DNA from: Sphingomicrobium sp.
GTDB lineage: Bacteria > Pseudomonadota > Alphaproteobacteria > Sphingomonadales > Sphingomonadaceae
Length of the DNA stretch: 64,000 nt
Assembly: GCA_036563485.1 (NCBI GenBank)
Contig: DATCMI010000001.1
Coordinates: 1,551,501-1,615,500, forward strand
Direction: 5' to 3'
Shown piece after piece: positions 1 to 64,000 of this stretch. How positions within the stretch are numbered: position 1 is the first letter of the stretch; each line of letters opens with the position of its first letter. A program made the translations under genes and the position numbers. A model generated the notes under the pieces. The model ran no database searches. It saw nothing but the letters and a program-made list of their open reading frames with translations, and had not been told where the DNA came from.

Positions 1-1
1 G

Positions 2-1063
2 GACCTGCAGTCCGGCGCGAGCTTCGACGGCAGCGGCTGGGCAGCGGTCAGCAAGTTCGTCCGCCTCACGCTTCAGTCGCTTGCGCTCGGCCTTGCCGCG
101 CTTCTCGCCATCGATGCCAAGATCAGCCCCGGCGCGGTGTTCGCGTCGAGCTTCATCGTCGGCCGCGCGCTGGCTCCGATCGACCAGCTGGTCGGAAGCT
201 GGAAGGCGATCGTCCAGGCTCGCGGCGCATTCCGCACGCTGAAGGACCTGTTCAGCGAAACCGCCGAGCAGCGGTCGCTCACGCAATTGCCGCCGCCGAC
301 CGGCCGCCTCGATGTCGAGAATCTGACGGTCGCGGATCCCAATGGGCGGGTGATCATCGGCAACATCAGCTTTCAGGTGAAGCCGGGCGAGATGATCGCG
401 ATCATCGGCCCCAGCGGCGCCGGCAAGTCGACGCTCGTTCGTGCGCTCGCCGGCGCAGTCGTGCCGCACGCCGGCACGGTTCGCTTTGACGGCGCGGATC
501 AGCGCAACTGGGACCCTGAACGGCTGGCCGAACATGTCGGCTTCATGCCGCAGGAAGGCTCGCTGTTCGCCGGCACCGTGAAGGAAAATATCGCCCGCTT
601 CACCGATCGCCTCGGGGAAGATCCCGCGGAGATCGATGAAGCCGCTGTCAAGGCAGCGCAACTTGCCGCCGCGCACGAGATGATCCTGCGCTTCCCCGGC
701 GGTTACGATTATCAGCTGGGGCTTGGCGGCCGCGGCCTGTCTGCCGGGCAGGGCCAGCGCATCTCGCTCGCTCGCGCGCTGTTCCGTGATCCGAAATATC
801 TGATTCTCGACGAACCGAACGCCAGCCTCGACGCCGAAGGCGACCAGCAGCTGGTGCAGACGCTTGAGAATGTGAAGAAGCGCGGCACGACCATCCTCGT
901 CGTCGCTCATCGCCTCAGCGTGCTGCCGATCGTCGACAAGCTGCTGGTCATCCAGGAAGGCCGGCTGGCGATGTTCGGCGAACGTGACGAAGTCCTGCGC
1001 AAGATCGCGCCGCCGCAGCCGCCTGCCGGCCGCGTGGTCGCACGAGGGAAGGTCGAACAATGA
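2..1063 (+). CDS. Type I secretion ABC permease/ATPase (5' truncated)
   Basis: This is the C-terminal part of a type I secretion inner-membrane ABC protein of the PrtD/HlyB kind, which couples ATP hydrolysis to one-step export of a C-terminally signalled protein. The reading frame is open from base 2, so the gene starts before the window. The first ~60 codons encode the last membrane helices (a hydrophobic LTLQSLALGLAALLAI stretch). The nucleotide-binding domain follows, with Walker A GPSGAGKST (about bases 408-434), the signature LSAGQGQRISLARAL (about 738-782) and Walker B YLILDEPNASLD (about 798-833). Its stop overlaps the next gene by ATGA, so the adaptor is translationally coupled. A TolC-type channel lies 2.4 kb downstream and could complete the exporter. 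The substrate is not visible. Family assignment is firm; PrtD rather than HlyB type is inferred from the adaptor and the lack of other domains in view. Confidence 0.92.
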   Translation, partial: DLQSGASFDGSGWAAVSKFVRLTLQSLALGLAALLAIDAKISPGAVFASSFIVGRALAPIDQLVGSWKAIVQARGAFRTLKDLFSETAEQRSLTQLPPPTGRLDVENLTVADPNGRVIIGNISFQVKPGEMIAIIGPSGAGKSTLVRALAGAVVPHAGTVRFDGADQRNWDPERLAEHVGFMPQEGSLFAGTVKENIARFTDRLGEDPAEIDEAAVKAAQLAAAHEMILRFPGGYDYQLGLGGRGLSAGQGQRISLARALFRDPKYLILDEPNASLDAEGDQQLVQTLENVKKRGTTILVVAHRLSVLPIVDKLLVIQEGRLAMFGERDEVLRKIAPPQPPAGRVVARGKVEQ

Positions 1064-2436
1064 GCACCGTCATCCGCGAAGGCGATATCGTCGAGGTCCC
1101 GGCGCGCCGCGTCGAGGTCGCCGACCACCAGCCGAGCGGCGATCCGTCGCGCGAAATCCGCATCGGGCTGATCATCGCCGGAATCTTCTTTGTGCTGTTC
1201 CTCGGCTGGGCCGCCGTGGCGCGGCTCGACGCTGCGGCCATGGCGCAGGGGCGGCTGACGGTTTCGGGGCAGCGGCAGACGGTCCAGCACCGTGAGGGCG
1301 GGGTCGTCAGCCAGATCCTCGTCAAGGAAGGTGCACGCGTCCAGAAGGGCCAGGTGCTGATCCGCCTTGCCGGCGCCGATGTCCGCGCCCAGGAGCGGGC
1401 ATTGTCCGGCCAGGCGATCGGCCTCCTCGCACAGCGGGCACGGCTCAAGGCCGAGGAGAGCGGCCGCCGCACGATCACGCCGCCGGTCGAATTCGCCGAC
1501 CTTCCGCCGGAGGACCGCGCGGCCGCGACCGAGGCGCTGCAGATCCAGGCGCAGCAGCTGCGTGCGCGGGCCGCCGTCCTTGCGGCGCAGCGGGGCGCGT
1601 CGGGCTCGCGTACGGCGCAAGCCAACAGCTCCGGCCAGGGTTATGGCCGCCAACTCGCCGCGCTCGATGAGCAGATTCGCCTGATCAACGAAGAGCTGAA
1701 CGGCATGCGCTCAGCGGCGGAGAAGGGCTTTGTTTCGCAGAACCGACTGCGGGCGCTCGAGCGCGCAAAGGCCGAGCTCGAAGGCCAGCGCGGCCAATAT
1801 GCCTCGACCATCGAGCAGACCCGCGGGCAGGCGGGCGAGTCCCGCCTTCAGGGGCTCGAAGCGCAAAGCAGCTACTTCGACAAGGTCGCGGCCGAGCTGC
1901 GCGAAGTCGAAGCGAGCCTCGCCGATGTCCTGCCAAAGCTGAACGCCGCGCGCGACCAGTTGGCCCGGACCGAAATCCGCGCGCCGGTGTCCGGGACCGT
2001 GGTGGGCCTGACGGTCTTCACGCCGGGAGGCGTGATCGAACCCGGCCAGAAGCTGATGGATATCGTTCCGGAGCGCGCAGCGCTGACGATCGAGGCCAAG
2101 CTGTCGACGACCGACGGCGACGACGTGACCGTCGGCAAGGAAGCGTTCGTGCGGTTCGAGGCCTTGCACGAGCGGTCGCTTCCGGCGCTCAAGGGCACCG
2201 TAACGCGGGTCTCAGCCGACGCCTTCACGGACGAGAAGACCGGGATGCCTTATTATACTGCGGAGGTGTCGGTGCCGCCCAGCGAGCTCGAGAAGATCAA
2301 CGAGATTCGCGGGCCGGACGTGCTTCGCGCCGGGCTCCCGGTCAGCGTCCAGATCCCGCTGCGCAAGCGCACCGCGCTCCAATATGCGTTCGAGCCTCTG
2401 ACTGGCGCGCTCGAGCGATCGTTCCACGAGCATTGA
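1060..2436 (+). CDS. HlyD-family type I secretion periplasmic adaptor
   Basis: This 458-residue membrane fusion protein links the ABC exporter in the inner membrane to an outer-membrane channel. It has a short cytoplasmic N terminus, one transmembrane helix at about residues 28-50 (IGLIIAGIFFVLFLGWAAVA), a split lipoyl/biotinyl-like domain (QHREGGVVSQILVKEG near residue 70 and IRAPVSGTVVGL near 310), a long Gln/Arg/Ala-rich coiled-coil hairpin between them, and a beta-barrel C terminus. Length is typical for PrtE/HlyD adaptors. The ATG overlaps the ABC gene stop by four bases. No further gene of the operon follows before the tRNA-Cys on the other strand. Confidence 0.92.
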   Translation: MSTVIREGDIVEVPARRVEVADHQPSGDPSREIRIGLIIAGIFFVLFLGWAAVARLDAAAMAQGRLTVSGQRQTVQHREGGVVSQILVKEGARVQKGQVLIRLAGADVRAQERALSGQAIGLLAQRARLKAEESGRRTITPPVEFADLPPEDRAAATEALQIQAQQLRARAAVLAAQRGASGSRTAQANSSGQGYGRQLAALDEQIRLINEELNGMRSAAEKGFVSQNRLRALERAKAELEGQRGQYASTIEQTRGQAGESRLQGLEAQSSYFDKVAAELREVEASLADVLPKLNAARDQLARTEIRAPVSGTVVGLTVFTPGGVIEPGQKLMDIVPERAALTIEAKLSTTDGDDVTVGKEAFVRFEALHERSLPALKGTVTRVSADAFTDEKTGMPYYTAEVSVPPSELEKINEIRGPDVLRAGLPVSVQIPLRKRTALQYAFEPLTGALERSFHEH

Positions 2437-2507
2437 TCGGGTGATGGACGGCTCACCGCCCTGCAGGGAGCGGCGGGGCGATTCGTCAGCTGATTTCTGG
2501 AAGGAAG

Positions 2508-2581
2508 TGGAGGCCCGAGCCGGAATCGAACCGGCGTGCAAGGATTTGCAGTCCTCTGCGTAACCACTCCGCCATCGGGCC
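2508..2581 (-). tRNA. tRNA-Cys (GCA)
   Basis: The minus strand reads as a complete 74-nt tRNA. The acceptor stem GGCCCGA (2581-2575) pairs with TCGGGCC (2518-2512), the T loop is GGTTCGATTCC, and the anticodon loop carries GCA flanked by T and A. The 3' end has discriminator U and an encoded CCA (2510-2508). It lies alone between the secretion adaptor and the methyltransferase gene. Confidence 0.96.
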
Positions 2582-2716
2582 GCCGTGAAGCGCCTTTCGG
2601 CGAGCTTAGGCGGCGGGTCAAGTCGGCAGTGGGCCGTTCCGGTGCGGCAGGAGCACAGCTGCCCGTCTTTCGATGAATGGCGGTTGGCCTAGGCGGCTGC
2701 TGCCGATATGACGACC

Positions 2717-2754
2717 TTGAACTTCAAGTGTATTACAGGCATATAACAGCCATG
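2717..2754 (+). promoter_or_regulatory. Candidate sigma-70 promoter giving a leaderless pcm-like mRNA
   Basis: TTGAAC at 2717-2722 and TATAAC at 2742-2747 (19-bp spacing), or CATATA at 2740-2745 (17-bp spacing), resemble -35 and -10 elements. The ATG of the methyltransferase is at 2752, only five or six bases past the -10, and no Shine-Dalgarno-like purine run precedes it. Transcription would therefore start at or next to the start codon. The element is seen directly; promoter function and leaderless translation are inference. Confidence 0.45.
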
Positions 2755-3402
2755 ACGTTCCAGAGCCGCATCCCCGACTTCGCCGCTGCCCGGCTCGCGA
2801 TGGTCGAAAGCCAGCTGCGCCCCCAAGGCGTGACCGACCGCGCCGTCCTCGACGCGATGGGTTCCGTTCCGCGCGAGAAGTTCCTCCCGCCGCAGACGCG
2901 CCCGCTCGCTTATGTCGACCGCGCGGTGCTGATGGGCGACGGCCGCTTCCTTCCCGCCCCTACGGTGCTCGGTTCGCTGCTGACCCAGATGATGCCGCTG
3001 AAGGACCAGCGCGCGCTCGTCGTCGGCTCGGGCAGCGGCTATTCGGCCGCTATCCTCCAGGCGATGGGGCTGCACGTGACCGCGCTCGAAAGCTCGGCCG
3101 AGCTTGCGGCGATGGCGCGGGACAATGGGCTCGACACGGTCGAAGGCCCCCTGGAGGCCGGCTGGAAGAAGGGCGCGCCCTACGACCAGATCCTGATCGA
3201 TGGCGCAGTGGAAATCATCCCTGACACAATCGTCGCCCAGCTTGCCGACGGCGGCCGCCTCGGCACCGCTTTGCTTGACCGCGGCATCAGCCGCCTGGTG
3301 GTCGGGCGCAAGGCCGGCGGAGCGTTCGGCACGCTTTCCGTGAGCGATGCGGGGGTTCCGGCGCTTCCGGGCTTTTCGCAGCCCAAGACATTCACGTTCT
3401 GA
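2752..3402 (+). CDS. Protein-L-isoaspartate O-methyltransferase family protein
   Basis: This 216-residue Rossmann-fold methyltransferase belongs to the PCMT family, which uses SAM to methylate isoaspartyl residues in damaged proteins. The N-terminal motif MVESQLRPQGV and the SAM-binding loop VVGSGSGYSAAIL (about residues 84-96) are clear, followed by an acidic ALESS strand end. An in-frame ATG exists at 2677, but the residues it adds look non-coding and a promoter overlaps them, so the ATG at 2752 is preferred. The gene directly precedes the TolC-like gene (16-base gap), an arrangement I recall from other sphingomonads. Whether it repairs isoaspartate or has another substrate cannot be told from sequence. 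Confidence 0.85.
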   Translation: MTFQSRIPDFAAARLAMVESQLRPQGVTDRAVLDAMGSVPREKFLPPQTRPLAYVDRAVLMGDGRFLPAPTVLGSLLTQMMPLKDQRALVVGSGSGYSAAILQAMGLHVTALESSAELAAMARDNGLDTVEGPLEAGWKKGAPYDQILIDGAVEIIPDTIVAQLADGGRLGTALLDRGISRLVVGRKAGGAFGTLSVSDAGVPALPGFSQPKTFTF

Positions 3403-3418
3403 CGAGAAGGTATTTCAG

Positions 3419-4918
3419 GTGGTTCGCAAATTCATCACCGGCACGCTGATGGCCGCTCTCCTCGGCGGCACCGCTTCCGCCGACACGCTGCGCGAAGCGC
3501 TGGTCGCCGCCTATCGCACCAGCCCGACGATCAGCGCCCAGCGCGAAGCGCTCCGCGCCACCGACGCGACGGTCGCGATCGCCCGCGCCGCTGGCCGCCC
3601 CTCGGTCAGCGCCACGGTTGGCCTCAACCGCGATCTCGCGCGCAGCGGCATTCTCGAAGCGAGCGGCGGCAGCGGCCCGAAGCTCTCGGCAGGCCTCGAC
3701 CTCAGCTACCCCTTGTTCAACGGCGGTAGCGTCAAGAACAACATTCGCGCTGCGCAGACCCGCGTCGAAGCGGGCCGGGCGACGCTGCGCGCCGTGGAAG
3801 GCGACGTCTTCACCCAAGCGGTCGCGGCCTACATGGACGTGATCCGCGATCGCGCCATCGTCGAGTTGAACCAGAACAATGTGAAGGTTCTCGGCACGAA
3901 CCTCGAGGCGACCCGGGACCGCTTCCAGATCGGCGACCTCACCCGCACCGACGTCGCCCAGTCCGAATCGCGCCTGGAAATCGGTCGTTCGCAGCTCGCG
4001 ACCGCACAAGGCCGCCTGCTCGCCAGCGAAGCTACCTACCGCCAGGTGATCGGCAACCCGCCGGGCACGCTGGCGCCGCCACCGCCGCTTCCGCCGCTGC
4101 CGCAAACGGCCGAGGAAGCGGTGCGTATCGCGCTTGCCAACAATCCGGACCTGATCGCCATCAGCCGTCAGGCGATCGCCGCCGGCTATGACGTCAGCGT
4201 GGTGCGCGCCAGCCGCCTGCCGACTCTGTCCGCGGGGCTTAGCGAAACCTATGTGAACAACCTCGGCGGCAACAACAGCGGCTTGCCGTCGACCGGCACC
4301 CAAACGACCGCCGGCCTCAACGCTCGCGTGCCTTTGTTCCAGGGCGGGCTTCCGGCGGCACGCATCCGCCAGGCGCAGGCGCAGCAGGGCCAGGTCCTCG
4401 AACAGGTCGTCGGCACCGAGCGCGCCGTCGTCCAGGCGACCCGCGCCGCCTTCGCCAATTATACCGCTGCGCAGGAAGCGATCCAGGCGCAGACCGTGGC
4501 CGTGCAGGCGAGCGAGCTCGCGCTCGAAGGTAACCGAGCCGAGCAGACGGTCGGCACCCGCACCATCATCGAAGTGCTGAACGCGGAGCAGGAGCTGCTC
4601 AACGCGCAGGTCGGCCTGGTGACCGCGAAGCGGGACGCTTACGTCGCCGGCTTCCAGCTGCTGAACGCCATGGGCCAGGCCGAAGCGCAGGACCTTGGCC
4701 TCGACGGTGGGCCGCTCTACGATCCGCTCGGCAATTACCGCCGCGTGTCGAGCGGCTGGAACGACTGGGCCAGCGACCTGACCCACCGCGTGACCTCGAC
4801 GCGGACGGTGACTCCGCTGGAAATGCCGGCCAACCCGGTCGTCACGCGCCAGGTGCTGCCGTACACGACCACCACGGAGCCGGTGGTCACCTCAGGCGTG
4901 ACTCCGCAAGCACAATAA
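3419..4918 (+). CDS. tolC: TolC-family outer-membrane channel
   Basis: This 499-residue protein is a type I secretion or efflux outer-membrane channel. A GTG start at 3419 is chosen because GAGAAGG (3404-3410) sits eight bases upstream and because the protein then begins with a canonical signal peptide (VRKFITGTLMAALLGGTASA, cleavage before DTLREAL). The opening TLREALVAAYRTSPTI and the two tandem OEP repeats with alternating alpha-helical coiled-coil segments are typical. The C-terminal ~60 residues, rich in Thr/Val/Pro, are a family-typical tail. It can pair with the ABC/HlyD pair upstream and with other efflux pumps in the genome. Confidence 0.92.
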   Translation: MVRKFITGTLMAALLGGTASADTLREALVAAYRTSPTISAQREALRATDATVAIARAAGRPSVSATVGLNRDLARSGILEASGGSGPKLSAGLDLSYPLFNGGSVKNNIRAAQTRVEAGRATLRAVEGDVFTQAVAAYMDVIRDRAIVELNQNNVKVLGTNLEATRDRFQIGDLTRTDVAQSESRLEIGRSQLATAQGRLLASEATYRQVIGNPPGTLAPPPPLPPLPQTAEEAVRIALANNPDLIAISRQAIAAGYDVSVVRASRLPTLSAGLSETYVNNLGGNNSGLPSTGTQTTAGLNARVPLFQGGLPAARIRQAQAQQGQVLEQVVGTERAVVQATRAAFANYTAAQEAIQAQTVAVQASELALEGNRAEQTVGTRTIIEVLNAEQELLNAQVGLVTAKRDAYVAGFQLLNAMGQAEAQDLGLDGGPLYDPLGNYRRVSSGWNDWASDLTHRVTSTRTVTPLEMPANPVVTRQVLPYTTTTEPVVTSGVTPQAQ

Positions 4919-4936
4919 GCGATAGCCGCGGCCGTC

Positions 4937-5359
4937 ATGGCGTCCCGCGAACCTTCGATGGAAGACATTCTCGCGTCGATCAAGAAAGTGATCGCGGAGG
5001 AGAAGGAGCTGCGCGCGACCGTTCGCCCCGGCGGAGCCGGCGACGACGAGCCGCTGCCTGACGACGAAAGGGCCGAGCACGAAGAGGTGCTCGAGCTCGA
5101 CCAGCCGCTCGCGCCGCCCGCCGACCTCGGCCCGCCGCTGATCGATGCGGAAGTCGCAGGGCAGAGCCGCCACGCGCTTGAACAGCTGCAGACGGTGGCG
5201 GCGAGCGTGCCGGCGATGCCGCAGGTCAACCCGCTCGAGGAGATGGTGCGTGAGATGCTGCGGCCGCTGCTCAAGCAATGGCTCGAGGAACATCTGCCGC
5301 AAATGGTCGAAGAGCATGTGAAGCGGGAGATTTCGCGGATCACCGGCCGCCCGCTCTGA
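4937..5359 (+). CDS. PopZ-like DUF2497 protein
   Basis: This 140-residue acidic protein has the two conserved ends of the DUF2497/PopZ family. The N-terminal helix carries SMEDILASIKKVIAEE (about residues 7-22), and the C-terminal oligomerisation helices carry EEMVREMLRPLLKQWLEEHLPQ and VEEHVKREI. The middle is a low-complexity Asp/Glu/Pro linker, as in Caulobacter PopZ, the polar scaffold that anchors the chromosome origin. Sphingomonad members are less studied, so a polar-organising role is inference. It lies 18 bases after the tolC stop and may be co-transcribed. Confidence 0.82.
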   Translation: MASREPSMEDILASIKKVIAEEKELRATVRPGGAGDDEPLPDDERAEHEEVLELDQPLAPPADLGPPLIDAEVAGQSRHALEQLQTVAASVPAMPQVNPLEEMVREMLRPLLKQWLEEHLPQMVEEHVKREISRITGRPL

Positions 5360-5400
5360 CGCTTGTTGAAGGCCTAACCACGGGCGGCTAGGTTCGCCCG

Positions 5401-7470
5401 ATGACCAAATTCCCGCTCCTCCTCGCCGCCGCAGCCGTCGCGCTTGCGGCTTCGCCTTCTCACGCGCGGCCGATGACCGCTGTGGACATGCACTCGATGC
5501 ACCGGCTCGGCAGCCCGGTCGTGTCGCCGGACGGTCGCCGCTCGGTGTTCACCGTGTCGAACACCGATTGGGCGAAGAACCGGCGAACCAACACGCTCCA
5601 CGCGCTCGACTTGACGCGTCCGGGAGCGAAGCCGCAGCCGATCGCGGGGGCGGAAAAGGGCCACGACGCGATGTTCACCCGCGACGGGTCCCTGTGGTTC
5701 CTGATGACGGTCGGAGAGCGAGACCAGCTGTTTCGGATGGCCCCCGGCAGGAAGCCGGTGCAGGTCAGCGATTTCTCGGTCGACATCAGCGGCTTCAAGG
5801 TTTCCGACGACGGCTCGACGGTCGTGGTGTGGGCCGACCGCCCCGATTGCCCGGACCTCGCCTGCGCGACGGCGCAGTTCCCGGCGAAGGCGCAGGGTTC
5901 CGGCCGCACCTATGACAAATTGTTCGTCCGCCACTGGGACACTTGGGCGGAGCCCGGCACGCGCTCGCGCATATACGCCTTTCCGGTCCGCAACGGGCGG
6001 CTCAGCGGCGGGGGCACCCGCGTCACCACGGGGCTGGAGGGCGATACGCCGTCCAAGCCGTACGGCGGTGGCGAGGAGATCGCCTTGTCGCCCGACGGCC
6101 GCACCGTCTGGTTCGCGCTCCGCGAGGCGGGGCGTATCGAGGCGACTTCCACCAATCTCGACATCTTCCAGGCGCCGGCCGACGGATCCGCGGCTCCGGT
6201 GAACCTGACTGATGCCAATGACGGCACCGACAATCTGCCCACGCTTTCGCCCGACGGGCGCACTCTCGCCTATGTCGCGATGGCGCGCGCGGGATACGAA
6301 TCCGACCGCCAGGTGCTGATGCTGAGAGACCTGGCGACGGGCGGCGTGCGGCCGCTCACGCAGGGCTTCGACCGCTCGGTCGGCTCGATCGAATGGGCGC
6401 CCGATGGCCGCAGTCTCCTGATCACTGCCGAGGACCGGATGGACGCGCCGGTGTTCCGCGTCGACGCCGCTACCGGCCGTGTTGCGCGGCTGACGACGGA
6501 CGGTCACGCCGGCAATGTCCATGCGTTGCCCGACGGCAGCCTGCTGCTCACCGTCAACACCATCTATGCGCCGGACGACCTGTTCCGCCTCGATACAGGC
6601 GGACGGCTGATCAAGCTCACCACGCTCAACGACGGGCTGCTTGGGCAGCTCGACCCTGTCGACTTCCGCAAGTTCAGCTTCACCGGCGCGAATGGCGACC
6701 AGGTTTGGGGCATGACGGTGAAGCCGGCGACCAACAAGCCGCTGCCGATCGCTTTCGTCGTCCACGGCGGGCCGCAGGGCAGCTTCGGCAACGCCTGGTC
6801 TTACCGCTGGAATTCGCGCCTGTTCACCGCGCCTGGCTATGCCGTGGTCAGCGTCGATTTCCACGGCTCCACCGGCTACGGCCAGGCCTTCACCGATAGC
6901 ATCAACCGCAATTGGGGCGGCTGGCCGCTCGAGGACCTGCAGAAGGGCCTTGCCTTCATCACAGCGCAGGACCGGCAGCTCCAGGCGAACAATGCCTGTG
7001 CGCTCGGCGCCTCCTACGGCGGCTACATGATGAACTGGATCGAAGGGAAATGGCCCGACCGCTTCAAGTGCATCGTCCAGCATGACGGGGTCTTCGATGC
7101 TCGCGCCATGGCTTATGAAACCGAAGAGCTGTGGTTCGACGAATGGGAGCATGGCGGAAAGCCCTATTACGAAGCGCCGGAAGAATATGAGCGCTGGAAC
7201 CCGGTCCACCATGTGAAGAACTGGCGGACGCCGCAGCTTGTGATCACCGGCGAAAAGGACTTCCGCATCCCCTATACGCAGGGGCTCGCCGCCTTCACGG
7301 CGCTGCAGCGGCGCAACATCCCGTCCAAGCTGCTGGTGTTCCCGGACGAGAACCATTGGGTGCTGAAGCCGAAGAACTCGGTCCAATGGTATGACGAAGT
7401 GTTCGGCTGGATGCGCCGCTGGCTTGGCGAAGGCACGCCGGTTTCGGCGGAGGTGCCGGGCGGCAGTTGA
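5401..7470 (+). CDS. Secreted S9-family prolyl oligopeptidase-type peptidase
   Basis: This 689-residue periplasmic serine peptidase resembles dipeptidyl/acylaminoacyl peptidases. It starts with a signal peptide (FPLLLAAAAVALAASPSHA). Residues ~30-420 form a WD40-like beta-propeller with repeated SPDGR motifs. The C-terminal alpha/beta-hydrolase has the nucleophile Ser538 in GASYGGYMM, Asp620 in GEKDFRIP and His652 in DENHW, completing the catalytic triad. It is expected to cleave short peptides in the periplasm. The gene is monocistronic or weakly linked to valS (34-base gap). Confidence 0.93.
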   Translation: MTKFPLLLAAAAVALAASPSHARPMTAVDMHSMHRLGSPVVSPDGRRSVFTVSNTDWAKNRRTNTLHALDLTRPGAKPQPIAGAEKGHDAMFTRDGSLWFLMTVGERDQLFRMAPGRKPVQVSDFSVDISGFKVSDDGSTVVVWADRPDCPDLACATAQFPAKAQGSGRTYDKLFVRHWDTWAEPGTRSRIYAFPVRNGRLSGGGTRVTTGLEGDTPSKPYGGGEEIALSPDGRTVWFALREAGRIEATSTNLDIFQAPADGSAAPVNLTDANDGTDNLPTLSPDGRTLAYVAMARAGYESDRQVLMLRDLATGGVRPLTQGFDRSVGSIEWAPDGRSLLITAEDRMDAPVFRVDAATGRVARLTTDGHAGNVHALPDGSLLLTVNTIYAPDDLFRLDTGGRLIKLTTLNDGLLGQLDPVDFRKFSFTGANGDQVWGMTVKPATNKPLPIAFVVHGGPQGSFGNAWSYRWNSRLFTAPGYAVVSVDFHGSTGYGQAFTDSINRNWGGWPLEDLQKGLAFITAQDRQLQANNACALGASYGGYMMNWIEGKWPDRFKCIVQHDGVFDARAMAYETEELWFDEWEHGGKPYYEAPEEYERWNPVHHVKNWRTPQLVITGEKDFRIPYTQGLAAFTALQRRNIPSKLLVFPDENHWVLKPKNSVQWYDEVFGWMRRWLGEGTPVSAEVPGGS

Positions 7471-7504
7471 TGCTGCATCGCCGCACCGCTAGTCGCGGGC
7501 GGCG

Positions 7505-10120
7505 ATGACCGAGCTTCCCAAGACCTTCGACCCTGCTGCGATCGAGCAGCGCTGGTACCAGCATTGGGAGAGCCGCGGCCTGTTCCGGCCGGAGCGTTCC
7601 GACGCGGAGCCGTGGACGATCGTCATGCCGCCGCCCAACGTCACCGGATCGCTGCACATCGGCCACGCTCTCGACAATACGCTCCAGGATATCCTGACCC
7701 GCCGCGAACGGATGCGCGGCAAGGATGCTTTGTGGGTCGTCGGTACCGACCATGCCGGCATCGCGACGCAGATGGTCGTCGAGCGCAATCTTGCGAGCCA
7801 GGGCCTCGACCGCGCGGAGATGGGGCGCGAGGCTTTCCTGCACCATGTCTGGGAGTGGAAGGCGCAGTCGGGCGGCGCGATCACCCGCCAGCTTCGGCGG
7901 CTCGGCGCTTCGTGCGACTGGGCCCGCGAGCGCTTCACCATGGACGAGGGCTTTTCGAAGGCGGTCACCCACGTCTTCGTCGAGCTGTACAAGCGCGGCC
8001 TCGCCTATCGCGACAAGCGGCTCGTCAACTGGGATCCGAAGTTCCAGACGGCAATCAGCGACCTCGAAGTCGAGACGCGCGACGTGCAGGGCAAGTTCTG
8101 GACCTTGCGCTACCCGCTCGAGGACGGCAGCGGCGCGATCGAGGTCGCGACGACGCGGCCCGAAACAATGCTCGCCGACATGGCGGTCGCGGTGCACCCC
8201 GAGGATGAGCGCTACCGGGCGCTGATCGGCAAAAATCTCAAGCATCCCATCACCGGGCGGCTGATCCCCGTCGTCGCCGACGAACATGCGGATCCGGAGC
8301 TCGGTTCGGGCGCGGTGAAGATCACGCCGGGCCACGACTTCAACGATTTCGAGGTCGGCAAGCGCGCCGGGTTCAAGTCCGCGGACATGCTCAACATGCT
8401 CGATGCCGAAGCGCGGGTGGTGCAGACGCAGGACGGGCTGATCCCTCAGGACCTGATCGGCCTCAGCCGGGAAGAGGCGCGCAAGGCGGTCGTCGAGCGC
8501 CTCGAGGCGGAAGGCACTCTGGTCCGCGTCGAAGACCGTGTCATCCCGACCCCGTTCGGCGACCGCTCGGGCGTGGTGATCGAACCGTGGCTGACCGATC
8601 AATGGTATGTCGATGCCGCCAAGCTCGTCGGCCCGGTGCTCGAGGCGACCCGGTCCGGCGAGATCAAGATCGTGCCGGAGACCTGGTCCAAGACCTGGTT
8701 CCACTGGCTCGAGAACATTCAGCCGTGGACCGTGTCACGCCAATTGTGGTGGGGGCACCGCATCCCCGCGTGGTTCGATGCGGACGGCAATATTTTCGTC
8801 GCAGAAACTGTTGATGAGGCACAACAGCAAGCCGGCGAGGGCGTGTCGCTGTGCCAGGACGAGGATGTCCTTGATACCTGGTTCTCCTCGGCGCTGTGGC
8901 CGTTCGCAACGCTCGGCTGGCCCGAACAGACTGAGGAACTCAAGCGCCACTATCCGAACGACGTGCTCATTTCCGGGTTCGACATCCTGTTCTTCTGGGA
9001 CGCGCGGATGGCGATGCAGGGGATCGAGTTCATGGGGCAGGCCCCGTGGAAGACGCTCTACCTCCACGGCCTCGTCCGTGACGACAAGGGCGCTAAAATG
9101 TCCAAGTCGAAGGGCAATGTGGTCGACCCGCTCGGGCTGATCGACAAGTTCGGTGCGGACGCGCTTCGCTTCACCCTGGCGGCGATGGAAAGTCAGGGCC
9201 GGGACATCAAGCTCGATGAAAAGCGCGTCGAGGGCTACCGCAATTTCGCGACCAAGCTGTGGAATGCCGCGCGCTTCCTGCAGATGAACGGCGTCGGCGC
9301 CGGCGACAGCATCGCCGCGCCAAACGCGACGCTGCCGGTCAACCGCTGGATCATCGGCGAGGTGGTCGACACGCTCGCCAAGCTCGACCGCGCCTTCGAC
9401 GAGCTCCGCTACGACGAGATGGCGGACGCCATCTACCACTTCACCTGGGGCACCTTCTGCGACTGGTATGTCGAGCTGGTGAAAGGTGCGTTCGACGAGG
9501 AGACCAAGCGCGTCGCCGCCTGGGTCTTCGACCAGATCCTGGTCATGCTCCACCCGCTGATGCCCTTCATCACCGAGGAGCTGTGGAACGCCAACGAGCG
9601 GCCATACGAGCTGATCGTCGCCAAATGGCCGCAGCCGGAGGCCCAGGTCGATGCAGCGGCAAAGGCCGAGGTCGAATGGCTCATCGACTTCGTATCTGAG
9701 GTCCGGGGCATGCGCGCCGAGCTCAACGTCCCGTGGAGCGCGACGCTCGAGCCGCTCGCGATCGGCGGCTCAGCAGACAGGCTCAACGCCCATGCGTCCA
9801 CCGCCAACCGGCTTGCGAAGCTTAAGCCGGCGAGCACCGCCGATGCGCCGCCGCCTGGCTCGGCGCAGATCGTGGTGCGTGGGCAAACCTTCGCCTTTCC
9901 GCTTGCCGAGCATATCGACCTCGAGGCGGAGAAGGCGCGGCTTCAGAAAAGCGCCGCCGCGGCCGAGAAGGAGCGCGACAGCCTGGCTGGCCGCCTGTCC
10001 AACCCAAGCTTCACCGAACGGGCCAAGCCCGAAGCCGTCGAAAAGGCGCGTTCCGACCATGAGGCGAAATCGGCGGAGGCCGAAAGGCTTCGTGCGGCGT
10101 TAGAGCGCCTTGGTAGGTGA
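7505..10120 (+). CDS. valS: Valyl-tRNA synthetase
   Basis: ValS charges tRNA-Val with valine in the cytosol. The 871-residue protein has the class I HIGH signature (SLHIGHAL, His51-His54), the CP1 editing domain with [17 protein letters not shown] (~220), and the KMSKS loop ([12 protein letters not shown] from Lys531). The C terminus has the anticodon-binding domain and the Val-specific coiled-coil arm ([25 protein letters not shown]). Length is close to other alphaproteobacterial ValS. Its stop codon is inside the left arm of a hairpin shared with the convergent DUF2382 gene. Confidence 0.97.
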
Positions 10121-10160
10121 AGCTCCACAACGATCCGCAGCCGCGGTGGTGAACTTCACC
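10116..10160. terminator. Convergent hairpin carrying both stop codons
   Basis: GGTGAAG (10116-10122) pairs with CTTCACC (10154-10160). Inside it CCAC pairs with GTGG and CCGC with GCGG around an AGCC loop. The valS TGA is in one arm and the TGA of the minus-strand DUF2382 gene is in the other. There is no U-run on either side, so it may act as an mRNA 3'-end stabiliser or Rho-assisted end rather than a classical terminator. The structure is seen directly; its function is inferred. Confidence 0.5.
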
Positions 10161-11067
10161 CAGCCTTGAGGTCCTCGATCTCGACCTGCGTTCGGCGGAC
10201 CGTGTCCCGGACCGTCTCCTGCCGCTCGTGGACGGATTTGCGGACGATGATCTCCTCGCGGACGACCGCGATCTTGCTGACGACCGGTTCCTCGCGCATT
10301 TCCGTGATCTCGAACATGCGTTCCTTGAACAGACCGGTGTCATCGAGGTCTCTTTCGGACAGGCGCCGCTCGGCAGGGCGGCGCTCGATGTCGACAATTT
10401 CATCCTGAAGCGAGACCTGCGCCTCGATAGGCTCCTCGGCCGTGAAGGAGCGCACCCGGGCGCCGCCGCGAGCGACCTGCCGCTTGCCGATGCGAAGCTC
10501 TTCCTCGACGACCGGCACCCGTGCTTCCTCGATGAGCTCAGCCGGTGGCTGCGGCGGTTCGGGAGGCTGCGGCGCTTCGGGCGGCTGGGGCGGCTCAGGC
10601 GGCGGGGCGGCCGCGCGTACCGGCGCATCGTGTGACTGCGCAGTCGGTAGCGCATCTGCCCGGTTGTGGGCTTCCGCGATCGGCTGAGTGGGGGGCTCCG
10701 CGACGGCGCGCTCGTCGCGCGCGTTGCCGACGTCGGGCAGTCTCACCTCGACACCTTGGCTGCGTTGAATTGGTCCGGGGTCATCCTGAGCATCGGCAGT
10801 CTTGTCAGCCGGTCGCTCGAGCATCTCGACGATGCGCGCGGGATCTGACCCGGCCGGTAGTTGCGCGACGAGCAGGTGAGCGCCCTGACGCAGGCTGTCC
10901 CGGTACTGCTGGACATCTGCAGGTGTGAAGCCGAGGCTATCGACCGCTGCCGCCGTTTCCCGCGAAATTATGCGCGGCGACATCGCGCCGGCTTCCGAAA
11001 TAAGGCGTTCCCGAGCCTCCTCGGCCTCGGTCCGGCTGTCGTACAATATTGCGATATTCCTAGGCAT
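10156..11067 (-). CDS. YsnF/AvaK (DUF2382) stress protein with N-terminal regulatory-like domain
   Basis: This 303-residue protein begins with a compact domain (MPRNIAILYDSRTEAEEARERL onward, ~85 residues) similar to bacterial general-stress-protein N-domains. A Pro/Glu-rich linker with PPEPPQPPEAPQPP repeats follows (~165-190). A C-terminal DUF2382 domain carries VVEEELRIGKRQVARGGARVRS and KEIVVRK-like charged strands. The ATG at 11067 is preferred over a start 21 codons upstream because GAGGAG lies seven bases before it. It overlaps the upstream DUF2382 gene by eight bases and is therefore in the same operon. DUF2382 proteins are linked to stress survival, but their biochemistry is unknown. 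Confidence 0.78.
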   Translation of the reverse strand: MPRNIAILYDSRTEAEEARERLISEAGAMSPRIISRETAAAVDSLGFTPADVQQYRDSLRQGAHLLVAQLPAGSDPARIVEMLERPADKTADAQDDPGPIQRSQGVEVRLPDVGNARDERAVAEPPTQPIAEAHNRADALPTAQSHDAPVRAAAPPPEPPQPPEAPQPPEPPQPPAELIEEARVPVVEEELRIGKRQVARGGARVRSFTAEEPIEAQVSLQDEIVDIERRPAERRLSERDLDDTGLFKERMFEITEMREEPVVSKIAVVREEIIVRKSVHERQETVRDTVRRTQVEIEDLKAG

Positions 11068-11518
11068 GCTGCGACTCCTCGGCCTGCCGGGTTTCGGCAG
11101 TGGGCTCGCGCTCGACCCTCGCCTGCTCAACGCGCAGCGTCACCGGGATCTGAGCCTCGGTGGAGACCGACCGCCGGCTGACGTGGATTTCCTCCACAAG
11201 GACCAGGACCTTCTCCACCACCACCACTTCCTCGACCACGGGGACGATGGTGGTGTTGCCTTCATGACGAACGCGCGGGACTTCGGTCAGCCGGATGTTG
11301 CGGGGAACACGGTCGATCTGCAGCTCATCATGGGCGACCGCCTCGGTGACGAGCTCCTCATGTTCCTCGACGTCGACGTGCACCCGAACTCGGCCGCTTT
11401 CGACTTGGCGCTTACTGACGGACACCCGCTCCTCGACGAGCGGAATCGCCGCGATTTCCTCGACGAGCGCGCCGCCGTCCTTGCCGTCGCCAGCCCACCT
11501 GCTGTCCCTCTCGGCCAT
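11060..11518 (-). CDS. Single-domain DUF2382 stress protein
   Basis: This 152-residue protein consists almost wholly of one DUF2382 domain. It has IPLVEERVSVSKRQVESGRVRVHV, then alternating Glu/Val-rich strands, and VEEIHVSRRSVSTEAQIPVTLRVEQARVERE near the end. GAGGAG lies eight bases before the ATG. It is the first gene of a two-gene operon with the longer DUF2382 protein, and a GGAAC-type promoter lies ~40 bases upstream. It looks like a partial duplicate of its neighbour's C-terminal domain. Confidence 0.8.
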   Translation of the reverse strand: MAERDSRWAGDGKDGGALVEEIAAIPLVEERVSVSKRQVESGRVRVHVDVEEHEELVTEAVAHDELQIDRVPRNIRLTEVPRVRHEGNTTIVPVVEEVVVVEKVLVLVEEIHVSRRSVSTEAQIPVTLRVEQARVEREPTAETRQAEESQHA

Positions 11519-11553
11519 TACGCTACTCCTCGACGTATAATCAGGATTTCAAC

Positions 11554-11578
11554 AACTTATGCGCCCATCAGCCGTTCC
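11554..11578 (-). promoter_or_regulatory. EcfG-type promoter for the DUF2382 operon
   Basis: On the minus strand GGAAC (11578-11574) is followed after 16 bases by AGTT (11557-11554). The alphaproteobacterial general-stress sigma factor EcfG recognises GGAAC-N16/17-CGTT, so eight of nine bases match. The start codon lies ~36 bases further on. The GGAAC is part of the arm of a 10-bp inverted repeat shared with the opposite promoter. Confidence 0.6.
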
Positions 11579-11615
11579 GACCGTTTCGGTGATGGACCGG
11601 AATGCCGGTCGGAAC
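11574..11615. repeat. 10-bp perfect inverted repeat between divergent stress genes
   Basis: GTTCCGACCG (11574-11583) and CGGTCGGAAC (11606-11615) are exact inverse complements separated by 22 bases. Each arm contributes an outward-facing GGAAC -35 element to one of two divergent promoters. It could also form a hairpin or be bound by a second regulator. Confidence 0.8.
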
Positions 11616-11635
11616 GAGAGGCCGCGGCGACGGTT
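11611..11635 (+). promoter_or_regulatory. EcfG-type promoter for the small Gly/Leu-anchor protein
   Basis: GGAAC (11611-11615), 16 bases, then GGTT (11632-11635) matches the EcfG consensus at eight of nine positions. Transcription would start near 11642, giving a ~40-base leader with an AGGAGG ribosome site before the ATG at 11683. Confidence 0.6.
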
Positions 11636-11682
11636 GGAGAAAGCTCGCCGGCTTGAACCGGCAGGTTCACCAGGAGGATAAA

Positions 11683-11919
11683 ATGCGCACCATGGCCCTG
11701 TTCATCGCCGCAGCTTTCCTAAGCCCGTCCGCAGCCGCGATCGCCCAGACCACGGACACCGGCGAAGTCGACGTGCGAAGCGACAGCGACGACAACGGAG
11801 ACGATAATTCCAAGCTCGGGCTTCTCGGCCTGCTGGGCCTCGCCGGACTGCTCGGCCTCAAGCGCCGCGAACCTGACATCCACGTCGACGCCCGCCGCGG
11901 CAGCCGCGCCGACCGCTAG
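11683..11919 (+). CDS. Small exported protein with Gly/Leu C-terminal anchor
   Basis: This 78-residue protein has a signal peptide (TMALFIAAAFLSPSAAAIAQ), a short acidic mature region (DVRSDSDDNGDDN) and a glycine/leucine-rich hydrophobic segment (LGLLGLLGLAGLLGL) followed by KRRE. This resembles the WGxxGxxG-type sorting or anchor segment of small envelope proteins, but without Trp. The ATG at 11683 is supported by CAGGAGG seven bases upstream. A longer in-frame start at 11602 lies before that ribosome site and over the promoter, and is rejected. Function is unknown; a stress-inducible envelope peptide is inferred from the promoter. Confidence 0.72.
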   Translation: MRTMALFIAAAFLSPSAAAIAQTTDTGEVDVRSDSDDNGDDNSKLGLLGLLGLAGLLGLKRREPDIHVDARRGSRADR

Positions 11920-12926
11920 AAGCCGCCGTTCATGATTGCGCGGATCTCGCCGATGCGCGCGCGGTAAGAGTTGGCGATGCACGCTTCCGAGCCGCAGGCG
12001 TCGCGCACCCGGAGAAATCGGTTGCGCGACCGCTGCAGCATCGCCTTTTGACCCGGGCGCGCGACAGCCAGCGCGCTGTAGAACTCGGCGGCCATCTGGC
12101 GGTCAAGGCTGGCAAGACCTGAATTGCGGCAGACCGCGATCTCGCCCCGGGTCCGTGCGTAGCGGCAGTTGAAGCTCGGCCGGACAGCGGCCACCGGCGC
12201 CGGTCGCGCCTCGGCCGCCACCGGGCGGGGACTGGCCGCGGTACGCGGCGGGGCCGGCTTGCGCTGCGCGGAGGCCGTCTGGCTCTTGCGGGGCGGCGTG
12301 GGCGCTTTCGGCGGCTGGATGCGGCGCGGCGGCGCGGGCGGCGGCGCTGACCGGGTGACCGGTGGCCGCTGCGCTGCCCGCGGGATCGGTGGCGGCGCTG
12401 GCACGGTGACTGGCGGCGCGCTTTCCCCGCGCTCCGCCACAACCGGCTCCGTGACCTGAGTATTCGAGGGAGGCTGACCGCCCAGTGCGGCGAGGGGCAC
12501 GACAAGTGCGTCGGCCTTATCAAGCTCGGTCAGGCGGACGCCGCCGTTGATGGACCGAAGCTCGTACGAGAGCGTGCCCGAGACGTTCCGCCTGCCGCCA
12601 ACGATCGCGACGCCTGGCGGCAGGTCGATCGCGATGGTGCCCGTGCAGCTGGCCGAGCCGTTGCCCGGCCGTCGGGTCATGCGCGACGCGGCGCGGACTG
12701 ACGACGCTTGGGCAGCTTGCGCAAAGCCGGGATCATTGCCGCCGCGGACTGCCGCCGCTCGACGGAACAGCTCGCGCTTGACCGCCTCTAGCGCAGCGGC
12801 ATCGACGCAGTGGGGCGCCGAGGCCCGCTTGTCGCTGCGCCCGCTGGGGAAAAATACGAATGCTATCAGCAGCAGCGCGAGGACGGCAGTGATCGCCACT
12901 ATGGCCGTGGTGCTGATTGAACGCAT
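11916..12926 (-). CDS. Membrane-anchored LprI-like protein
   Basis: From the ATG at 12926 this is a 336-residue protein with one N-terminal transmembrane helix (STTAIVAITAVLALLLIAFVFF). A periplasmic domain with a Cys pair follows, then a Pro/Ala/Arg-rich linker (~160-250). The C-terminal domain has Cys spacing and motifs like the lysozyme-inhibitor LprI N-terminal domain (SFNCRYARTRGEIAVCRNSGLASLDRQM, RVRDACGSEACIANSYRARI). It may protect the envelope against lysozyme, but the family is broad. The start is uncertain, as no good ribosome site precedes 12926; a GTG 17 codons upstream is possible. Its stop interlocks with the convergent small gene (CTAG at 11916-11919). Confidence 0.68.
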   Translation of the reverse strand: MRSISTTAIVAITAVLALLLIAFVFFPSGRSDKRASAPHCVDAAALEAVKRELFRRAAAVRGGNDPGFAQAAQASSVRAASRMTRRPGNGSASCTGTIAIDLPPGVAIVGGRRNVSGTLSYELRSINGGVRLTELDKADALVVPLAALGGQPPSNTQVTEPVVAERGESAPPVTVPAPPPIPRAAQRPPVTRSAPPPAPPRRIQPPKAPTPPRKSQTASAQRKPAPPRTAASPRPVAAEARPAPVAAVRPSFNCRYARTRGEIAVCRNSGLASLDRQMAAEFYSALAVARPGQKAMLQRSRNRFLRVRDACGSEACIANSYRARIGEIRAIMNGGF

Positions 12927-13106
12927 GGACTTGGTAACGCCCGGTTCGCGCGTCTGCTCCTTCAGCTGCGGGAGCACTTCAGCGCAATAAAAGCGCACCC
13001 AGGGGAGCGCCCTTGCTGACACGCAGCTACTCCTCACGGAGTGGGCTGCTCCTCGACGATCTTGCCGCGATCGGACGCAAGCGGCTCGCACAGGGGTTGA
13101 TCTCAA

Positions 13107-13265
13107 CAGCCGTCGTCTGTAGAGGCGCCTTCACCGACGGGGATTCGTCACCGTCACCAACATTCAGCTGAGGTCGTCCGTTAGCCCGAACCCGGGCCAA
13201 ACGGGTGCGGCCTCTTTGTTTTCGGGCTGGCAACAGCCCGGCGGCTCTTTCGCATCGGTAGGGAC
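13107..13265 (+). promoter_or_regulatory. Leader region of the S10 ribosomal operon
   Basis: This gene-free stretch holds two hairpins just before rpsJ. ACCCG (13190-13194) pairs with CGGGT (13202-13206), and CGGGCTG (13223-13229) pairs with CAGCCCG (13234-13240) around a GCAA tetraloop. The second is seven perfect pairs with a GNRA loop and ends 25 bases before the ATG. A weak -35/-10 pair (TTGATC 13097-13102, TAGAGG 13120-13125) lies upstream. E. coli S10 mRNA has an L4-binding leader here, but these hairpins do not obviously copy it. Confidence 0.5.
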
Positions 13266-13577
13266 ATGGAAACGCAGAATATCCGTATTCGCCTGAAGGC
13301 TTTCGATCATCGAGTGCTCGACCAGGCGACCGGCGATATCGCCGACACGGCGCGCCGCACGGGTGCTCTTATTCGCGGTCCCATTCCCCTTCCGACGCGT
13401 ATCGAGAAGTTCACCGTCAACCGTTCGCCGCACGTCGATAAGAAGTCGCGCGAGCAGTTCGAGGTGAGGACCTACAAGCGGCTGCTCGACATCGTGCAGC
13501 CGACGCCGCAGACGGTTGACGCGCTGATGAAGCTCGACCTCGCCGCCGGCGTCGATGTGGAGATCAAGCTGGCCTAA
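13266..13577 (+). CDS. rpsJ: 30S ribosomal protein S10
   Basis: This 103-residue S10 is a small-subunit head protein that also acts in antitermination as NusE. It starts [19 protein letters not shown] and contains [29 protein letters not shown], both diagnostic. It is the first gene of the operon in this window; no tuf, fusA or rpsG precedes it. A 176-base structured gap separates it from rplC. Confidence 0.98.
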
Positions 13578-13585
13578 CCAGCCAG

Positions 13586-13733
13586 GCGCGGCCGAACGGC
13601 CCGCGCGAGATAGGGTGATACCGCCGGAGGTTCTCTCCGGGCTGCGTCCCCGCCGCTCCCTTCAAGGGAGCAAGAGCCCAGGCGGGGCACGCAAGACAAT
13701 TTGGGCTGCAAGCACCCGAAATCGGTCGGGTGC
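13586..13733 (+). ncRNA. Structured RNA between rpsJ and rplC
   Basis: Four stems fill the 176-base gap. GCGCG-GCC (13586-13593) pairs with GGC-c-CGCGC (13598-13606), right after the rpsJ stop. CCGGAG (13624-13629) pairs with CTCCGG (13635-13640). GCGTCCCCGCC (13644-13654) pairs with GGCGGGG-c-ACGC (13681-13692) and encloses the perfect hairpin GCTCCCTT/AAGGGAGC (13655-13671). GCACCCGA (13712-13719) pairs with TCGGGTGC (13726-13733), just before the GAGGAG ribosome site of rplC. There is no U-run, so it is not a simple terminator. A protein-binding attenuator or mRNA processing site is the likely role; this is inference from pairing alone. Confidence 0.55.
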
Positions 13734-13753
13734 CTCTGTGGAGGAGCTAGATC

Positions 13754-14635
13754 ATGCGCACTGGCGTGATCGCGAAGAAGGTCGGGATGACCCGCCTGTT
13801 CCAGGCGGACGGACGGCATGTGCCGGTCACCGTCCTGCAGCTGGACGGCGTGCAGGTCGTCGGCCGTCGTGAAATGGATCGGGACGGCTACACCGCCGTC
13901 CAGCTCGGCGCGGGCAAGGCCAAGGCGAAGAATGTCGCCAAGCCGCAGCGCGCCGCTTTCGGGAAGGCCGAAGTCGAGCCGAAGATGAAGGTCGTCGAGT
14001 TCCGCGTCGCTGAAGACGCGCTGCTTGACGTCGGCGCCGAAATCAGCGCCGACCACTTCGTCGCCGGCCAGATGGTCGACGTCGCCGGCGTGACGCAGGG
14101 CAAGGGCTTTGCCGGCGCCATGAAGCGCTGGAACTTCGGCGGTCTTCGCGCCACTCACGGTGTGTCCGTGTCGCACCGTTCGCACGGTTCGACCGGTAAC
14201 CGCCAGGACCCGGGCCGCGTCTTCAAGAACAAGAAGATGGCCGGTCACATGGGCGCGCGTAACCGCACGCAGCAGAACCTCGAGATCGTCCGCACGGACC
14301 CGATCCGCGGCCTGCTGTTCGTCAAGGGTTCGGTCCCGGGCCACAAGGGCAGCTGGCTGACCGTCAGCGACGCGATCAAGCTTCCGCGCAACGAAACGGC
14401 GCCGTACCCGGCAGGCATTCTCGACAAGAAGGCGCTGGACGAAACCGAAGTTCCGGCTCCGGGCCTGGTCGACGACGCCGCCGTCCACGAGATCCCGGCG
14501 CTTCCGGGCGACGATGAAGTCGCCGCGATTGCTGCCGAGCAGGATGCCGGCGCTTCCGCCGACACCAACGAGACCACTGACGCTCCGGCCGGCGAAGCAA
14601 CGCCTGAGTCCGGCGACGAGAGCAAGGAAGGCTAA
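13754..14635 (+). CDS. rplC: 50S ribosomal protein L3 with long acidic C-terminal tail
   Basis: L3 is an early assembly protein of the large subunit that reaches the peptidyl transferase centre. The core is clear ([54 protein letters not shown], where Gln is the usual methylation site). The protein is 293 residues, compared with ~210 in E. coli. The last ~70 residues are an acidic Ala/Glu/Asp/Thr tail. GAGGAG precedes the ATG by seven bases. Confidence 0.97.
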
Positions 14636-14638
14636 GCG

Positions 14639-15280
14639 ATGAAGGTCAAGGTACAGACCCTCGACGCCAAGGCTGGCGGCGACATCGAGCTCAACGACGA
14701 GATTTTCGCCGTCGAGCCGCGCGCCGACATCCTTCACCGCGTCGTCACCTGGCAGCTGATCAACCGCCGCGCTCCGGCCCGTGCCGCGCGCGAGCGCAGC
14801 GACGTCGCCCGCACCGGCAAGAAGTTCGGTCGCCAGAAGGGCGGCGGTACGGCCCGTCACGGCGATCGCCGCGCCCCGATCTTCATCGGCGGCGGCAAGG
14901 CACACGGCCCGCGGGCCCGCATCTTTGCTTCGAGCCTGAACAAGAAGGTTCGCGCGCTCGGCCTGAAGATGGCGCTGTCGTCGAAGGCTCAGGAAGGCAA
15001 GCTCGTCGTTCTCGACAACCTCGACGTTGCCGAGGGCAAGACCAAGGTGCTCAAGGAGCAGCTCGGCAAGCTCGGCTTCGGCAAGAATGCGCTGGTGATC
15101 GACGGCGACGCGCTCAACGTCGGCTTCGCCCGCGCCTCGTCGAACCTCGAGAGCATCAATCTTCTGCCGGCGGTCGGCGCGAATGTTTACGACATCATGC
15201 GCCACGACACGCTGGTCCTGACCCGCGCCGCGGTCGAGAAGCTGGAGGGGCGCTTCGCCCTCCCGGGAGGGGCTGAATAA
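14639..15280 (+). CDS. rplD: 50S ribosomal protein L4
   Basis: This 213-residue L4 lines the nascent-peptide exit tunnel and, in E. coli, represses its own operon. The extended loop with [32 protein letters not shown] (~residues 59-90) is diagnostic. It starts three bases after the rplC stop and its own stop overlaps the rplW ATG by one base. Confidence 0.98.
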
Positions 15281-15600
15281 TGGCTAAGAAGCCGCAGGGC
15301 GTAACCGACGCGCGTCACTTCGACGTCGTCCTCGCGCCGCACATCACCGAAAAGTCGACCATGGTGTCGGAGCACAACGCGGTTGTGTTCAAGGTCGCGT
15401 CGAAGGCGAGCAAGCCGGAGATCAAGGCGGCCGTCGAGGCACTGTTCAACGTCAAGGTGACGAACGTGAACACGATCGTCTCCAAGGGTAAGACCAAGCG
15501 CTGGAAGGGCCAGCCCTACCAGCGTTCGGACATGAAGAAGGCGATCGTCACCTTGGCCGAGGGCCAGTCGATCGACATCACCGAAGGGGTCCGCGGCTAA
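15280..15600 (+). CDS. rplW: 50S ribosomal protein L23
   Basis: This 106-residue L23 sits at the tunnel exit and docks SRP and trigger factor. Motifs are [19 protein letters not shown] and [22 protein letters not shown]. It overlaps both neighbours by one base (TAATG). Confidence 0.97.
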
Positions 15601-16436
15601 TGGCTCTCAAGCAATATAAGCCCACGTCGCCCGCGCGCCGTGGCCTCATCCTCGTCGACAAGTCGGCGCTGTGGAAGGGCAAGCCCGTCAAGGCGCTGAC
15701 CGAAGGCAAGCGCAAGAGTGGCGGCCGCAACAACAAGGGCCATGTGACCAGCCGCGGCATCGCCGGCGGTCACAAGCAGAAGTATCGCTACATCGACTTC
15801 AAGCGCCGCACCTGGGATGTGCCCGCGACCGTCGAGCGGCTCGAGTATGACCCGAACCGGTCGGCGTTCATCGCGCTCGTGACTTACGAGGGCGGTGCGC
15901 AGTCCTACATCATCGCGCCGCAGCGGCTTGCGCCGGGCGACCAGGTGATCGCCGGCAAGAAGGTCGACGTGAAGCCGGGCAATGCGATGGAAATCGGCCA
16001 GATGCCGATCGGCACCATCGTCCACAATGTGGAGATGAAGCCGGGCAAGGGCGGCCAGATCGCCCGCGCGGCAGGCACTTATGTGCAGGTCGTCGGCCGC
16101 GACCGCGGAATGGTCATCGTCAGGCTGAATTCAGGCGAGCAGCGCTATGTGCGCTCCGACTGCATGGCCACCGTCGGCGCAGTGTCGAACCCCGACAATG
16201 CCAACCAGACGCTGGCGAAGGCCGGACGCACCCGCTGGCTCGGCAAGCGCCCGCTGACCCGCGGCGTCGCCAAGAACCCGGTCGACCACCCGCACGGCGG
16301 TGGTGAAGGCCGGACCTCGGGCGGCCGTCACCCGGTCACCCCGTGGGGCAAGCCGACCAAGGGTGCGCGCACCCGTCACAACAAGGCAACGGACAAGTTC
16401 ATCATCCGTAGCCGTCACGCGAAGAAGAAGGGTTAA
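15600..16436 (+). CDS. rplB: 50S ribosomal protein L2
   Basis: This 278-residue L2 is needed for subunit joining and peptidyl transfer. It has [30 protein letters not shown] near the N terminus. The functional C-terminal loop is [28 protein letters not shown] with the conserved His. Length matches the family. Confidence 0.98.
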
Positions 16437-16439
16437 TCC

Positions 16440-16715
16440 ATGGCCCGTTCCGTCTGGAAAGGTCCGTTCGTCGAGCTTTCGCTTCTGAAGAAAGCGGAAG
16501 CTGCACAGGACAAGGGTGGCCGCGCGCCGATCAAGACCTGGTCGCGCCGTTCGACGATCCTGCCGCAGTTCGTCGGCCTCACCTTCAATGTCTACAACGG
16601 CCGCAAGTTCGTGCCGGTGTCGGTCAACGAGGAAATGGTCGGCATGAAGCTCGGCGAGTTCGCGCCGACCCGCTTCTTCCCCGGCCACGCCGCTGACAAG
16701 AAGGGCAAGCGCTAA
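16440..16715 (+). CDS. rpsS: 30S ribosomal protein S19
   Basis: This 91-residue S19 forms a head complex with S13. It starts [15 protein letters not shown] and contains [28 protein letters not shown] and KLGEFAPTR. Its stop overlaps the rplV ATG by one base. Confidence 0.98.
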
Positions 16716-17092
16716 TGGGCAAGGCAGCAGCTCCCCGCAAGGTCGGCGACAAGGAAGCGCTCGCCGTCGGCACCACGATCCGTGGTTCGGCGCGCAAGCT
16801 CAACCTCGTTGCCCAGATGATCCGCGGCAAGAAGGTCGAGCAGGCCCTCAACATCCTCCAGTTCTCGCCCAAGGGAATGGCCGAGGACGTCCGCAAGGTG
16901 CTCGCTTCGGCGGTCGCCAATGCGGAGAACAACCACAACCTCGACGTCGACGCTCTGGTCGTTGCGGAGGCGAGTGTCGGCAAGTCGATCTCGATGAAGC
17001 GGTTCGCGACCCGTGCGCGCGGCCGTTCGAGCCGGATCGTCAAGCCGTTCAGCCGCCTCCGGGTCGTCGTTCGCGAGCAGGAAGAAGCCTAA
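16715..17092 (+). CDS. rplV: 50S ribosomal protein L22
   Basis: This 125-residue L22 spans the large subunit and forms part of the exit tunnel. Its motifs are [26 protein letters not shown], the [14 protein letters not shown] loop and [20 protein letters not shown]. It overlaps rpsC by one base. Confidence 0.97.
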
Positions 17093-17805
17093 TGGGTCAG
17101 AAAACCTCCCCCGTCGGTCTGCGCCTGCAGATCAACCGCACCTGGGACAGCCGCTGGTTCGCGGAAGGCCAGGATTACGGCCGCCTGCTGCTCGAAGACC
17201 TCAAGATCCGCCGCTACATCATCGAGAAGCTGCCGCAGGCCGCGATCTCGAAGGTGGTGATCGAGCGTCCGGCCAAGATCTGCCGCATCTCCATCTATGC
17301 CGCGCGCCCGGGCGTGATCATCGGCAAGAAGGGTGCGGACATTGAGAAGCTGAAGCAGCAGCTTTCGAAGATGACGGGCTCGGAAGTCAGCCTGAACATC
17401 GTCGAGATCCGCAAGCCTGAAGTCGACGCCAAGCTCGTCGCCCAGGGCGTGGCCGACCAGCTCGAGCGCCGTATCGCCTTCCGCCGCGCCATGAAGCGCG
17501 CGGTTCAGTCGGCCCTCCGCCTTGGCGCGGAAGGCATTCGCATCACCTGCTCGGGCCGTCTCGGCGGCGCCGAGATCGCGCGCACCGAATGGTATCGCGA
17601 GGGCCGCGTTCCGCTGCACACGCTGCGCGGCAACGTCGACTATGCGGAAGCGCAGGCCCACACCGCTTATGGCGTGTGCGGCGTCAAGGTTTGGGTCTTC
17701 AAGGGTGAAATCCTTGGTCATGACCCGCTCGCTCAGGACCGGCTGATGATGGAGGCTCAGACCTCCGGCGTCCGTCCGGCGCGCGAAGAGCGCGGCAACC
17801 GGTAA
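17092..17805 (+). CDS. rpsC: 30S ribosomal protein S3
   Basis: This 237-residue S3 has an N-terminal KH domain with [18 protein letters not shown] (~residues 78-95). Its C-terminal domain carries RMEGARIART-like motifs ([26 protein letters not shown]). It forms part of the mRNA entry channel. Seventeen bases separate it from rplP. Confidence 0.98.
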
Positions 17806-17822
17806 GCCGAAGGTAAAAACAG

Positions 17823-18257
17823 ATGCTGCAACCCAAGCGCACCAAGTTCCGCAAGGCCTTCAAGGGCCGCATCCATGGCAATGCCAAGGGCGGGACCGAG
17901 CTCAATTTCGGCGCCTTCGGCCTCAAGGCCATGGAGCCGGAGCGGATCACCGCCCGCCAGATCGAAGCGGCCCGCCGCGCGATCACGCGTCACATCAAGC
18001 GTAGCGGCCGTCTCTGGATCCGCATTTTCCCGGACGTTCCGGTCAGCTCGAAGCCGGCCGAAGTCCGCATGGGCTCCGGTAAGGGCAGCCCGGAATTCTG
18101 GGTCGCCCGCGTCAAGCCGGGCCGGATCCTGTTCGAGCTCGACGGCGTCCCTGGCTACCTCGCCAAGACCGCTTTCGAGCGTGCGGCCGAGAAGCTGCCG
18201 ATCAAGACCAAGGTCGTTGCCCGCCTGGGCGAGACCCTGGCCGGAGAGGAAAAGTAA
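17823..18257 (+). CDS. rplP: 50S ribosomal protein L16
   Basis: This 144-residue L16 supports A-site tRNA positioning. It starts [19 protein letters not shown] and contains [38 protein letters not shown], including the Arg that is hydroxylated in many proteobacteria. Confidence 0.98.
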
Positions 18258-18258
18258 G

Positions 18259-18462
18259 ATGCCTGCGATCGACGATCTCAAGCAGAAGACCGACGACCAG
18301 CTGCAGCAGCAGCTGATCGAACTGAAGCGCGAGCAGTTCAACCTGCGCTTCCAGTCGGCGACCAACCAGCTCGAGAAGCCGAGCCGCGTGCGCGACGTTC
18401 GCCGCACCATCGCTCGCATCAAGACGCTGCAGACCCAGCGCTCCAAGGCGCAAGGAGAATAA
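18259..18462 (+). CDS. rpmC: 50S ribosomal protein L29
   Basis: This short gene of 67 codons starts at the ATG at 18259, one base after the rplP stop. Residues [21 protein letters not shown] and [19 protein letters not shown] are the L29 helices. L29 sits at the exit tunnel next to L23. It ends four bases before the rpsQ ATG. Confidence 0.96.
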
Positions 18463-18466
18463 CGAG

Positions 18467-18835
18467 ATGCCCAAGCGCGTCCTCACCGGCACCGTGGTGT
18501 CCGACAAGGGTGACAAGACCGTGGTGGTCCGTGTCGAGCGGCGGGTGAAGCACCCGCTGTACGGCAAGATCATCAAGCTGTCGAAGAAGTACCACGCTCA
18601 CGACGCGGCCAACGAGTTCCGCGCCGGCGAGATCGTCCGCATAGAAGAGTGCGCGCCGATTTCGAAGCTGAAGACGTGGACCGTCGTCGACCGGCTCGGC
18701 ACCGCCAAGGCGCAGAAGTCGGACATCGACGACACCGAAGCCGCGCTTCCGCCGCAGCCCTCCGCTCCTGCGGAGCCGTCGGGTTCGAAGGGCAAGAAGG
18801 CCAAGGCCGAAGACGTCGCAGACGCGGACGCCTGA
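18467..18835 (+). CDS. rpsQ: 30S ribosomal protein S17 with C-terminal extension
   Basis: This protein starts [34 protein letters not shown], and [31 protein letters not shown] completes the S17 OB-fold by about residue 77. The usual length is 80-90 residues, but this one has 122. The added ~40 residues (from about QKSDIDD) are Pro/Ala/Glu-rich with a basic [10 protein letters not shown] patch. Confidence 0.95.
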
Positions 18836-18864
18836 GAAGATTTTGAGAGGATAAGGGTCGAACA

Positions 18865-19233
18865 ATGATCCAGATGCAGTCCAACCTGGACGTTGCGGAC
18901 AACAGCGGCGCCAAGCGCGTCCAGTGCATCAAGGTGCTGGGCGGGTCGAAGCGGCGTGTTGCCGGCGTCGGCGACATCATCGTCGTTTCCGTCAAGGAAG
19001 CGGCGCCGCGCGGCCGCGTGAAGAAGGGCGACGTTCACCGCGCGGTGATCGTCCGCACCGCCAAGGACATCCGCCGTCCCGACGGTTCGGTGATCCGGTT
19101 CGATTCCAACGCCGCGGTGCTGGTTAACAAGAACGAGGAGCCGATCGGCACCCGTATCTTTGGACCCGTAGTGCGTGAGCTTCGTGCGAAGAAGCACATG
19201 AAGATCATCAGCCTTGCGCCGGAGGTGCTGTAA
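18865..19233 (+). CDS. rplN: 50S ribosomal protein L14
   Basis: This 122-residue L14 contributes to an intersubunit bridge and is the docking site of silencing factor RsfS. It starts [31 protein letters not shown] and ends [16 protein letters not shown]-like, matching the family length exactly. Confidence 0.98.
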
Positions 19234-19235
19234 CC

Positions 19236-19553
19236 ATGGCTGCTGCGAAGATCCGCAAGGGCGACCGCGTCGTGATCCTGTCCGGCAAGGACAAGGGCCG
19301 CACCGGTGAAGTCGTCAAGGCGATGCCGAAAGAGAACAAGGTGATCGTGTCGGGCGTCAACGTCCACGCGCGTCACCGCAAGCCCGACCAGGCGAATCCG
19401 CAGGGCGGCATCGAGCGCAAGGAAGCGCCGCTGCACGTCTCCAAGGTTGCGATCGCCACCGACGACGGCAAGCCGACCCGCGTCCGCTTCGAAGTGCGCG
19501 ACGGCAAGAAGGTCCGGGTCGCGGCCAAGACCGGAGAGCTGATCAATGGCTGA
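19236..19553 (+). CDS. rplX: 50S ribosomal protein L24
   Basis: This 105-residue L24 is an assembly initiator of the large subunit. The N-terminal KOW motif is [23 protein letters not shown], followed by [31 protein letters not shown]. The stop overlaps the rplE start by eight bases. Confidence 0.97.
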
Positions 19554-20124
19554 CCAGAAGTACACCCCGCGCCTGAAGGGCGATTATGAAGAGCGCATCG
19601 TCGCGGCGATGATCGAGCGGTTCGGCTACAAGAACCGCATGGAGGTCCCGCGCCTCGAAAAGATCGTCATCAACATGGGCGTGGGCGAAGCGACGCAGGA
19701 CAAGAAGAAGGTCGAGACGGCCGCTGCCGAAATGGAGCGGATCGCCGGTCAGAAGCCGGTGATCACCAAGGCCAAGAAGTCGATCGCCCAGTTCAAGCTG
19801 CGCGAAGGCATGCCGATCGGCGCCAAGGTCACCCTGCGCCGCGACCGCATGTACGAGTTCCTGGACCGGCTGGTCACGATCGCGCTCCCGCGCGTCCGCG
19901 ACTTCCGCGGCCTGAACCCCAAGTCGTTCGACGGCCGTGGCAATTACGCCATGGGCCTGAAAGAGCAGATCATCTTCCCGGAAATCAATTACGACCAGAT
20001 CGACAAGGTCCGGGGAATGGACATCATCATCACCACTACGGCGAAGACGGACGAAGAGGCACGCGAACTGCTGCGCCTGTTCAATTTCCCGTTCCCGTCC
20101 GAGGAGCAGAAGCAGGCCGCGTAA
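19546..20124 (+). CDS. rplE: 50S ribosomal protein L5
   Basis: This 192-residue L5 binds 5S rRNA. Motifs are [73 protein letters not shown] and [19 protein letters not shown]. Length is a little above the E. coli 179 because of a longer N terminus. Confidence 0.98.
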
Positions 20125-20158
20125 GCGGGCCTGCTTCGTAAGGAGAAGAACTTAAGTC

Positions 20159-20464
20159 ATGGCGAAACTGAGTTCGATCAACAAGAACGAGCGTCGCAAG
20201 AAGCTCGTCCAGCAGAACGCGGCGAAGTACGCGAAGCTGAAGGCGATCGCGGACGATGAGTCCAAGGACGAGACGGAGCGCCTGATCGCGCGTCTCAAGA
20301 TGGCGGAACTGCCGCGCAACGGGAATCCGACCCGGGTTCGCAACCGTTGCGAGCTGACCGGCCGTTCGCGCGCTTATTACCGCAAGTTCCGCCTGTCGCG
20401 GATCATGCTTCGGGAACTGGCCAACAAGGGCCTGATCCCCGGCGTGATCAAGTCGAGCTGGTAA
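20159..20464 (+). CDS. rpsN: 30S ribosomal protein S14
   Basis: This 101-residue protein is the zinc-independent long form of S14. The diagnostic C-terminal part is [38 protein letters not shown], with one Cys only and no CxxC ligands. AAGGAGAAG precedes the ATG. Confidence 0.97.
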
Positions 20465-20474
20465 GGGTTAAAGA

Positions 20475-20870
20475 ATGGCGATGACCGATCCTCTGGGTGA
20501 TATGCTCACCCGCATCCGCAACGGCCAGTCGGCGAAGAAGGATAGCATCCTGACGCCGGCGTCAAAGCTGCGCGCCAACGTGCTCGATGTGCTTCAGCGC
20601 GAAGGCTATATCCGCGGCTATTCGGAAGAAGAGCTCGCCGGCCAGAAGGGCCTGCGCATCGAGCTCAAATATTTCGAAGGCCAGCCGGCGATCCACCATC
20701 TGGCCCGCGTCTCGAAGCCGGGCCGCCGCGTCTATTCCGCGGCGCGTGAGCTTCCGCGCATCCGCAACGGCCTCGGCACTGTGATCGTGTCGACCCCGCG
20801 CGGCGTGCTGTCGGACGCCGAAGCGCGCGAGCAGAATGTCGGCGGCGAAGTGCTGGCGGAGGTATTCTAA
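20475..20870 (+). CDS. rpsH: 30S ribosomal protein S8
   Basis: This 131-residue S8 is a primary 16S rRNA binder and a translational repressor of the spc operon in E. coli. It starts [18 protein letters not shown] and ends with [33 protein letters not shown]. It overlaps the rplF ATG by one base. Confidence 0.98.
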
Positions 20871-21403
20871 TGTCCCGTATCGGAAAACGGCCCGTGCCGC
20901 TGCCTTCGGGCGTGACGGCGAGCAAGGAAGGTGAGATCCTTTCCGTCAAGGGTCCCAAGGGCCAGCTGCAGCTGCAGATGCGCGACGAAATCGCGTATGA
21001 GATCGGTGATGACGGCATTCTCGTGAAGCCGGCCAACGACACGAAGCAGGCGCGCGCCTTTTGGGGCATGCAGCGCACGCTGGTGGACAACCTCGTCACC
21101 GGCGTGACCGAGGGCTTCACCAAGGTGCTCGAGATCAGCGGCGTCGGCTACCGCGCTACGGCCCAGGGCAAGAACCTGAGGCTGCAGCTCGGCTACAGCC
21201 ACGACGTGAACTTCCCGGTGCCTGAAGGCGTCGACGTCAAGACTCCCGACCAGAATACGGTCGAGATCAGCGGCATCGACAAGCAGAAGGTCGGGCAGGT
21301 CGCGGCGGAAATCCGCCGTTGGCGCAAGCCGGAGCCCTACAAGGGCAAGGGCATCAAATATCGCGGCGAGTTCATCTTCCGCAAAGAAGGCAAGAAGAAG
21401 TAA
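20870..21403 (+). CDS. rplF: 50S ribosomal protein L6
   Basis: This 177-residue L6 lies near the sarcin-ricin loop. It starts [15 protein letters not shown] and contains [20 protein letters not shown] and the C-terminal [19 protein letters not shown]. Length is exactly as in E. coli. Confidence 0.98.
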
Positions 21404-21406
21404 GCC

Positions 21407-21760
21407 ATGGCGAAACTCTCTCTCTTCGATCGTCGCCGCCAGCGCGTGCGTACGGCCCTCCGTGGCACCGCTTCGGGCAAGCCCCGTCTGTCGGTGCACC
21501 GTTCGGGCCGTCACATCTACGCGCAGGTCATCGACGACAGTGCCGGGCGCACGCTCGCTGCGGCCTCGACGCTCGAGCAGGACCTCAAGAACAAGGCCGC
21601 CGCGACCAAGGAAGGCGCAGCGCAGGTCGGCAAGGCCGTTGCCGAGCGCGCCAAGGCTGCCGGCGTGTCAAAGGTCGTTTTCGATCGTGGCGGCTTCCTC
21701 TTCCATGGCCGGGTGAAGGCCCTCGCCGACGCTGCCCGCGAAGGCGGACTGGAGTTCTAA
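21407..21760 (+). CDS. rplR: 50S ribosomal protein L18
   Basis: This 117-residue L18 binds 5S rRNA with L5. Motifs are [31 protein letters not shown] and [28 protein letters not shown]. Its stop abuts the rpsE start with no gap. Confidence 0.98.
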
Positions 21761-22537
21761 ATGGTGCAAGAGACTGAAACGACCCAGGAAGGCGCCGCCG
21801 AGGCGCAGACCGAAGTCACGATGGATGCCGGCGTTGCCGAGCAGACGCAGCCTGTCGAGCAGGCGCCGCAGGGCCGTGGCCCGGGCGGCGGGCGCGGCGG
21901 CCGTGGCCGTGGCGGTCCGGGCGGCGGACGCGACAATCGTGGCGGCCGTGGCGGGCGTCGCGACGATCGCCGTGGCGGCCGTGGCGGCGACGACGATGGC
22001 GGCGAGGAGCTGATTGAAAAGCTCGTCCACATCAACCGCGTCTCGAAGACCGTGAAGGGCGGCAAGCGCTTCGGCTTCGCAGCGCTCGTGGTCGTCGGTG
22101 ACGGCAAGGGCCGCGCCGGCTTCGGCCATGGCAAGGCTCGCGAAGTGCCGGAAGCGATTTCGAAGGCGACTGCCGCTGCGAAGAAGGCGATGATCCGCGT
22201 TCCGCTGCGCGATGGCCGCACGCTTCACCATGACGGCCTCGGCCACTTCGGCGCTGGCCGGGTGACGATCCGCACGGCTCCGGCCGGTACCGGCATCATC
22301 GCCGGCGGCCCGATGCGCGCGATCTTCGAAAGCCTCGGTGTTGCCGACGTCGTCACCAAGTCGGTGGGCACGTCGAACCCGTACAACATGATCCGCGCGA
22401 CATTCGAGGCGCTCAAGGATCAGTCGAGCCCGCGCGCTGTGTCGCAGCGCCGCGGCAAGAAGGTCGCCGACCTGCTCGGCCGCGGTGGCGCCAGCGCTGC
22501 CGAAGCCGAGGCTCAGGCCGAAGCGATGGCGGAGTAA
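21761..22537 (+). CDS. rpsE: 30S ribosomal protein S5 with RGG-rich N-terminal extension
   Basis: S5 works in decoding accuracy and mRNA unwinding. The core ([71 protein letters not shown]) starts near residue 85. Before it lies an unusual low-complexity region of Gly/Arg/Asp with many RGG and RGGR units (about residues 44-80). The total length is 258, compared with ~166 in E. coli. The start at 21761 directly follows the rplR stop, and no in-frame ATG lies close to the core, so the extension is real coding sequence. Confidence 0.95.
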
Positions 22538-22542
22538 GCAAG

Positions 22543-22725
22543 ATGGCGAAGATCAAGATCACCCAGACCGGCTCGCCCATCCGGCGCGACAAGACGCAGC
22601 GGGCGACGCTCGTCGGTCTCGGCCTCAACAAGCTTCACCGCTCGGTGGAGGTCGAGGCGACGCCGGAAGTCATGGGGCAGGTCCGCAAGGTCCAGCACCT
22701 CATCCGCGTCGAAGAGAACGCCTAA
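22543..22725 (+). CDS. rpmD: 50S ribosomal protein L30
   Basis: This 60-residue L30 has [48 protein letters not shown] in order, typical of the bacterial protein. AGCAAG lies before the ATG. A hairpin with a GCGA tetraloop (GCCCC 22733-22737, GGGGC 22742-22746) follows the stop before rplO. Confidence 0.97.
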
Positions 22726-22776
22726 AATCCCTGCCCCGCGAGGGGCTGCGCGACAAAAGCGAAAGCGAGTGCAACG

Positions 22777-23304
22777 ATGAAACTGAACGAACTCAAGGAC
22801 AACGAAGGCGCACGCAAGGGCCGCATGCGCGTCGGCCGGGGCATCGGTTCCGGCAAGGGCAAGACTTCGGGCCGCGGCCAGAAGGGCCAGACCAGCCGCT
22901 CGGGTGTGTCGATCAACGGCTTCGAAGGCGGCCAGATGCCGCTTCACATGCGGCTGCCGAAGCGCGGCTTCAACAACATCTTCGCCAAGGATTATGCCGA
23001 AGTGAATATCGGCGCGATCCAGAAGATGATCGATGCCGGCAAGCTGGATGCCAAGGGCACGCTCGACCATGACGCGCTCAAGGCCGCCGGTCTCGCGCGC
23101 GGCGGCAAGGACGGCGTCCGCCTGCTCGGCAAGGGCGAACTCAGCGCCAAGCTCGCGCTCAAGGTTGCCGGTGCGTCCAAGGGCGCCCGCGAAGCGGTCG
23201 AGAAGGCCGGCGGTTCGATCGAGCTGATCGAGCGCAAGAACCCGGCCGAGCTTGCGGCAGCCAAGAAGGGCTCGCGCAAGTCCGCTGCCAAGACTGACGC
23301 CTGA
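22777..23304 (+). CDS. rplO: 50S ribosomal protein L15
   Basis: This 175-residue L15 is a late-assembly protein. It starts [43 protein letters not shown] and contains [19 protein letters not shown]. The C terminus is ~25 residues longer than in E. coli and is Lys/Ala-rich. A strong intrinsic terminator lies 34 bases after its stop. Confidence 0.97.
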
Positions 23305-23338
23305 CGGGTCTTCGACAAGCGGCAATGAGCCACTATAT

Positions 23339-23382
23339 CGGCGGCGGGGAGGCGCTCAGCCTTTGCGCCGCCGTTTGTTTTT
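23339..23382 (+). terminator. Intrinsic terminator/attenuator between rplO and secY
   Basis: CGGCGGCG (23339-23346) pairs perfectly with CGCCGCCG (23366-23373), an inner AGGC/GCCT stem stacks in the loop, and TTTGTTTTT (23374-23382) follows at once. It is the clearest Rho-independent terminator in the window, yet secY and adk lie just downstream. It should lower, rather than abolish, secY transcription relative to the ribosomal genes. Confidence 0.8.
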
Positions 23383-23399
23383 CCGGGGAATATTAGTCG

Positions 23400-24764
23400 A
23401 TGGCATCCGCAGCCGAAAACATGGCTTCAAGCATCAGCTTCGCCAATTTCCAGAAGGCGACTGAGCTCAAGAAGAGGCTTTGGTTCACTCTCGGCGCGCT
23501 GATCCTATTTCGCTTGCTGTCGTTCGTCCCGGTGCCCGGCATCGACCCGGTCGCCATGCAGGCGCTCTATCAGACGCAGAGCGGCGGCATCCTCGATGTC
23601 TTCAACACTTTCTCCGGCGGCGCGCTCGAGCGATTCTCGATCGTGGCGCTGGGCGTCATGCCCTACATTACGGCCTCGATCGTCATTCAGCTCGGCGCGA
23701 CCCTTTACGGACCGTGGCAGCAGCTCCGCAAAGAGGGCGAGACGGGCCGCAAGAAGCTCAACCAATATACTCGCTACCTGACCGTCGCGATCACGCTGGT
23801 CCAAGGCTATCTCGCGGTGCGCGGCCTTGAATCGCAGGGCGTGAACCAGGGCATCCGCGCGGTCGTGATGCCGGGCACTCTGTTCGAAGTCGCGGGCACG
23901 GTCAGCCTCGTCGGCGGTACCTTGTTCCTGATGTGGATCGGCGAGCAGATCACCAGCCGGGGCATCGGCAACGGCATTTCCCTGATCATCATGGCCGGCA
24001 TCGTCGCCCGCCTGCCGCAGGGCCTCGCCCAGCTTCTCGAGGGCAGCCGCACCGGCGCCACCAGCGGCGTCCTGGTCGCCGGCATCGTCGTGCTGACGAT
24101 CGGCCTCATTCTCTTCATCTGCTTCATGGAGCGCGCGCAGCGCCGCGTGCTGATCCAATATCCGAAGCGCCAGACCGCGCGCGGCATGCAGCAGGAGCGG
24201 TCGCACCTGCCGATCAAGCTCAACACCGCCGGCGTCATCCCGCCGATCTTCGCCTCGTCGCTGCTGCTGATGCCGCTGACGGTCATCAACTGGGCCGGCA
24301 GCCGCGGCGGCGAAGGCGAGAGCAGCGACTGGCTGATCACTGCCTCCACATGGCTGCAGCACGGCTCGGCGCCCTACATGATCATGTACGGACTCGGCAT
24401 CGCCTTCTTCACCTTCTTCTACACCGCGGTTCAGTTCAACAGCGAGGAAACGGCCGAGAACCTGAAGCGCCACGGCGGCTTCATCCCCGGCATTCGACCC
24501 GGCAAGGCGACCGAGGAATATTTCGACTTCCTCCTCAACCGCATCACGGTGATCGGCGCCGCCTATCTGGTGTTCATCTGCCTCCTGCCGGAAGCGCTGA
24601 TCGCCCAAGCCGGCCTCAACATCGCGCTCGGCGGCACCAGCCTGCTGATTGTCGTGAACGTGACGATGGATACGGTCAGCCAGATCCAGAGCCACTTGAT
24701 CGCGCATCAATATGGCGATCTGATCAAGAAGGCGAAGCTGAAGACGACGCCGCGTCGGCGCTAG
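23400..24764 (+). CDS. secY: Preprotein translocase channel subunit SecY
   Basis: SecY forms the protein-conducting channel of the inner membrane. The 454-residue protein has ten hydrophobic segments, the first being TLGALILFRLLSFVPVPGID. It also has the plug region after GILDVFNTFSGGALERFSI, and the conserved loops GNGISLIIMAGIVARLP, RRVLIQYPKRQ and FKRHGGFIPGIRPG-like (LKRHGGFIPGIRPGKATEEYF). The ATG at 23400 is used; GGGGAA lies upstream. Another Met at codon 8 is possible. Confidence 0.97.
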   Translation: MASAAENMASSISFANFQKATELKKRLWFTLGALILFRLLSFVPVPGIDPVAMQALYQTQSGGILDVFNTFSGGALERFSIVALGVMPYITASIVIQLGATLYGPWQQLRKEGETGRKKLNQYTRYLTVAITLVQGYLAVRGLESQGVNQGIRAVVMPGTLFEVAGTVSLVGGTLFLMWIGEQITSRGIGNGISLIIMAGIVARLPQGLAQLLEGSRTGATSGVLVAGIVVLTIGLILFICFMERAQRRVLIQYPKRQTARGMQQERSHLPIKLNTAGVIPPIFASSLLLMPLTVINWAGSRGGEGESSDWLITASTWLQHGSAPYMIMYGLGIAFFTFFYTAVQFNSEETAENLKRHGGFIPGIRPGKATEEYFDFLLNRITVIGAAYLVFICLLPEALIAQAGLNIALGGTSLLIVVNVTMDTVSQIQSHLIAHQYGDLIKKAKLKTTPRRR

Positions 24765-24793
24765 CGGCGCCCGCGAACAGGGAGAGCGCGGCA

Positions 24794-25447
24794 ATGCTGA
24801 ACATCATTCTTCTTGGGCCCCCGGGCGCCGGCAAGGGAACTCAGGCCGCGCGGCTCCAGGCGGAACGCGGGATGATCCAGATGTCGACCGGCGACATGCT
24901 CCGCGAGGCCGTCGCTGCAGCAACTCCCGTCGGCCTCAAAGCCAAGGAAGTGATGGACCGGGGCGAGCTGGTCAGCGACGCAATCGTCAGCGCGCTGATC
25001 GGTGAGCGGCTGGACAGCGCCGCCGACCAGGGCGCGATCTTCGATGGCTTTCCGCGGACCCGTCACCAGGCCGAGGCTCTGGAGATCCTGCTGGGCGAGC
25101 GCGGCCGCAGGCTCGACCATGTGATCGAGCTGGCCGTCGACGAAGAGGAGCTGGTCGAGCGGATCACCGGCCGCTTCAGCTGCGCGAAGTGCGGTGCCGG
25201 CTATCATGACGCGTTCCGGCCGACCAAGGCTCAGGGGGTGTGCGACGTCTGCGCCTCCACGGAATTCAAGCGCCGCCCCGACGATAACGAGCAGACCGTG
25301 CGTACGCGCATGGAGGAATATCGCGCCAAGACCGCGCCGATCCTCCCACTCTACGAGGAGAAGGGGCTGGTGCGTCGCGTGAACGGCATGGCGCCGATCG
25401 ACGAAGTCGCGGCGCAGATCGACACGATCCTGGACGGCGACGCCTAG
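24794..25447 (+). CDS. adk: Adenylate kinase
   Basis: Adk interconverts AMP, ADP and ATP. The 217-residue protein has the P-loop GPPGAGKGT (8-16), the AMP-binding STGDMLREAV and the FDGFPRT motif. Its long LID carries four cysteines (Cys130, Cys133, Cys150, Cys153), predicting a zinc-binding lid. The ATG at 24794 starts exactly at the family N terminus, with GGAGAG upstream. In many alphaproteobacteria rpsM, rpsK, rpoA and rplQ follow adk, but here the operon ends and folA lies convergent, sharing CTAG. Confidence 0.97.
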   Translation: MLNIILLGPPGAGKGTQAARLQAERGMIQMSTGDMLREAVAAATPVGLKAKEVMDRGELVSDAIVSALIGERLDSAADQGAIFDGFPRTRHQAEALEILLGERGRRLDHVIELAVDEEELVERITGRFSCAKCGAGYHDAFRPTKAQGVCDVCASTEFKRRPDDNEQTVRTRMEEYRAKTAPILPLYEEKGLVRRVNGMAPIDEVAAQIDTILDGDA

Positions 25448-25935
25448 GCGCGCTGGAGAGTGACGAAGCGGAAGGCGGGCCGTCCGCCGTCCGTCTCATG
25501 TTCCTCGCTGAAGGTTTCGCGCCAGCTGCCGTCCTCTCGCGGATCGGGCATGGTCGTGTCGCCGGCTATGTTCGCCAGCACTTCGGTTAGCTCCAGCCGG
25601 TCGGCGAGCGGCAGGAACAAGCGGAAGATGTCGGCCCCTCCAATGACGGAGACTGGCTCTTCTCCGGCAGCTGCCATGGCTTCTTCCACGCTGTGAACGA
25701 CTTCGGCGCCCGGTGCTGCCCACGCCCGATCGCGTGTCAGAACGATGTGCCGGCGGCCGGGCAGAAGGCCCGGCAAGCTGTCGAACGTCTTGCGGCCCAT
25801 CACCATCGCGCTTCCCATGGTCAGCGCCTTGAAGCGCTTGAGGTCGGCGGGGATGTGCCACGGCAGCATGCCGTCGCGGCCGATGACGCCATTTTGCGCG
25901 CGAGCGACAACGATGGTGATCGGCGACCTTTCCAT
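25444..25935 (-). CDS. folA: Dihydrofolate reductase
   Basis: FolA reduces dihydrofolate with NADPH. The 163-residue protein begins ITIVVARAQNGVIGRDGMLPWHIPADLKRFKALTMGS, with the substrate Asp/Trp region, then MGRKTFDSLPGLLPGRRHIVLTRD and the NADPH motif VIGGADIFRLFLP. The ATG at 25935 gives the usual length; earlier in-frame starts only extend over the neighbouring intergenic region. The stop interlocks with that of adk. Confidence 0.95.
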   Translation of the reverse strand: MERSPITIVVARAQNGVIGRDGMLPWHIPADLKRFKALTMGSAMVMGRKTFDSLPGLLPGRRHIVLTRDRAWAAPGAEVVHSVEEAMAAAGEEPVSVIGGADIFRLFLPLADRLELTEVLANIAGDTTMPDPREDGSWRETFSEEHETDGGRPAFRFVTLQRA

Positions 25936-25989
25936 GCCTCGCCCTCTGCCGGTGTCGCGCCGTCCTGCCAAGCAGGCTAATGAACGGCC

Positions 25990-27408
25990 ATGTCGCATGC
26001 GCAGAGCCAGATGATCGCCGAAGCCGAAAAGCGTCTCGGTTCGAAGGCCGTGATCACGAATGCTGCCGATATCCAGCCGTGGCTCACCGACTGGCGCGGG
26101 CGCGTCCACGGCAGCGCAGCGGCGATCCTAGCGCCGGGATCGACGGCCGAGGTGGCGGAGGTTGTCAGGCTCGCGTCCGAGTTCCGGGTGCCGCTGGTCC
26201 CGCAAGGCGGCAACACCGGCATGGCGGCGGGGGCGACGCCGCCCGGCGATGGAAGCGCCGTCCTGCTCTCGATGCGCCGGATGACCCGGATCCGCTCGAT
26301 CAGCGCCGACGACCGCCTGGCCGTCACCGAAGCCGGCGTCGTGCTCCAGACCCTCCACGAGGCTGCGGGTGAACAGGGGATGCGCTTCCCGCTGACGCTC
26401 GGCGCGCGCGGCAGCTGCACCGTCGGCGGGCTCGCCTCGACCAACGCCGGCGGTACCCAGGTGCTGAAGTTCGGGACCATGCGTGCGCTCGTCGCGGGCG
26501 TCGAAGCGGTGCTTCCCGACGGCACGATCCACGACGGCCTGTCGGGATTGAAGAAGGACAATCGCGGTTACAGCCTCGATCAGCTGCTGATCGGCGCCGA
26601 GGGGACGCTCGGGGTCATCACCGCGGTGGCGCTGCGGCTGGTCCCCGCCGTCGCGAGCCGCGCTGTCGCCTGGGTCGGCCTCGACAGCCCGGAGCAGGCG
26701 CTTCTTCTCCTGCGTTTTCTCGAAGGGCGGACCTCGGCGATAGAGGGCTTCGAACTTGTGCCCCAGGATTCGCTCGACCTGGTCCTGAAGCATATTCCCG
26801 GCACGCGGCCGCCGCTCGCCGGCGAGCACAAGTGGCACGTGCTCATGGAGGCGACCACGTCCGACGCCGCGCATGACCTGGCTGCCGAACTCGAACAGCT
26901 GCTCGGCAAAGCGCTCAATCAGGGCCTCGCCGCCGACGCAGTGATCGGCGCCAGCGAGGCCCAGGCCGAGGCATTCTGGAAAATTCGCGACAGCATCTCG
27001 GAAGCCGAGCGGGCCGAAGGCCAGACGCTCGCCCACGACATTTCGGTGCCGGTCGGCGACATGCCGCGCTTCCTCGTCGAGGCCTCGGCCAAGGTCGAGC
27101 AGCGCTTCCCCGGCGTGACCGCCAGCGGCTTCGGCCATCTCGGCGACGGAAACATCCATTTCCACGTCCGCGCAGGCAGCCACACTGCACCCGACTGGTA
27201 TGAAGGCGAGGGGAAGGAGATCACGCGCTTCGTCCACGACCTGGTGACCGCGGCAGGAGGCTCGATCTCCGCCGAACATGGGATCGGGCAGCTAAAGCGC
27301 GACGAACTTGCGCGCCTCGCGCCGCCCGGGCGCATCGCTGCCATGCGCGCGATCAAGCAGGCGCTCGACCCGCTCGGCATCATGAACCCGGGAAAGCTCG
27401 TCCCTTAG
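25990..27408 (+). CDS. FAD-linked oxidase (D-lactate/D-2-hydroxyacid dehydrogenase family)
   Basis: This 472-residue flavoprotein has an N-terminal PCMH-type FAD domain with VPLVPQGGNTGMAAGA (~75-90) and GSCTVGGLASTNAGGTQVLKFGTMR (~140-165). Its C-terminal FAD-oxidase domain has FGHLGDGNIHFHVRAG and the terminal AEHGIGQLKRDEL with NPGKLVP. This arrangement matches D-2-hydroxyglutarate and D-lactate dehydrogenases that pass electrons to the respiratory chain or ETF. The exact substrate cannot be set from sequence. It is divergent from folA and convergent with crtE, sharing TTAG at its stop. Confidence 0.88.
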   Translation: MSHAQSQMIAEAEKRLGSKAVITNAADIQPWLTDWRGRVHGSAAAILAPGSTAEVAEVVRLASEFRVPLVPQGGNTGMAAGATPPGDGSAVLLSMRRMTRIRSISADDRLAVTEAGVVLQTLHEAAGEQGMRFPLTLGARGSCTVGGLASTNAGGTQVLKFGTMRALVAGVEAVLPDGTIHDGLSGLKKDNRGYSLDQLLIGAEGTLGVITAVALRLVPAVASRAVAWVGLDSPEQALLLLRFLEGRTSAIEGFELVPQDSLDLVLKHIPGTRPPLAGEHKWHVLMEATTSDAAHDLAAELEQLLGKALNQGLAADAVIGASEAQAEAFWKIRDSISEAERAEGQTLAHDISVPVGDMPRFLVEASAKVEQRFPGVTASGFGHLGDGNIHFHVRAGSHTAPDWYEGEGKEITRFVHDLVTAAGGSISAEHGIGQLKRDELARLAPPGRIAAMRAIKQALDPLGIMNPGKLVP

Positions 27409-28319
27409 CGGTCGCGGTCGATCGCGAAGCGCGCGATCTGCGTCAGCAGCGAGGCCGGCCGCCCGTCGACAAAGTGAAGGTGAGCAAGCGCCTGCTCGAC
27501 GAGCGCTTCGGCCTGGCGTCGGGCCCGCTCGGCGCCGAGCAGCGTCACGAAGTTGGTCTTGCCCTGCCGCTCGTCCTTGCGCAGCTTCTTGCCGCACACA
27601 CCTTCGTCGCCCTGATGGTCGAGCAAATCGTCGGCAATTTGAAAGGCTAGGCCCAGGCTATGCGCGTAACCGCGCAGGCCGGTGCGGTGCTCGGGCGGCG
27701 CTTCGCCCAGGATAGCGCCGGCTTCAACTGCCCAGCCGATGAGCGCGCCGGTCTTGAGCCGCTGGAGCCGCGTTACCGTGGCTACATCCGCGTCCGGCTC
27801 CGGGAACAGGTCGAGCATCTGCCCGGCGGCCATGCCCTCCGCACCTGCGGCGCGGGCAAGCTCCACCACCAGTTGGGCGCGGACGGCGCCTGACGGGTGG
27901 GTGCGCTCGTCGCCCAGCAGCTGGAAGGCCAGCGCCAGCAGCGCGTCTCCGGCAAGCACCGCTGTCGCATCGTCGAACGCCACGTGCACGGTGGGGCGCC
28001 CGCGACGCATGTCGTCATCGTCCATGCACGGCAGATCGTCGTGGATCAGCGAGTGGACATGGACGCACTCGACGGCGAGCCCGGCGCGAAGCGCTTGCCC
28101 GAACGGCACGTCGTAAAGCTCCGATGCCGCGCAAACGAGCAGGGGGCGCAGCCGCTTGCCGCCGCCGATCGCCGCGTGGCGGATCGCGTCGGTGAGGCGC
28201 CGGCTCGAGTCCGCGGGGGAGCACAGTTCCCGGTTCAGCGCTGCGTCGATTTCGCGGGACACTTCGCGTATCCGCACGGCGAGAGCCGGTTCGGCCGGTG
28301 CGGCGGCAGCCTGGCTCAT
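27405..28319 (-). CDS. crtE: Polyprenyl diphosphate synthase, probably GGPP synthase
   Basis: This 304-residue isoprenyl chain elongation enzyme has the first Asp-rich motif at Asp94 (HDDLPCMDDDD) and the second at Asp230 (ADDLLDHQGD). The fifth residue before the first motif is His89 rather than the aromatic residue that limits chain length in bacterial FPP synthases. DDLPCMDD is also usual in CrtE and plant GGPP synthases. With carotenoid genes on both sides, a GGPP synthase is likely, but FPP synthase (IspA) is possible. The ATG at 28319 overlaps the ispH stop (ATGA). Confidence 0.78.
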   Translation of the reverse strand: MSQAAAAPAEPALAVRIREVSREIDAALNRELCSPADSSRRLTDAIRHAAIGGGKRLRPLLVCAASELYDVPFGQALRAGLAVECVHVHSLIHDDLPCMDDDDMRRGRPTVHVAFDDATAVLAGDALLALAFQLLGDERTHPSGAVRAQLVVELARAAGAEGMAAGQMLDLFPEPDADVATVTRLQRLKTGALIGWAVEAGAILGEAPPEHRTGLRGYAHSLGLAFQIADDLLDHQGDEGVCGKKLRKDERQGKTNFVTLLGAERARRQAEALVEQALAHLHFVDGRPASLLTQIARFAIDRDR

Positions 28320-29299
28320 GCGACCGCCAGCCGCTTGAAGGAGACATTCTCCTCGACGCTCTCGAACTCCTGCGTGCTGACGACGAACTGCTCCGCAAGC
28401 GCATCGATGATCGCCTGCACGCTGGTCTCCGGGGTCGAGGCTGCGGCGGTGATGCCGATGACGCGCGCCCCCGCAAGGCGATCGCGGTCCAGCTCGTCCG
28501 GGCGTGCCACCAGCTGCACCTGCGGGCACAGCAGGCTGGCCACTTCCGCCAGCCGCGTCGCGTTGGACGAGAAGCTTTCCCCGACGACGATCACGGCATC
28601 CGCGCGGATGGCGATGTCCCGCACCGCGGTCTGCCGGTTGGTGGTCGCGTAACAGATGTCCGTCGTCGCCGGACCTTCGATGTCCGGGAAGCGAGTGACG
28701 AGCGCCTCGACCAACTGCGCAGCATCGTCGACCGAGTAGGTCGTCTGCACGGCATAGGCCATCGGCTCACCGGGCGCGAACCGCAGCGCGTCGATGTCCG
28801 CTTCGCTGCTGACCACGCTTGCCGCGCCGTCGGGCAAGTGGCCGACCGTGCCGTCGATCTCCGGATGGCCGCGATGGCCGATGACGATCACGTGCCGTCC
28901 GTTGCGCTGATGCCGCTCGACCTCCCGGTGGACCTTGGCGACCAGCGGGCAGACGGCGTCGAACGCGATCAAGCCGCGGTTGCGCGCGTCGCGCAGCACG
29001 GCGGGCGGAACGCCGTGGGCGGAGAGGACGACGACGCTGCCGCGCGGCACCTCGCCGAGCTCCTGAACGAAAATCGCGCCTTCCCCTTCCAGCGCCCTGA
29101 CGACATCGAGATTGTGGACGATCGGCCGGCGCACATAAACGGGCGCACCGTAGATGGAGAGGGCGTCGCGCACGGCGTCGATCGCGCGCCGCACCCCGGC
29201 GCAAAAGCCGCGCGGCGTTGCGAGCAGGACTGTCACCTGCCGCGTGGCTGACCGGCTGTTTGAGGACGGATCATTTGCGGGCGGCGGACTGTGGAGCAT
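28316..29299 (-). CDS. ispH: 4-hydroxy-3-methylbut-2-enyl diphosphate reductase
   Basis: IspH makes IPP and DMAPP in the last step of the MEP pathway. The 327-residue protein has three iron-sulfur cysteines (Cys33 in GFCAGV, Cys117 in DAVCPLV, Cys216 in TDICYATTNRQ). It also has GHRGHPEIDGT with the catalytic Glu, QTTYS, and ESFSSNATRLAEVA. It is coupled to crtE, so it feeds precursor into the carotenoid branch. Whether another ispH exists in the genome cannot be seen. The N terminus is Ser/Asn/Pro-rich, so a shorter start is possible but no better Met is present. Confidence 0.95.
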   Translation of the reverse strand: MLHSPPPANDPSSNSRSATRQVTVLLATPRGFCAGVRRAIDAVRDALSIYGAPVYVRRPIVHNLDVVRALEGEGAIFVQELGEVPRGSVVVLSAHGVPPAVLRDARNRGLIAFDAVCPLVAKVHREVERHQRNGRHVIVIGHRGHPEIDGTVGHLPDGAASVVSSEADIDALRFAPGEPMAYAVQTTYSVDDAAQLVEALVTRFPDIEGPATTDICYATTNRQTAVRDIAIRADAVIVVGESFSSNATRLAEVASLLCPQVQLVARPDELDRDRLAGARVIGITAAASTPETSVQAIIDALAEQFVVSTQEFESVEENVSFKRLAVA

Positions 29300-29362
29300 G
29301 CTTTCTCCAGTTAGCCCCTTGATCCTCCTGCTAAGTGCCGGGGCTCCTTGGCTCCATCGCGG

Positions 29363-29764
29363 CTAAAGAAGGTATTGCATGCGAATGGCCAGACGGGTGT
29401 AGCCGGGCGGAATTTCGATGTTCACTTGCTCAAACTTCGGCGCACCGAAGCGCACCACCGGGTTGCGCGAGAAGCCGAAGCCCTCCCGCGGGATTCCGAG
29501 CAGGACGTCGAGCCGCTGGTTGGCATTTTCATCGTGAAACAGGGTGACCGCGTAAGTGCCGGGCTTCAGGCCTTGGATGCGCAGCTCGCGCGCGGTTGCC
29601 GAAAGCGTCTGCTTGCGCGCGTTCGGGTCCTTGCTGCAGTCGGGGAAGAAGCGCGGGTTCGCGCTGACGCAGGCGTGGATCTGCCCGCGCGCGTTGCGGA
29701 GGTTTGCCAACTGGATGTCGAGCGTTGCCGCCGACGCCGCGGCGAGTGCGAGGAACATAAGCAT
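29363..29764 (-). CDS. DUF2141 exported protein
   Basis: This 133-residue protein has a short signal peptide (LMFLALAAASA) and a DUF2141 beta-sandwich. Diagnostic parts are LRNARGQIHACV, the GLKPGTYAVTLFHDENANQRLDVLLGIPREGFGFSRNP core and a terminal IPPGYTRLAIRMQYLL. Two cysteines (CVS, DCSKD) may bridge. Such genes are often near carotenoid genes in sphingomonads, but function is unknown. Met3 is an alternative start. Confidence 0.82.
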   Translation of the reverse strand: MLMFLALAAASAATLDIQLANLRNARGQIHACVSANPRFFPDCSKDPNARKQTLSATARELRIQGLKPGTYAVTLFHDENANQRLDVLLGIPREGFGFSRNPVVRFGAPKFEQVNIEIPPGYTRLAIRMQYLL

Positions 29765-29820
29765 CGCTTCTCGTACTGGCCGGCTCGGCCGCGCGCGATG
29801 CCGCCTTTAGGACTGGCGCG

Positions 29821-30963
29821 ATGACCCGAATTGTCATCGCCGGCGGCGGCCTTGCCGGCTGCCTCGCTGCCCTGGCGCTACGGCAGAAGCGTCCCGACGT
29901 GGAACTGCTGCTGGTGGAGCAGGAACGCACTTTCGGGGGCAATCACACCTGGTCTTTCTTCGACACCGACGTGCCGCTTCAGCAGCGTTGGCTCTTGGAT
30001 GGGCTCGTCCACCGGCGCTGGCCCGATCACGAAATCCGTTTTCCGGCGCGCCAGCGGGTCATTCCGCTCGGCTACAACAGCATCCGCTCGCGCGACCTCG
30101 ATGCCGCGACCCGGCGCGTCCTCGGCCCGCATCAGTATCGGCTCGGCACAAGCATCCAGGAAGTCTCTGAGGCGGAAGTCGTGCTCGGAAGTGGCGAACG
30201 GATAGGCGCCGACGCCGTGCTCGATGCGCGTGGTCCGTCTGAGATGACCGGCCTCGACCTCGGCTGGCAGAAGTTCGTTGGCCGCGTCTATCGTTTTGCG
30301 GAGGGTCATCGCTGCGAGCGGCCCGTGATCATGGACGCGACCGTCGACCAGCAGGACGGGTACCGCTTCGTCTACCTGCTCCCATTCACCGCTACCGAAT
30401 TGCTGATCGAAGACACCTATTACTCGACCTCAACCCAGCTCGACCGGCAGGCTCTAGGGAACGGGATCGATCAGATCGCCGCCAAGATCGGGAACGCACC
30501 GCAGCAAGTCGAAGAGGAAACCGGCGTCCTCCCGGTCCTCCTCGGTGGCGAGCTGTCGGCCCTGTGGAGCGGCGGCGGCGAGGTCGGGCGCCTTGGCCTG
30601 CGCGGCGGCTTCTTCCACCCGACCACCGGCTACTCGCTGCCCGACGCCGTCACGAATGCGGTGCTGCTCACCCAGCAGCGCGACCTCTCGAGTCCCGCGC
30701 TCCACGCTTTCTTCCGCAGCCGGGCCGAACGCCTCTGGCGCGACCGGCACTTTTTCCAGCTGCTCAACCGCATGCTGTTCCGCGCCGCCGACCCCGCTGA
30801 CCGCTACCGAGTGCTCGAACATTTCTACCGCCTTTCCACGCCGCTGATCGGCCGTTTCTACGGCGCGAGGCTAACCGGGCTCGACAAGCTGCGCATCGTC
30901 AGCGGACGCCCACCGGTGCCCATCGGCCGCGCGCTTTCCTCAATCCGGAGCAAGGCTGCGTGA
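29821..30963 (+). CDS. crtY: Lycopene beta-cyclase
   Basis: CrtY closes both ends of lycopene to give beta-carotene at the membrane. The 380-residue protein starts with a flavin/NAD(P) fold (VIAGGGLAGCLAALAL). It has GNHTWSFFDTDV, a central VYLLPFTATELLIEDTYYS motif and a GGFFHPTTGYSLPDAV motif, all typical of proteobacterial CrtY. It opens the crtY-I-B-X operon; its stop overlaps the crtI GTG. Confidence 0.95.
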   Translation: MTRIVIAGGGLAGCLAALALRQKRPDVELLLVEQERTFGGNHTWSFFDTDVPLQQRWLLDGLVHRRWPDHEIRFPARQRVIPLGYNSIRSRDLDAATRRVLGPHQYRLGTSIQEVSEAEVVLGSGERIGADAVLDARGPSEMTGLDLGWQKFVGRVYRFAEGHRCERPVIMDATVDQQDGYRFVYLLPFTATELLIEDTYYSTSTQLDRQALGNGIDQIAAKIGNAPQQVEEETGVLPVLLGGELSALWSGGGEVGRLGLRGGFFHPTTGYSLPDAVTNAVLLTQQRDLSSPALHAFFRSRAERLWRDRHFFQLLNRMLFRAADPADRYRVLEHFYRLSTPLIGRFYGARLTGLDKLRIVSGRPPVPIGRALSSIRSKAA

Positions 30964-32438
30964 GCCGCACCGCCGCTGTCATTGGTTCAGGCTTCGGCGG
31001 GCTCGCGCTCGCCATTCGCCTACAGTCTGCCGGCGTGCAGACCACAATCATCGAAGGTCGGGACAAGCCCGGCGGGCGCGCTTACTTTTGGGAAAAAGGC
31101 GGGCACGTCTTCGATGCCGGGCCGACCGTCATCACCGACCCAGCCTGCCTTCGCGAGTTGTGGGAGCTGAGCGGCTCCGACATGGCCGCCGACGTCGATC
31201 TCGTGCCGGTCTCGCCCTTTTACCGCCTGTCGTGGCCGGACGGCAGCTGGTTCGACTATGTGAACGACGACGCGCTGCTCGAACGGCAGATCGCGGCACT
31301 GAATCCCGCCGACGTCACCGGCTACAAGCGCTTCCTCGACTATTCCGCCGGCGTGTTCACGCAAGGCTATGAGAAGCTCGGCGCCGTGCCGTTCCTCGAC
31401 TTCAAGTCGATGCTGAAGGCCGCGCCGCAGCTCGCCCGTTACCAGGCGTGGCGGTCGGTTTATTCGATCGTCTCGGGCTTCGTGCAGAACGAGAAGCTGC
31501 GGCAGGCTCTGTCCTTTCACACGCTGCTGGTCGGCGGCAATCCGATGACGAGCAGCGCCATCTACGCGCTCATTCACAAGCTGGAGCGGGATGGCGGTGT
31601 GTGGTTCGCGCGCGGCGGCACCAATCAGCTGGTTGCGGGGATGGTCCGGCACTTCGAGCGGCTGGGTGGCGAAGTGCGGCTCGGCGACCCCGTCGAACGG
31701 ATCGAGACCGAAGGGGGGAATGCCAAGCGCGTACGCACGAAAATCGGCTGGACGGGCGAGTTCGACGCCGTCGCCTCCAACGCCGATATCGTCCGCACCT
31801 ACGACATGCTCGACGCGCCGCGCGGCAAGCGGGCGGCGGCACGGCTGCGGCGCAAGCGCTTCTCACCCTCGCTCTTCGTTGTTCACTTCTCGACCCGCGG
31901 CGAATGGGCGGGCGTTCCTCACCATTCGATCCTGTTCGGTCCGCGCTACGGCGGCCTCGTCAACGACATCTACCGCGGCAGCAGCCTGGCCGACGATCCG
32001 TCCATCTACCTCCACCACCCGACCGCCACCGATCCGGAGATGGCGCCGCCGGGCAAGTCGACCTTCTACGCGCTCGCGCCGGTGCCGCATCTCGGCCGCA
32101 CCAAGTTCGACTGGGACGAGGAGGGGCCGCGCTATGCTGAGCGGATCCTGCAGATCCTGGAGCAGCGGATGCTGCCCGGCCTTTCCGACCGGCTCGACAT
32201 CCTGTTCCACTACGGTCCTGCCGACTTCGAGAGCGACCTCAACTCGCACCTCGGCTCGGCCTTCAGCCTGGAACCGGTGCTGACGCAAAGCGCCTTCTTT
32301 CGCGTCCACAATCGCGACGACGTGATCCCCAACCTCTACTTCGTCGGCGCCGGCACGCACCCGGGCGCCGGGATCCCCGGTGTCGTCGGCAGCGCCAAGG
32401 CGACCGCCGGCCTGATGCTGCAGGACTTTGGCGCATGA
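30960..32438 (+). CDS. crtI: Phytoene desaturase
   Basis: CrtI oxidises phytoene to lycopene by four desaturations. The 492-residue protein uses a GTG start overlapping the crtY stop. It has the FAD fold AAVIGSGFGGLALAIRLQSAG, DAGPTVITDP and the C-terminal bacterial-type desaturase signature NLYFVGAGTHPGAGIPGVVGSAKATA. Length is typical. Confidence 0.97.
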   Translation: MSRTAAVIGSGFGGLALAIRLQSAGVQTTIIEGRDKPGGRAYFWEKGGHVFDAGPTVITDPACLRELWELSGSDMAADVDLVPVSPFYRLSWPDGSWFDYVNDDALLERQIAALNPADVTGYKRFLDYSAGVFTQGYEKLGAVPFLDFKSMLKAAPQLARYQAWRSVYSIVSGFVQNEKLRQALSFHTLLVGGNPMTSSAIYALIHKLERDGGVWFARGGTNQLVAGMVRHFERLGGEVRLGDPVERIETEGGNAKRVRTKIGWTGEFDAVASNADIVRTYDMLDAPRGKRAAARLRRKRFSPSLFVVHFSTRGEWAGVPHHSILFGPRYGGLVNDIYRGSSLADDPSIYLHHPTATDPEMAPPGKSTFYALAPVPHLGRTKFDWDEEGPRYAERILQILEQRMLPGLSDRLDILFHYGPADFESDLNSHLGSAFSLEPVLTQSAFFRVHNRDDVIPNLYFVGAGTHPGAGIPGVVGSAKATAGLMLQDFGA

Positions 32439-33313
32439 CCCGCGAAGAGCTGGTCGCCGGCGCCTCCGACGCCATCCAGCACGGCTCCAAGTCGTTCCGC
32501 GCGGCCAGCCGGCTGTTCGACCGCGAGACCCGTGAACGCGCGTGGCTGCTCTACGCCTGGTGCCGCCATTGCGACGATGTCTGCGACGGACAGCAGCTCG
32601 GTTTCGGAGCGGGTCCGGCGGGCAGCGTCCGCGACCTACGCGAAAAGACGCGGCGCGCCGCGGCACGGAAAGAAATCGGCGAGCTGCCGTTCGACGCGCT
32701 CAGGCAGGTGCTGGCCGAGCGTCCGATCCCGCTGCGGTTTCTCGAGGATCATCTTGAAGGCTTCACCCTCGATGAAGGCGGGTGGCGGCCGCGGACCGAA
32801 GAAGACCTTGTCCGCTATTGCTATCATGTCGCGGGCGCGGTCGGGTGCATGATGGCAATTGTCATGGGCGTCGATCCGGACGAAACGGAGACGCTGGAGC
32901 GGGCCGCCGACCTTGGTATCGCCTTCCAGCTGTCGAACATCGCCCGCGACCTTCGGGAGGATTTCGCTGCCGGCCGCTGCTACGTGCCAACCGAGTGGCT
33001 GGACGAGTTCGGCGTGTCCGCCGGCAATCTGTTCACGCTTGAAAACAAAGCGGCGTTGCTCGCCATCGTCGATCGGCTGGTCGACAATGTCGCGATCTAT
33101 GAAGACAGCGCCCGCAAGGGTGTCCACCGCCTCCCGTTCCGTTCTCGCTTCGCGGTGCTGACGGCGCTCCGCATCTACGGAGCGATCGGCCGCCGCGTAG
33201 GTAGCCTCGGCGCGTCGGCATGGGACCGGCGCGTCGTCGTCGGCAAGGCCGAAAAGCTTGCCATGCTGGTCCCCAGCTTCGCCGAGGCGTGCACGGCGCG
33301 GCGCCGCGCTTGA
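32435..33313 (+). CDS. crtB: Phytoene synthase
   Basis: CrtB condenses two GGPP to phytoene. The 292-residue protein has YAWCRHCDDVCDGQ (first Asp region), YCYHVAGAVGCMM, and LGIAFQLSNIARDLREDFAAGRCYVP (second Asp region with the squalene/phytoene synthase signature). ATGA and TGATG overlaps link it to crtI and crtX. Confidence 0.96.
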   Translation: MTREELVAGASDAIQHGSKSFRAASRLFDRETRERAWLLYAWCRHCDDVCDGQQLGFGAGPAGSVRDLREKTRRAAARKEIGELPFDALRQVLAERPIPLRFLEDHLEGFTLDEGGWRPRTEEDLVRYCYHVAGAVGCMMAIVMGVDPDETETLERAADLGIAFQLSNIARDLREDFAAGRCYVPTEWLDEFGVSAGNLFTLENKAALLAIVDRLVDNVAIYEDSARKGVHRLPFRSRFAVLTALRIYGAIGRRVGSLGASAWDRRVVVGKAEKLAMLVPSFAEACTARRRA

Positions 33314-34647
33314 TGGCGCATTTCGGCTTCCTCGCGCCGCCGCTCCCGGGCCACATCAACCCAATGCTCGCGCTGGCCAGAGAACTCGTCACGCGCGGAA
33401 ATCGCGTCACCTTTCTCGGCTTCCCCGATCTCGGGCCACGGCTGCCCGATGACGTTCTGTTCTTCCCGTTCGCGGAACAGGAACAGCCGCTGGGCAGCCT
33501 GCAGCCCTATCTGGCGCGGCTTGGCCGGCTCGGCGGGCCGCTCAGCCTGATGCGGCTTGTCCGCGATCTCGCGGCCTTCGCGGACACGATCTGCCGCCAC
33601 CTTCCGGGCGCGCTCGAGCGATTGCAGCCCGATGCCCTGGTCATCGACCAAACTGACGCGGCGGGTAGCCTGGCCGCTACCGCGCTCGGCGTTCCGTTCG
33701 TGAATATTGCCAACGCACTGCCGCTCAACCTCGAGCCCGGCGTTCCCCCGCCGGTGCTCGCCTGGGGCTATGACCCGTCCCCCAAGGGGTTGCGGCGCAA
33801 CCGCGGCGGCTACCGCGTGGCGCGCTGGGTCGAGCGGCCGATTACGCGCGTCATCCGGCAGCACGCCGCGCGGCTCGGCCGCCCCGACATCCGCTTCGCC
33901 GACGAGACCTGGTCGCAGCAGGCGCAGATCACCCAGTGCGTGCCCGGCCTCGATTTCCCGCGCGCGCAGCTGCCGGCCAACTTCCACTATGTCGGCCCGA
34001 TCCGCGGTCCCGACGAGCCGCTCGACTTCCATTTGCCGAATGACCGCCCGCTGGCATTCTGCTCGCTCGGCACCCTCCAGGGCTCGCGCGTTGGTCTGTT
34101 CCGGGCGGCGGCGAAGGCAGCGGCGACCCGGGGCGTCAAAATAGTGATCGCTCACGGCGGCGGCTTGTCGGAGCGCGACATGGCCAGCCTACCCGGTAGC
34201 CCGATCGTTCGCGCCTTCGTCCCGCAGCGGGCGGTGCTGGGGCGCGCTGATTTCGCCATTACCCATGCCGGATTCAACACGGTGATGGACGCGCTCAGCC
34301 TTGGCGTGCCGATGGTCGCCATGCCGATCACCTTCGAACAGCCGGCAACGGGCGCTCGCCTCAAGCGGGCCGGGGCAGCGGTCGTGCTGCAGCGCCGACG
34401 CACCGCTGGCCGCATCGCCGCCGCGATCGACAAAGTGCTGGCCGACCCGAGCTACCGACGCAGCGCGCAGTCGCTGCAAGAGGAGATTCAGTCGGCCGGC
34501 GGCGTCCGCCTTGCTGCCGACATTATCGAGCGGACGCTCGGCGTCGCCGCTCCGCCGGCAGCCGCCACCAGGGCACGTGCGGCGCCAAATGATGCTCGTG
34601 GTGATAGCCGAAGTGGAAGCAGCTCAGCAGCGATCCGATCCAGCTGA
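33313..34647 (+). CDS. crtX: Carotenoid (zeaxanthin) glucosyltransferase
   Basis: CrtX transfers glucose from UDP-glucose to the hydroxyl groups of xanthophylls. The 444-residue protein is a GT1-type enzyme with FLAPPLPGHINPMLALARELVTRG at the N terminus. Its donor site is ITHAGFNTVMDALSLGVPMVAMPITFEQPATGARL (~residues 316-350). The ATG at 33313 is chosen because it overlaps the crtB stop and starts at the conserved MAHFGF. The last ~40 codons are low-complexity Ala/Arg/Ser and run 125 bases into crtW on the other strand. Confidence 0.92.
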   Translation: MAHFGFLAPPLPGHINPMLALARELVTRGNRVTFLGFPDLGPRLPDDVLFFPFAEQEQPLGSLQPYLARLGRLGGPLSLMRLVRDLAAFADTICRHLPGALERLQPDALVIDQTDAAGSLAATALGVPFVNIANALPLNLEPGVPPPVLAWGYDPSPKGLRRNRGGYRVARWVERPITRVIRQHAARLGRPDIRFADETWSQQAQITQCVPGLDFPRAQLPANFHYVGPIRGPDEPLDFHLPNDRPLAFCSLGTLQGSRVGLFRAAAKAAATRGVKIVIAHGGGLSERDMASLPGSPIVRAFVPQRAVLGRADFAITHAGFNTVMDALSLGVPMVAMPITFEQPATGARLKRAGAAVVLQRRRTAGRIAAAIDKVLADPSYRRSAQSLQEEIQSAGGVRLAADIIERTLGVAAPPAAATRARAAPNDARGDSRSGSSSAAIRSS

Positions 34648-35248
34648 AGCCATTGCTCCGCGCCCGATGATCATCGGCGAACGGTGCGTCCTCGTGCCGG
34701 TGCGGCAGATAAGTGCCGAAGTAGAATAGCTGCACGGACGACAGGATCGCCGGCACCGCCCAGAACAGCATTACATTGGCGTAGCGCGCGCCGACCAGGA
34801 GCAGCGCGACGAATACGATGCTGAGGATCAGCAGCTGCTTCCAGCCGAAATAGCGGCGCATGAATCCGGTGTACCAGCGCCAGAAGTGCCGCGGGTATTC
34901 GGCGTCGAAATCCGGGTCGTGCTCGGTCCCCGGCTGGCGGTGATGGCCCATGTGCTTGGGCAGCAGCGCGTCGTAGGAAAAGCCGGCGTAGAGGAACAAC
35001 GCGACGCGCCCGAAGGCGCGGTTCACCACCGACCGGCCCGGCGCCAGCGACCCGTGCATCGCGTCATGGGCGACGATGAACAGCCCGACATTGAGCCAAC
35101 TGATCATGGCCACCAGTACGGGTGCAACCAGCAATGCGGTGCCGGTCAGCGGAAGGACGAACAACGCGAAGAACTCGATCGCCGCCCAGCTTCCGATTAC
35201 GGCGGCGGCAAGCGCGATCCCGATCGTGGCCTGGCGCGGAACGATCAT
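34523..35248 (-). CDS. crtW: Beta-carotene ketolase
   Basis: CrtW adds keto groups at C4 of beta-ionone rings. The 241-residue membrane protein belongs to the fatty-acid-desaturase-like diiron family with His boxes HDAMHG, HMGHHRQPGTEHDPDF, HRHED and FHFGYHHEHHLAPHVPWWRLP. The last box is diagnostic for CrtW. It is coupled to crtZ by an ATGA overlap. Its 3' end overlaps the 3' end of crtX on the opposite strand. Confidence 0.95.
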   Translation of the reverse strand: MIVPRQATIGIALAAAVIGSWAAIEFFALFVLPLTGTALLVAPVLVAMISWLNVGLFIVAHDAMHGSLAPGRSVVNRAFGRVALFLYAGFSYDALLPKHMGHHRQPGTEHDPDFDAEYPRHFWRWYTGFMRRYFGWKQLLILSIVFVALLLVGARYANVMLFWAVPAILSSVQLFYFGTYLPHRHEDAPFADDHRARSNGFSWIGSLLSCFHFGYHHEHHLAPHVPWWRLPAERRRRASAR

Positions 35249-35718
35249 GCGCCCCGGTTCGCCCTTAGGCGCTCGCGCAAAGCCGCCACGGGCGGCGCAT
35301 AGAGGAAGCCGAACGACACGGCGCCTTCCCGCTCATGGACTGCGTGGTGGAGACGATGCGCCTGAACAAGGCGCTTCAAATACCCGCTGCGCGGCGCCTT
35401 CATGAAGGGAAAGCGCTGGTGAACGAGGCCGTCGTGGACCAGGCCGTAAAGAATGCCATAGACGAGCGTCCCAAGGCCGACCCACCATATCAGGGGCCAG
35501 CGCGCACCGGCGACGAACAGACCCAGGCTCAATGCTGCGAACAGCAGCGCATAGAGGTCGTTGCGCTCGAACCGCGACCCGTGCGGCTCGTGGTGGGAAC
35601 GGTGCCAGCCCCAGCCCGGCCCGTGCATGACGAAGCGATGCACGCCGGCGGCGACCAGCTCCATCGCCACGACGGTGATCAGCACGATTGCAACCGGGAG
35701 GAGCCAGCTTGGGGCCAT
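35245..35718 (-). CDS. crtZ: Beta-carotene hydroxylase
   Basis: CrtZ hydroxylates C3 of the rings. The 157-residue membrane protein has the four His clusters HRFVMHGPGWGWHRSHHEPH, HDGLVHQRFP and AHRLHHAVH. The ATG at 35718 gives the usual CrtZ length; longer in-frame starts run antisense through the hisN start and are rejected. It is the first gene of the crtZ-crtW operon. Confidence 0.95.
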   Translation of the reverse strand: MAPSWLLPVAIVLITVVAMELVAAGVHRFVMHGPGWGWHRSHHEPHGSRFERNDLYALLFAALSLGLFVAGARWPLIWWVGLGTLVYGILYGLVHDGLVHQRFPFMKAPRSGYLKRLVQAHRLHHAVHEREGAVSFGFLYAPPVAALRERLRANRGA

Positions 35719-35823
35719 GTCGTTGAAATAAGGCTCGTAAGCCCCCCCGTCCACGGTGGACCGCACCGCCTTAAGGGCAGGTCGGCTTGACGGCGGCGGG
35801 CTCGTCTGTGCGACAGTTGACGG

Positions 35824-36624
35824 ATGTCCGACTTCGTCTCTTTCGCACTGAAGCTTGCCGAAGCGGCGCGGCGTGAGACGCTCGGCATCGGCTCCGGCGG
35901 CGCGGTCGATAACAAGGCAGGCGAGGGCGCTTTCGACCCGGTAACGGAAGCCGACCGCAACGCCGAGCGCGTGATGCGCGGCCTGATCCGCGCGGCTTAC
36001 CCGGATCACGGGATCAGCGGCGAGGAATATGGCCACGAACCGGGCGCCGGGCCCTACGCCTGGAGCCTCGACCCGATCGACGGCACCCGCTCCTACATCT
36101 GCGGCCTGCCGACCTGGACGACGCTGATCGCGCTGCTTGATCGCGACCTACCGGTGCTCGGAGTCATCGACACGCCCCGCCTCGACGAAATCTATGTCGG
36201 GTCCGAAGATGGCAGCTGGCTGCGCACCGGTGAAACGCGGCAGCAGCTACGCGTCAGCGGCTGCACGGATTTAAGCGAGGCGCGGGTCGGCACGACCGAC
36301 CCGTTCCTGTTCGCTGGCGACGCACTGGATCGCTTTCGCCAGCTTGCAATCGCCGCGCGAACGACGCGCTACGGCCAGGACGCTTATGCCTATGCGCGGC
36401 TTGCGGCCGGCGGCATCGACCTGGTCGTCGAATGCGGGCTCAAGCCGCACGATTATAACGCGCTGATTCCCGTCGTCCGCGGCGCCAGCGGTACCTTCGG
36501 AGACTGGTCGGGCGGGAGTAATTTTGGCGCCGGCAACGTCATCGCCGCCGCCACCCGAGAGCTCTACGAAGCCGCGGTCGAGATCATGACCTGTGCGAAT
36601 GCCGCCGCTGAAGCACATCCATGA
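35824..36624 (+). CDS. hisN: Histidinol-phosphatase, inositol monophosphatase type
   Basis: HisN removes phosphate from histidinol phosphate. The 266-residue protein has the IMPase metal motifs DPVTEADR, ISGEEYG and DPIDGTRSYICG. It also has the HisN-type LKPHDYNALIPVVRGASG in place of the WDxAAG of inositol phosphatases. It lies tail-to-tail with the his operon and overlaps hisIE by 41 bases. Because the fused HisCB next door lacks a HAD phosphatase domain, this enzyme is needed to complete the pathway. Confidence 0.9.
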   Translation: MSDFVSFALKLAEAARRETLGIGSGGAVDNKAGEGAFDPVTEADRNAERVMRGLIRAAYPDHGISGEEYGHEPGAGPYAWSLDPIDGTRSYICGLPTWTTLIALLDRDLPVLGVIDTPRLDEIYVGSEDGSWLRTGETRQQLRVSGCTDLSEARVGTTDPFLFAGDALDRFRQLAIAARTTRYGQDAYAYARLAAGGIDLVVECGLKPHDYNALIPVVRGASGTFGDWSGGSNFGAGNVIAAATRELYEAAVEIMTCANAAAEAHP

Positions 36625-37225
36625 TGTCGGTCCAACTCATGCCTCTGGCTTCGAGCAGCACCGCGAGGTGGTAAAGCAGGTCTGCGGCTTCCTCGGCGCA
36701 GCCCGCTGAGTCCCGCGTCACGGCCGCAAGCGCCAGTTCGACGCCCTCCTCGCCGATCTTCTGCGCGATCCGCTCCGTCCCCCCATCGAGCAATTGCCGC
36801 GTGTAGCTCGCCTCATCGCCGCCCGCCGCACGCTCCGCAACGACGCGGGATAAGTCAGCAAGCCAGCCCGGCCCTTCGACCCATGCGTCGCCGAAGCAGC
36901 TCCGCGTGCCCTGGTGGCAGGTCGGCCCCTGCGGGTCGGCAAGCACGAGCAAGGCATCGTCGTCGCAGTCGCTGGCGACGCTATGGAGTTTGAGCACATT
37001 CCCGCTGGTCTCGCCCTTGCGCCACAGCCGTTGCTTGGACCGGCTGAAGAAGGTGACAAAGCCGCTCTCGAGCGTCGCCTCGAGCGCCGCCGGGTTCATG
37101 TAACCGACCATCAGGACACGACCGGAGCCAGCATCCTGCACGACGGCGGGCAGCAGTCCGTCCATCTTCTTCCCGGCGAGGCTGCCGATGTCCTCGCGCG
37201 TCAGCGGCGCATTTCGATCCCGCAT
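36584..37225 (-). CDS. hisIE: Bifunctional phosphoribosyl-AMP cyclohydrolase / phosphoribosyl-ATP pyrophosphatase
   Basis: This 213-residue fusion carries out steps 2 and 3 of histidine synthesis. The N-terminal HisI half has [44 protein letters not shown] and the zinc Cys residues of [12 protein letters not shown]. The C-terminal HisE half has [20 protein letters not shown] and [17 protein letters not shown]. Most alphaproteobacteria keep hisI and hisE apart. It is the last gene of the operon and its start overlaps hisF by 25 bases. Confidence 0.95.
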
Positions 37226-37965
37226 GTCGCGAGGAACTCCTTCAGATCGGGGATGGCGATGATCCGGTCGTGGAACACGGTGGCCGCAAGCGCGCCGCTC
37301 GCGCCGGCTTCGAACGCCTCGCGGAAATGCGCGGGCTCGCCGGCCCCGCCGGACGCGATCACCGGCACCGTCGCCGCATCGACGATCGCCGCCGTATGCT
37401 CGACGTCATATCCGCTGCGCACACCGTCACGGCGCATGCAGTTGAGGACGATCTCGCCTGCGCCGCGGTCCACCGCCTCGCGGACCCAATCGAGCGTCTC
37501 ACGGCGCGTGTCGCGCGTGGCCTCCGGGTCGCCCGTATATTGCTTCACCCGGTAGATGCCGTCCTCTTCGAAGCTGTCGACCCCGACGACTACGCACTGC
37601 GCGCCGAAGTCGCGGGCAAGTTCGTCGATCAGCGACGGGCGCTCCAGCGCGGGCGAGTTGATCGACACTTTGTCGGCGCCCGCGTCGAGGCAGCGTGCGG
37701 CGGCATCGCGGCTGCGGATGCCGCCCGCGACCGCGAAGGGGACGTCGATCACCTCGGCAATCCGCCGCACCCAATCGAGGTCGAGGCTGCGGCCTTCGAC
37801 GCTCGCGGAGATGTCGTAGAAGACCAGCTCGTCGGCGCCTTCGTCGCGATAGCGCATCGCCTGTTCGACAATGTCGCCCGCGTCCCGATGGTCGCGGAAC
37901 TGCACGCCCTTGACCACGCGCCCGTCCTTGACGTCGAGGCAAGGGATGATCCTACGCGCGGGCAA
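37201..37965 (-). CDS. hisF: Imidazole glycerol phosphate synthase, cyclase subunit
   Basis: HisF forms the ring of IGP using ammonia from HisH. The 254-residue TIM barrel starts [20 protein letters not shown], with catalytic Asp in CLDVKDG, and contains [27 protein letters not shown] and [20 protein letters not shown]. The start is a TTG at 37965, which gives the exact family N terminus and overlaps the hisA stop; upstream in-frame starts run through hisA. Confidence 0.95.
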
Positions 37966-38671
37966 GGCTGACCGCCTCCTCGAGTGCAATCCGGCCTTCC
38001 CACAACGCCTTGCCGACGATCGCTCCGGCGGTGTGCAAGCGGCGAAGGTCGTCAAGCGACGACACGCCGCCGGACGCCTGAACGGCAAGGTGAGGCAGTC
38101 GCTCGACGGCTTCGTCCAGCAGCTCGAAGTTCGGACCGGCGAGCTCGCCGTCACGGCCGATGTCGGTCAGCAGCAGGTGACGCGCTTCGGGGAAGCGCTG
38201 GGCCGCCGACCACAAGCTGAGCCCGCTGTCCTCCGCCCAGCCGGACACCGCCACCTGCGGCTCGCCGCCGATCATCCGAACGTCGAGCGCCAGCGTGATC
38301 CGGTCGGCGCCGAACTCCCCGACCCATCCGCGCACGAGCTCAGGGTCACGCACGGCAAGGCTGCCGAGGACCACCCGTTCAACGCCGCTGTCGAGCAGCG
38401 CTTCAACTTGTTCGCGCGACCTAACGCCGCCGCCGACCTGCAGCTTGAGCGGCGTTGCCGCGGCGAGGCTGCCAACGAGATCGTGCTGCGCCGGGGCGCC
38501 GGCCCGCGTGCCGTCGAGATCCACGACATGCGCCCATTCGGCGCCAGCATTGGCAAACGCCCGCAGCGCGTCGGCGGGCTCGGCCGGGTACAGCGTGGCT
38601 TCGTCGAACCGCCCCTGGCGCAAGCGCACGATTTGACCGCCCATCAGGTCCATCGCCGGATAGACGATCAT
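37952..38671 (-). CDS. hisA: ProFAR isomerase (phosphoribosylformimino-AICAR ribotide isomerase)
   Basis: This 239-residue TIM barrel opens the ribose ring of ProFAR. It begins [18 protein letters not shown]; Asp of AMDL is the catalytic base (AIDL in most). It also has [28 protein letters not shown] and [15 protein letters not shown] with the acid Asp. The ATG at 38671 overlaps the hisH stop by four bases. Confidence 0.94.
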
Positions 38672-39246
38672 GCGAGGAAGCTTTCGAGGAAGCGCGCGCC
38701 GGCAGGGCCCGACCTCTCCGGGTGGAACTGGGCACCGGTCCAATTGCCCTGACGCACAACCGCAGGGATCGGGCGGCCGTAATCCGCCACTGCGACTGTC
38801 GCGGTTCCGTCGTCGCAGGCGAAGCTGTGCGCGAAATAAAGATAGTCGCCGTCGTCCAGCCCGATCGAGCCGTCGCGTACCGCCACCCGGCTCCAGCCCA
38901 TGTGCGGCACCGGCCTGCCGGGTGCCGGCTCCAGTGCCCGCACGCTCCCCGAGATAATCCCGAGGCACCCCGTGTCCGCTTCGTCGCTGCGCTCGAACAG
39001 CAGCTGCATGCCGAGGCAAATGCCGAGCGCCGGCTGCTTTAACGCGACCAGCGTTCGGCGAAGGCCGAGCGCCTCGATCCGCTCCATTGCGTAGCCCGCC
39101 GCGCCGACTCCCGGCAGGATCACCTCGTCCGCGCCCCCGATGGTCTCGGCATCGGCGCTGACCACCGGCTCGATCCCGAACCGCTGCATCGCCAGCCGTA
39201 CCGATCCGATGTTGCCGCAGCCGAGGTCAACGATGACCAGCTTCAC
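38668..39246 (-). CDS. hisH: Imidazole glycerol phosphate synthase, glutaminase subunit
   Basis: HisH supplies ammonia to HisF. The 192-residue class I amidotransferase has the triad Cys in GICLGMQLLFE and His-Glu in QFHPERSG. It also has the PGVGAAGYAM oxyanion-strand and VPHMGWSRV motifs. It overlaps hisCB and hisA by ATGA. Confidence 0.96.
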   Translation of the reverse strand: MKLVIVDLGCGNIGSVRLAMQRFGIEPVVSADAETIGGADEVILPGVGAAGYAMERIEALGLRRTLVALKQPALGICLGMQLLFERSDEADTGCLGIISGSVRALEPAPGRPVPHMGWSRVAVRDGSIGLDDGDYLYFAHSFACDDGTATVAVADYGRPIPAVVRQGNWTGAQFHPERSGPAGARFLESFLA

Positions 39247-40901
39247 AACATGCCTTTGGTGCTCGGCAGTTCGGTGGCATTGCCTTCGCGGCGCACCGCC
39301 TGGCGAAGTGCGCGGCCAAACGCCTTGAAGCAGGCTTCGGTCTTGTGATGGTCGTTGTCGCCGCTGACGCTGACTTGGATCGCCGCGCCCATGCTGTCGG
39401 CCAGGCTGCGGAAGACGTGGGCCGTCATTTCAGTGGGATAGGCGCCGATGTGGCTTGCCGCGAACGTGCCGTCGAAGCGGCTGAAGGGGCGGCCCGACAG
39501 GTCGATGAGCACCTGCGCGCTTGCCTCGTCCATCGGCAGCGCGAAGCCGAAGCGGCCGATGCCACGCTTGTCGCCGAGCGCCCGCGTGAGCGCCGTTCCA
39601 AAGGCGATGGCGCAATCCTCGATGCTGTGGTGGCCGTCGATATCGAGGTCGCCGTTGCACTTCAGCGTCATCGCAAAGCCGCCATGCGCGGCGACCTGGT
39701 CAAGCATATGGTCGTAAAAGGGAATGCCGGTGTCGATCCGCCGCGGCTCACTGCGGTCAAGGTCGACGGCGACGGAGATCTTCGTCTCTTTCGTGTCGCG
39801 CACCACTTCCGCCCTACGCGCGGCGCCGGTGGGCGTACCGACATCAAACGCTGCGAGCGCTGCTGCATTCTCTTCCGGCGTGCCGATCGTCAGCCGCAGT
39901 CCGCCAGGCGCGGCGTTGGACCGAAAGCGGACCCGAATGCCAAGCCTGCGTAGCTTCGCCGCGAGCGACTCCGGATCCTCGACTTCAAGGAACAGGAAAT
40001 TGCCGCCGCCCGACCGAACGGACTTCACGATCGGCGACGCGGCGAGAAGCGGCGCGAGCCGCTCGCGCTCGGCGATGATCGTCGCAATGCGCTCGAGGTG
40101 CAGCGGCCGGCGCGCGGGGGCCAGTGCGGCCACTGCGGCTTCGATCGACAGGGTCGGAAGCGGGTAGGGGGGCAAAGCCCGTGCGGCGATGGCGATAAGC
40201 TCCGGCTCGCCGATCGCACAGCCGGTGCGCGCGCCCGCAAGTCCGAACGCTTTCGACAAGGTCTTCAGGACCACGAGGTTGGGTCGCTGAGCCGCTTCGC
40301 CTGCCAGGCTCGGCACCGCCGAGAAGTCGAGATAGGCTTCGTCGACGACGATAAGCGTATCCGGCAGCGCCTCGGCAATGGCGAGGGCATCCTCCGGCGC
40401 CACTTCGTTCCCGGTCGGGTTGTTGGGCGAACAGATGAAGGCGACCTTCACATTGCCAGCTCGCCGTACCGCGTCGATGTAGGCGCCGCACTCGAAAGCG
40501 AAGGCCTCGCCCAGCGGCACCTCGACGACCGCCGCACCCTGCACCCCCGCAAAGTGCGCATATGCCGAAAAGGTCGGCGTGGGCACCGCGATCGCATCCC
40601 GGGCGGGCTGGCAGAAGGCGCGCACCAGCATGTCGATCGCATCGTCCGCCCCGCGCGTGACGATCACATTGTCTGGTCCGACGCCGTAGAGCGCCGCCAT
40701 TGCCCGCGTCAGCCCCTGGGGCCGTGGCTCGGGATAGCGGTTGAGCCCGCGCGCCAGCGGCCCGTCCGACAACGGCGGGAACGGGTTCTCGTTGGCGTCG
40801 AGCTTGATGGCGTCCGGCCCGAAGTCGGATCCGCCGGCGATGTCGAAAGGCTCGAGTGCAAGAATCTCGGGCCGGGCGAGCCTTTGTGCGGTGGAGGTCA
40901 T
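39243..40901 (-). CDS. hisCB: Fused histidinol-phosphate aminotransferase / IGP dehydratase (HisC-HisB)
   Basis: This 552-residue protein joins two pathway enzymes that are not consecutive. Residues 1-353 are a complete HisC: LDANENPFPP (33-43), NPTGNEV, DEAYLDF, the PLP lysine Lys217 in KTLSKAFGLAGART, and the terminal LRLTIGTPEEN. After a ~7-residue link (VGTPTGA), residues 361-552 are a complete IGP dehydratase: VDLDRSEPRRIDTGIPFYDHMLDQVAAHG, DGHHSIEDCAIAFG and the metal motif HHKTEACFKAFGRALR. The phosphatase (HAD) domain of enterobacterial HisB is absent. Both halves keep all visible catalytic residues. No stop codon or in-frame restart occurs at the junction. It overlaps hisD by one base and hisH by four. 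Confidence 0.93.
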   Translation of the reverse strand: MTSTAQRLARPEILALEPFDIAGGSDFGPDAIKLDANENPFPPLSDGPLARGLNRYPEPRPQGLTRAMAALYGVGPDNVIVTRGADDAIDMLVRAFCQPARDAIAVPTPTFSAYAHFAGVQGAAVVEVPLGEAFAFECGAYIDAVRRAGNVKVAFICSPNNPTGNEVAPEDALAIAEALPDTLIVVDEAYLDFSAVPSLAGEAAQRPNLVVLKTLSKAFGLAGARTGCAIGEPELIAIAARALPPYPLPTLSIEAAVAALAPARRPLHLERIATIIAERERLAPLLAASPIVKSVRSGGGNFLFLEVEDPESLAAKLRRLGIRVRFRSNAAPGGLRLTIGTPEENAAALAAFDVGTPTGAARRAEVVRDTKETKISVAVDLDRSEPRRIDTGIPFYDHMLDQVAAHGGFAMTLKCNGDLDIDGHHSIEDCAIAFGTALTRALGDKRGIGRFGFALPMDEASAQVLIDLSGRPFSRFDGTFAASHIGAYPTEMTAHVFRSLADSMGAAIQVSVSGDNDHHKTEACFKAFGRALRQAVRREGNATELPSTKGML

Positions 40902-42187
40902 CAGACGATCTCCAGCCGCGCATCGGCGGCGCGCGCGTGTGCCTCGAGGCCCTCCATCCGTGCCAGGAGCGCCGCCGGCTTGGCAATGCGGCGCGCAGCG
41001 TCATCGGTGAGCGACTGGACCGTCATCGCTTTCATGAAGCTGTGGACGCCAACGCCGCTCCACACGCGCGCCGCGCCGTCGGTCGGCAGCACATGGCTCG
41101 ACCCGGCGAGATAGTCGCCGAAAGTCTCGGCGACAGCCCGTCCGGCGAACACCGCCCCGGCGTTGCGGATCAGCGGGACGAGCTGTCCAGGCTGTGCGAC
41201 CGCCAGCGAAAGATGCTCGGGCGCGTAGAGGTTCGCGACCTCGATCGCCTGTGCCAGGTCCGCCGTGACGATCACCCGCGCCTGCTGGAGCGAAGCGCGA
41301 GCCGTTTCGGCGCGGGGCAAGGTCGCAACCAGCGCCTCGACTTCGTCGACCACGCGCTTTGCCAAGATCCTCGAAGGCGTGACCAGCAGCACTTGCGCCG
41401 CGGCATCATGTTCTGCCTGGCTCAGCAGGTCGGCTGCGACCAGCCGGGGGTCTGCAGTATCGTCCGCGACAACCATCAGCTCGCTAGGGCCCGCCGGCAT
41501 ATCGATCGCCGGTCCGCCGGCCGCACTCGCAACCTGCCGCTTGGCTTCTGCGATCCATGCGTTGCCGGGCCCGCAGATCTTGTCCACCTTTGGGATCGAT
41601 CCTGCGCCGAACGCCAGTGCTGCAATCGCCTGGGCGCCGCCGACGGTCCAGATCGCGTCGATGCCGCTCAGCTCCGCCGCGAGCGCAACCAGCGGCGACA
41701 GGCTGCCGTCCGCGCTAGGCGGCGTGGTGACGACGATCTCTGTTACGCCTGCCACGCGGGCCGGGATCGCGAGCATCAGCAGCGTCGAAAAGAGCGGCGT
41801 CGCTCCGCCCGGGACGTAGAGTCCGACGCGGTCGATCGGCCGCCAGACCTTGCTGACCAGTAAGCCGGGCGCGGTTTCGACCGTCACGTCCGCAGGCCGG
41901 CTCGCCTCGTGGAAGGTTCGAATGTTTGCGGCTGCAAGCTCGATCGCGCCAAGCTCATCGGAAGAAAGCCTCCGTCGCGCTTCCGCAGCACCGCCTGCCA
42001 CCTCGACCAGCCGCGGCTCGGCGCCATCGATCTCGCGCGCGCGGTCGCACAGCGCTTCCCATCCGCTTTGGCGCACGGCCGCCAGGATCTCGGCAACGGA
42101 CTGCTCCAGCGCCGCGTCGGTCCGCTGCTGCGGCCGCGCCAGCGCGGCTTCGCGGCCGCGCTCGTCCAGCGAGTTCCACTCGATCAT
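40901..42187 (-). CDS. hisD: Histidinol dehydrogenase
   Basis: HisD oxidises histidinol to histidine with two NAD. The 428-residue protein has PGGATPLFSTLLMLAIPARVAGV, the zinc/catalytic signature IDMPAGPSELMVVADDTADPRLVAADLLSQAEHDAAAQ, APEHLSL and the C-terminal GSSHVLPTDGAARVWSGVGVHSF. Length is typical. Confidence 0.96.
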   Translation of the reverse strand: MIEWNSLDERGREAALARPQQRTDAALEQSVAEILAAVRQSGWEALCDRAREIDGAEPRLVEVAGGAAEARRRLSSDELGAIELAAANIRTFHEASRPADVTVETAPGLLVSKVWRPIDRVGLYVPGGATPLFSTLLMLAIPARVAGVTEIVVTTPPSADGSLSPLVALAAELSGIDAIWTVGGAQAIAALAFGAGSIPKVDKICGPGNAWIAEAKRQVASAAGGPAIDMPAGPSELMVVADDTADPRLVAADLLSQAEHDAAAQVLLVTPSRILAKRVVDEVEALVATLPRAETARASLQQARVIVTADLAQAIEVANLYAPEHLSLAVAQPGQLVPLIRNAGAVFAGRAVAETFGDYLAGSSHVLPTDGAARVWSGVGVHSFMKAMTVQSLTDDAARRIAKPAALLARMEGLEAHARAADARLEIV

Positions 42188-42188
42188 G

Positions 42189-43079
42189 TCAGATCATCAT
42201 CTTTTCGATCGGCACGACCAGGATCGACGAGGCGCCGGCGCCTTTCAGCTTCTCCAGAGTCTCCCAGAACACGGCTTCCTGGCACACGGCGTGAACCGCG
42301 AAATGGCCCGCGCGGCCGTGCAGCGGGACGATGGTCGGCGCCTCTGCGCCAGGCAGGATACGCGTAATCTCCCGCAGCGACTCGCTCGCCGCGTTCAGCA
42401 TGATGTACTTCGAACCCTTGGTCGCGAGCACGCCGTCGACCCTCGTCATCAGCCCGTCGAGGATGGCAGTCCGCGTCTCGTCCAGCGGCTTGCGGGTGCG
42501 GATCAGCAGCGCCTGGCTGTCGAGCACCGTCTCCACCGGCCGCAGCCCGTTCGCTTCAAGCGTCGCGCCAGTCGACACCAGGTCGCAGATGAAGGGCGCG
42601 ATTTGCAGCCGCGGCGCCAGCTCGACCGCGCCGTTCATCTTCACCACCGATGCGCTGATCTCGCGCTCTTCGAGCCAGCGCCGCAGCAACCGCGGATAGG
42701 AGGTAGCGACCCGCTGGCCGGCCAATGACTCCGGTCCTTGATAAGCAGCGCTTTCCGGCGCCGCGATTTTGAGGCTGCACCCGCCGAAGCCGAGCTCGGC
42801 CACCATTTCGATCCGCTCCTCGTCTTCACCTAGCGCGAACTCCTCGAGCACGTTCTGCCCGACGATGCCGAGTTCGCACACGCCGTCGCTGACGAAAGTC
42901 GGAATGTCGTCGTCGCGTACGAACATCAGCTCGGCGGGGAAATTCTCGACCCGCGCAGTCAGGCTGTTCTTGGTGCTCTGGATGCGCAGGCCCGCATCGC
43001 GCAGAAGGTCGCGGCTGAGGTCCGAGAGCCGTCCCGATTTCTGCAGGGCGATGTGCAGCCGCGTCCGGTCAGCGAGCAT
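42189..43079 (-). CDS. hisG: ATP phosphoribosyltransferase, long form
   Basis: HisG starts the pathway by joining ATP and PRPP. The 296-residue protein is the long HisG with a C-terminal ACT-like regulatory domain (about residues 220-296, KYIMLNAASESLREITRILPGAEAPTIVPL), so it needs no HisZ. The catalytic part has LHIALQKSGRLSDLSRDLLRDAGL, DDIPTFVSDGVCELGIVG, RVATSYPRLLRRWLEE and DLVSTGATLEANGL. Many alphaproteobacteria use the short form instead. Histidine feedback inhibition is expected through the C-terminal domain. Confidence 0.95.
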   Translation of the reverse strand: MLADRTRLHIALQKSGRLSDLSRDLLRDAGLRIQSTKNSLTARVENFPAELMFVRDDDIPTFVSDGVCELGIVGQNVLEEFALGEDEERIEMVAELGFGGCSLKIAAPESAAYQGPESLAGQRVATSYPRLLRRWLEEREISASVVKMNGAVELAPRLQIAPFICDLVSTGATLEANGLRPVETVLDSQALLIRTRKPLDETRTAILDGLMTRVDGVLATKGSKYIMLNAASESLREITRILPGAEAPTIVPLHGRAGHFAVHAVCQEAVFWETLEKLKGAGASSILVVPIEKMMI

Positions 43080-43398
43080 CGCGCGCCTCCATGCGGTCGA
43101 TTGCCATTCGGTAGCCCTTGTGCGGCTCCTGCCGGAGGAACCGGCCGACGCGGACGATGGTCGTCGTGCTGACCCCCGTCGCTTCGTGGATGTCGCGGTA
43201 GGAGAGGTCGGTGCCGTCGAGCAGGCGAGCGACGTGCCAGCGCTCGGACAAGGTCCGGATCTCGGCCGGCGTGCACAGGTCCATCAGCAGCGCGCGCATC
43301 TCGGCGCGGCTCCCCGGCGTCAGCAGTGCGTCGCACAGCTGGTCGAGCAGCACTTCGGGATCGCGGGTTGGAACCGCCGTCGAAAGCTTCGTCTTCAC
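43069..43398 (-). CDS. TrpR-family (YerC/YecD) regulator heading the his operon
   Basis: This 109-residue protein has the TrpR-type helix-turn-helix: LMDLCTPAEIRTLSERWHVARLL then SYRDIHEATGVSTTTIVRVGRFLR, with the recognition helix in the latter. It is the first gene of the his operon and overlaps hisG by 11 bases. Related YerC proteins are proposed histidine-responsive repressors (HisR). A palindrome lies eight bases upstream of its start, over the predicted transcription start, suggesting that it represses its own operon when histidine is plentiful. The effector is inferred, not shown. Confidence 0.85.
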   Translation of the reverse strand: MKTKLSTAVPTRDPEVLLDQLCDALLTPGSRAEMRALLMDLCTPAEIRTLSERWHVARLLDGTDLSYRDIHEATGVSTTTIVRVGRFLRQEPHKGYRMAIDRMEARDAR

Positions 43399-43405
43399 CC
43401 TGCAC

Positions 43406-43427
43406 CGTGTTACAACGTGTTAAAACG
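43406..43427. promoter_or_regulatory. Candidate operator of the his operon
   Basis: A 22-bp imperfect palindrome reads CGTgTTAcaAC / GTgtTAAaACG, with 16 of 22 bases in symmetric pairs around a central ACGT. On the minus strand it begins at the predicted transcription start and ends eight bases before the regulator ATG, so bound repressor would block initiation. Confidence 0.6.
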
Positions 43428-43434
43428 CTACAAC

Positions 43435-43462
43435 GAGATAGTGACAGGGCGCGCAGAGTCAA
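43435..43462 (-). promoter_or_regulatory. Sigma-70-type promoter of the his operon
   Basis: On the minus strand TTGACT (43462-43457) is followed after 16 bases by TATCTC (43440-43435). Five of six -35 bases fit the consensus. The start site would be near 43428, next to the candidate operator. Confidence 0.6.
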
Positions 43463-43498
43463 CACACGCGGTGAGGCCTTGATCCGGAGGAGGGGGGC

Positions 43499-43575
43499 TG
43501 GCGCGCCCGGCAGGATTCGAACCTGCGGCCCCAAGCTTAGAAGGCTCGTGCTCTATCCAACTGAGCTACGGGCGC
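43499..43575 (-). tRNA. tRNA-Arg (UCU)
   Basis: The minus strand reads as a 77-nt tRNA. The acceptor arm is GCGCCCG (43575-43569) with CGGGCGC (43509-43503), the D arm begins AGCTCAGTTGGATAGAG, and the anticodon loop CTTCTAA gives anticodon UCU. The T loop GGTTCGAATCC, discriminator G and an encoded CCA (43501-43499) complete it. It reads AGA, a rare codon in this GC-rich DNA. Confidence 0.96.
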
Positions 43576-43634
43576 GCGCCGATCCGGAAAGTAGCCGCAA
43601 TTGACGCGGAGCGGAACTGCGCTACCCGTTGCCC

Positions 43635-44369
43635 ATGGGGGATCGCCGGCCGCAGGCAGTGAATGCCGACGCGCTCAAGGGGCGCGACTTTCGCTATTTC
43701 GACTTCGTCATGGCGGCGTTCGTCGCCATCCTCTTGCTCTCGAACGTGCTCGGCGCCGGCAAAATCGCGACGATCACGATCCCCGGCGTCGGTCCGTGGC
43801 CGTTCGGCGCGGGCATCTTGTTCTTCCCATTGTCCTACGTGATCGGCGACGTCCTGACCGAGGTATACGGCTACGCCCGCGCTCGCCGCTGCATCTGGGC
43901 CGGCTTCGTTGGCCTGATCTTCATGGCGTTCATGAGCTGGGTGGTCGTGGCGCTTCCGCCCGACGCAAGCTGGTCCGGCCAGTCGGCTTATGAAAGCGTG
44001 TTCGGCCAGGTGCCGCGCATCGTGCTCGCCTCCATCTGCGCGTTCTGGGCCGGCGAGTTCGTCAACAGCTTCGTGCTGGCAAAGATGAAGGTGTGGACCG
44101 AAGGCCGGATGCTGTGGACCCGCACCATCGGGTCGACGGTCGTCGGGCAGGGCATCGATAGCCTGATCTTCTACCCGATCGCCTTCCTGGGCATCCTCGA
44201 CGGCGAAACGGTGCTCAAGCTGATGCTCACCCAATGGGTGCTGAAAGTCAGCTGGGAAGCGCTTCTCACCCCTGTCACCTACGTGGTGGTCGGCTGGCTC
44301 AAGCGGCGCGAGGGCGTCGACGTCTATGACTCGAAAACGGATTTCACGCCCTTCGCCACTGGTGTATAG
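43635..44369 (+). CDS. Queuosine precursor transporter (YhhQ/VUT family)
   Basis: This 244-residue inner-membrane protein has six or seven hydrophobic segments (FVMAAFVAILLLSNVLGAGKI, then FGAGILFFPLSYVIGDVLTEVYGYARAR, diagnostic for the family, and ending WEALLTPVTYVVVGWLKRREG). YhhQ takes up preQ0 or preQ1 for queuosine in tRNA. The ATG at 43635 is chosen over a TTG two codons upstream. It stands alone downstream of the tRNA-Arg gene on the other strand. Confidence 0.9.
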   Translation: MGDRRPQAVNADALKGRDFRYFDFVMAAFVAILLLSNVLGAGKIATITIPGVGPWPFGAGILFFPLSYVIGDVLTEVYGYARARRCIWAGFVGLIFMAFMSWVVVALPPDASWSGQSAYESVFGQVPRIVLASICAFWAGEFVNSFVLAKMKVWTEGRMLWTRTIGSTVVGQGIDSLIFYPIAFLGILDGETVLKLMLTQWVLKVSWEALLTPVTYVVVGWLKRREGVDVYDSKTDFTPFATGV

Positions 44370-44431
44370 GACTAATTCACCTGCTGTTCAGTGTCGGGAG
44401 CCAAACATTCGCACCTGACAAGGGGATGATG

Positions 44432-44641
44432 ATGCGTGCTGTTCGCTGTGCCGTTTTCGCTGCCGCGCTCGCCTGTGCCGGTGCTGCCCAGGCCAAGACC
44501 GTCATCATCTTCGTCGAGCCGATGACCCTGGAGCGCTACACGCAGGTGGTGGAAACGCCGGGTCCGGACCGCTTCCTCCTGTGCATGCAGCCGCCGTCGC
44601 TCAGCGGCTGCCGCGAAGTGCAGGCGAAGAAGCGCGCTTAG
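44432..44641 (+). CDS. Small exported hypothetical protein
   Basis: This 69-residue protein has a signal peptide ([20 protein letters not shown], cleavage before [10 protein letters not shown]). The short mature domain has two cysteines ([15 protein letters not shown]) that could form a disulfide. AGGGG lies before three consecutive in-frame ATGs (44426, 44429, 44432); the last has the best spacing. The stop interlocks with purQ (TTAG). I do not recognise the family. Confidence 0.65.
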
Positions 44642-45303
44642 GCGACGGTTTCCAGCAGCCCTTCGAAAAGGCGCCGTCCGTCCGTGCGGCCATGCGCCGC
44701 TTCGACGACCCGCTCCGGGTGCGGCATCAGCCCCAGCACATTGCCCGCGTCATTGACGATCCCGGCGATGCTCCGCGCGGACCCGTTCACATTGTCGAGG
44801 TAGCGGAAGGCGACTCGCCCTTCGCCTTCAAGCCGGTCGAGCGTCTCGGCGTCCGCCTGGTAATTGCCGTCATGATGCGCGACCGGAAAGACGATCTCTT
44901 CGCCGGCTTCATAAGCAGAGGTGAAAAGGCTCTGACTGTTCTCCACCTTCAGGCGCGCATCGCGGCAGACGAAGCTCAGCCCCGCGTTCCGCATCAGCGC
45001 GCCCGGCAGCAGACCCGCTTCGGTCAGCACCTGGAAGCCGTTGCAGATGCCGATCACCGGCACGCCCCGCTCCGCCGCTTCGCGGACCGCACCCATGACC
45101 GGCGACCGGGCCGCCATCGCGCCTGAGCGCAGATAGTCACCGTAGGAAAAACCGCCCGGGACGCCGATGAAGTCGACGCCCTGCGGAAGCTCGGCGTCGC
45201 GGTGCCAGACCATTTCCGGCTTGCGGCCTGTCACCTGCTCCAGCGCGACGGCGAGGTCGCGGTCGCAATTGGACCCCGGAAAAACGATGATCGCGCTCTT
45301 CAT
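44638..45303 (-). CDS. purQ: Phosphoribosylformylglycinamidine synthase, glutaminase subunit
   Basis: PurQ supplies ammonia to PurL in purine synthesis. The 221-residue amidotransferase has [16 protein letters not shown], the nucleophile Cys in [31 protein letters not shown] and the His-Glu pair in [10 protein letters not shown]. It lies three bases after purS; purL is not in the window. Confidence 0.96.
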
Positions 45304-45306
45304 GGC

Positions 45307-45546
45307 TCAGGCGTTCTCCAGCCGCTCGATCCGGAAATTCTCGATCACCGTATTGGCGAGCAGCTTGCGGCACATATCCTCGATGTCCGCATGGCTGGTG
45401 CCGTCGGCAAGGTCGAGCTCGATCAGCTTGCCGGCGCGCACGTCGTTGACGCCGGAAAAGCCCAGCCCCTCCAGCGCATGGTGGATGGCCTTGCCCTGCG
45501 GGTCGAGGACCCCGGACTTGAGGGTGACGAAAACGCGCGCTTTCAT
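45307..45546 (-). CDS. purS: Phosphoribosylformylglycinamidine synthase subunit PurS
   Basis: This 79-residue PurS bridges PurQ and PurL in the small-type FGAM synthase. It begins KARVFVTLKSGVLDPQGKAIHHALEGLGFSGVNDVRAGKLIEL, a clear family match, and ends CRKLLANTVIENFRIERL. It is directly upstream of purQ. Confidence 0.96.
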   Translation of the reverse strand: MKARVFVTLKSGVLDPQGKAIHHALEGLGFSGVNDVRAGKLIELDLADGTSHADIEDMCRKLLANTVIENFRIERLENA

Positions 45547-45687
45547 GTGCTGCCTGCCGGTTCTTGAGCGGTTCCCGCCCTATGGCCGGGGCGCATCGCA
45601 CGGGCAAGCTTTACCCTCTGTTTACCGTCCTGCGCGCAAATGGCCTGGCGGCTGGTCAGTTCTTCACCGGCTGGTGGGAGGGACGCG

Positions 45688-45837
45688 ATGATCGGCATCG
45701 CCATCGCCATGTTCATTGCCGTGTTCGGCTGGGGCTCGACCTATTTCGGTTGGTCGGACCCTGACGGAAAGGTTCAGTTGGCGCTCGCGGCCAGCTTCAT
45801 CCTCGGCGCCATCACCGGCTTCAAAGGCAAGAGCTAA
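45688..45837 (+). CDS. Small membrane protein, 49 residues
   Basis: A GGGAGGG ribosome site lies six bases before the ATG at 45688. The 49-residue product has two hydrophobic helices (IGIAIAMFIAVFGWGSTYFGW and VQLALAASFILGAITGF) joined by an acidic turn and a Lys-rich end. It is not part of any recognised family and stands alone between purS (-) and a glycosidase gene (-). Confidence 0.6.
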   Translation: MIGIAIAMFIAVFGWGSTYFGWSDPDGKVQLALAASFILGAITGFKGKS

Positions 45838-45843
45838 AAAGCG

Positions 45844-47109
45844 TCACGACCAGCCCTGGTCCGGCTGCGGTGCAAGCTCCCTGGCGGCCTCGACCACTTC
45901 CGTGAGGTCGATCGGCTGGTCGTAAGGGTCCTCGTCGAGTTCAGTGACCCGCCTCAGTCGCTCCTGCCATTGCCGCAGCGCCGAGGTGTACGGCAGGAAC
46001 GGCTTCCGCATCAGCGCCCCGCTCGGCAACTCCTCGACATCGGCGATCCCCATGTGCAGCCACTCACCGGTGTGCCAGTCGGTCATGTCGACAGCTGGAA
46101 ACAGGCAGATGCCGTGCAGGTCGACGCCGCGGTTCACCGCCGCCAGCGCTTCGCACGTGATGTCGTTGAGCCAGTCCGGCCGGCCGCCGTGAAGCCCCGA
46201 GGTTTCAGCGACGATGCACGGCCGTTTGTACTTGGCCCAGGCTTCTTCCAGCAGGTCGCAGACCGGGCGGATCCGGTCGTCGCCGGGCTCCAGCGGCTGG
46301 TTGGGCTTTCCGCCGCCCTGATATTCCATCTGCCCGAAGCTGTAATTGTTGAAGCCCAGGATATCGATCAGCTCCAGGCTGCCGCCATACTCCGGATTCT
46401 TGAACCCGGAGATCGTGTCCCAGGCGATATAAGCATCGTCATAGGCTTCTCGATGCGCCTCTTCCGCAAGGTCCGGCCGATCGCGCGGCGGCACTACCCA
46501 GACCAGCGGGTCGATGTGGACGAAGCGCGCGTCCGGGAACTCCGTCCTGATCGCTTTGCAAGCGGCGATGTCGGCGCGCGCCAGGGCGAGCGTGAAGCGG
46601 CGCCGGTCGTCCGCCGACTTGCCGAACGGCGCGCACCAGCCCCATTCGCCGCCCATATAGCCCCAGAAGGTCGGCTCGTTGACGGGCGTGATGCACAAAG
46701 GTTCGTGGTGCGCATGCTCGGCGACATGGCGGACCACCGCCAACGCATAAGCGACGAAGCGGCGGACGAAGCCGTCGACATCGTTCAGCGGGTCGAGGTC
46801 GTCGGGATAGCCGTAATGGCAAAGGTCCCAGATCGGCAGGATCTTGTGCCGCCGTTGCGCCGCCAGGAACGGGTCGATCAGCGAGAAATCATACTCGCCA
46901 TTGCCCTTGTCGACGAGAGGCCACGGAATGCCTTCGCGAGCGACGGCGATGCCGAGCGGCGCGAGCATCGCATAATCCTCATCCGCGTGGGCGTAATGGC
47001 CAAGCTCGGCCGAGAGGTCGCGGCGCTTCTTCTCCTTGCCCCACAGGAAGCTTGAACATTCGAAGCCCGAAAGGAAGAAGGTCGGGAAAATACCATCGCG
47101 CCGGGACAT
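45844..47109 (-). CDS. Clan GH-A glycoside hydrolase (beta-glucosidase-like)
   Basis: This 421-residue (beta/alpha)8 enzyme has no signal peptide, so it is probably cytosolic. PTFFLSGFECS opens the barrel, REGIPWPLVDKGNGEYDFSLIDPFLAA gives the substrate strand, and the proton donor Glu is in TPVNEPTFWGYMGGEWGW. The likely nucleophile Glu is in CIVAETSGLHG. The motif set is closest to GH1/GH39-like proteins of sphingomonads and cyanobacteria. Substrate cannot be assigned. Confidence 0.8.
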   Translation of the reverse strand: MSRRDGIFPTFFLSGFECSSFLWGKEKKRRDLSAELGHYAHADEDYAMLAPLGIAVAREGIPWPLVDKGNGEYDFSLIDPFLAAQRRHKILPIWDLCHYGYPDDLDPLNDVDGFVRRFVAYALAVVRHVAEHAHHEPLCITPVNEPTFWGYMGGEWGWCAPFGKSADDRRRFTLALARADIAACKAIRTEFPDARFVHIDPLVWVVPPRDRPDLAEEAHREAYDDAYIAWDTISGFKNPEYGGSLELIDILGFNNYSFGQMEYQGGGKPNQPLEPGDDRIRPVCDLLEEAWAKYKRPCIVAETSGLHGGRPDWLNDITCEALAAVNRGVDLHGICLFPAVDMTDWHTGEWLHMGIADVEELPSGALMRKPFLPYTSALRQWQERLRRVTELDEDPYDQPIDLTEVVEAARELAPQPDQGWS

Positions 47110-47180
47110 GCCCGACCTACGCGTGAACGGCGGTTCCGTTGCACTTGCAACGCTGTCAGTAGCGCCTTAGCGCGTTGGGC

Positions 47181-49241
47181 ATGAGCAGCCCCATCTCGAC
47201 CCGCAAGCACGGCGACGTGCTGATCATCCTTTCGAATAATCCGCCGGTAAACGCGCTTAGCGCCGCGGTGCGCAAAGGCCTGGTGGAAGCAATCGAGGAG
47301 GCCGAGGCCGACGAGAGCGTCAATGCCGTCGTCATCGCCTGCGAAGGCCAGACCTTCTTTGCCGGCGCTGATGTCAGCGAGTTCGGCACGCCCAAGGCGT
47401 TCGAGCAGCCGATGCTTCCGCAGGTCGTCGACATCATCGAAGGCTGCAGCAAGCCGGTCGTCGCGGCGATCCACGGCACCGCGCTCGGCGGTGGACTCGA
47501 GGTCGCGCTGGCCTGCCATTACCGCGTCGCGGATCCCACAGCGAAGCTCGGCACGCCCGAAGTGAAGCTCGGCCTGCTGCCGGGTGCGGGCGGTACGCAG
47601 CGCCTGCCGCGCGTCGCCGGGGTCGAAAAAGCTCTCGAAATGTGCGCGGCGGGCAATCCGATCGGCGCCAAGCAAGCTGCGGAATGCGGCTTGGTAGACC
47701 GTCTAATCGAGGGCGATCTGATCCCCCACGCCGTCGCTTATGCTGAGGAAGTGCGCGACGTCCGCCCGCTCCAGAAAAGCTCCGAGCGCCAGAGCCGCGT
47801 CGACAATGTCGACCCGTCGGTGTTCGACGACTTTCTGAAGGCCAACGGGCGCAAGTTCCGGGGCTTCGATGCGCCGCTTAAGAATGTCGAGGCAGTGCGT
47901 ATCGCTACCCAGAAGCCTTATGCCGAGGGCGTGCTCGAAGAGCGCAAATTGTTCATGGAGCTGATGAACGGCACCCAGGCGAAGGCGCAGCAATATTTCT
48001 TCTTCGCCGAGCGCAAGGCGAACAAGATCGAAGGCCTCGCCGAGGACGTGCGGCCGCGCGACATCAAGCGCGTCGGCGTGATCGGCGCCGGGACGATGGG
48101 CGGCGGCATTTCGATGAACTTCCTGTCGGCCGGCATCCCGGTGACGATCATCGAGATGCAGCAGGACGCGCTCGACCGCGGTACCGGCGTGATGCGCAAG
48201 AATTACGAAGCGAGTGCCGCGAAGGGCAAGCTCACGACCGATCAGGTCGAAAAAGCCATGGGGCTCCTCAACCCGACGCTCGACTTCGACGCGCTCGCCG
48301 ACTGCGACCTCATCATCGAGGCCGTGTACGAGAATATGGACGTGAAGAAGGAAGTGTTCGGCCGGCTCGACAAGATCGCCAAGCCGGGCGCGATCCTCGC
48401 CTCCAACACCTCCTATTTGAACATCAACGAGATCGCAGCGAGCATCTCGCGGCCGCAGGACGTCGTCGGCATGCACTTCTTCTCGCCGGCCAACATCATG
48501 AAGCTGCTCGAGGTCGTGCGCGGCGACAAGACGGCGCCCGACGTGCTTCTGACCGCGATGCAGCTCGGCAAGAAGATCCGGAAGGTGCCGGTCGTCGCCG
48601 GCGTCTGCCACGGCTTCATCGGCAACCGCATGCTGATGCCGCGGCAGATCGAGGCGACCAAGCTGCTGCTCGAAGGCGCGACGCCCGAACAGGTCGACCG
48701 CGTCCATGTCGAATTCGGCATGCCCATGGGGCCGTTCCAGATGGCCGACCTCGCCGGCGTCGACATCGGCTGGCACCGCGACCCCAGCCGTATCGAGAAT
48801 GTCCGCGACGCGCTCTGCGCGATCGACCGCTGGGGCCAGAAGAAGGGCGCCGGCTTCTACGACTATGACGACAAGCGCCGGCCGAGCCCGAGCCCCAAGG
48901 TCCAGCAGATCATCGAGGAATTCGCCGCCAAGCAAGGCGTCGAGCGTCGCGAGATCAGCGACCAGGAAATCGTCGAGCGCACGCTCTACACGATGGTCAA
49001 CGAGGGCGCGAAGATCCTCGAGGAAGGCATCGCCCAGCGTGCGTCGGATATCGATGTCGTTTGGGTCTACGGCTATGGCTGGCCGGTCTACCGCGGCGGC
49101 CCGATGTTCTGGGCCGACACCGAAGGCGCGGCCAAGATCGTCGAAGGCCTGAAGCGCCAGGAAGAGCGGATGAAGCCGGAATTCAGCTTCTCGCAGCTCC
49201 TCCTCGACAAGGCCGAGAAGGGCGAGCGCTTCGGGCGCTAG
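47181..49241 (+). CDS. fadJ: Bifunctional enoyl-CoA hydratase / 3-hydroxyacyl-CoA dehydrogenase
   Basis: This 686-residue enzyme performs two steps of fatty acid beta-oxidation. The N-terminal crotonase domain has [11 protein letters not shown] and [49 protein letters not shown] with the two catalytic Glu residues. The NAD domain starts [24 protein letters not shown] (~residue 295). The C-terminal 3HCDH domain has [17 protein letters not shown] with the catalytic His-Glu and GFIGNRML. The ATG at 47181 is used rather than a TTG two codons earlier. The thiolase partner is not adjacent. Confidence 0.93.
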
Positions 49242-50371
49242 TCCAACGTGGTCCGGTAGGCGCGGACCGCAAGGGTCGACACCACAGCCATGAACAGCGC
49301 CAGTGCGCCGATGCTCGGCAGCGCCGCATCCACGCCGACGCCTTTCAGCATTGCGCCGCGCACCACGCGCAGCATGTGTGTCACCGGAATGACGCTGCCG
49401 ATCCACTGCGCCCACTGCGGCATGCCCTTGAACGGGAACAGGAAGCCCGACAGCAGGATCGACGGCAGGAAGTAGAAGAAGGCCATCTGCATCGCCTGCA
49501 GCTGGTTGCGCGCGACGGTCGAGATCAGGAAGCCGAGCGCCAGGCTGCCGATGATGAACAGGAAGATGCCGAGCACCAGCGCTGCCCAGCCGCCGCTCAA
49601 CGGCACGCCGAACAGGAAGTGCGCGACGGTGATGATGATCGTCGCCTGCGTCAGCCCGACAAGCACATAGGGCGTCAGCTTGCCGACCATAACCTCGAGC
49701 GGCCGAAGCGGCGTGGCGAGCAAGGTTTCCATCGTCCCGCGCTCGGACTCCCGGGTCATTGCGAGCGCCGTCATCATCACGAGGGTCAGCGACAGCACGA
49801 TCGCGAGCAGCCCCGGGACGATGTTGTAGGACGTGATCGATTCCGGATTGTAGCGCCGCTGGACGACTACCTCGAACGGCTCCGCGCTTGCGCCGCGGCT
49901 CGCCAGCGGGCCGGTCAGGTCGTGGCGCAAGGCATATTGCGGGAGTGCCGCCAGCGCCGAGACGCCGCCGCCGGTCGCGGTCGGATCCGATGCGTCTGTT
50001 TCGACCAGGATCTGTGGCTTCTCACCGCGCACTAAGCGCCGGCTAAAGTCCCCCGGGATAGTAACAGCGAACAGCACCTCGCCGCGCTCGATCATCCGGT
50101 TGAGCTCGCGCGGCGTGTTCGCGCTCCGCTCGATGTCGAAATATCCGCTGTTCTGCATCGATGCGATGATCGAGCGCGGATATTCGCCTTGGTCCTGCGC
50201 CAGCACCGCGGTCGGCAAATGTTTCGGGTCAGTGTTGATCGCGTAGCCGAACAGAAGCAGCTGGATCAGCGGAATCCCGAAGATCATCCCGGCGGTCAGA
50301 CGGTCGCGGGACAGCTGCCGGAACTCCTTCGTCAGCACCGCGAGGATGCGTGAAAGCGACAGGCCGGTCAT
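49238..50371 (-). CDS. ABC-2 type efflux permease
   Basis: This 377-residue permease has one N-terminal helix ([17 protein letters not shown]), a large periplasmic domain (~residues 50-175), and five C-terminal helices, the ABC2_membrane layout of YbhS/YbhR and YhhJ. The [26 protein letters not shown] motif is diagnostic. It is the last gene of the TetR-OMF-HlyD-ATPase-permease operon and overlaps the ATPase gene by four bases. Only one permease is present, so a homodimer is expected. Confidence 0.92.
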
Positions 50372-51288
50372 GCGGCCTCCTTCGGCCGCTCGGACAGCAT
50401 CAGGTGGATGAACACGTCTTCCAGCGTCGGCTCGACTTCCGTCCAGCGGAACGGCTCGCGCCGGTAAGGGGCGATCGCCGCGTCGAGCGCAGCCTTGTCG
50501 GTGCCGCTGACGTGAAGCGCCGGGCCGAACGGCGAGACCATGCCGATGCCGGGCTTGCCGCGCAGCTCGCTTGCCAGCCGGTCCGCCCGCGGCCCCTCCG
50601 CCTCGAACGTGACGAGGCGCGAATCCGCAATCAGCTCGTCCGCTGTGCCGCGCGCGATCAAGTCGCCGTTGAAGATGTAGGCGATATCGTGACAGCGCTC
50701 CGCCTCGTCCATGTAATGGGTCGAAACGAGGACGGTGATTCCGCCGTCCGCGAGCGCATGGATCTCGTCCCAGAACTCGCGCCGCGCCTGGGGATCGACG
50801 CCCGCGGTCGGCTCATCGAGCAGCAGCAGCTTGGGTTCGTGGAGCGTCGCGGCAGCAAGCGCCAGCCGCTGCTTCCACCCGCCCGACAATTGCCCGGCCA
50901 GCTGGTGCCGCCGATGCGCAAGGCCGAGCTTTTCGAGCGCGTCATCGACCCGGCTTGCGACCTCGTCGAGGCTGTAGACCTGAGCGACGAACATCAGGTT
51001 TTCGTCGATGGTCAGGTCTTCGTAGAGCGAGAAGCGCTGTGTCATATAGCCGGTCTGGCGCTTGATCGCCGCGGCTTCGCGCGGGAAGTCGAGGCCCAGC
51101 ACCTCGCCCGATCCGCTGTCGGGGGTCAGCAGCCCGCACAGCATCCGCAGGGTCGTCGTCTTGCCCGAGCCGTTCGGCCCAAGGAAGCCGGTGATGTGCC
51201 CGCGTTCGACCTGCAGCGCGACGTCCTTGACGACGCGGTTGCCGCCGAAGCTCTTGTTGAGTCCGGTAACGTCGATGGCCAAGGTCAC
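50368..51288 (-). CDS. ABC efflux ATPase
   Basis: This 306-residue ATPase powers the adjoining permease. Walker A is FLGPNGSGKTTTL, signature LSGGWKQRLALAAA, Walker B LLLLDEPTAGVDP and switch His in VLVSTHYMDEAERC. The start is a GTG at 51288 overlapping the HlyD stop (GTGA). A much longer in-frame opening upstream is only the shadow of the HlyD gene. Confidence 0.93.
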   Translation of the reverse strand: MTLAIDVTGLNKSFGGNRVVKDVALQVERGHITGFLGPNGSGKTTTLRMLCGLLTPDSGSGEVLGLDFPREAAAIKRQTGYMTQRFSLYEDLTIDENLMFVAQVYSLDEVASRVDDALEKLGLAHRRHQLAGQLSGGWKQRLALAAATLHEPKLLLLDEPTAGVDPQARREFWDEIHALADGGITVLVSTHYMDEAERCHDIAYIFNGDLIARGTADELIADSRLVTFEAEGPRADRLASELRGKPGIGMVSPFGPALHVSGTDKAALDAAIAPYRREPFRWTEVEPTLEDVFIHLMLSERPKEAA

Positions 51289-52229
51289 GGCAGCGGCACC
51301 ACCTCGACCGGCTGGCCTGGGTTCAGCTTGCCGCCGTTCGCTACCAGCGCTTCGACCATGAACACCATGCGGTCGCGGCTTTCGCGGCTGAAGATCACCG
51401 GCGGCGTGAATTCCGGATCCGGGCTGACGTACCTGATGCGGCCACTCAGCCCCTGCGCGCAGCCGTCGCAGGAGAAGCGCACGGTCTTGCCCGGCTGGTA
51501 TTTTGCGACCGCCTTTTCGGGGACGAAGAAGCGCAGCTTCACCTTGGCATCGGGGATGATGCTGACGACCGGCTGGTTGGCCGCGACCCATTCGCCCTGC
51601 TGGTAATAAACCTGGCTGACGCGCCCCGCGGCCGGCGCGCTCGGGGAAAGCTGGGCCATCTGAATGTCCACGCTGCGCTTGCCGCCCTCGGCCTGCCGGG
51701 TCTGCGCCTGCGCTGCACCGATCTCGGCGCGGCGCGCGTCGGCGGCCTTGCGTGCTGCCACGACGGCGGCTTGGGCCTCGCGATAGGCCGCGCGGGCAGC
51801 ATCCAGGTCCTTGCCGGCAACTGCTGCGGGATCGTCGCGCCGCACCGCCTCGAGCCGCGCGAGATCGCTCCGCGCCCGCTCCGCCGCCGCTGCGTTCGCC
51901 GTCACGTTGGCTAGCGCTTGGGTCAGGTTCGCCTGCGCGGTTGCGATCTGCGTCACCGTCGCGCTGATGTTCGCGCTCGCCTGCTGGCCTTGCGCTTCCA
52001 GCGTCGCCGGCGCGATGCGGAACAGCGCCTGTCCAGGCGTCACTCGCTGCCCGTCCGTGACCGCCACGCTTTCGACCGTGCCCGACACCGGCGCCGCCAT
52101 GTCGAGATTGTCGCTGACGACGTATCCGGACAAATAGCTGCCCTCCTTCGGCGAGGCGAGCAGCCGCCAGGCGACGAGCGCCGCAGCGATGATCACGACG
52201 GCAATGACGATCGGGCGGGCTCGGCTCAT
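51285..52229 (-). CDS. HlyD-family efflux adaptor
   Basis: This 314-residue membrane fusion protein has one N-terminal helix (PIVIAVVIIAAALVAWRLLA). The lipoyl half MAAPVSGTVESVAVTDGQRVTPGQALFRI comes next, then a long Ala/Gln/Arg coiled coil (~75-180) and SAPAAGRVSQVYYQQGEWV as the second half. It resembles YbhG/YhiI adaptors that link ABC-2 pumps to TolC-type channels. The ATG at 52229 overlaps the OMF stop. Confidence 0.92.
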   Translation of the reverse strand: MSRARPIVIAVVIIAAALVAWRLLASPKEGSYLSGYVVSDNLDMAAPVSGTVESVAVTDGQRVTPGQALFRIAPATLEAQGQQASANISATVTQIATAQANLTQALANVTANAAAAERARSDLARLEAVRRDDPAAVAGKDLDAARAAYREAQAAVVAARKAADARRAEIGAAQAQTRQAEGGKRSVDIQMAQLSPSAPAAGRVSQVYYQQGEWVAANQPVVSIIPDAKVKLRFFVPEKAVAKYQPGKTVRFSCDGCAQGLSGRIRYVSPDPEFTPPVIFSRESRDRMVFMVEALVANGGKLNPGQPVEVVPLP

Positions 52230-53662
52230 GAGCGGGCTCCCAGCTCGGGCCAGCCGCCGCCAAGCGCCTTGGTCAGCGCGACGCTGTGCCTTGCAAGCTC
52301 GCCTCTGGTTTCGATCACTTGACCCTCCAGTGCGATGCGCCCGGCCTGCGCCTGCAGGACGTCGCTGTAGGTGACGAGCCCGCCGCGGTAGCGGGTGCGC
52401 GCAAGTTCCTCGGCACGCCGGGAAGCGGCGAGAGACGCATCCAGACTCGCGAGCTGGCGCCGGTCTTTCTCGATGTTGGACAGCGCATCCTCCACGTCGC
52501 GAAGCGCGAGGAGGATGGACTTGCGATAGGCGATCAGCGCCTGTTCCTGCCGCGCGTTCGTCACAGCGACATTGGCTTTTCGGCGGCCGCCATCGAATAG
52601 AGGCCAGTCGACCGCGCCTCCCGCCGTGAAGGCGCGGCTGCCCCATTCGAGCAGGCTGCCGAGCGCGGTGCTGACTAGGGCAGGGGCGGCGGTCAGGGAG
52701 AAGCGCGGGTAGAGGTCGGCGGTGGCGACGCCGATGTCCGCCGTCGCCGCGGCAAGGTTGCGCTCGGTCGCGCGGATGTCGGGGCGGCGCCGAAGCAGGT
52801 CGGATGGCAGGCCGGCGGGAACGTCGGGCACCCGCGGCAGTGCTTGGGGCTCGGCGAGGATGCCGATCAGCGATTCCGGGCTCGTGCCGGTCAGCACACC
52901 GAGCGCATGCATCTGCGCCGCGGCTTGCGCCTTCAGCGGCGGGAGCGCCGCGCTCGCTTGCTCCAGCGTCGAGCGCTGCTGGGCAAGATCCTGGCCCGTC
53001 ACCAGGCCGCCGCGCACCCGTGCGTCGACGATGTCCAGCGCCCGCTGCTGCCGCGCCACTTCGGCTTCGGCGATCGCGATGCGCTGCTGCAGCGTGCGGA
53101 GCGTCAGGTAGGCATTAGCCGTCTCGGCGGCGACGCTGACCTGCACGTCGCGCCGGTTCCACAGCGCGGCTTCGCTGCGCCCGCGCGTTGCTTCGATGCT
53201 GCGGCGGTTGCGCCCGAACAAGTCGATCTCCCAGCTTGCATCGAAGCCGGCGCGGAAGGTCGTGAACTCTGATCCGGGCAGCCCGAATCCGCCGCCCTGC
53301 GGCCCGCCGGCACCGGGCGGTGCCGGAATCGCATTCTCGCTGATCCGCTGCCGAGCCACGGAGCCTTGGCCCGCGACCTGCGGTGAACTAGCGGCACCGG
53401 CCGCGCGCTCCTGCGCCCGCGCTTCACGGATGCGCGCCGCTGCGCTCTGGACGTCGAGGTTCTGCGCCACCGCGCGGTTGACGAGGTCGTCGAGCAATGG
53501 ATCGCCGAACGACTTCCACCACTGGCCGAGTTCTTCGTCGCTCATTGCCTCAACCGGGGAGGCTTCCGCATAGGACGGCGGCACCGGCACGTTCGGGCGG
53601 GCATAGTCCGGGCCGACGGTGCAACCCGCAAGCAACAAGCTGGCCAACGCGACGCGCTTCAC
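52226..53662 (-). CDS. NodT-family outer-membrane efflux lipoprotein
   Basis: This 478-residue channel has a lipoprotein signal (VALASLLLAGCTVGPDY, lipid Cys14) and the NodT start YARPNVPVPPSYAE. Two OEP repeats contain the coiled coils, and DLLRRRPDIRATERNLAAATADIGVATADLYPRFSLT is diagnostic. It forms the outer-membrane part of the ABC/HlyD pump in the same operon. It overlaps the TetR gene by ATGA. Confidence 0.94.
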   Translation of the reverse strand: MKRVALASLLLAGCTVGPDYARPNVPVPPSYAEASPVEAMSDEELGQWWKSFGDPLLDDLVNRAVAQNLDVQSAAARIREARAQERAAGAASSPQVAGQGSVARQRISENAIPAPPGAGGPQGGGFGLPGSEFTTFRAGFDASWEIDLFGRNRRSIEATRGRSEAALWNRRDVQVSVAAETANAYLTLRTLQQRIAIAEAEVARQQRALDIVDARVRGGLVTGQDLAQQRSTLEQASAALPPLKAQAAAQMHALGVLTGTSPESLIGILAEPQALPRVPDVPAGLPSDLLRRRPDIRATERNLAAATADIGVATADLYPRFSLTAAPALVSTALGSLLEWGSRAFTAGGAVDWPLFDGGRRKANVAVTNARQEQALIAYRKSILLALRDVEDALSNIEKDRRQLASLDASLAASRRAEELARTRYRGGLVTYSDVLQAQAGRIALEGQVIETRGELARHSVALTKALGGGWPELGARS

Positions 53663-54300
53663 GGCGCCTGCTCCGTCAGCAGCCCGTGAAGCACCGTCTC
53701 GGCATGCTGCATCGCCAGTGCGTTGAGGTCGATCGGCGCCCCGCCGACCGGCTCGAGCGTCTCGCGCCAGATCAGCCCCATCAGCATCGCGCCCATGACG
53801 CTGACGGCGTGCAGGCGCGGATCGCCGGGGCGAATGTCACCGCGGTCCTGCGCTTTGGCCACCGCGCCGGCGAGCGTCGCCAGCGCCTTGCTGACCACCT
53901 CGTCGTGCCAGACCTTGGCGAGCTCGGGGAAGTTGCGGGACTCGCCGATCACCATCTTCGCAACCGAGCCGATGCGCCCCTCGGTCGCCTTCATCGCCAC
54001 CATCGGCAGCAGCATGCGGACGACCGTCGGGAAGGGGACTTCCGCCGCTTCGATCTGGCTGCGGACTGCATCGACATTGGGCGATACCGTGTTGCGCACG
54101 ACCGCGCGGAACAGCTCCTCCTTGCTTTGGAAATAAAGGTAGAGCGTGCCCTTGGAGACGCCCGCGCGCTTGGCGATTTCGTCGAGCTTGGCGGCCGCGA
54201 AGCCCTTCTCCGCGAACACATCCAGTGCCGCGGCGCAGATCTCCTGCGGGCGGTCCTCGGCGCGGCGTTGCCACCGTGGTTGTTTGTTGCTTTGTTTCAT
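53659..54300 (-). CDS. TetR-family repressor of the efflux operon
   Basis: This 213-residue repressor has the N-terminal TetR HTH (ICAAALDVFAEKGFAAAKLDEIAKRAGVSKGTLYLYFQSKEELFRAVV) and an AcrR-type ligand-binding C domain. It is the first gene of the operon, so it is probably autoregulated together with the pump. The ATG at 54300 overlaps a perfect 20-bp palindrome. Its inducer is unknown. Confidence 0.93.
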   Translation of the reverse strand: MKQSNKQPRWQRRAEDRPQEICAAALDVFAEKGFAAAKLDEIAKRAGVSKGTLYLYFQSKEELFRAVVRNTVSPNVDAVRSQIEAAEVPFPTVVRMLLPMVAMKATEGRIGSVAKMVIGESRNFPELAKVWHDEVVSKALATLAGAVAKAQDRGDIRPGDPRLHAVSVMGAMLMGLIWRETLEPVGGAPIDLNALAMQHAETVLHGLLTEQAP

Positions 54301-54318
54301 AACTGACCGGTCAGTTAT
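54299..54318. promoter_or_regulatory. Perfect 20-bp TetR operator
   Basis: ATAACTGACC/GGTCAGTTAT is an exact inverted repeat. It covers the first bases of the repressor start codon, the predicted transcription start and part of the -10 TATATA (54321-54316). TGACCGGTCA is a common TetR-family half-site pair. Confidence 0.85.
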
Positions 54319-54344
54319 ATACGCGAGTAAACATTTTCTCGCAA
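54316..54344 (-). promoter_or_regulatory. Promoter of the efflux operon
   Basis: On the minus strand TTGCGA (54344-54339), 17 bases, then TATATA (54321-54316) gives a good sigma-70-like promoter. Transcription would start near 54309 inside the operator, leaving a leader of about ten bases. Confidence 0.6.
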
Positions 54345-54364
54345 ACGCTAAGAAGCGCGGCGAC

Positions 54365-55558
54365 TCAGTGGGTTGTGGTTTTTGGCCCCTCGTCGTGCAG
54401 CAACGCCAGCATGGCGATGGCGACGGCCGCGACTCCGGCGCTGGCGATGAAGGTCGCCGCGGCACCGTCCCGGTCCCAAATGATTCCGGCAGCCAGGCTG
54501 GCGAGCAGGGAACCGATGCCTGTCACGAAGTAGAAGGCGCCGAAGCTGGTGGCGCGCAGCTTCTCCGGCGCGCTGTCAGCGATCATGCGCGCGAAGATGC
54601 CCTGCGTCAGCGCCATATGGGCGCCCCACAGAACGGTGCCGGCCACCAAGCCCGCGAAGGTGTCGGTGTTCGCCAGCACGAGATTGCCCGCGATGAGCAG
54701 GCCGATGCCAGCCATCAGGATCGTCCGCGGGCTCATGCGGTCGCTCAGCGATCCAGCCGGATAAGCGAGCGCGACATACGCGAGGTTGAAGATGGCCAAT
54801 GTCAGCGGTGACATGGCCTCGCTGAGCCCGACATCGAGGCCCTTCAGGATCAGGAAGGCTTCGGAAAAGCGGGCGAGCGCGAACAGGAAGCCGACGGCAA
54901 GCAGCCGCGTCGTCTGGCGGTCGAGCTCGCGAAAGCCGGCGAAGAAAGGCGACGCCTTCGTCGGCGCGGCACGCTGCTCCGGCTCGCGCAGCGCCAACCA
55001 CGCGAGCAGGAAGGACAGAGCCGCCGGGATCACTGCGATCCAGAACACCGCACGGATGTTGCTCGCCAGAAGCGCCATGAGGCCAATGGCGGCGAGCGGC
55101 GCGAGCAACGCCCCGGCGGTATCCAGCGCCTGCCTGAGGCCGAAGGCGCGGCCGCGGATTTCCGGCGGCGTTTCGTCGGCGATCATCGCGTCGCGTGGAC
55201 TTCCGCGAAGTCCCTTGCCGACGCGGTCAGCGAAGCGCGCCGCCATTACCGCGGGCGCGCTGCCGGCGAGCGGGAACAAGGGTTTCGACAGCGCCGCCAG
55301 CCCATAGCCCGCCATGATCCACGGCTTGCGCTTCCGGCTGCGGTCGGACAGCCGCCCCGACAGCAGCTTGCCGAAGTTCGCCGTCGCTTCGGCGATGCCG
55401 TCAATGGCGCCGACCGCCGTCGCGGGCAGCCCCAGGACGATGGTGATGAAGGCCGGGAGCAGCGAGTGATAGATCTCGCTCGACAAGTCCATCAACAGGC
55501 TGACGAAGCCGAGCACCCAGACGTTTCGAGGAAGGCGAGGGCGGCTGCTCACCTGCAC
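54365..55558 (-). CDS. Major facilitator superfamily transporter
   Basis: This 397-residue transporter has twelve hydrophobic segments. The opening VLGFVSLLMDLSSEIYHSLLPAF, the GRLSDRSRKRKPW loop after helix 2 and RFADRVGKGLRGSPRDAMIADETPPEIRGRAFGLRQALDTAG are typical of a subgroup that includes NreB-like exporters. The start is a GTG at 55558; a second GTG two codons later is equally possible. It is divergent from the MarR gene, with only 46 bases between the starts. Confidence 0.88.
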   Translation of the reverse strand: MQVSSRPRLPRNVWVLGFVSLLMDLSSEIYHSLLPAFITIVLGLPATAVGAIDGIAEATANFGKLLSGRLSDRSRKRKPWIMAGYGLAALSKPLFPLAGSAPAVMAARFADRVGKGLRGSPRDAMIADETPPEIRGRAFGLRQALDTAGALLAPLAAIGLMALLASNIRAVFWIAVIPAALSFLLAWLALREPEQRAAPTKASPFFAGFRELDRQTTRLLAVGFLFALARFSEAFLILKGLDVGLSEAMSPLTLAIFNLAYVALAYPAGSLSDRMSPRTILMAGIGLLIAGNLVLANTDTFAGLVAGTVLWGAHMALTQGIFARMIADSAPEKLRATSFGAFYFVTGIGSLLASLAAGIIWDRDGAAATFIASAGVAAVAIAMLALLHDEGPKTTTH

Positions 55559-55565
55559 CTGCTAG

Positions 55566-55601
55566 ATGCAACATTGCGCGCCTGCAAATCTTTGCTACGC
55601 T
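55566..55601 (+). promoter_or_regulatory. MarR promoter with adjoining half-operator
   Basis: ATGCAACA (55566-55573) abuts TTGCGC (55574-55579), and TACGCT (55596-55601) follows after 16 bases. The MarR ATG is four bases further on, with no ribosome site, so the mRNA may be leaderless. The same TGTTGCAT motif recurs in a palindrome downstream of the gene. Confidence 0.4.
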
Positions 55602-55604
55602 GCA

Positions 55605-56018
55605 ATGATGATCGGGGGCTCAACGCCAGAAGCGCTAGCGGCACGGTTCACCGGCGTCGCGCACATGTGGGTCGCCGACGGGCCAAGCGAACGCGCGGAC
55701 AGGGCAAAGAGGCAATTGCTCGCGGCGATCGCCGCGGCAGAGCCTGCAACCCTCAACGACGTCGCCAAAGCCGTCGGCCGCGGCGCTCCGGCCGTCAGCC
55801 GCTCGGTGGACAGCCTGGTGCGCGCGGGCCTGGTCGAACGGACCGCCGACCCCGGCAACCGCCGGCGCCTTGCGCTACGCCTCACCGCCGCGGGGCGTGA
55901 TCGCCTGCAGAGCGGCAATGCGGCGAGCGCCAACCTGCGCACCAAGCTGGAGCGGCTCGCCAACAGCGAACTCCGCGCCGTCGAACGCGCGATCGAGATC
56001 CTGGAGCGCGGTCCCTAG
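55605..56018 (+). CDS. MarR-family regulator
   Basis: This 137-residue winged-helix regulator has AEPATLNDVAKAVGRGAPAVSRSVDSLVRAGLVERTADPGNRRRLALRLTAAGRDRL, the MarR HTH and wing with the conserved DPGNRR. The ATG at 55605 is preferred over one 13 codons upstream that lies inside the putative promoter. It is divergent from the MFS transporter, which it may control. The effector is unknown. Confidence 0.85.
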   Translation: MMIGGSTPEALAARFTGVAHMWVADGPSERADRAKRQLLAAIAAAEPATLNDVAKAVGRGAPAVSRSVDSLVRAGLVERTADPGNRRRLALRLTAAGRDRLQSGNAASANLRTKLERLANSELRAVERAIEILERGP

Positions 56019-56036
56019 TCGCCACGCGGGCGTCCA

Positions 56037-56072
56037 TGTTGCATTGCAACAGAGCGGCTTTTCGGCTACGGG
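56037..56072 (+). promoter_or_regulatory. Palindrome and promoter before typA
   Basis: TGTTGCATTGCAACA (56037-56051) is a perfect 15-bp palindrome. It overlaps TTGCAA (56044-56049), a possible -35 element, with TACGGG (56067-56072) 17 bases later. TGTTGCAT also occurs (reversed) before the MarR gene. MarR control of typA is possible but unproven. Confidence 0.45.
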
Positions 56073-56100
56073 CGCGCGACATCTTTTCCGGGAAAAATCA

Positions 56101-57918
56101 ATGAACCTGCGTAACGTCGCGATCATCGCGCACGTCGATCACGGCAAGACGACCCTCGTCGACCAGCTCTTCCGCCAGTCCGGCACCTTCCGCGACAACC
56201 AGCGCGTTGAAGAGCGGGCGATGGATTCCAACGACCTCGAAAAAGAGCGCGGCATCACGATTCTTGCCAAATGCACCTCGGTCGAGTGGAACGGCACGCA
56301 CATCAACATCGTCGACACGCCGGGCCACGCCGACTTCGGCGCGGAGGTCGAGCGCATCCTCAGCATGGTGGACGGCGTCATCCTGCTCGTCGACGCCGCC
56401 GAAGGCCCGATGCCGCAGACCAAGTTCGTGACCGGCAAGGCACTGAGCCTCGGCCTCAAGCCGATCGTCGTGGTCAACAAGATCGATCGCCCGGACGCGC
56501 GCGCCGCCGAAGTGCTCGACGAGGTGTTCGAGCTGTTCCTGAACCTCGAGGCCAACGACGAGCAGCTCGACTTCCCGACGCTCTACGCCTCGGGCCGCTC
56601 CGGCTATGCGGGCCGCGAAGACAGCGTTCGCGAAGGCGACCTGACCCCGCTGTTCGAAACCATCGTCAGCCACGTGCCGGCGCCGGCGCTCGATCCCGCG
56701 GGCGAGTTCAAGATGCTTGCGACGCTCCTCGACCGCGACAATTTCCTCGGCCGTATCCTGACCGGCCGCATCGAAAGCGGCACGCTCAACATCAACGATC
56801 CCATCCGCGCGATGGACGTTAGCGGCAAGGTCGTCGAGGACGGCCGCGTCACCAAGCTGTTCGCCTTCCAGGGCCTTGAGCGCGTGCCGGTCGAAAGCGC
56901 CAAGGCGGGCGACATCGTCGCCATCGCCGGCCTGATGAAGGCCACCGTGTCCAACACCATCGGCACGCCCGAGATCGCCGAGCCGCTTCACGCACGCGAG
57001 ATTGACCCGCCGACGCTCAGCATGACCTTCGCGGTCAACGACTCACCCTTCGCCGGCAAGGACGGCGACAAGGTGCAGAGCCGCGTCATCCGCGACCGCC
57101 TGATCCGCGAGGCCGAAGGCAATGTCGCGATCCGTGTTACGGAGACGCAAAGCGGCGAGGCCTATGAAGTCGCCGGCCGCGGCGAGCTCCAGCTGGGCGT
57201 CCTGATCGAGACGCTGCGCCGCGAAGGTTTCGAGCTTGGCATCAGCCGCCCGCGCGTGCTGTTCCGCGAAGGTCCGAACGGCCGCGAGGAGCCGTACGAG
57301 ACCGTCGTCGTCGACGTGGACGATGAATTCTCCGGCACCGTCATCGACAAGATGGCGATGCGCAAGGCGGAAATGACCGACATGCGCCCGTCGGGCGGCG
57401 GCAAGACGCGCCTGACCTTCTCGGCGCCGTCGCGCGGCTTGATCGGCTATCACGGCGAGTTCCTGTCCGACACGCGCGGCACCGGCATCATGAACCGGCT
57501 GTTCGAGAAATATGGCCCCTACAAGGGCCCGATCAGCGGCCGGCAGAACGGCGTCCTCATCTCGATGGAGCAGGGCGCGGCCGTCGCTTACGCGCTGAAT
57601 GCGCTGGAAGAGCGCGGCATCCTGTTCGTCTCGCCCGGCGAGATGCTCTACGAAGGCATGGTCATCGGCGAGAATGCGAAGCCGCAGGACCTCGAGGTCA
57701 ATCCGCTGAAGTCGAAGCAGCTCACCAACTTCCGTGCCAGCGGCAAGGACGAAGGCATCCGCCTGACACCGCCGCGCCGGATGAGCCTCGAGCAAGCGAT
57801 CGCCTACATCCAGGACGATGAGTTGGTCGAAGTGACGCCCAAGGCGATCCGCATCCGCAAGCGCTTCCTCGACCCGCACGAGCGCAAGCGCGAAGCGAGG
57901 AAGCTCGAAGCGGCCTAG
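56101..57918 (+). CDS. typA: Ribosome-associated GTPase TypA/BipA
   Basis: TypA is a translational GTPase that binds 70S ribosomes under stress and in the cold. The 605-residue protein has G1 AHVDHGKTT, effector [11 protein letters not shown]3 [10 protein letters not shown]4 [12 protein letters not shown]-like domains III and V ([25 protein letters not shown]) and the TypA-specific C domain ([21 protein letters not shown]). The ATG at 56101 starts at the conserved [11 protein letters not shown]; longer openings upstream run through the MarR gene in another frame. Confidence 0.97.
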
Positions 57919-57934
57919 CCGCAGCCAAGCCGCT

Positions 57935-59799
<1,865 letters not shown>

Positions 59800-59803
<4 letters not shown>

Positions 59804-61494
59804 GCCGGTTTCGGCCGCCGCGGCTTCTTCTTCATGCGCGGCTTGTCGTGCGCCTGCTCGGGCCGATAGGTCGACTGCGCTGCCGGCGGAGCATCGCGCG
59901 GCGGCGCGGGCTCGATCACCATGCCTTCGTCCTCGGGCGCAAGCGCCGCCCGCTTCAATGCTTTCACGAACCCCGGCGTCGCGCGACGCGTGACCTGGAA
60001 ATAGCTTTCGTTCGCGGCAACTCGGATGGCGCCGATGTCGGCCCGGCCGACGTGCCCGTAGCGGCAGATCACGGGCAGCAGCCAGCGCGCTTCGGCATTG
60101 TGGCGACGGCCGGCGTTGATCCGGAACCAGGTCGCATCTTCGAAGCCGGCCCGGTGCCCTTCAGTACCGCGCGCTTCGCTGCGCTCGGACGCCGATAAGA
60201 TGTCTTCCGGCGCGGGCATGTCCGTGCGCAGCGAGTTCACCAATGCAGCGGCGATCGTCTCGGGCGAAAGCTCGGCCATCAGCTGCCGCGCAAGCTCCTG
60301 GTCTTCTTCTTCCAGCTCCACGGGCGCCGACAGTTCGCTGAGCAGGCGGTCCCGGTCGCGGCTGCGGATCTCGCCCGCCGTCGGCACGCCGATCCATTCG
60401 ACATTGATCCGCGCGCCGCGCAGCATCCCTTCGATGCGCTTGCGGCGTTGATAGGGCACGATCAGGATCGCCGTGCCCTTGCGCCCGGCGCGGCCGGTGC
60501 GGCCGGACCGGTGCTGCAGCGCTTCGGCGTCGCGCGGCAGTTCGACGTGGATGACCAGCGAGACGGACGGAAGGTCGATTCCGCGCGCCGCTACATCGGT
60601 GGCGACGCAGACCCGCGCCCGCCGGTCGCGCAGCGCCTGGAGTGCATGGTTGCGCTCGCTCTGGCTATGCTCGCCCGACAGCGCCACCGCATCGAAGCCG
60701 CGTTCGGTCAGGCTCGCGTGGAGCCGCCGCACCGCATCGCGCGTCGCGCAAAACAGAATCGCCGTTTCCGCCTCGTGGAAGCGGAGCAGGTTGACGACCG
60801 CATGCTCGATGTCCGTCGGCGACACCGCCACGGCCTGGTAGGCGATGTCGTGATGGCCTTCCTTGTCGCCGGTCGTCTCGATCCGCAGCGCGTCTCTCTG
60901 ATAGCGCTTGGCCAGAGCGACGATCGGCCGCGGCATGGTCGCGGAAAAGAGCAGGGTGCGCCGCTCCTGGGGCGTTGCGTCGAGGATCTCCTCCAGCTCC
61001 TCGCGAAAGCCCATGTCGAGCATCTCGTCGGCCTCGTCGAGCACCGCGACGCGAAGCGACGACAGCTCCAGCGCGCCGCGTTCGAGATGGTCGCGTAGCC
61101 GACCCGGCGTCCCGACCACGATATGCGCGCCGCCGTTCAGCGCGCGCCGCTCCTTCATCGGGTCCATGCCGCCGACGCAGGTGACGACGCGCGCGCCGGC
61201 ATTGGCGTACAGCCAGTCGAGTTCGCGGCTCACCTGCATCGCGAGCTCGCGCGTCGGCGCGATCACCAGCGCCAGCGGTTCGCGCGTGAAGGGCAGGCGG
61301 TCCGCTTCGATCAGCTGCTCGGCCATCGCCATCCCGAACGCGACGGTCTTGCCCGATCCGGTCTTGGCGGAAACGATCAGGTCGCGCCCGGCCGCATCCT
61401 CGCCAAGCACCGCCGCCTGGACCGGCGTAAGCGCCTCATAGCCGCGCGCGTTCAGCGCCTGAGCGAGGGCGTCGTGAAGCCTGTCATGTTGCAT
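59800..61494 (-). CDS. DEAD-box RNA helicase, DbpA-like
   Basis: This 564-residue helicase has motif I AKTGSGKT (43-50), Ia PTRELAMQ, II DEADEMLDMGF, III SAT, and VI HRSGRTGRAGRKG. A C-terminal RNA-binding domain of the DbpA type follows (RINAGRRHNAEARWLLPVICRYGHVGRADIGAIRVAANESYFQV). It ends with a Pro/Lys/Arg-rich tail. DbpA acts in large-subunit assembly at 23S helix 92. This member also has a ~60-residue acidic insert before the RNA-binding domain. Confidence 0.93.
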
Positions 61495-61555
61495 GAGGTC
61501 GCGGTAGGCGCGCGCGTCCGAATTTGCCAGTGCGCGAAGCGGAGGGGAGCTCGAC

Positions 61556-62065
61556 TTAGTCTTCAGCGGGCTTCTTGCCGCGAGGCGCGCCGCGCTTGCC
61601 CTCGCGTCGCCGCTCGTCCGCGCTCAAATGCCCAAGCCGTTTCAGCGGCTCCATCATCCACAAGGTGAACACGGTCGCCACGGCCAGCATCAGGGCGACG
61701 TCGTAGCTGCCGAGCCCGCAAGCGGCGCCGATCGCGCCGGTCACCCACAAGCTCGCCGCCGTGGCGGTACCCTTGACCGATTCCGTCTGCCGAAGGATCG
61801 CGCCGCCGCCGATGAAGCCCATGCCGGTGATCAGCCCCTCGATGATCCGGGCCATTGCTTCCGGGCTGTCGGCCGTGAGGTTTTCGGCGGCCTGCACAAC
61901 CCCGCAAGTTGCCAGCGCCACCAGCGGAAAGGTCCTCAGGCCGGCGCTCCGCTCCTCCCGCTCGCGGTTCCAGCCGATCGGAATGGCCAACACGTAAGCG
62001 ACCAACAGCGCCACCAGGTGGGGCAGCAGGTTGAAATCGTGTGCTCCGAGAATCGTGTCGGTCAT
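61556..62065 (-). CDS. MgtC/SapB-family membrane protein
   Basis: This 169-residue protein has four hydrophobic helices and the family signature IPIGWNREREERSAGLRTFPLVALATCG, then MARIIEGLITGMGFIGGGAILRQ and VKGTATAASLWVTGAIGAACGLG. MgtC proteins affect magnesium homeostasis and acid or membrane ATPase stress. Its C terminus is basic (RREGKRGAPRGKKPAED). Confidence 0.93.
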   Translation of the reverse strand: MTDTILGAHDFNLLPHLVALLVAYVLAIPIGWNREREERSAGLRTFPLVALATCGVVQAAENLTADSPEAMARIIEGLITGMGFIGGGAILRQTESVKGTATAASLWVTGAIGAACGLGSYDVALMLAVATVFTLWMMEPLKRLGHLSADERRREGKRGAPRGKKPAED

Positions 62066-62198
62066 GAGCGCCTTAACGCGCGTACGGAGGCTTGTGCCGC
62101 GAAACTAGCGGCGGCAACTGCTTTTGCTGGCGCCCATTTCAGCACCGACCAACAGGAGCCAGTCGTGTCGCGCGCGAAGTCGGCTTGAGACGGCGTTG

Positions 62199-62516
62199 CT
62201 CCCCAATCTCGATCCGGGGTTTCCAAAGCCGAAGAAGGGCGAGGTAATCCGCGGCGTTCCCAAGAGCGGGCCGGCATATTCCGCCGGCCTTCGCGACGGG
62301 ATGATCTTCCTCAACGGGAAGATTTCGATCTCTGCCAGCAGCGGCACGGCAGAGATCGCATTTCGGGTCCGTGACGGGAATCGTGAGCGGGTGATCAATT
62401 TCCCGCCCGCGAGCAAGGAGCCGATCAAGGCGCAGGAGCTGAAGGACGTCGCTAATGGCGCCGCCGGTTCACCTTGTAGCGTACATGCAGCCCAATCCAC
62501 ACGTGCGACACGGTAA
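62199..62516 (+). pseudogene. Decayed C-terminal PDZ-like fragment
   Basis: The frame encodes LPNLDPGFPKPKKGEVIRGVPKSGPAYSAGLRDGMIFLNG, then IAFRVRDGNRERVINFPPASKEPIKAQEL. This resembles the final PDZ-like domain of M61-type or related exported proteins. Only ~90 family-like residues exist, without a start codon, ribosome site or the rest of the protein, and the C terminus drifts into random sequence. A broken gene is the best reading; a short intact gene cannot be excluded. Confidence 0.5.
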
Positions 62517-62863
62517 CGTTTAGTGCGGCGCACCGACTGCACGAAAACTCTGTCCTACAGCGCGCAGTTTGTGCCTTAAGCTAGTGCATGGGGAACCCGG
62601 GCACCGCCACGCTGAAGTCATCATCCGGTCGAACTGGATTATGCCTCGGCCGACACCGGGGGCGAGGGCAGCCACCATGTCGAGGCGTCAACTTGGCCAA
62701 CTTCCGGATGCGTTCGTCAGTTAGCATGCGCTCGCGTTCAGGTGACCGCTTTGGCAACTTTGGCCGCGCAGGAAAGGTCACAGCCGCGTGCGGCGACCGC
62801 TGTTGTTTCCCTCTGCTCGTCCGCAAGCCGTCCCCAATCGGCGGTGAACGTTGTGACCTTCGC
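62517..62863. other. Intergenic stretch without a supported gene
   Basis: Open frames exist on both strands, but none has a ribosome site, a domain I recognise or coherent amino-acid composition. The local sequence has lower GC and irregular codon use, which fits decay of whatever followed the PDZ-like fragment. Confidence 0.5.
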
Positions 62864-63271
62864 TCAACCGTGCTCGCCGGCCATCTCCAGGATCACCTTC
62901 CACTCCTCCTCGCGAACCGGCGCGACGGACAGCCGTGACTGACGGATCAGCTCCATCTTGGCGAGACGGGGTTCGGCCTTGATCTCGGCCAGGGTGACGG
63001 GGCGGGCGAGGGGGCGAACCGGTTCCACGCGGACGCTCACCCAGTCGGCATCTTTAGGATCGGGGGCCGCTTCGCGAGTGATCTGCATGATGCCGACCAC
63101 CGCCTTGTCGGACATGCTGTGGTAGAGGAACGCTTCGTCGCCCGGCCCCATCGCCTTGAGGTGGAGCCGCGCAGCATTGTTGCGGACGCCGTCCCATTCG
63201 GTGCCGCCGTCGCGCACCAGCTGGTTCCAGCTGTAAGCCGCCGGTTCCGATTTCATCAGCCAATATGCCAT
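62864..63271 (-). CDS. EVE-domain protein
   Basis: This 135-residue protein is a single EVE domain (PUA-like fold). It has MAYWLMKSEPAAYSWNQL, EWDGVRNNAARLHLKAMGPGDEAFLYHS, VVGIMQITREAAPDPKD and VSVRVEPVRPLARPVTL. EVE domains bind modified nucleobases. Bacterial solo EVE proteins of this kind are widespread and their role is unsettled. The ATG at 63271 starts at the family N terminus; an upstream in-frame ATG adds nine residues only. Confidence 0.92.
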   Translation of the reverse strand: MAYWLMKSEPAAYSWNQLVRDGGTEWDGVRNNAARLHLKAMGPGDEAFLYHSMSDKAVVGIMQITREAAPDPKDADWVSVRVEPVRPLARPVTLAEIKAEPRLAKMELIRQSRLSVAPVREEEWKVILEMAGEHG

Positions 63272-63473
63272 GATTCGCTCGCCTAAAGGCGCATTCATCT
63301 GGGGGAAAGCAGCGGAACGCCGAGCCGGCTGCGGTTAATCGTGCGGTGTCATCGACGAAACGCATAAAGTCTAATTAGTTCCGGCGCTTATCGCTTAGCT
63401 GGCTCGGTTCATCGCCGATCGCTGTCATCCGGCAAAAGGTTAACGTAAACGGGTTTCAGCGAATGAGAGCGAA

Positions 63474-63529
63474 GAGCCCAGCGGTTTTGAGCGGGCTCCA
63501 ACGGCAAGACGGGCACGGGCCCGCTGGAG
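63474..63529 (+). promoter_or_regulatory. Mutually exclusive hairpins before the SleB gene
   Basis: GAGCCC (63474-63479) pairs with GGGCTC (63493-63498). The same GGGCTC is also part of AGCGGGCTC (63490-63498), which pairs with GGGCCCGCT (63517-63525). CCAGCGG (63478-63484) can instead pair with CCGCTGG (63521-63527). These cannot all form at once, so the leader could switch between folds. If translation starts at the upstream ATG (63463), this stretch would instead be coding. Confidence 0.4.
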
Positions 63530-63588
63530 TTTCAAGGGCGCACGGGAGGCGCCGCCAGCGGACCGCCCGCCAACGAGGGCAAAAGAAA

Positions 63589-64000
63589 TTGGTCAAGCTG
63601 CTTGGTGGACGCGTTGCGTCCGCGATCGTCGGTCTGTCTGCACTTGCCACCGGCACCAGTGCCGCTGCGCAGGACTATTCGAAGCTCAACGTCGCGGCGG
63701 CCGTCAAGGCTGCTGACGTAGACACGTCGGCCCAGGCGCTCGGCCTCGTCAAGAAGCCGGCGGCCGCGCTGGTCCAGCAGGCTGTCGCTTCGACCGCGAC
63801 CGCCACGACCACGACGACCGGCACCATCGTCCAGGCGGAGCCGGCCAAGTCCGTGACCGTCTCGCTGATGCCGTCGATCGCCCGCGAGGCCGCCTGGCTG
63901 TTCAAGGGCGGTTGGGGCCTCCACGCGCTGGTCGACAAGTTCGCGACCAGCGCCCCGCTCGACCAGCAGACCAACTGCCTCGCCACCGCCGTTTATTTCG
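63589..64000 (+). CDS. SleB-type cell wall hydrolase (3' truncated)
   Basis: The frame runs off the window. From a TTG at 63589, with GAGGG nine bases upstream, the product starts with a signal peptide (VKLLGGRVASAIVGLSALATGTSAAA). A Thr/Ala-rich spacer follows, and the visible end NCLATAVYF is the beginning of the SleB/Hydrolase_2 domain (usually continuing EARGE with the catalytic Glu). An in-frame ATG at 63463 would add 42 basic residues with no family look; the TTG is preferred for its signal peptide and ribosome site. The enzyme would cut peptidoglycan in the periplasm. Confidence 0.72.
   Translation, partial: MVKLLGGRVASAIVGLSALATGTSAAAQDYSKLNVAAAVKAADVDTSAQALGLVKKPAAALVQQAVASTATATTTTTGTIVQAEPAKSVTVSLMPSIAREAAWLFKGGWGLHALVDKFATSAPLDQQTNCLATAVYF

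Follow-up and report, generated by a model that had tools for sequence, protein, structure and literature searches.

Textbooks use histidine synthesis as a model of how genes fuse and operons evolve, and a his operon of Sphingomicrobium sp. adds a question to it: how have histidinol-phosphate aminotransferase (HisC) and IGP dehydratase (HisB) come to share one reading frame, and what keeps them joined? The fusion unites adjacent steps of the pathway, so the question of substrate channelling becomes testable. Here, we analyzed the locus within a window of 64,000 nucleotides (the whole stretch of DNA under study), to which all coordinates below refer.

The hisCB gene and its operon

An earlier note, made from the letters of the window, had read HisC and HisB in a single frame, with HisC at residues 1-353, a link of about 7 residues, and IGP dehydratase at residues 361-552. 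The profile searches bear out both the fusion and its boundaries, and the features of the locus are as follows.

39243..40901, minus strand: hisCB, fused HisC-IGPD gene, 552 aa plus stop (ORF, Pfam, NCBIfam)
39843..40901, minus strand: HisC (histidinol-phosphate aminotransferase) domain, residues 1-353 (profiles, alignments)
40251-40253, minus strand: codon of the PLP lysine, Lys217, in the HisC domain (alignment to E. coli HisC)
39822..39842, minus strand: linker, residues about 354-360, no ATG, GTG, or TTG codon inside
39246..39821, minus strand: IGP dehydratase (HisB) domain, residues 361-552, HisNB-like, without HAD phosphatase
40901..42187, minus strand: hisD, overlapping the hisCB start by one base (TGATG)
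42189..43079, minus strand: hisG (ORF, Pfam, NCBIfam)
43069..43398, minus strand: YerC/TrpR-like putative regulator, upstream of hisG (ORF, Pfam, NCBIfam)
38668..39246, minus strand: hisH (ORF, Pfam, NCBIfam)
37952..38671, minus strand: hisA, ATG at 38671 (NCBIfam)
37201..37965, minus strand: hisF, start approximate (NCBIfam)
36584..37225, minus strand: hisIE (ORF, Pfam, NCBIfam)
35824..36624, plus strand: HisN, inositol-monophosphatase (IMPase)-type, probable histidinol-phosphate phosphatase (Pfam, NCBIfam)

The hisCB frame is a single unbroken ORF of 552 codons with an ATG start and zero internal stops. Pfam places Aminotran_1_2 at residues 31-351 (E 9.8e-45) and IGPD at residues 391-532 (E 5.4e-56), the latter domain (PF00475) scoring 189.1 bits against a gathering score of 27. 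Among the NCBIfam models, TIGR01141 (hisC) spans residues 10-352 at 288.0 bits, above its curated cut-off of 276.55, and is filled up to position 346 of 349; the HisB models listed start at residue 360-364 and end at 551-552. These domain-model boundaries leave a linker of about 7-8 residues at about 39822-39842. No HAD family was present among the Pfam matches of the fused protein, residues 1-353 being HisC, and the model for the whole HAD-IGPD protein (NF003937) reached 282.7 bits against a cut-off of 443, with a match limited to model positions 165-355, the C-terminal half of HisNB. The gene product is thereby confirmed as a true HisC-HisB fusion. The genome consists of one contig and is 99.93% complete; a search with the whole protein returned only itself and one distant aminotransferase (30% identity, 1.1e-9), TIGR01141 gave one match at E <= 1e-30, and these protein and profile searches of the genome revealed no further HisB and no further dedicated HisC.

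The suggestion that Lys217 is the PLP lysine was upheld by its alignment with the S-K of the E. coli HisC motif, and the catalytic residues said to be kept are indeed invariant at every mapped position in a 61-row alignment of fusions (out of 74 distinct fusions). In the HisC half these are K217 together with N37, Y56, D187, Y190, R225, R325, and R336, the last seven of which we take to be HisC active-site residues. In the dehydratase half, the invariant positions are E372, H398, Q402, H406, H424, H425, E428, R450, D458, H495, H518, H519, E522, and K526, and they map by alignment onto residues of Arabidopsis IGPD2 that the available text of PMC4509728 names as Mn ligands or as catalytic, phosphate-site, or water-binding residues. 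A494, beside the metal ligand H495, was considered as a lost residue and dismissed, as the same position also varies outside the fusions. An AlphaFold2 monomer predicted with 61 sequences has two confident domains (mean pLDDT 91.2, pTM 0.85), and in a Foldseek search this model matched HisC structures, with an IGPD structure further down the list.

On the minus strand, the operon runs YerC/TrpR-like gene, hisG, hisD, hisCB, hisH, hisA, hisF, and hisIE, with HisN just beyond on the opposite strand. This stand-alone HisN, which had also been noticed earlier, matches TIGR02067 at 255.0 bits (E 7.3e-76), under the curated cut-off of 275.15. It is the best of the three TIGR02067 matches in the genome (8.4e-76 versus 4.8e-44 and 8.7e-33); in two genus-mates that are pathway-less, the best HisN reaches only 2.5e-48 and 3.4e-48. 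As far as the text available in PMC5516325 goes, an IMPase-type HisN is generally present in Sphingomonadales and Caulobacterales, and a HAD phosphatase would therefore be dispensable. The gene order is that of the enterobacterial operon, GDC[NB]HAF[IE], as given in the portion of PMC8305728 at hand, except that in the window C and B are joined and the HAD part is gone. Two loci with separate hisC and HAD-IGPD genes (L104 and L107) read YerC-G-D-C-[HAD-B]-H-A-F-IE, an order that, minus HAD, recurs in the window and in many fused loci. There is some variation among fused loci: L141/L180, L179, L183, and L186 pass from hisG to hisCB with no hisD between, L169 and L181 have a HisN-like ORF between hisD and hisCB, and the gene order of L182 is loose.

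Distribution and origin of the fusion

The search for HisC-HisB architectures that the earlier note had called for found the fusion widely in Alphaproteobacteria, so it is more than a local event. Of the 71 genomes in the genus sample, 47 (own included) carry an unbroken full-length fusion, G013 has it in pieces, and 23 are without it. The stop codon or frameshift that might have broken the junction did not materialize, and an assembly or sequencing error, which would account for the fusion as an artifact, is ruled out by those 47 genomes and by unbroken copies in other genera and families, leaving it a negligible probability. In the genomes tested, those that lack the fusion have also lost the pathway: hisD was missing in 17/17 fusion-less genomes (13 of the genus and 4 of nearby genera) and present in all 7 other genomes of the same comparison.

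The fusion was found in 9 of 298 genomes of the family sample, spread over four genera (three besides its own), in 15 of 196 genomes of the order sample, and in 11 of 385 genomes of the class sample, two of the last being of the Caulobacteraceae form described below. The phylum sample yielded 62 of 398 genomes matching at 1e-60, mostly through separate HisNB or HisC genes; both domains lay in a single frame in the own genome, G1069, five Caulobacteraceae, and G1081. Among the matches listed in a scan of named genomes (at least 80 loci) were Sphingomonas sediminicola, S. parva, S. deserti, Sphingosinicella, and Sphingomicrobium, as well as Peiella, a Brevundimonas MAG, and SAR116/Puniceispirillum. 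Both domains share one frame in 65 of the 139 loci collected, a count that takes in the partial loci L078 and L085 and, because two collections were used, some genomes twice. In 36 fusions chosen from the 74 distinct ones, 10-17 residues separate the domain models. Matches from Streptomyces and Kitasatospora that span the query were rejected, their hisC and hisB being adjoining and unfused. The trees likewise place elsewhere the adjacent genes of G1016 (L174) and the HisC-HisB of G1081 (L173), the latter a fusion of a separate lineage from outside the class Alphaproteobacteria. These two rows have Glu at the H495 column of the alignment in which A494 was compared, which we read as a presumed one-residue misalignment.

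The earlier note had also proposed that a deletion removed the end of hisC and the HAD part of a bifunctional hisB. The HAD-carrying HisNB ancestor is the best-supported origin from sequence comparisons, identity, model scores, and operon order agreeing and the trees leaning the same way, but the supposed loss of the hisC end did not hold: the fused protein matches the HisC profile to within three positions of its end (346/349), so the deletion would have taken at most the last few residues of HisC and all of HAD. HisNB descent is favored because the dehydratase is nearer to HisNB than to stand-alone HisB and because the operon has the order hisGDC[NB]HAF[IE]. Among the matches listed, identity to the dehydratase is 53-62% for the corresponding parts of long frames (357-786 aa) and 40-50% for the stand-alone HisB of its own family. 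Six such long frames were fetched (L156-L161), and HAD-like residues precede the dehydratase in the five of six shown. The C-terminal half of NF003937 outscores the best stand-alone HisB model, 282.7 versus 237.8 bits.

In a 76-row dehydratase tree, the fusions group with HisNB rows (SH-aLRT 94), apart from stand-alone sphingomonad HisB. The named HisNB rows are gammaproteobacterial except for Serinicoccus and two Balneolales rows, of which the Balneolales pair is counted as HisNB by label. All fusions form one dehydratase clade with a support of only 39, and this clade includes a row, L099, in which HisD adjoins the dehydratase. In the HisC tree, the fusions are separate from stand-alone sphingomonad HisC, and the main fused groups share one unresolved fork with xanthomonad-type HisC. 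When HisC and HisB were analyzed jointly, one origin for 36 fusions was compatible with the data (p-AU 0.68; the unconstrained tree was worse by 6.3 log units), a single clade made up of the 17 HisNB-operon rows and no fusion was weakly rejected (p-AU 0.047), and a clade of ten gamma-type HisNB rows placed next to the fusions was not rejected (p-AU 0.48); the groups for these AU tests were picked after the trees had been seen. Neither the descent from HisNB nor a single origin of the fusions is proven.

The fusion might instead lack a HisNB ancestor and have been built from stand-alone hisC and hisB genes native to the lineage. Fusions of stand-alone genes can arise, as L173 illustrates, and a dehydratase tree that unites the fusions and the stand-alone sphingomonad HisB is not formally rejected (p-AU 0.099). 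However, that grouping is 28.9 log units worse, identity and model scores favor HisNB, the HisC half is far from stand-alone sphingomonad HisC, and the operon order points to HisNB; we regard such an origin as decidedly unlikely.

We consider it probable, judging from the sequences, that hisCB encodes a bifunctional enzyme for steps 6 and 7 that came out of a HisNB-type operon by in-frame deletion, with HisN replacing the HAD phosphatase. Starting from a compact operon, hisGDC[NB]HAF[IE], the deletion would have taken out the stop codon of hisC together with the part of hisNB that encodes the HAD phosphatase. HisC would then have come to stand where HAD had stood, N-terminal to the dehydratase, and an IMPase-type HisN already resident in the genome would have made the lost phosphatase dispensable. 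As a HisNB-type dehydratase lies inside its gene and lacks a start of its own, fusion would be the simplest way to keep it translated. In the resulting protein, the C-terminal domain would dehydrate IGP to imidazole-acetol phosphate (step 6) and the N-terminal PLP domain would transaminate imidazole-acetol phosphate to histidinol phosphate (step 7). We infer that both activities reside in one protein and that a 24-mer dehydratase core may bear the HisC domains, the predicted model itself being a monomer.

A catalytically dead HisC half and what keeps the partner attached

One family appears to have later lost HisC catalysis while keeping the dead half attached. This family (f63) is called Caulobacteraceae here because its member G1275 corresponds to Peiella sedimenti, as identical sequence stretches indicate. 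Among its 199 genomes, 62 match the query at 1e-60, and the PLP lysine is replaced in 61 of these: by Leu in 35 and Met in 1 of g158, by Phe in 13 and Tyr in 11 of g577, and by Leu in the one of g572. Residues N161 and P162 of the NPTG motif also fall in a gap in 36/36 dead g158 rows and in g572, though not in g577. The eight dehydratase metal ligands and K549, in contrast, are kept in 62/62. The exception among the 62 is Peiella, which retains every HisC position checked.

A complete HisC over the curated cut-off occurs elsewhere in all 59 of the 61 dead-domain genomes that the search covered (54/54 and 5/5; G1321 and G1337 lay outside it). Fusion-less family members have a complete HisC as well (3/3), for which reason the separate gene looks like the family's own. 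Peiella carries another complete HisC alongside its intact fused one, a state that looks like a step before decay of the fused HisC half.

The dead half still shows constraint. Median omega of the dead HisC region is 0.32 in g158 (628/630 pairs) and 0.28 in g577 (266/276 pairs), and the dehydratase of the same proteins gives 0.15 and 0.11, respectively; in the genus of the window, the intact HisC gives 0.315 (622/666 pairs) and the dehydratase 0.20 (615/666). These values come from a counting method that drops pairs with dS outside 0.15-1.6, is crude at these distances, and uses non-independent pairs, and within those bounds they suggest about the same constraint on the dead domain as on a live one. 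Over window positions 55-355, where the window protein has 301 residues, dead domains keep 253-264 residues in 36 genomes, 280-286 in 24, and 202 in one. The model of one dead-domain protein (mean pLDDT 86.1) is still matched by HisC structures.

These observations bear on why the fusion is kept. The domains catalyze consecutive steps and the fusion is conserved across many Alphaproteobacteria, as would be expected if imidazole-acetol phosphate were channelled between the two active sites. However, 61 of 62 Caulobacteraceae retain the attached HisC half without its PLP lysine and with the dehydratase metal ligands intact, another complete HisC is present in every dead-domain genome searched, and the predicted structure, a monomer, gave no evidence of a tunnel or interface. 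Because the dead half stays attached and constrained, channelling is weakened as the sole reason for keeping the partner; in the live form it may occur but is not needed, and as the general explanation we find it rather unlikely. The two domains might also be parted in the cell by internal initiation or proteolysis, and residues 366 and 367 of the window protein are in fact GTG codons. Among 82 fused loci, though, no conserved start codon was found at the HisC-HisB junction: the best junction position has a start-type codon in only 14/82 and any ATG occurs in the junction stretch in 15/82, making such a separation very improbable.

A further explanation, which we find quite conceivable without preferring it, is that the HisNB-type dehydratase, which would start or assemble poorly by itself, retains its N-terminal domain chiefly to help with translation, folding, or assembly, with the catalytic nature of that domain secondary. 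The partners seen on this dehydratase include HAD, HisC, dead HisC, HisD-HisC, and apparently HisD directly (one MAG). In Sphingomonas parva (L063) and S. deserti (L067), hisD, hisC, and hisB lie in a single frame, hisD being without a stop and hisC without an ATG start; in L099, the MAG contig, HisD continues at its end straight into the dehydratase and a stand-alone-type HisC begins after hisIE. The residues retained by the dead domain, its near-intact omega, and its HisC-like predicted fold speak for the same explanation. Against it, stand-alone HisB is partnerless in many bacteria, including most sampled genera of the same family, the omega estimates carry the reservations given above, and the HisD-IGPD case comes from a single MAG whose frame is cut by the contig end. 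That the partner was kept after its activity turned redundant argues that at least part of its service to the dehydratase lies in starting translation, or in folding or assembly. Tentatively, a dehydratase of the HisNB lineage may need an N-terminal partner, with HisC put in the place of a phosphatase and HisD in turn added to HisC, and the dead Caulobacteraceae HisC may act as a subunit of the dehydratase particle with a structural or regulatory role. If so, the dead domain would be an undescribed pseudoenzyme needed for assembly or control of IGP dehydratase. For the bifunctional enzyme that we prefer, the Caulobacteraceae homologues offer a natural control, having the same architecture with one active site lost, and setting live against dead forms can tell whether catalysis, or instead translation or assembly, is what the fusion is for; the same can be asked of fused enzymes generally.

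Comparison with known systems

In the texts available from PMC10138114, PMC6029752, and PMC1963479, none of the described his fusions includes hisC: the 2023 review (PMC10138114) names seven his genes as having undergone fusion, hisC not among them, and the fused genes in the 2007 paper (PMC1963479) are likewise listed without it. The "hisC-hisB" of PMC6432763, in the part at hand, belongs to the name of a Corynebacterium operon, hisD-hisC-hisB, and was discarded as a fusion. No description of a HisC-HisB fusion was found in the literature within reach, a scope that excludes most subscription journals and also protein-database annotations; databases may already list such proteins.

The fusion has counterparts among pathway enzymes, as hisIE (also present in the window operon), hisHF/HIS7, HIS4 (hisIED), and the multi-domain his gene of Acanthamoeba are likewise fusions. 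In the actinobacterial hisD-hisC-hisB operon, hisC is directly followed by hisB, but the two are unfused, with one stop codon between genes in the same frame at 14 of 16 loci, and both proteins belong to different lineages. The stand-alone HisC and HisB of other Sphingomonadaceae carry out the same reactions from separate genes, their HisB being 40-50% identical (among the matches listed) and their HisC falling in another clade. The closest likeness is to HisNB of the E. coli type, which has a similar C-terminal dehydratase in the same operon slot and gene order. Unlike HisNB, the fusion has HisC as its N-terminal partner and no HAD domain; it joins the adjacent steps 6 and 7, whereas HisNB joins 6 and 8, and its phosphatase is probably the separate IMPase-type HisN, whereas HisNB carries its own HAD.

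Genes adjoining hisCB

In the window, the histidine operon that carries hisCB, the fused aminotransferase (HisC) and dehydratase (HisB) gene, also contains a candidate regulatory gene:
43069-43398, minus strand, YerC/TrpR-like gene, overlapping hisG

A gene of this type adjoins hisG in most of the fused loci displayed, as well as in the comparison loci L104 and L107, where hisC is separate, and it is possibly a regulator of the his genes. Two other alphaproteobacterial operons carry a HisN-like ORF between hisD and hisCB (L181, near 8141; L169, near 7680).

Degenerate and missing fusions

In the Caulobacteraceae homologues (L233-L272, L274-L294, L148, L149, and L151-L153), the fused HisC domain lacks the PLP lysine, all metal ligands of the dehydratase are kept, and a second, complete HisC is present in the searched genomes of Caulobacteraceae with this form. 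Within the genus of the window genome, neither hisCB nor hisD was found in G002, G003, G009, G010, G012, G020, G025, G034, G038, G039, G044, G046, and G070; part of the genus has lost histidine synthesis. Separately, in the fused ORF of an Allosphingosinicella MAG (L078:2494-4506), HisC stops ~25 residues short and the dehydratase lacks its first ~50, which reflects either a deletion or an assembly error.

Joins involving HisD

A single HisD-HisC-HisB frame occurs in Sphingomonas parva (L063:1012-4650) and S. deserti (L067:1273-4650), with neither a stop after hisD nor an ATG at the hisC start at the hisD-hisC junction of either locus. On a MAG contig (L099:1-705), the dehydratase directly continues the HisD C-terminus with HisC missing between them, the frame being cut by the contig end, and a stand-alone-type HisC begins downstream of hisIE. 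One open frame of HisD plus HisC (847 aa, stop to stop) lies on a Balneolales contig (L109:1143-3683).

HisC and HisB in other lineages

In 14 actinobacterial loci (L086-L098 and L100; Streptomyces, Kitasatospora, and others), a single stop codon parts the in-frame hisC and hisB. A HisC-HisB fusion of a separate lineage, outside the Alphaproteobacteria, is encoded by genome G1081 (L155:1501-3282/L173:6778-8559) as a 594-aa open frame, in which 49 residues separate the domain matches.
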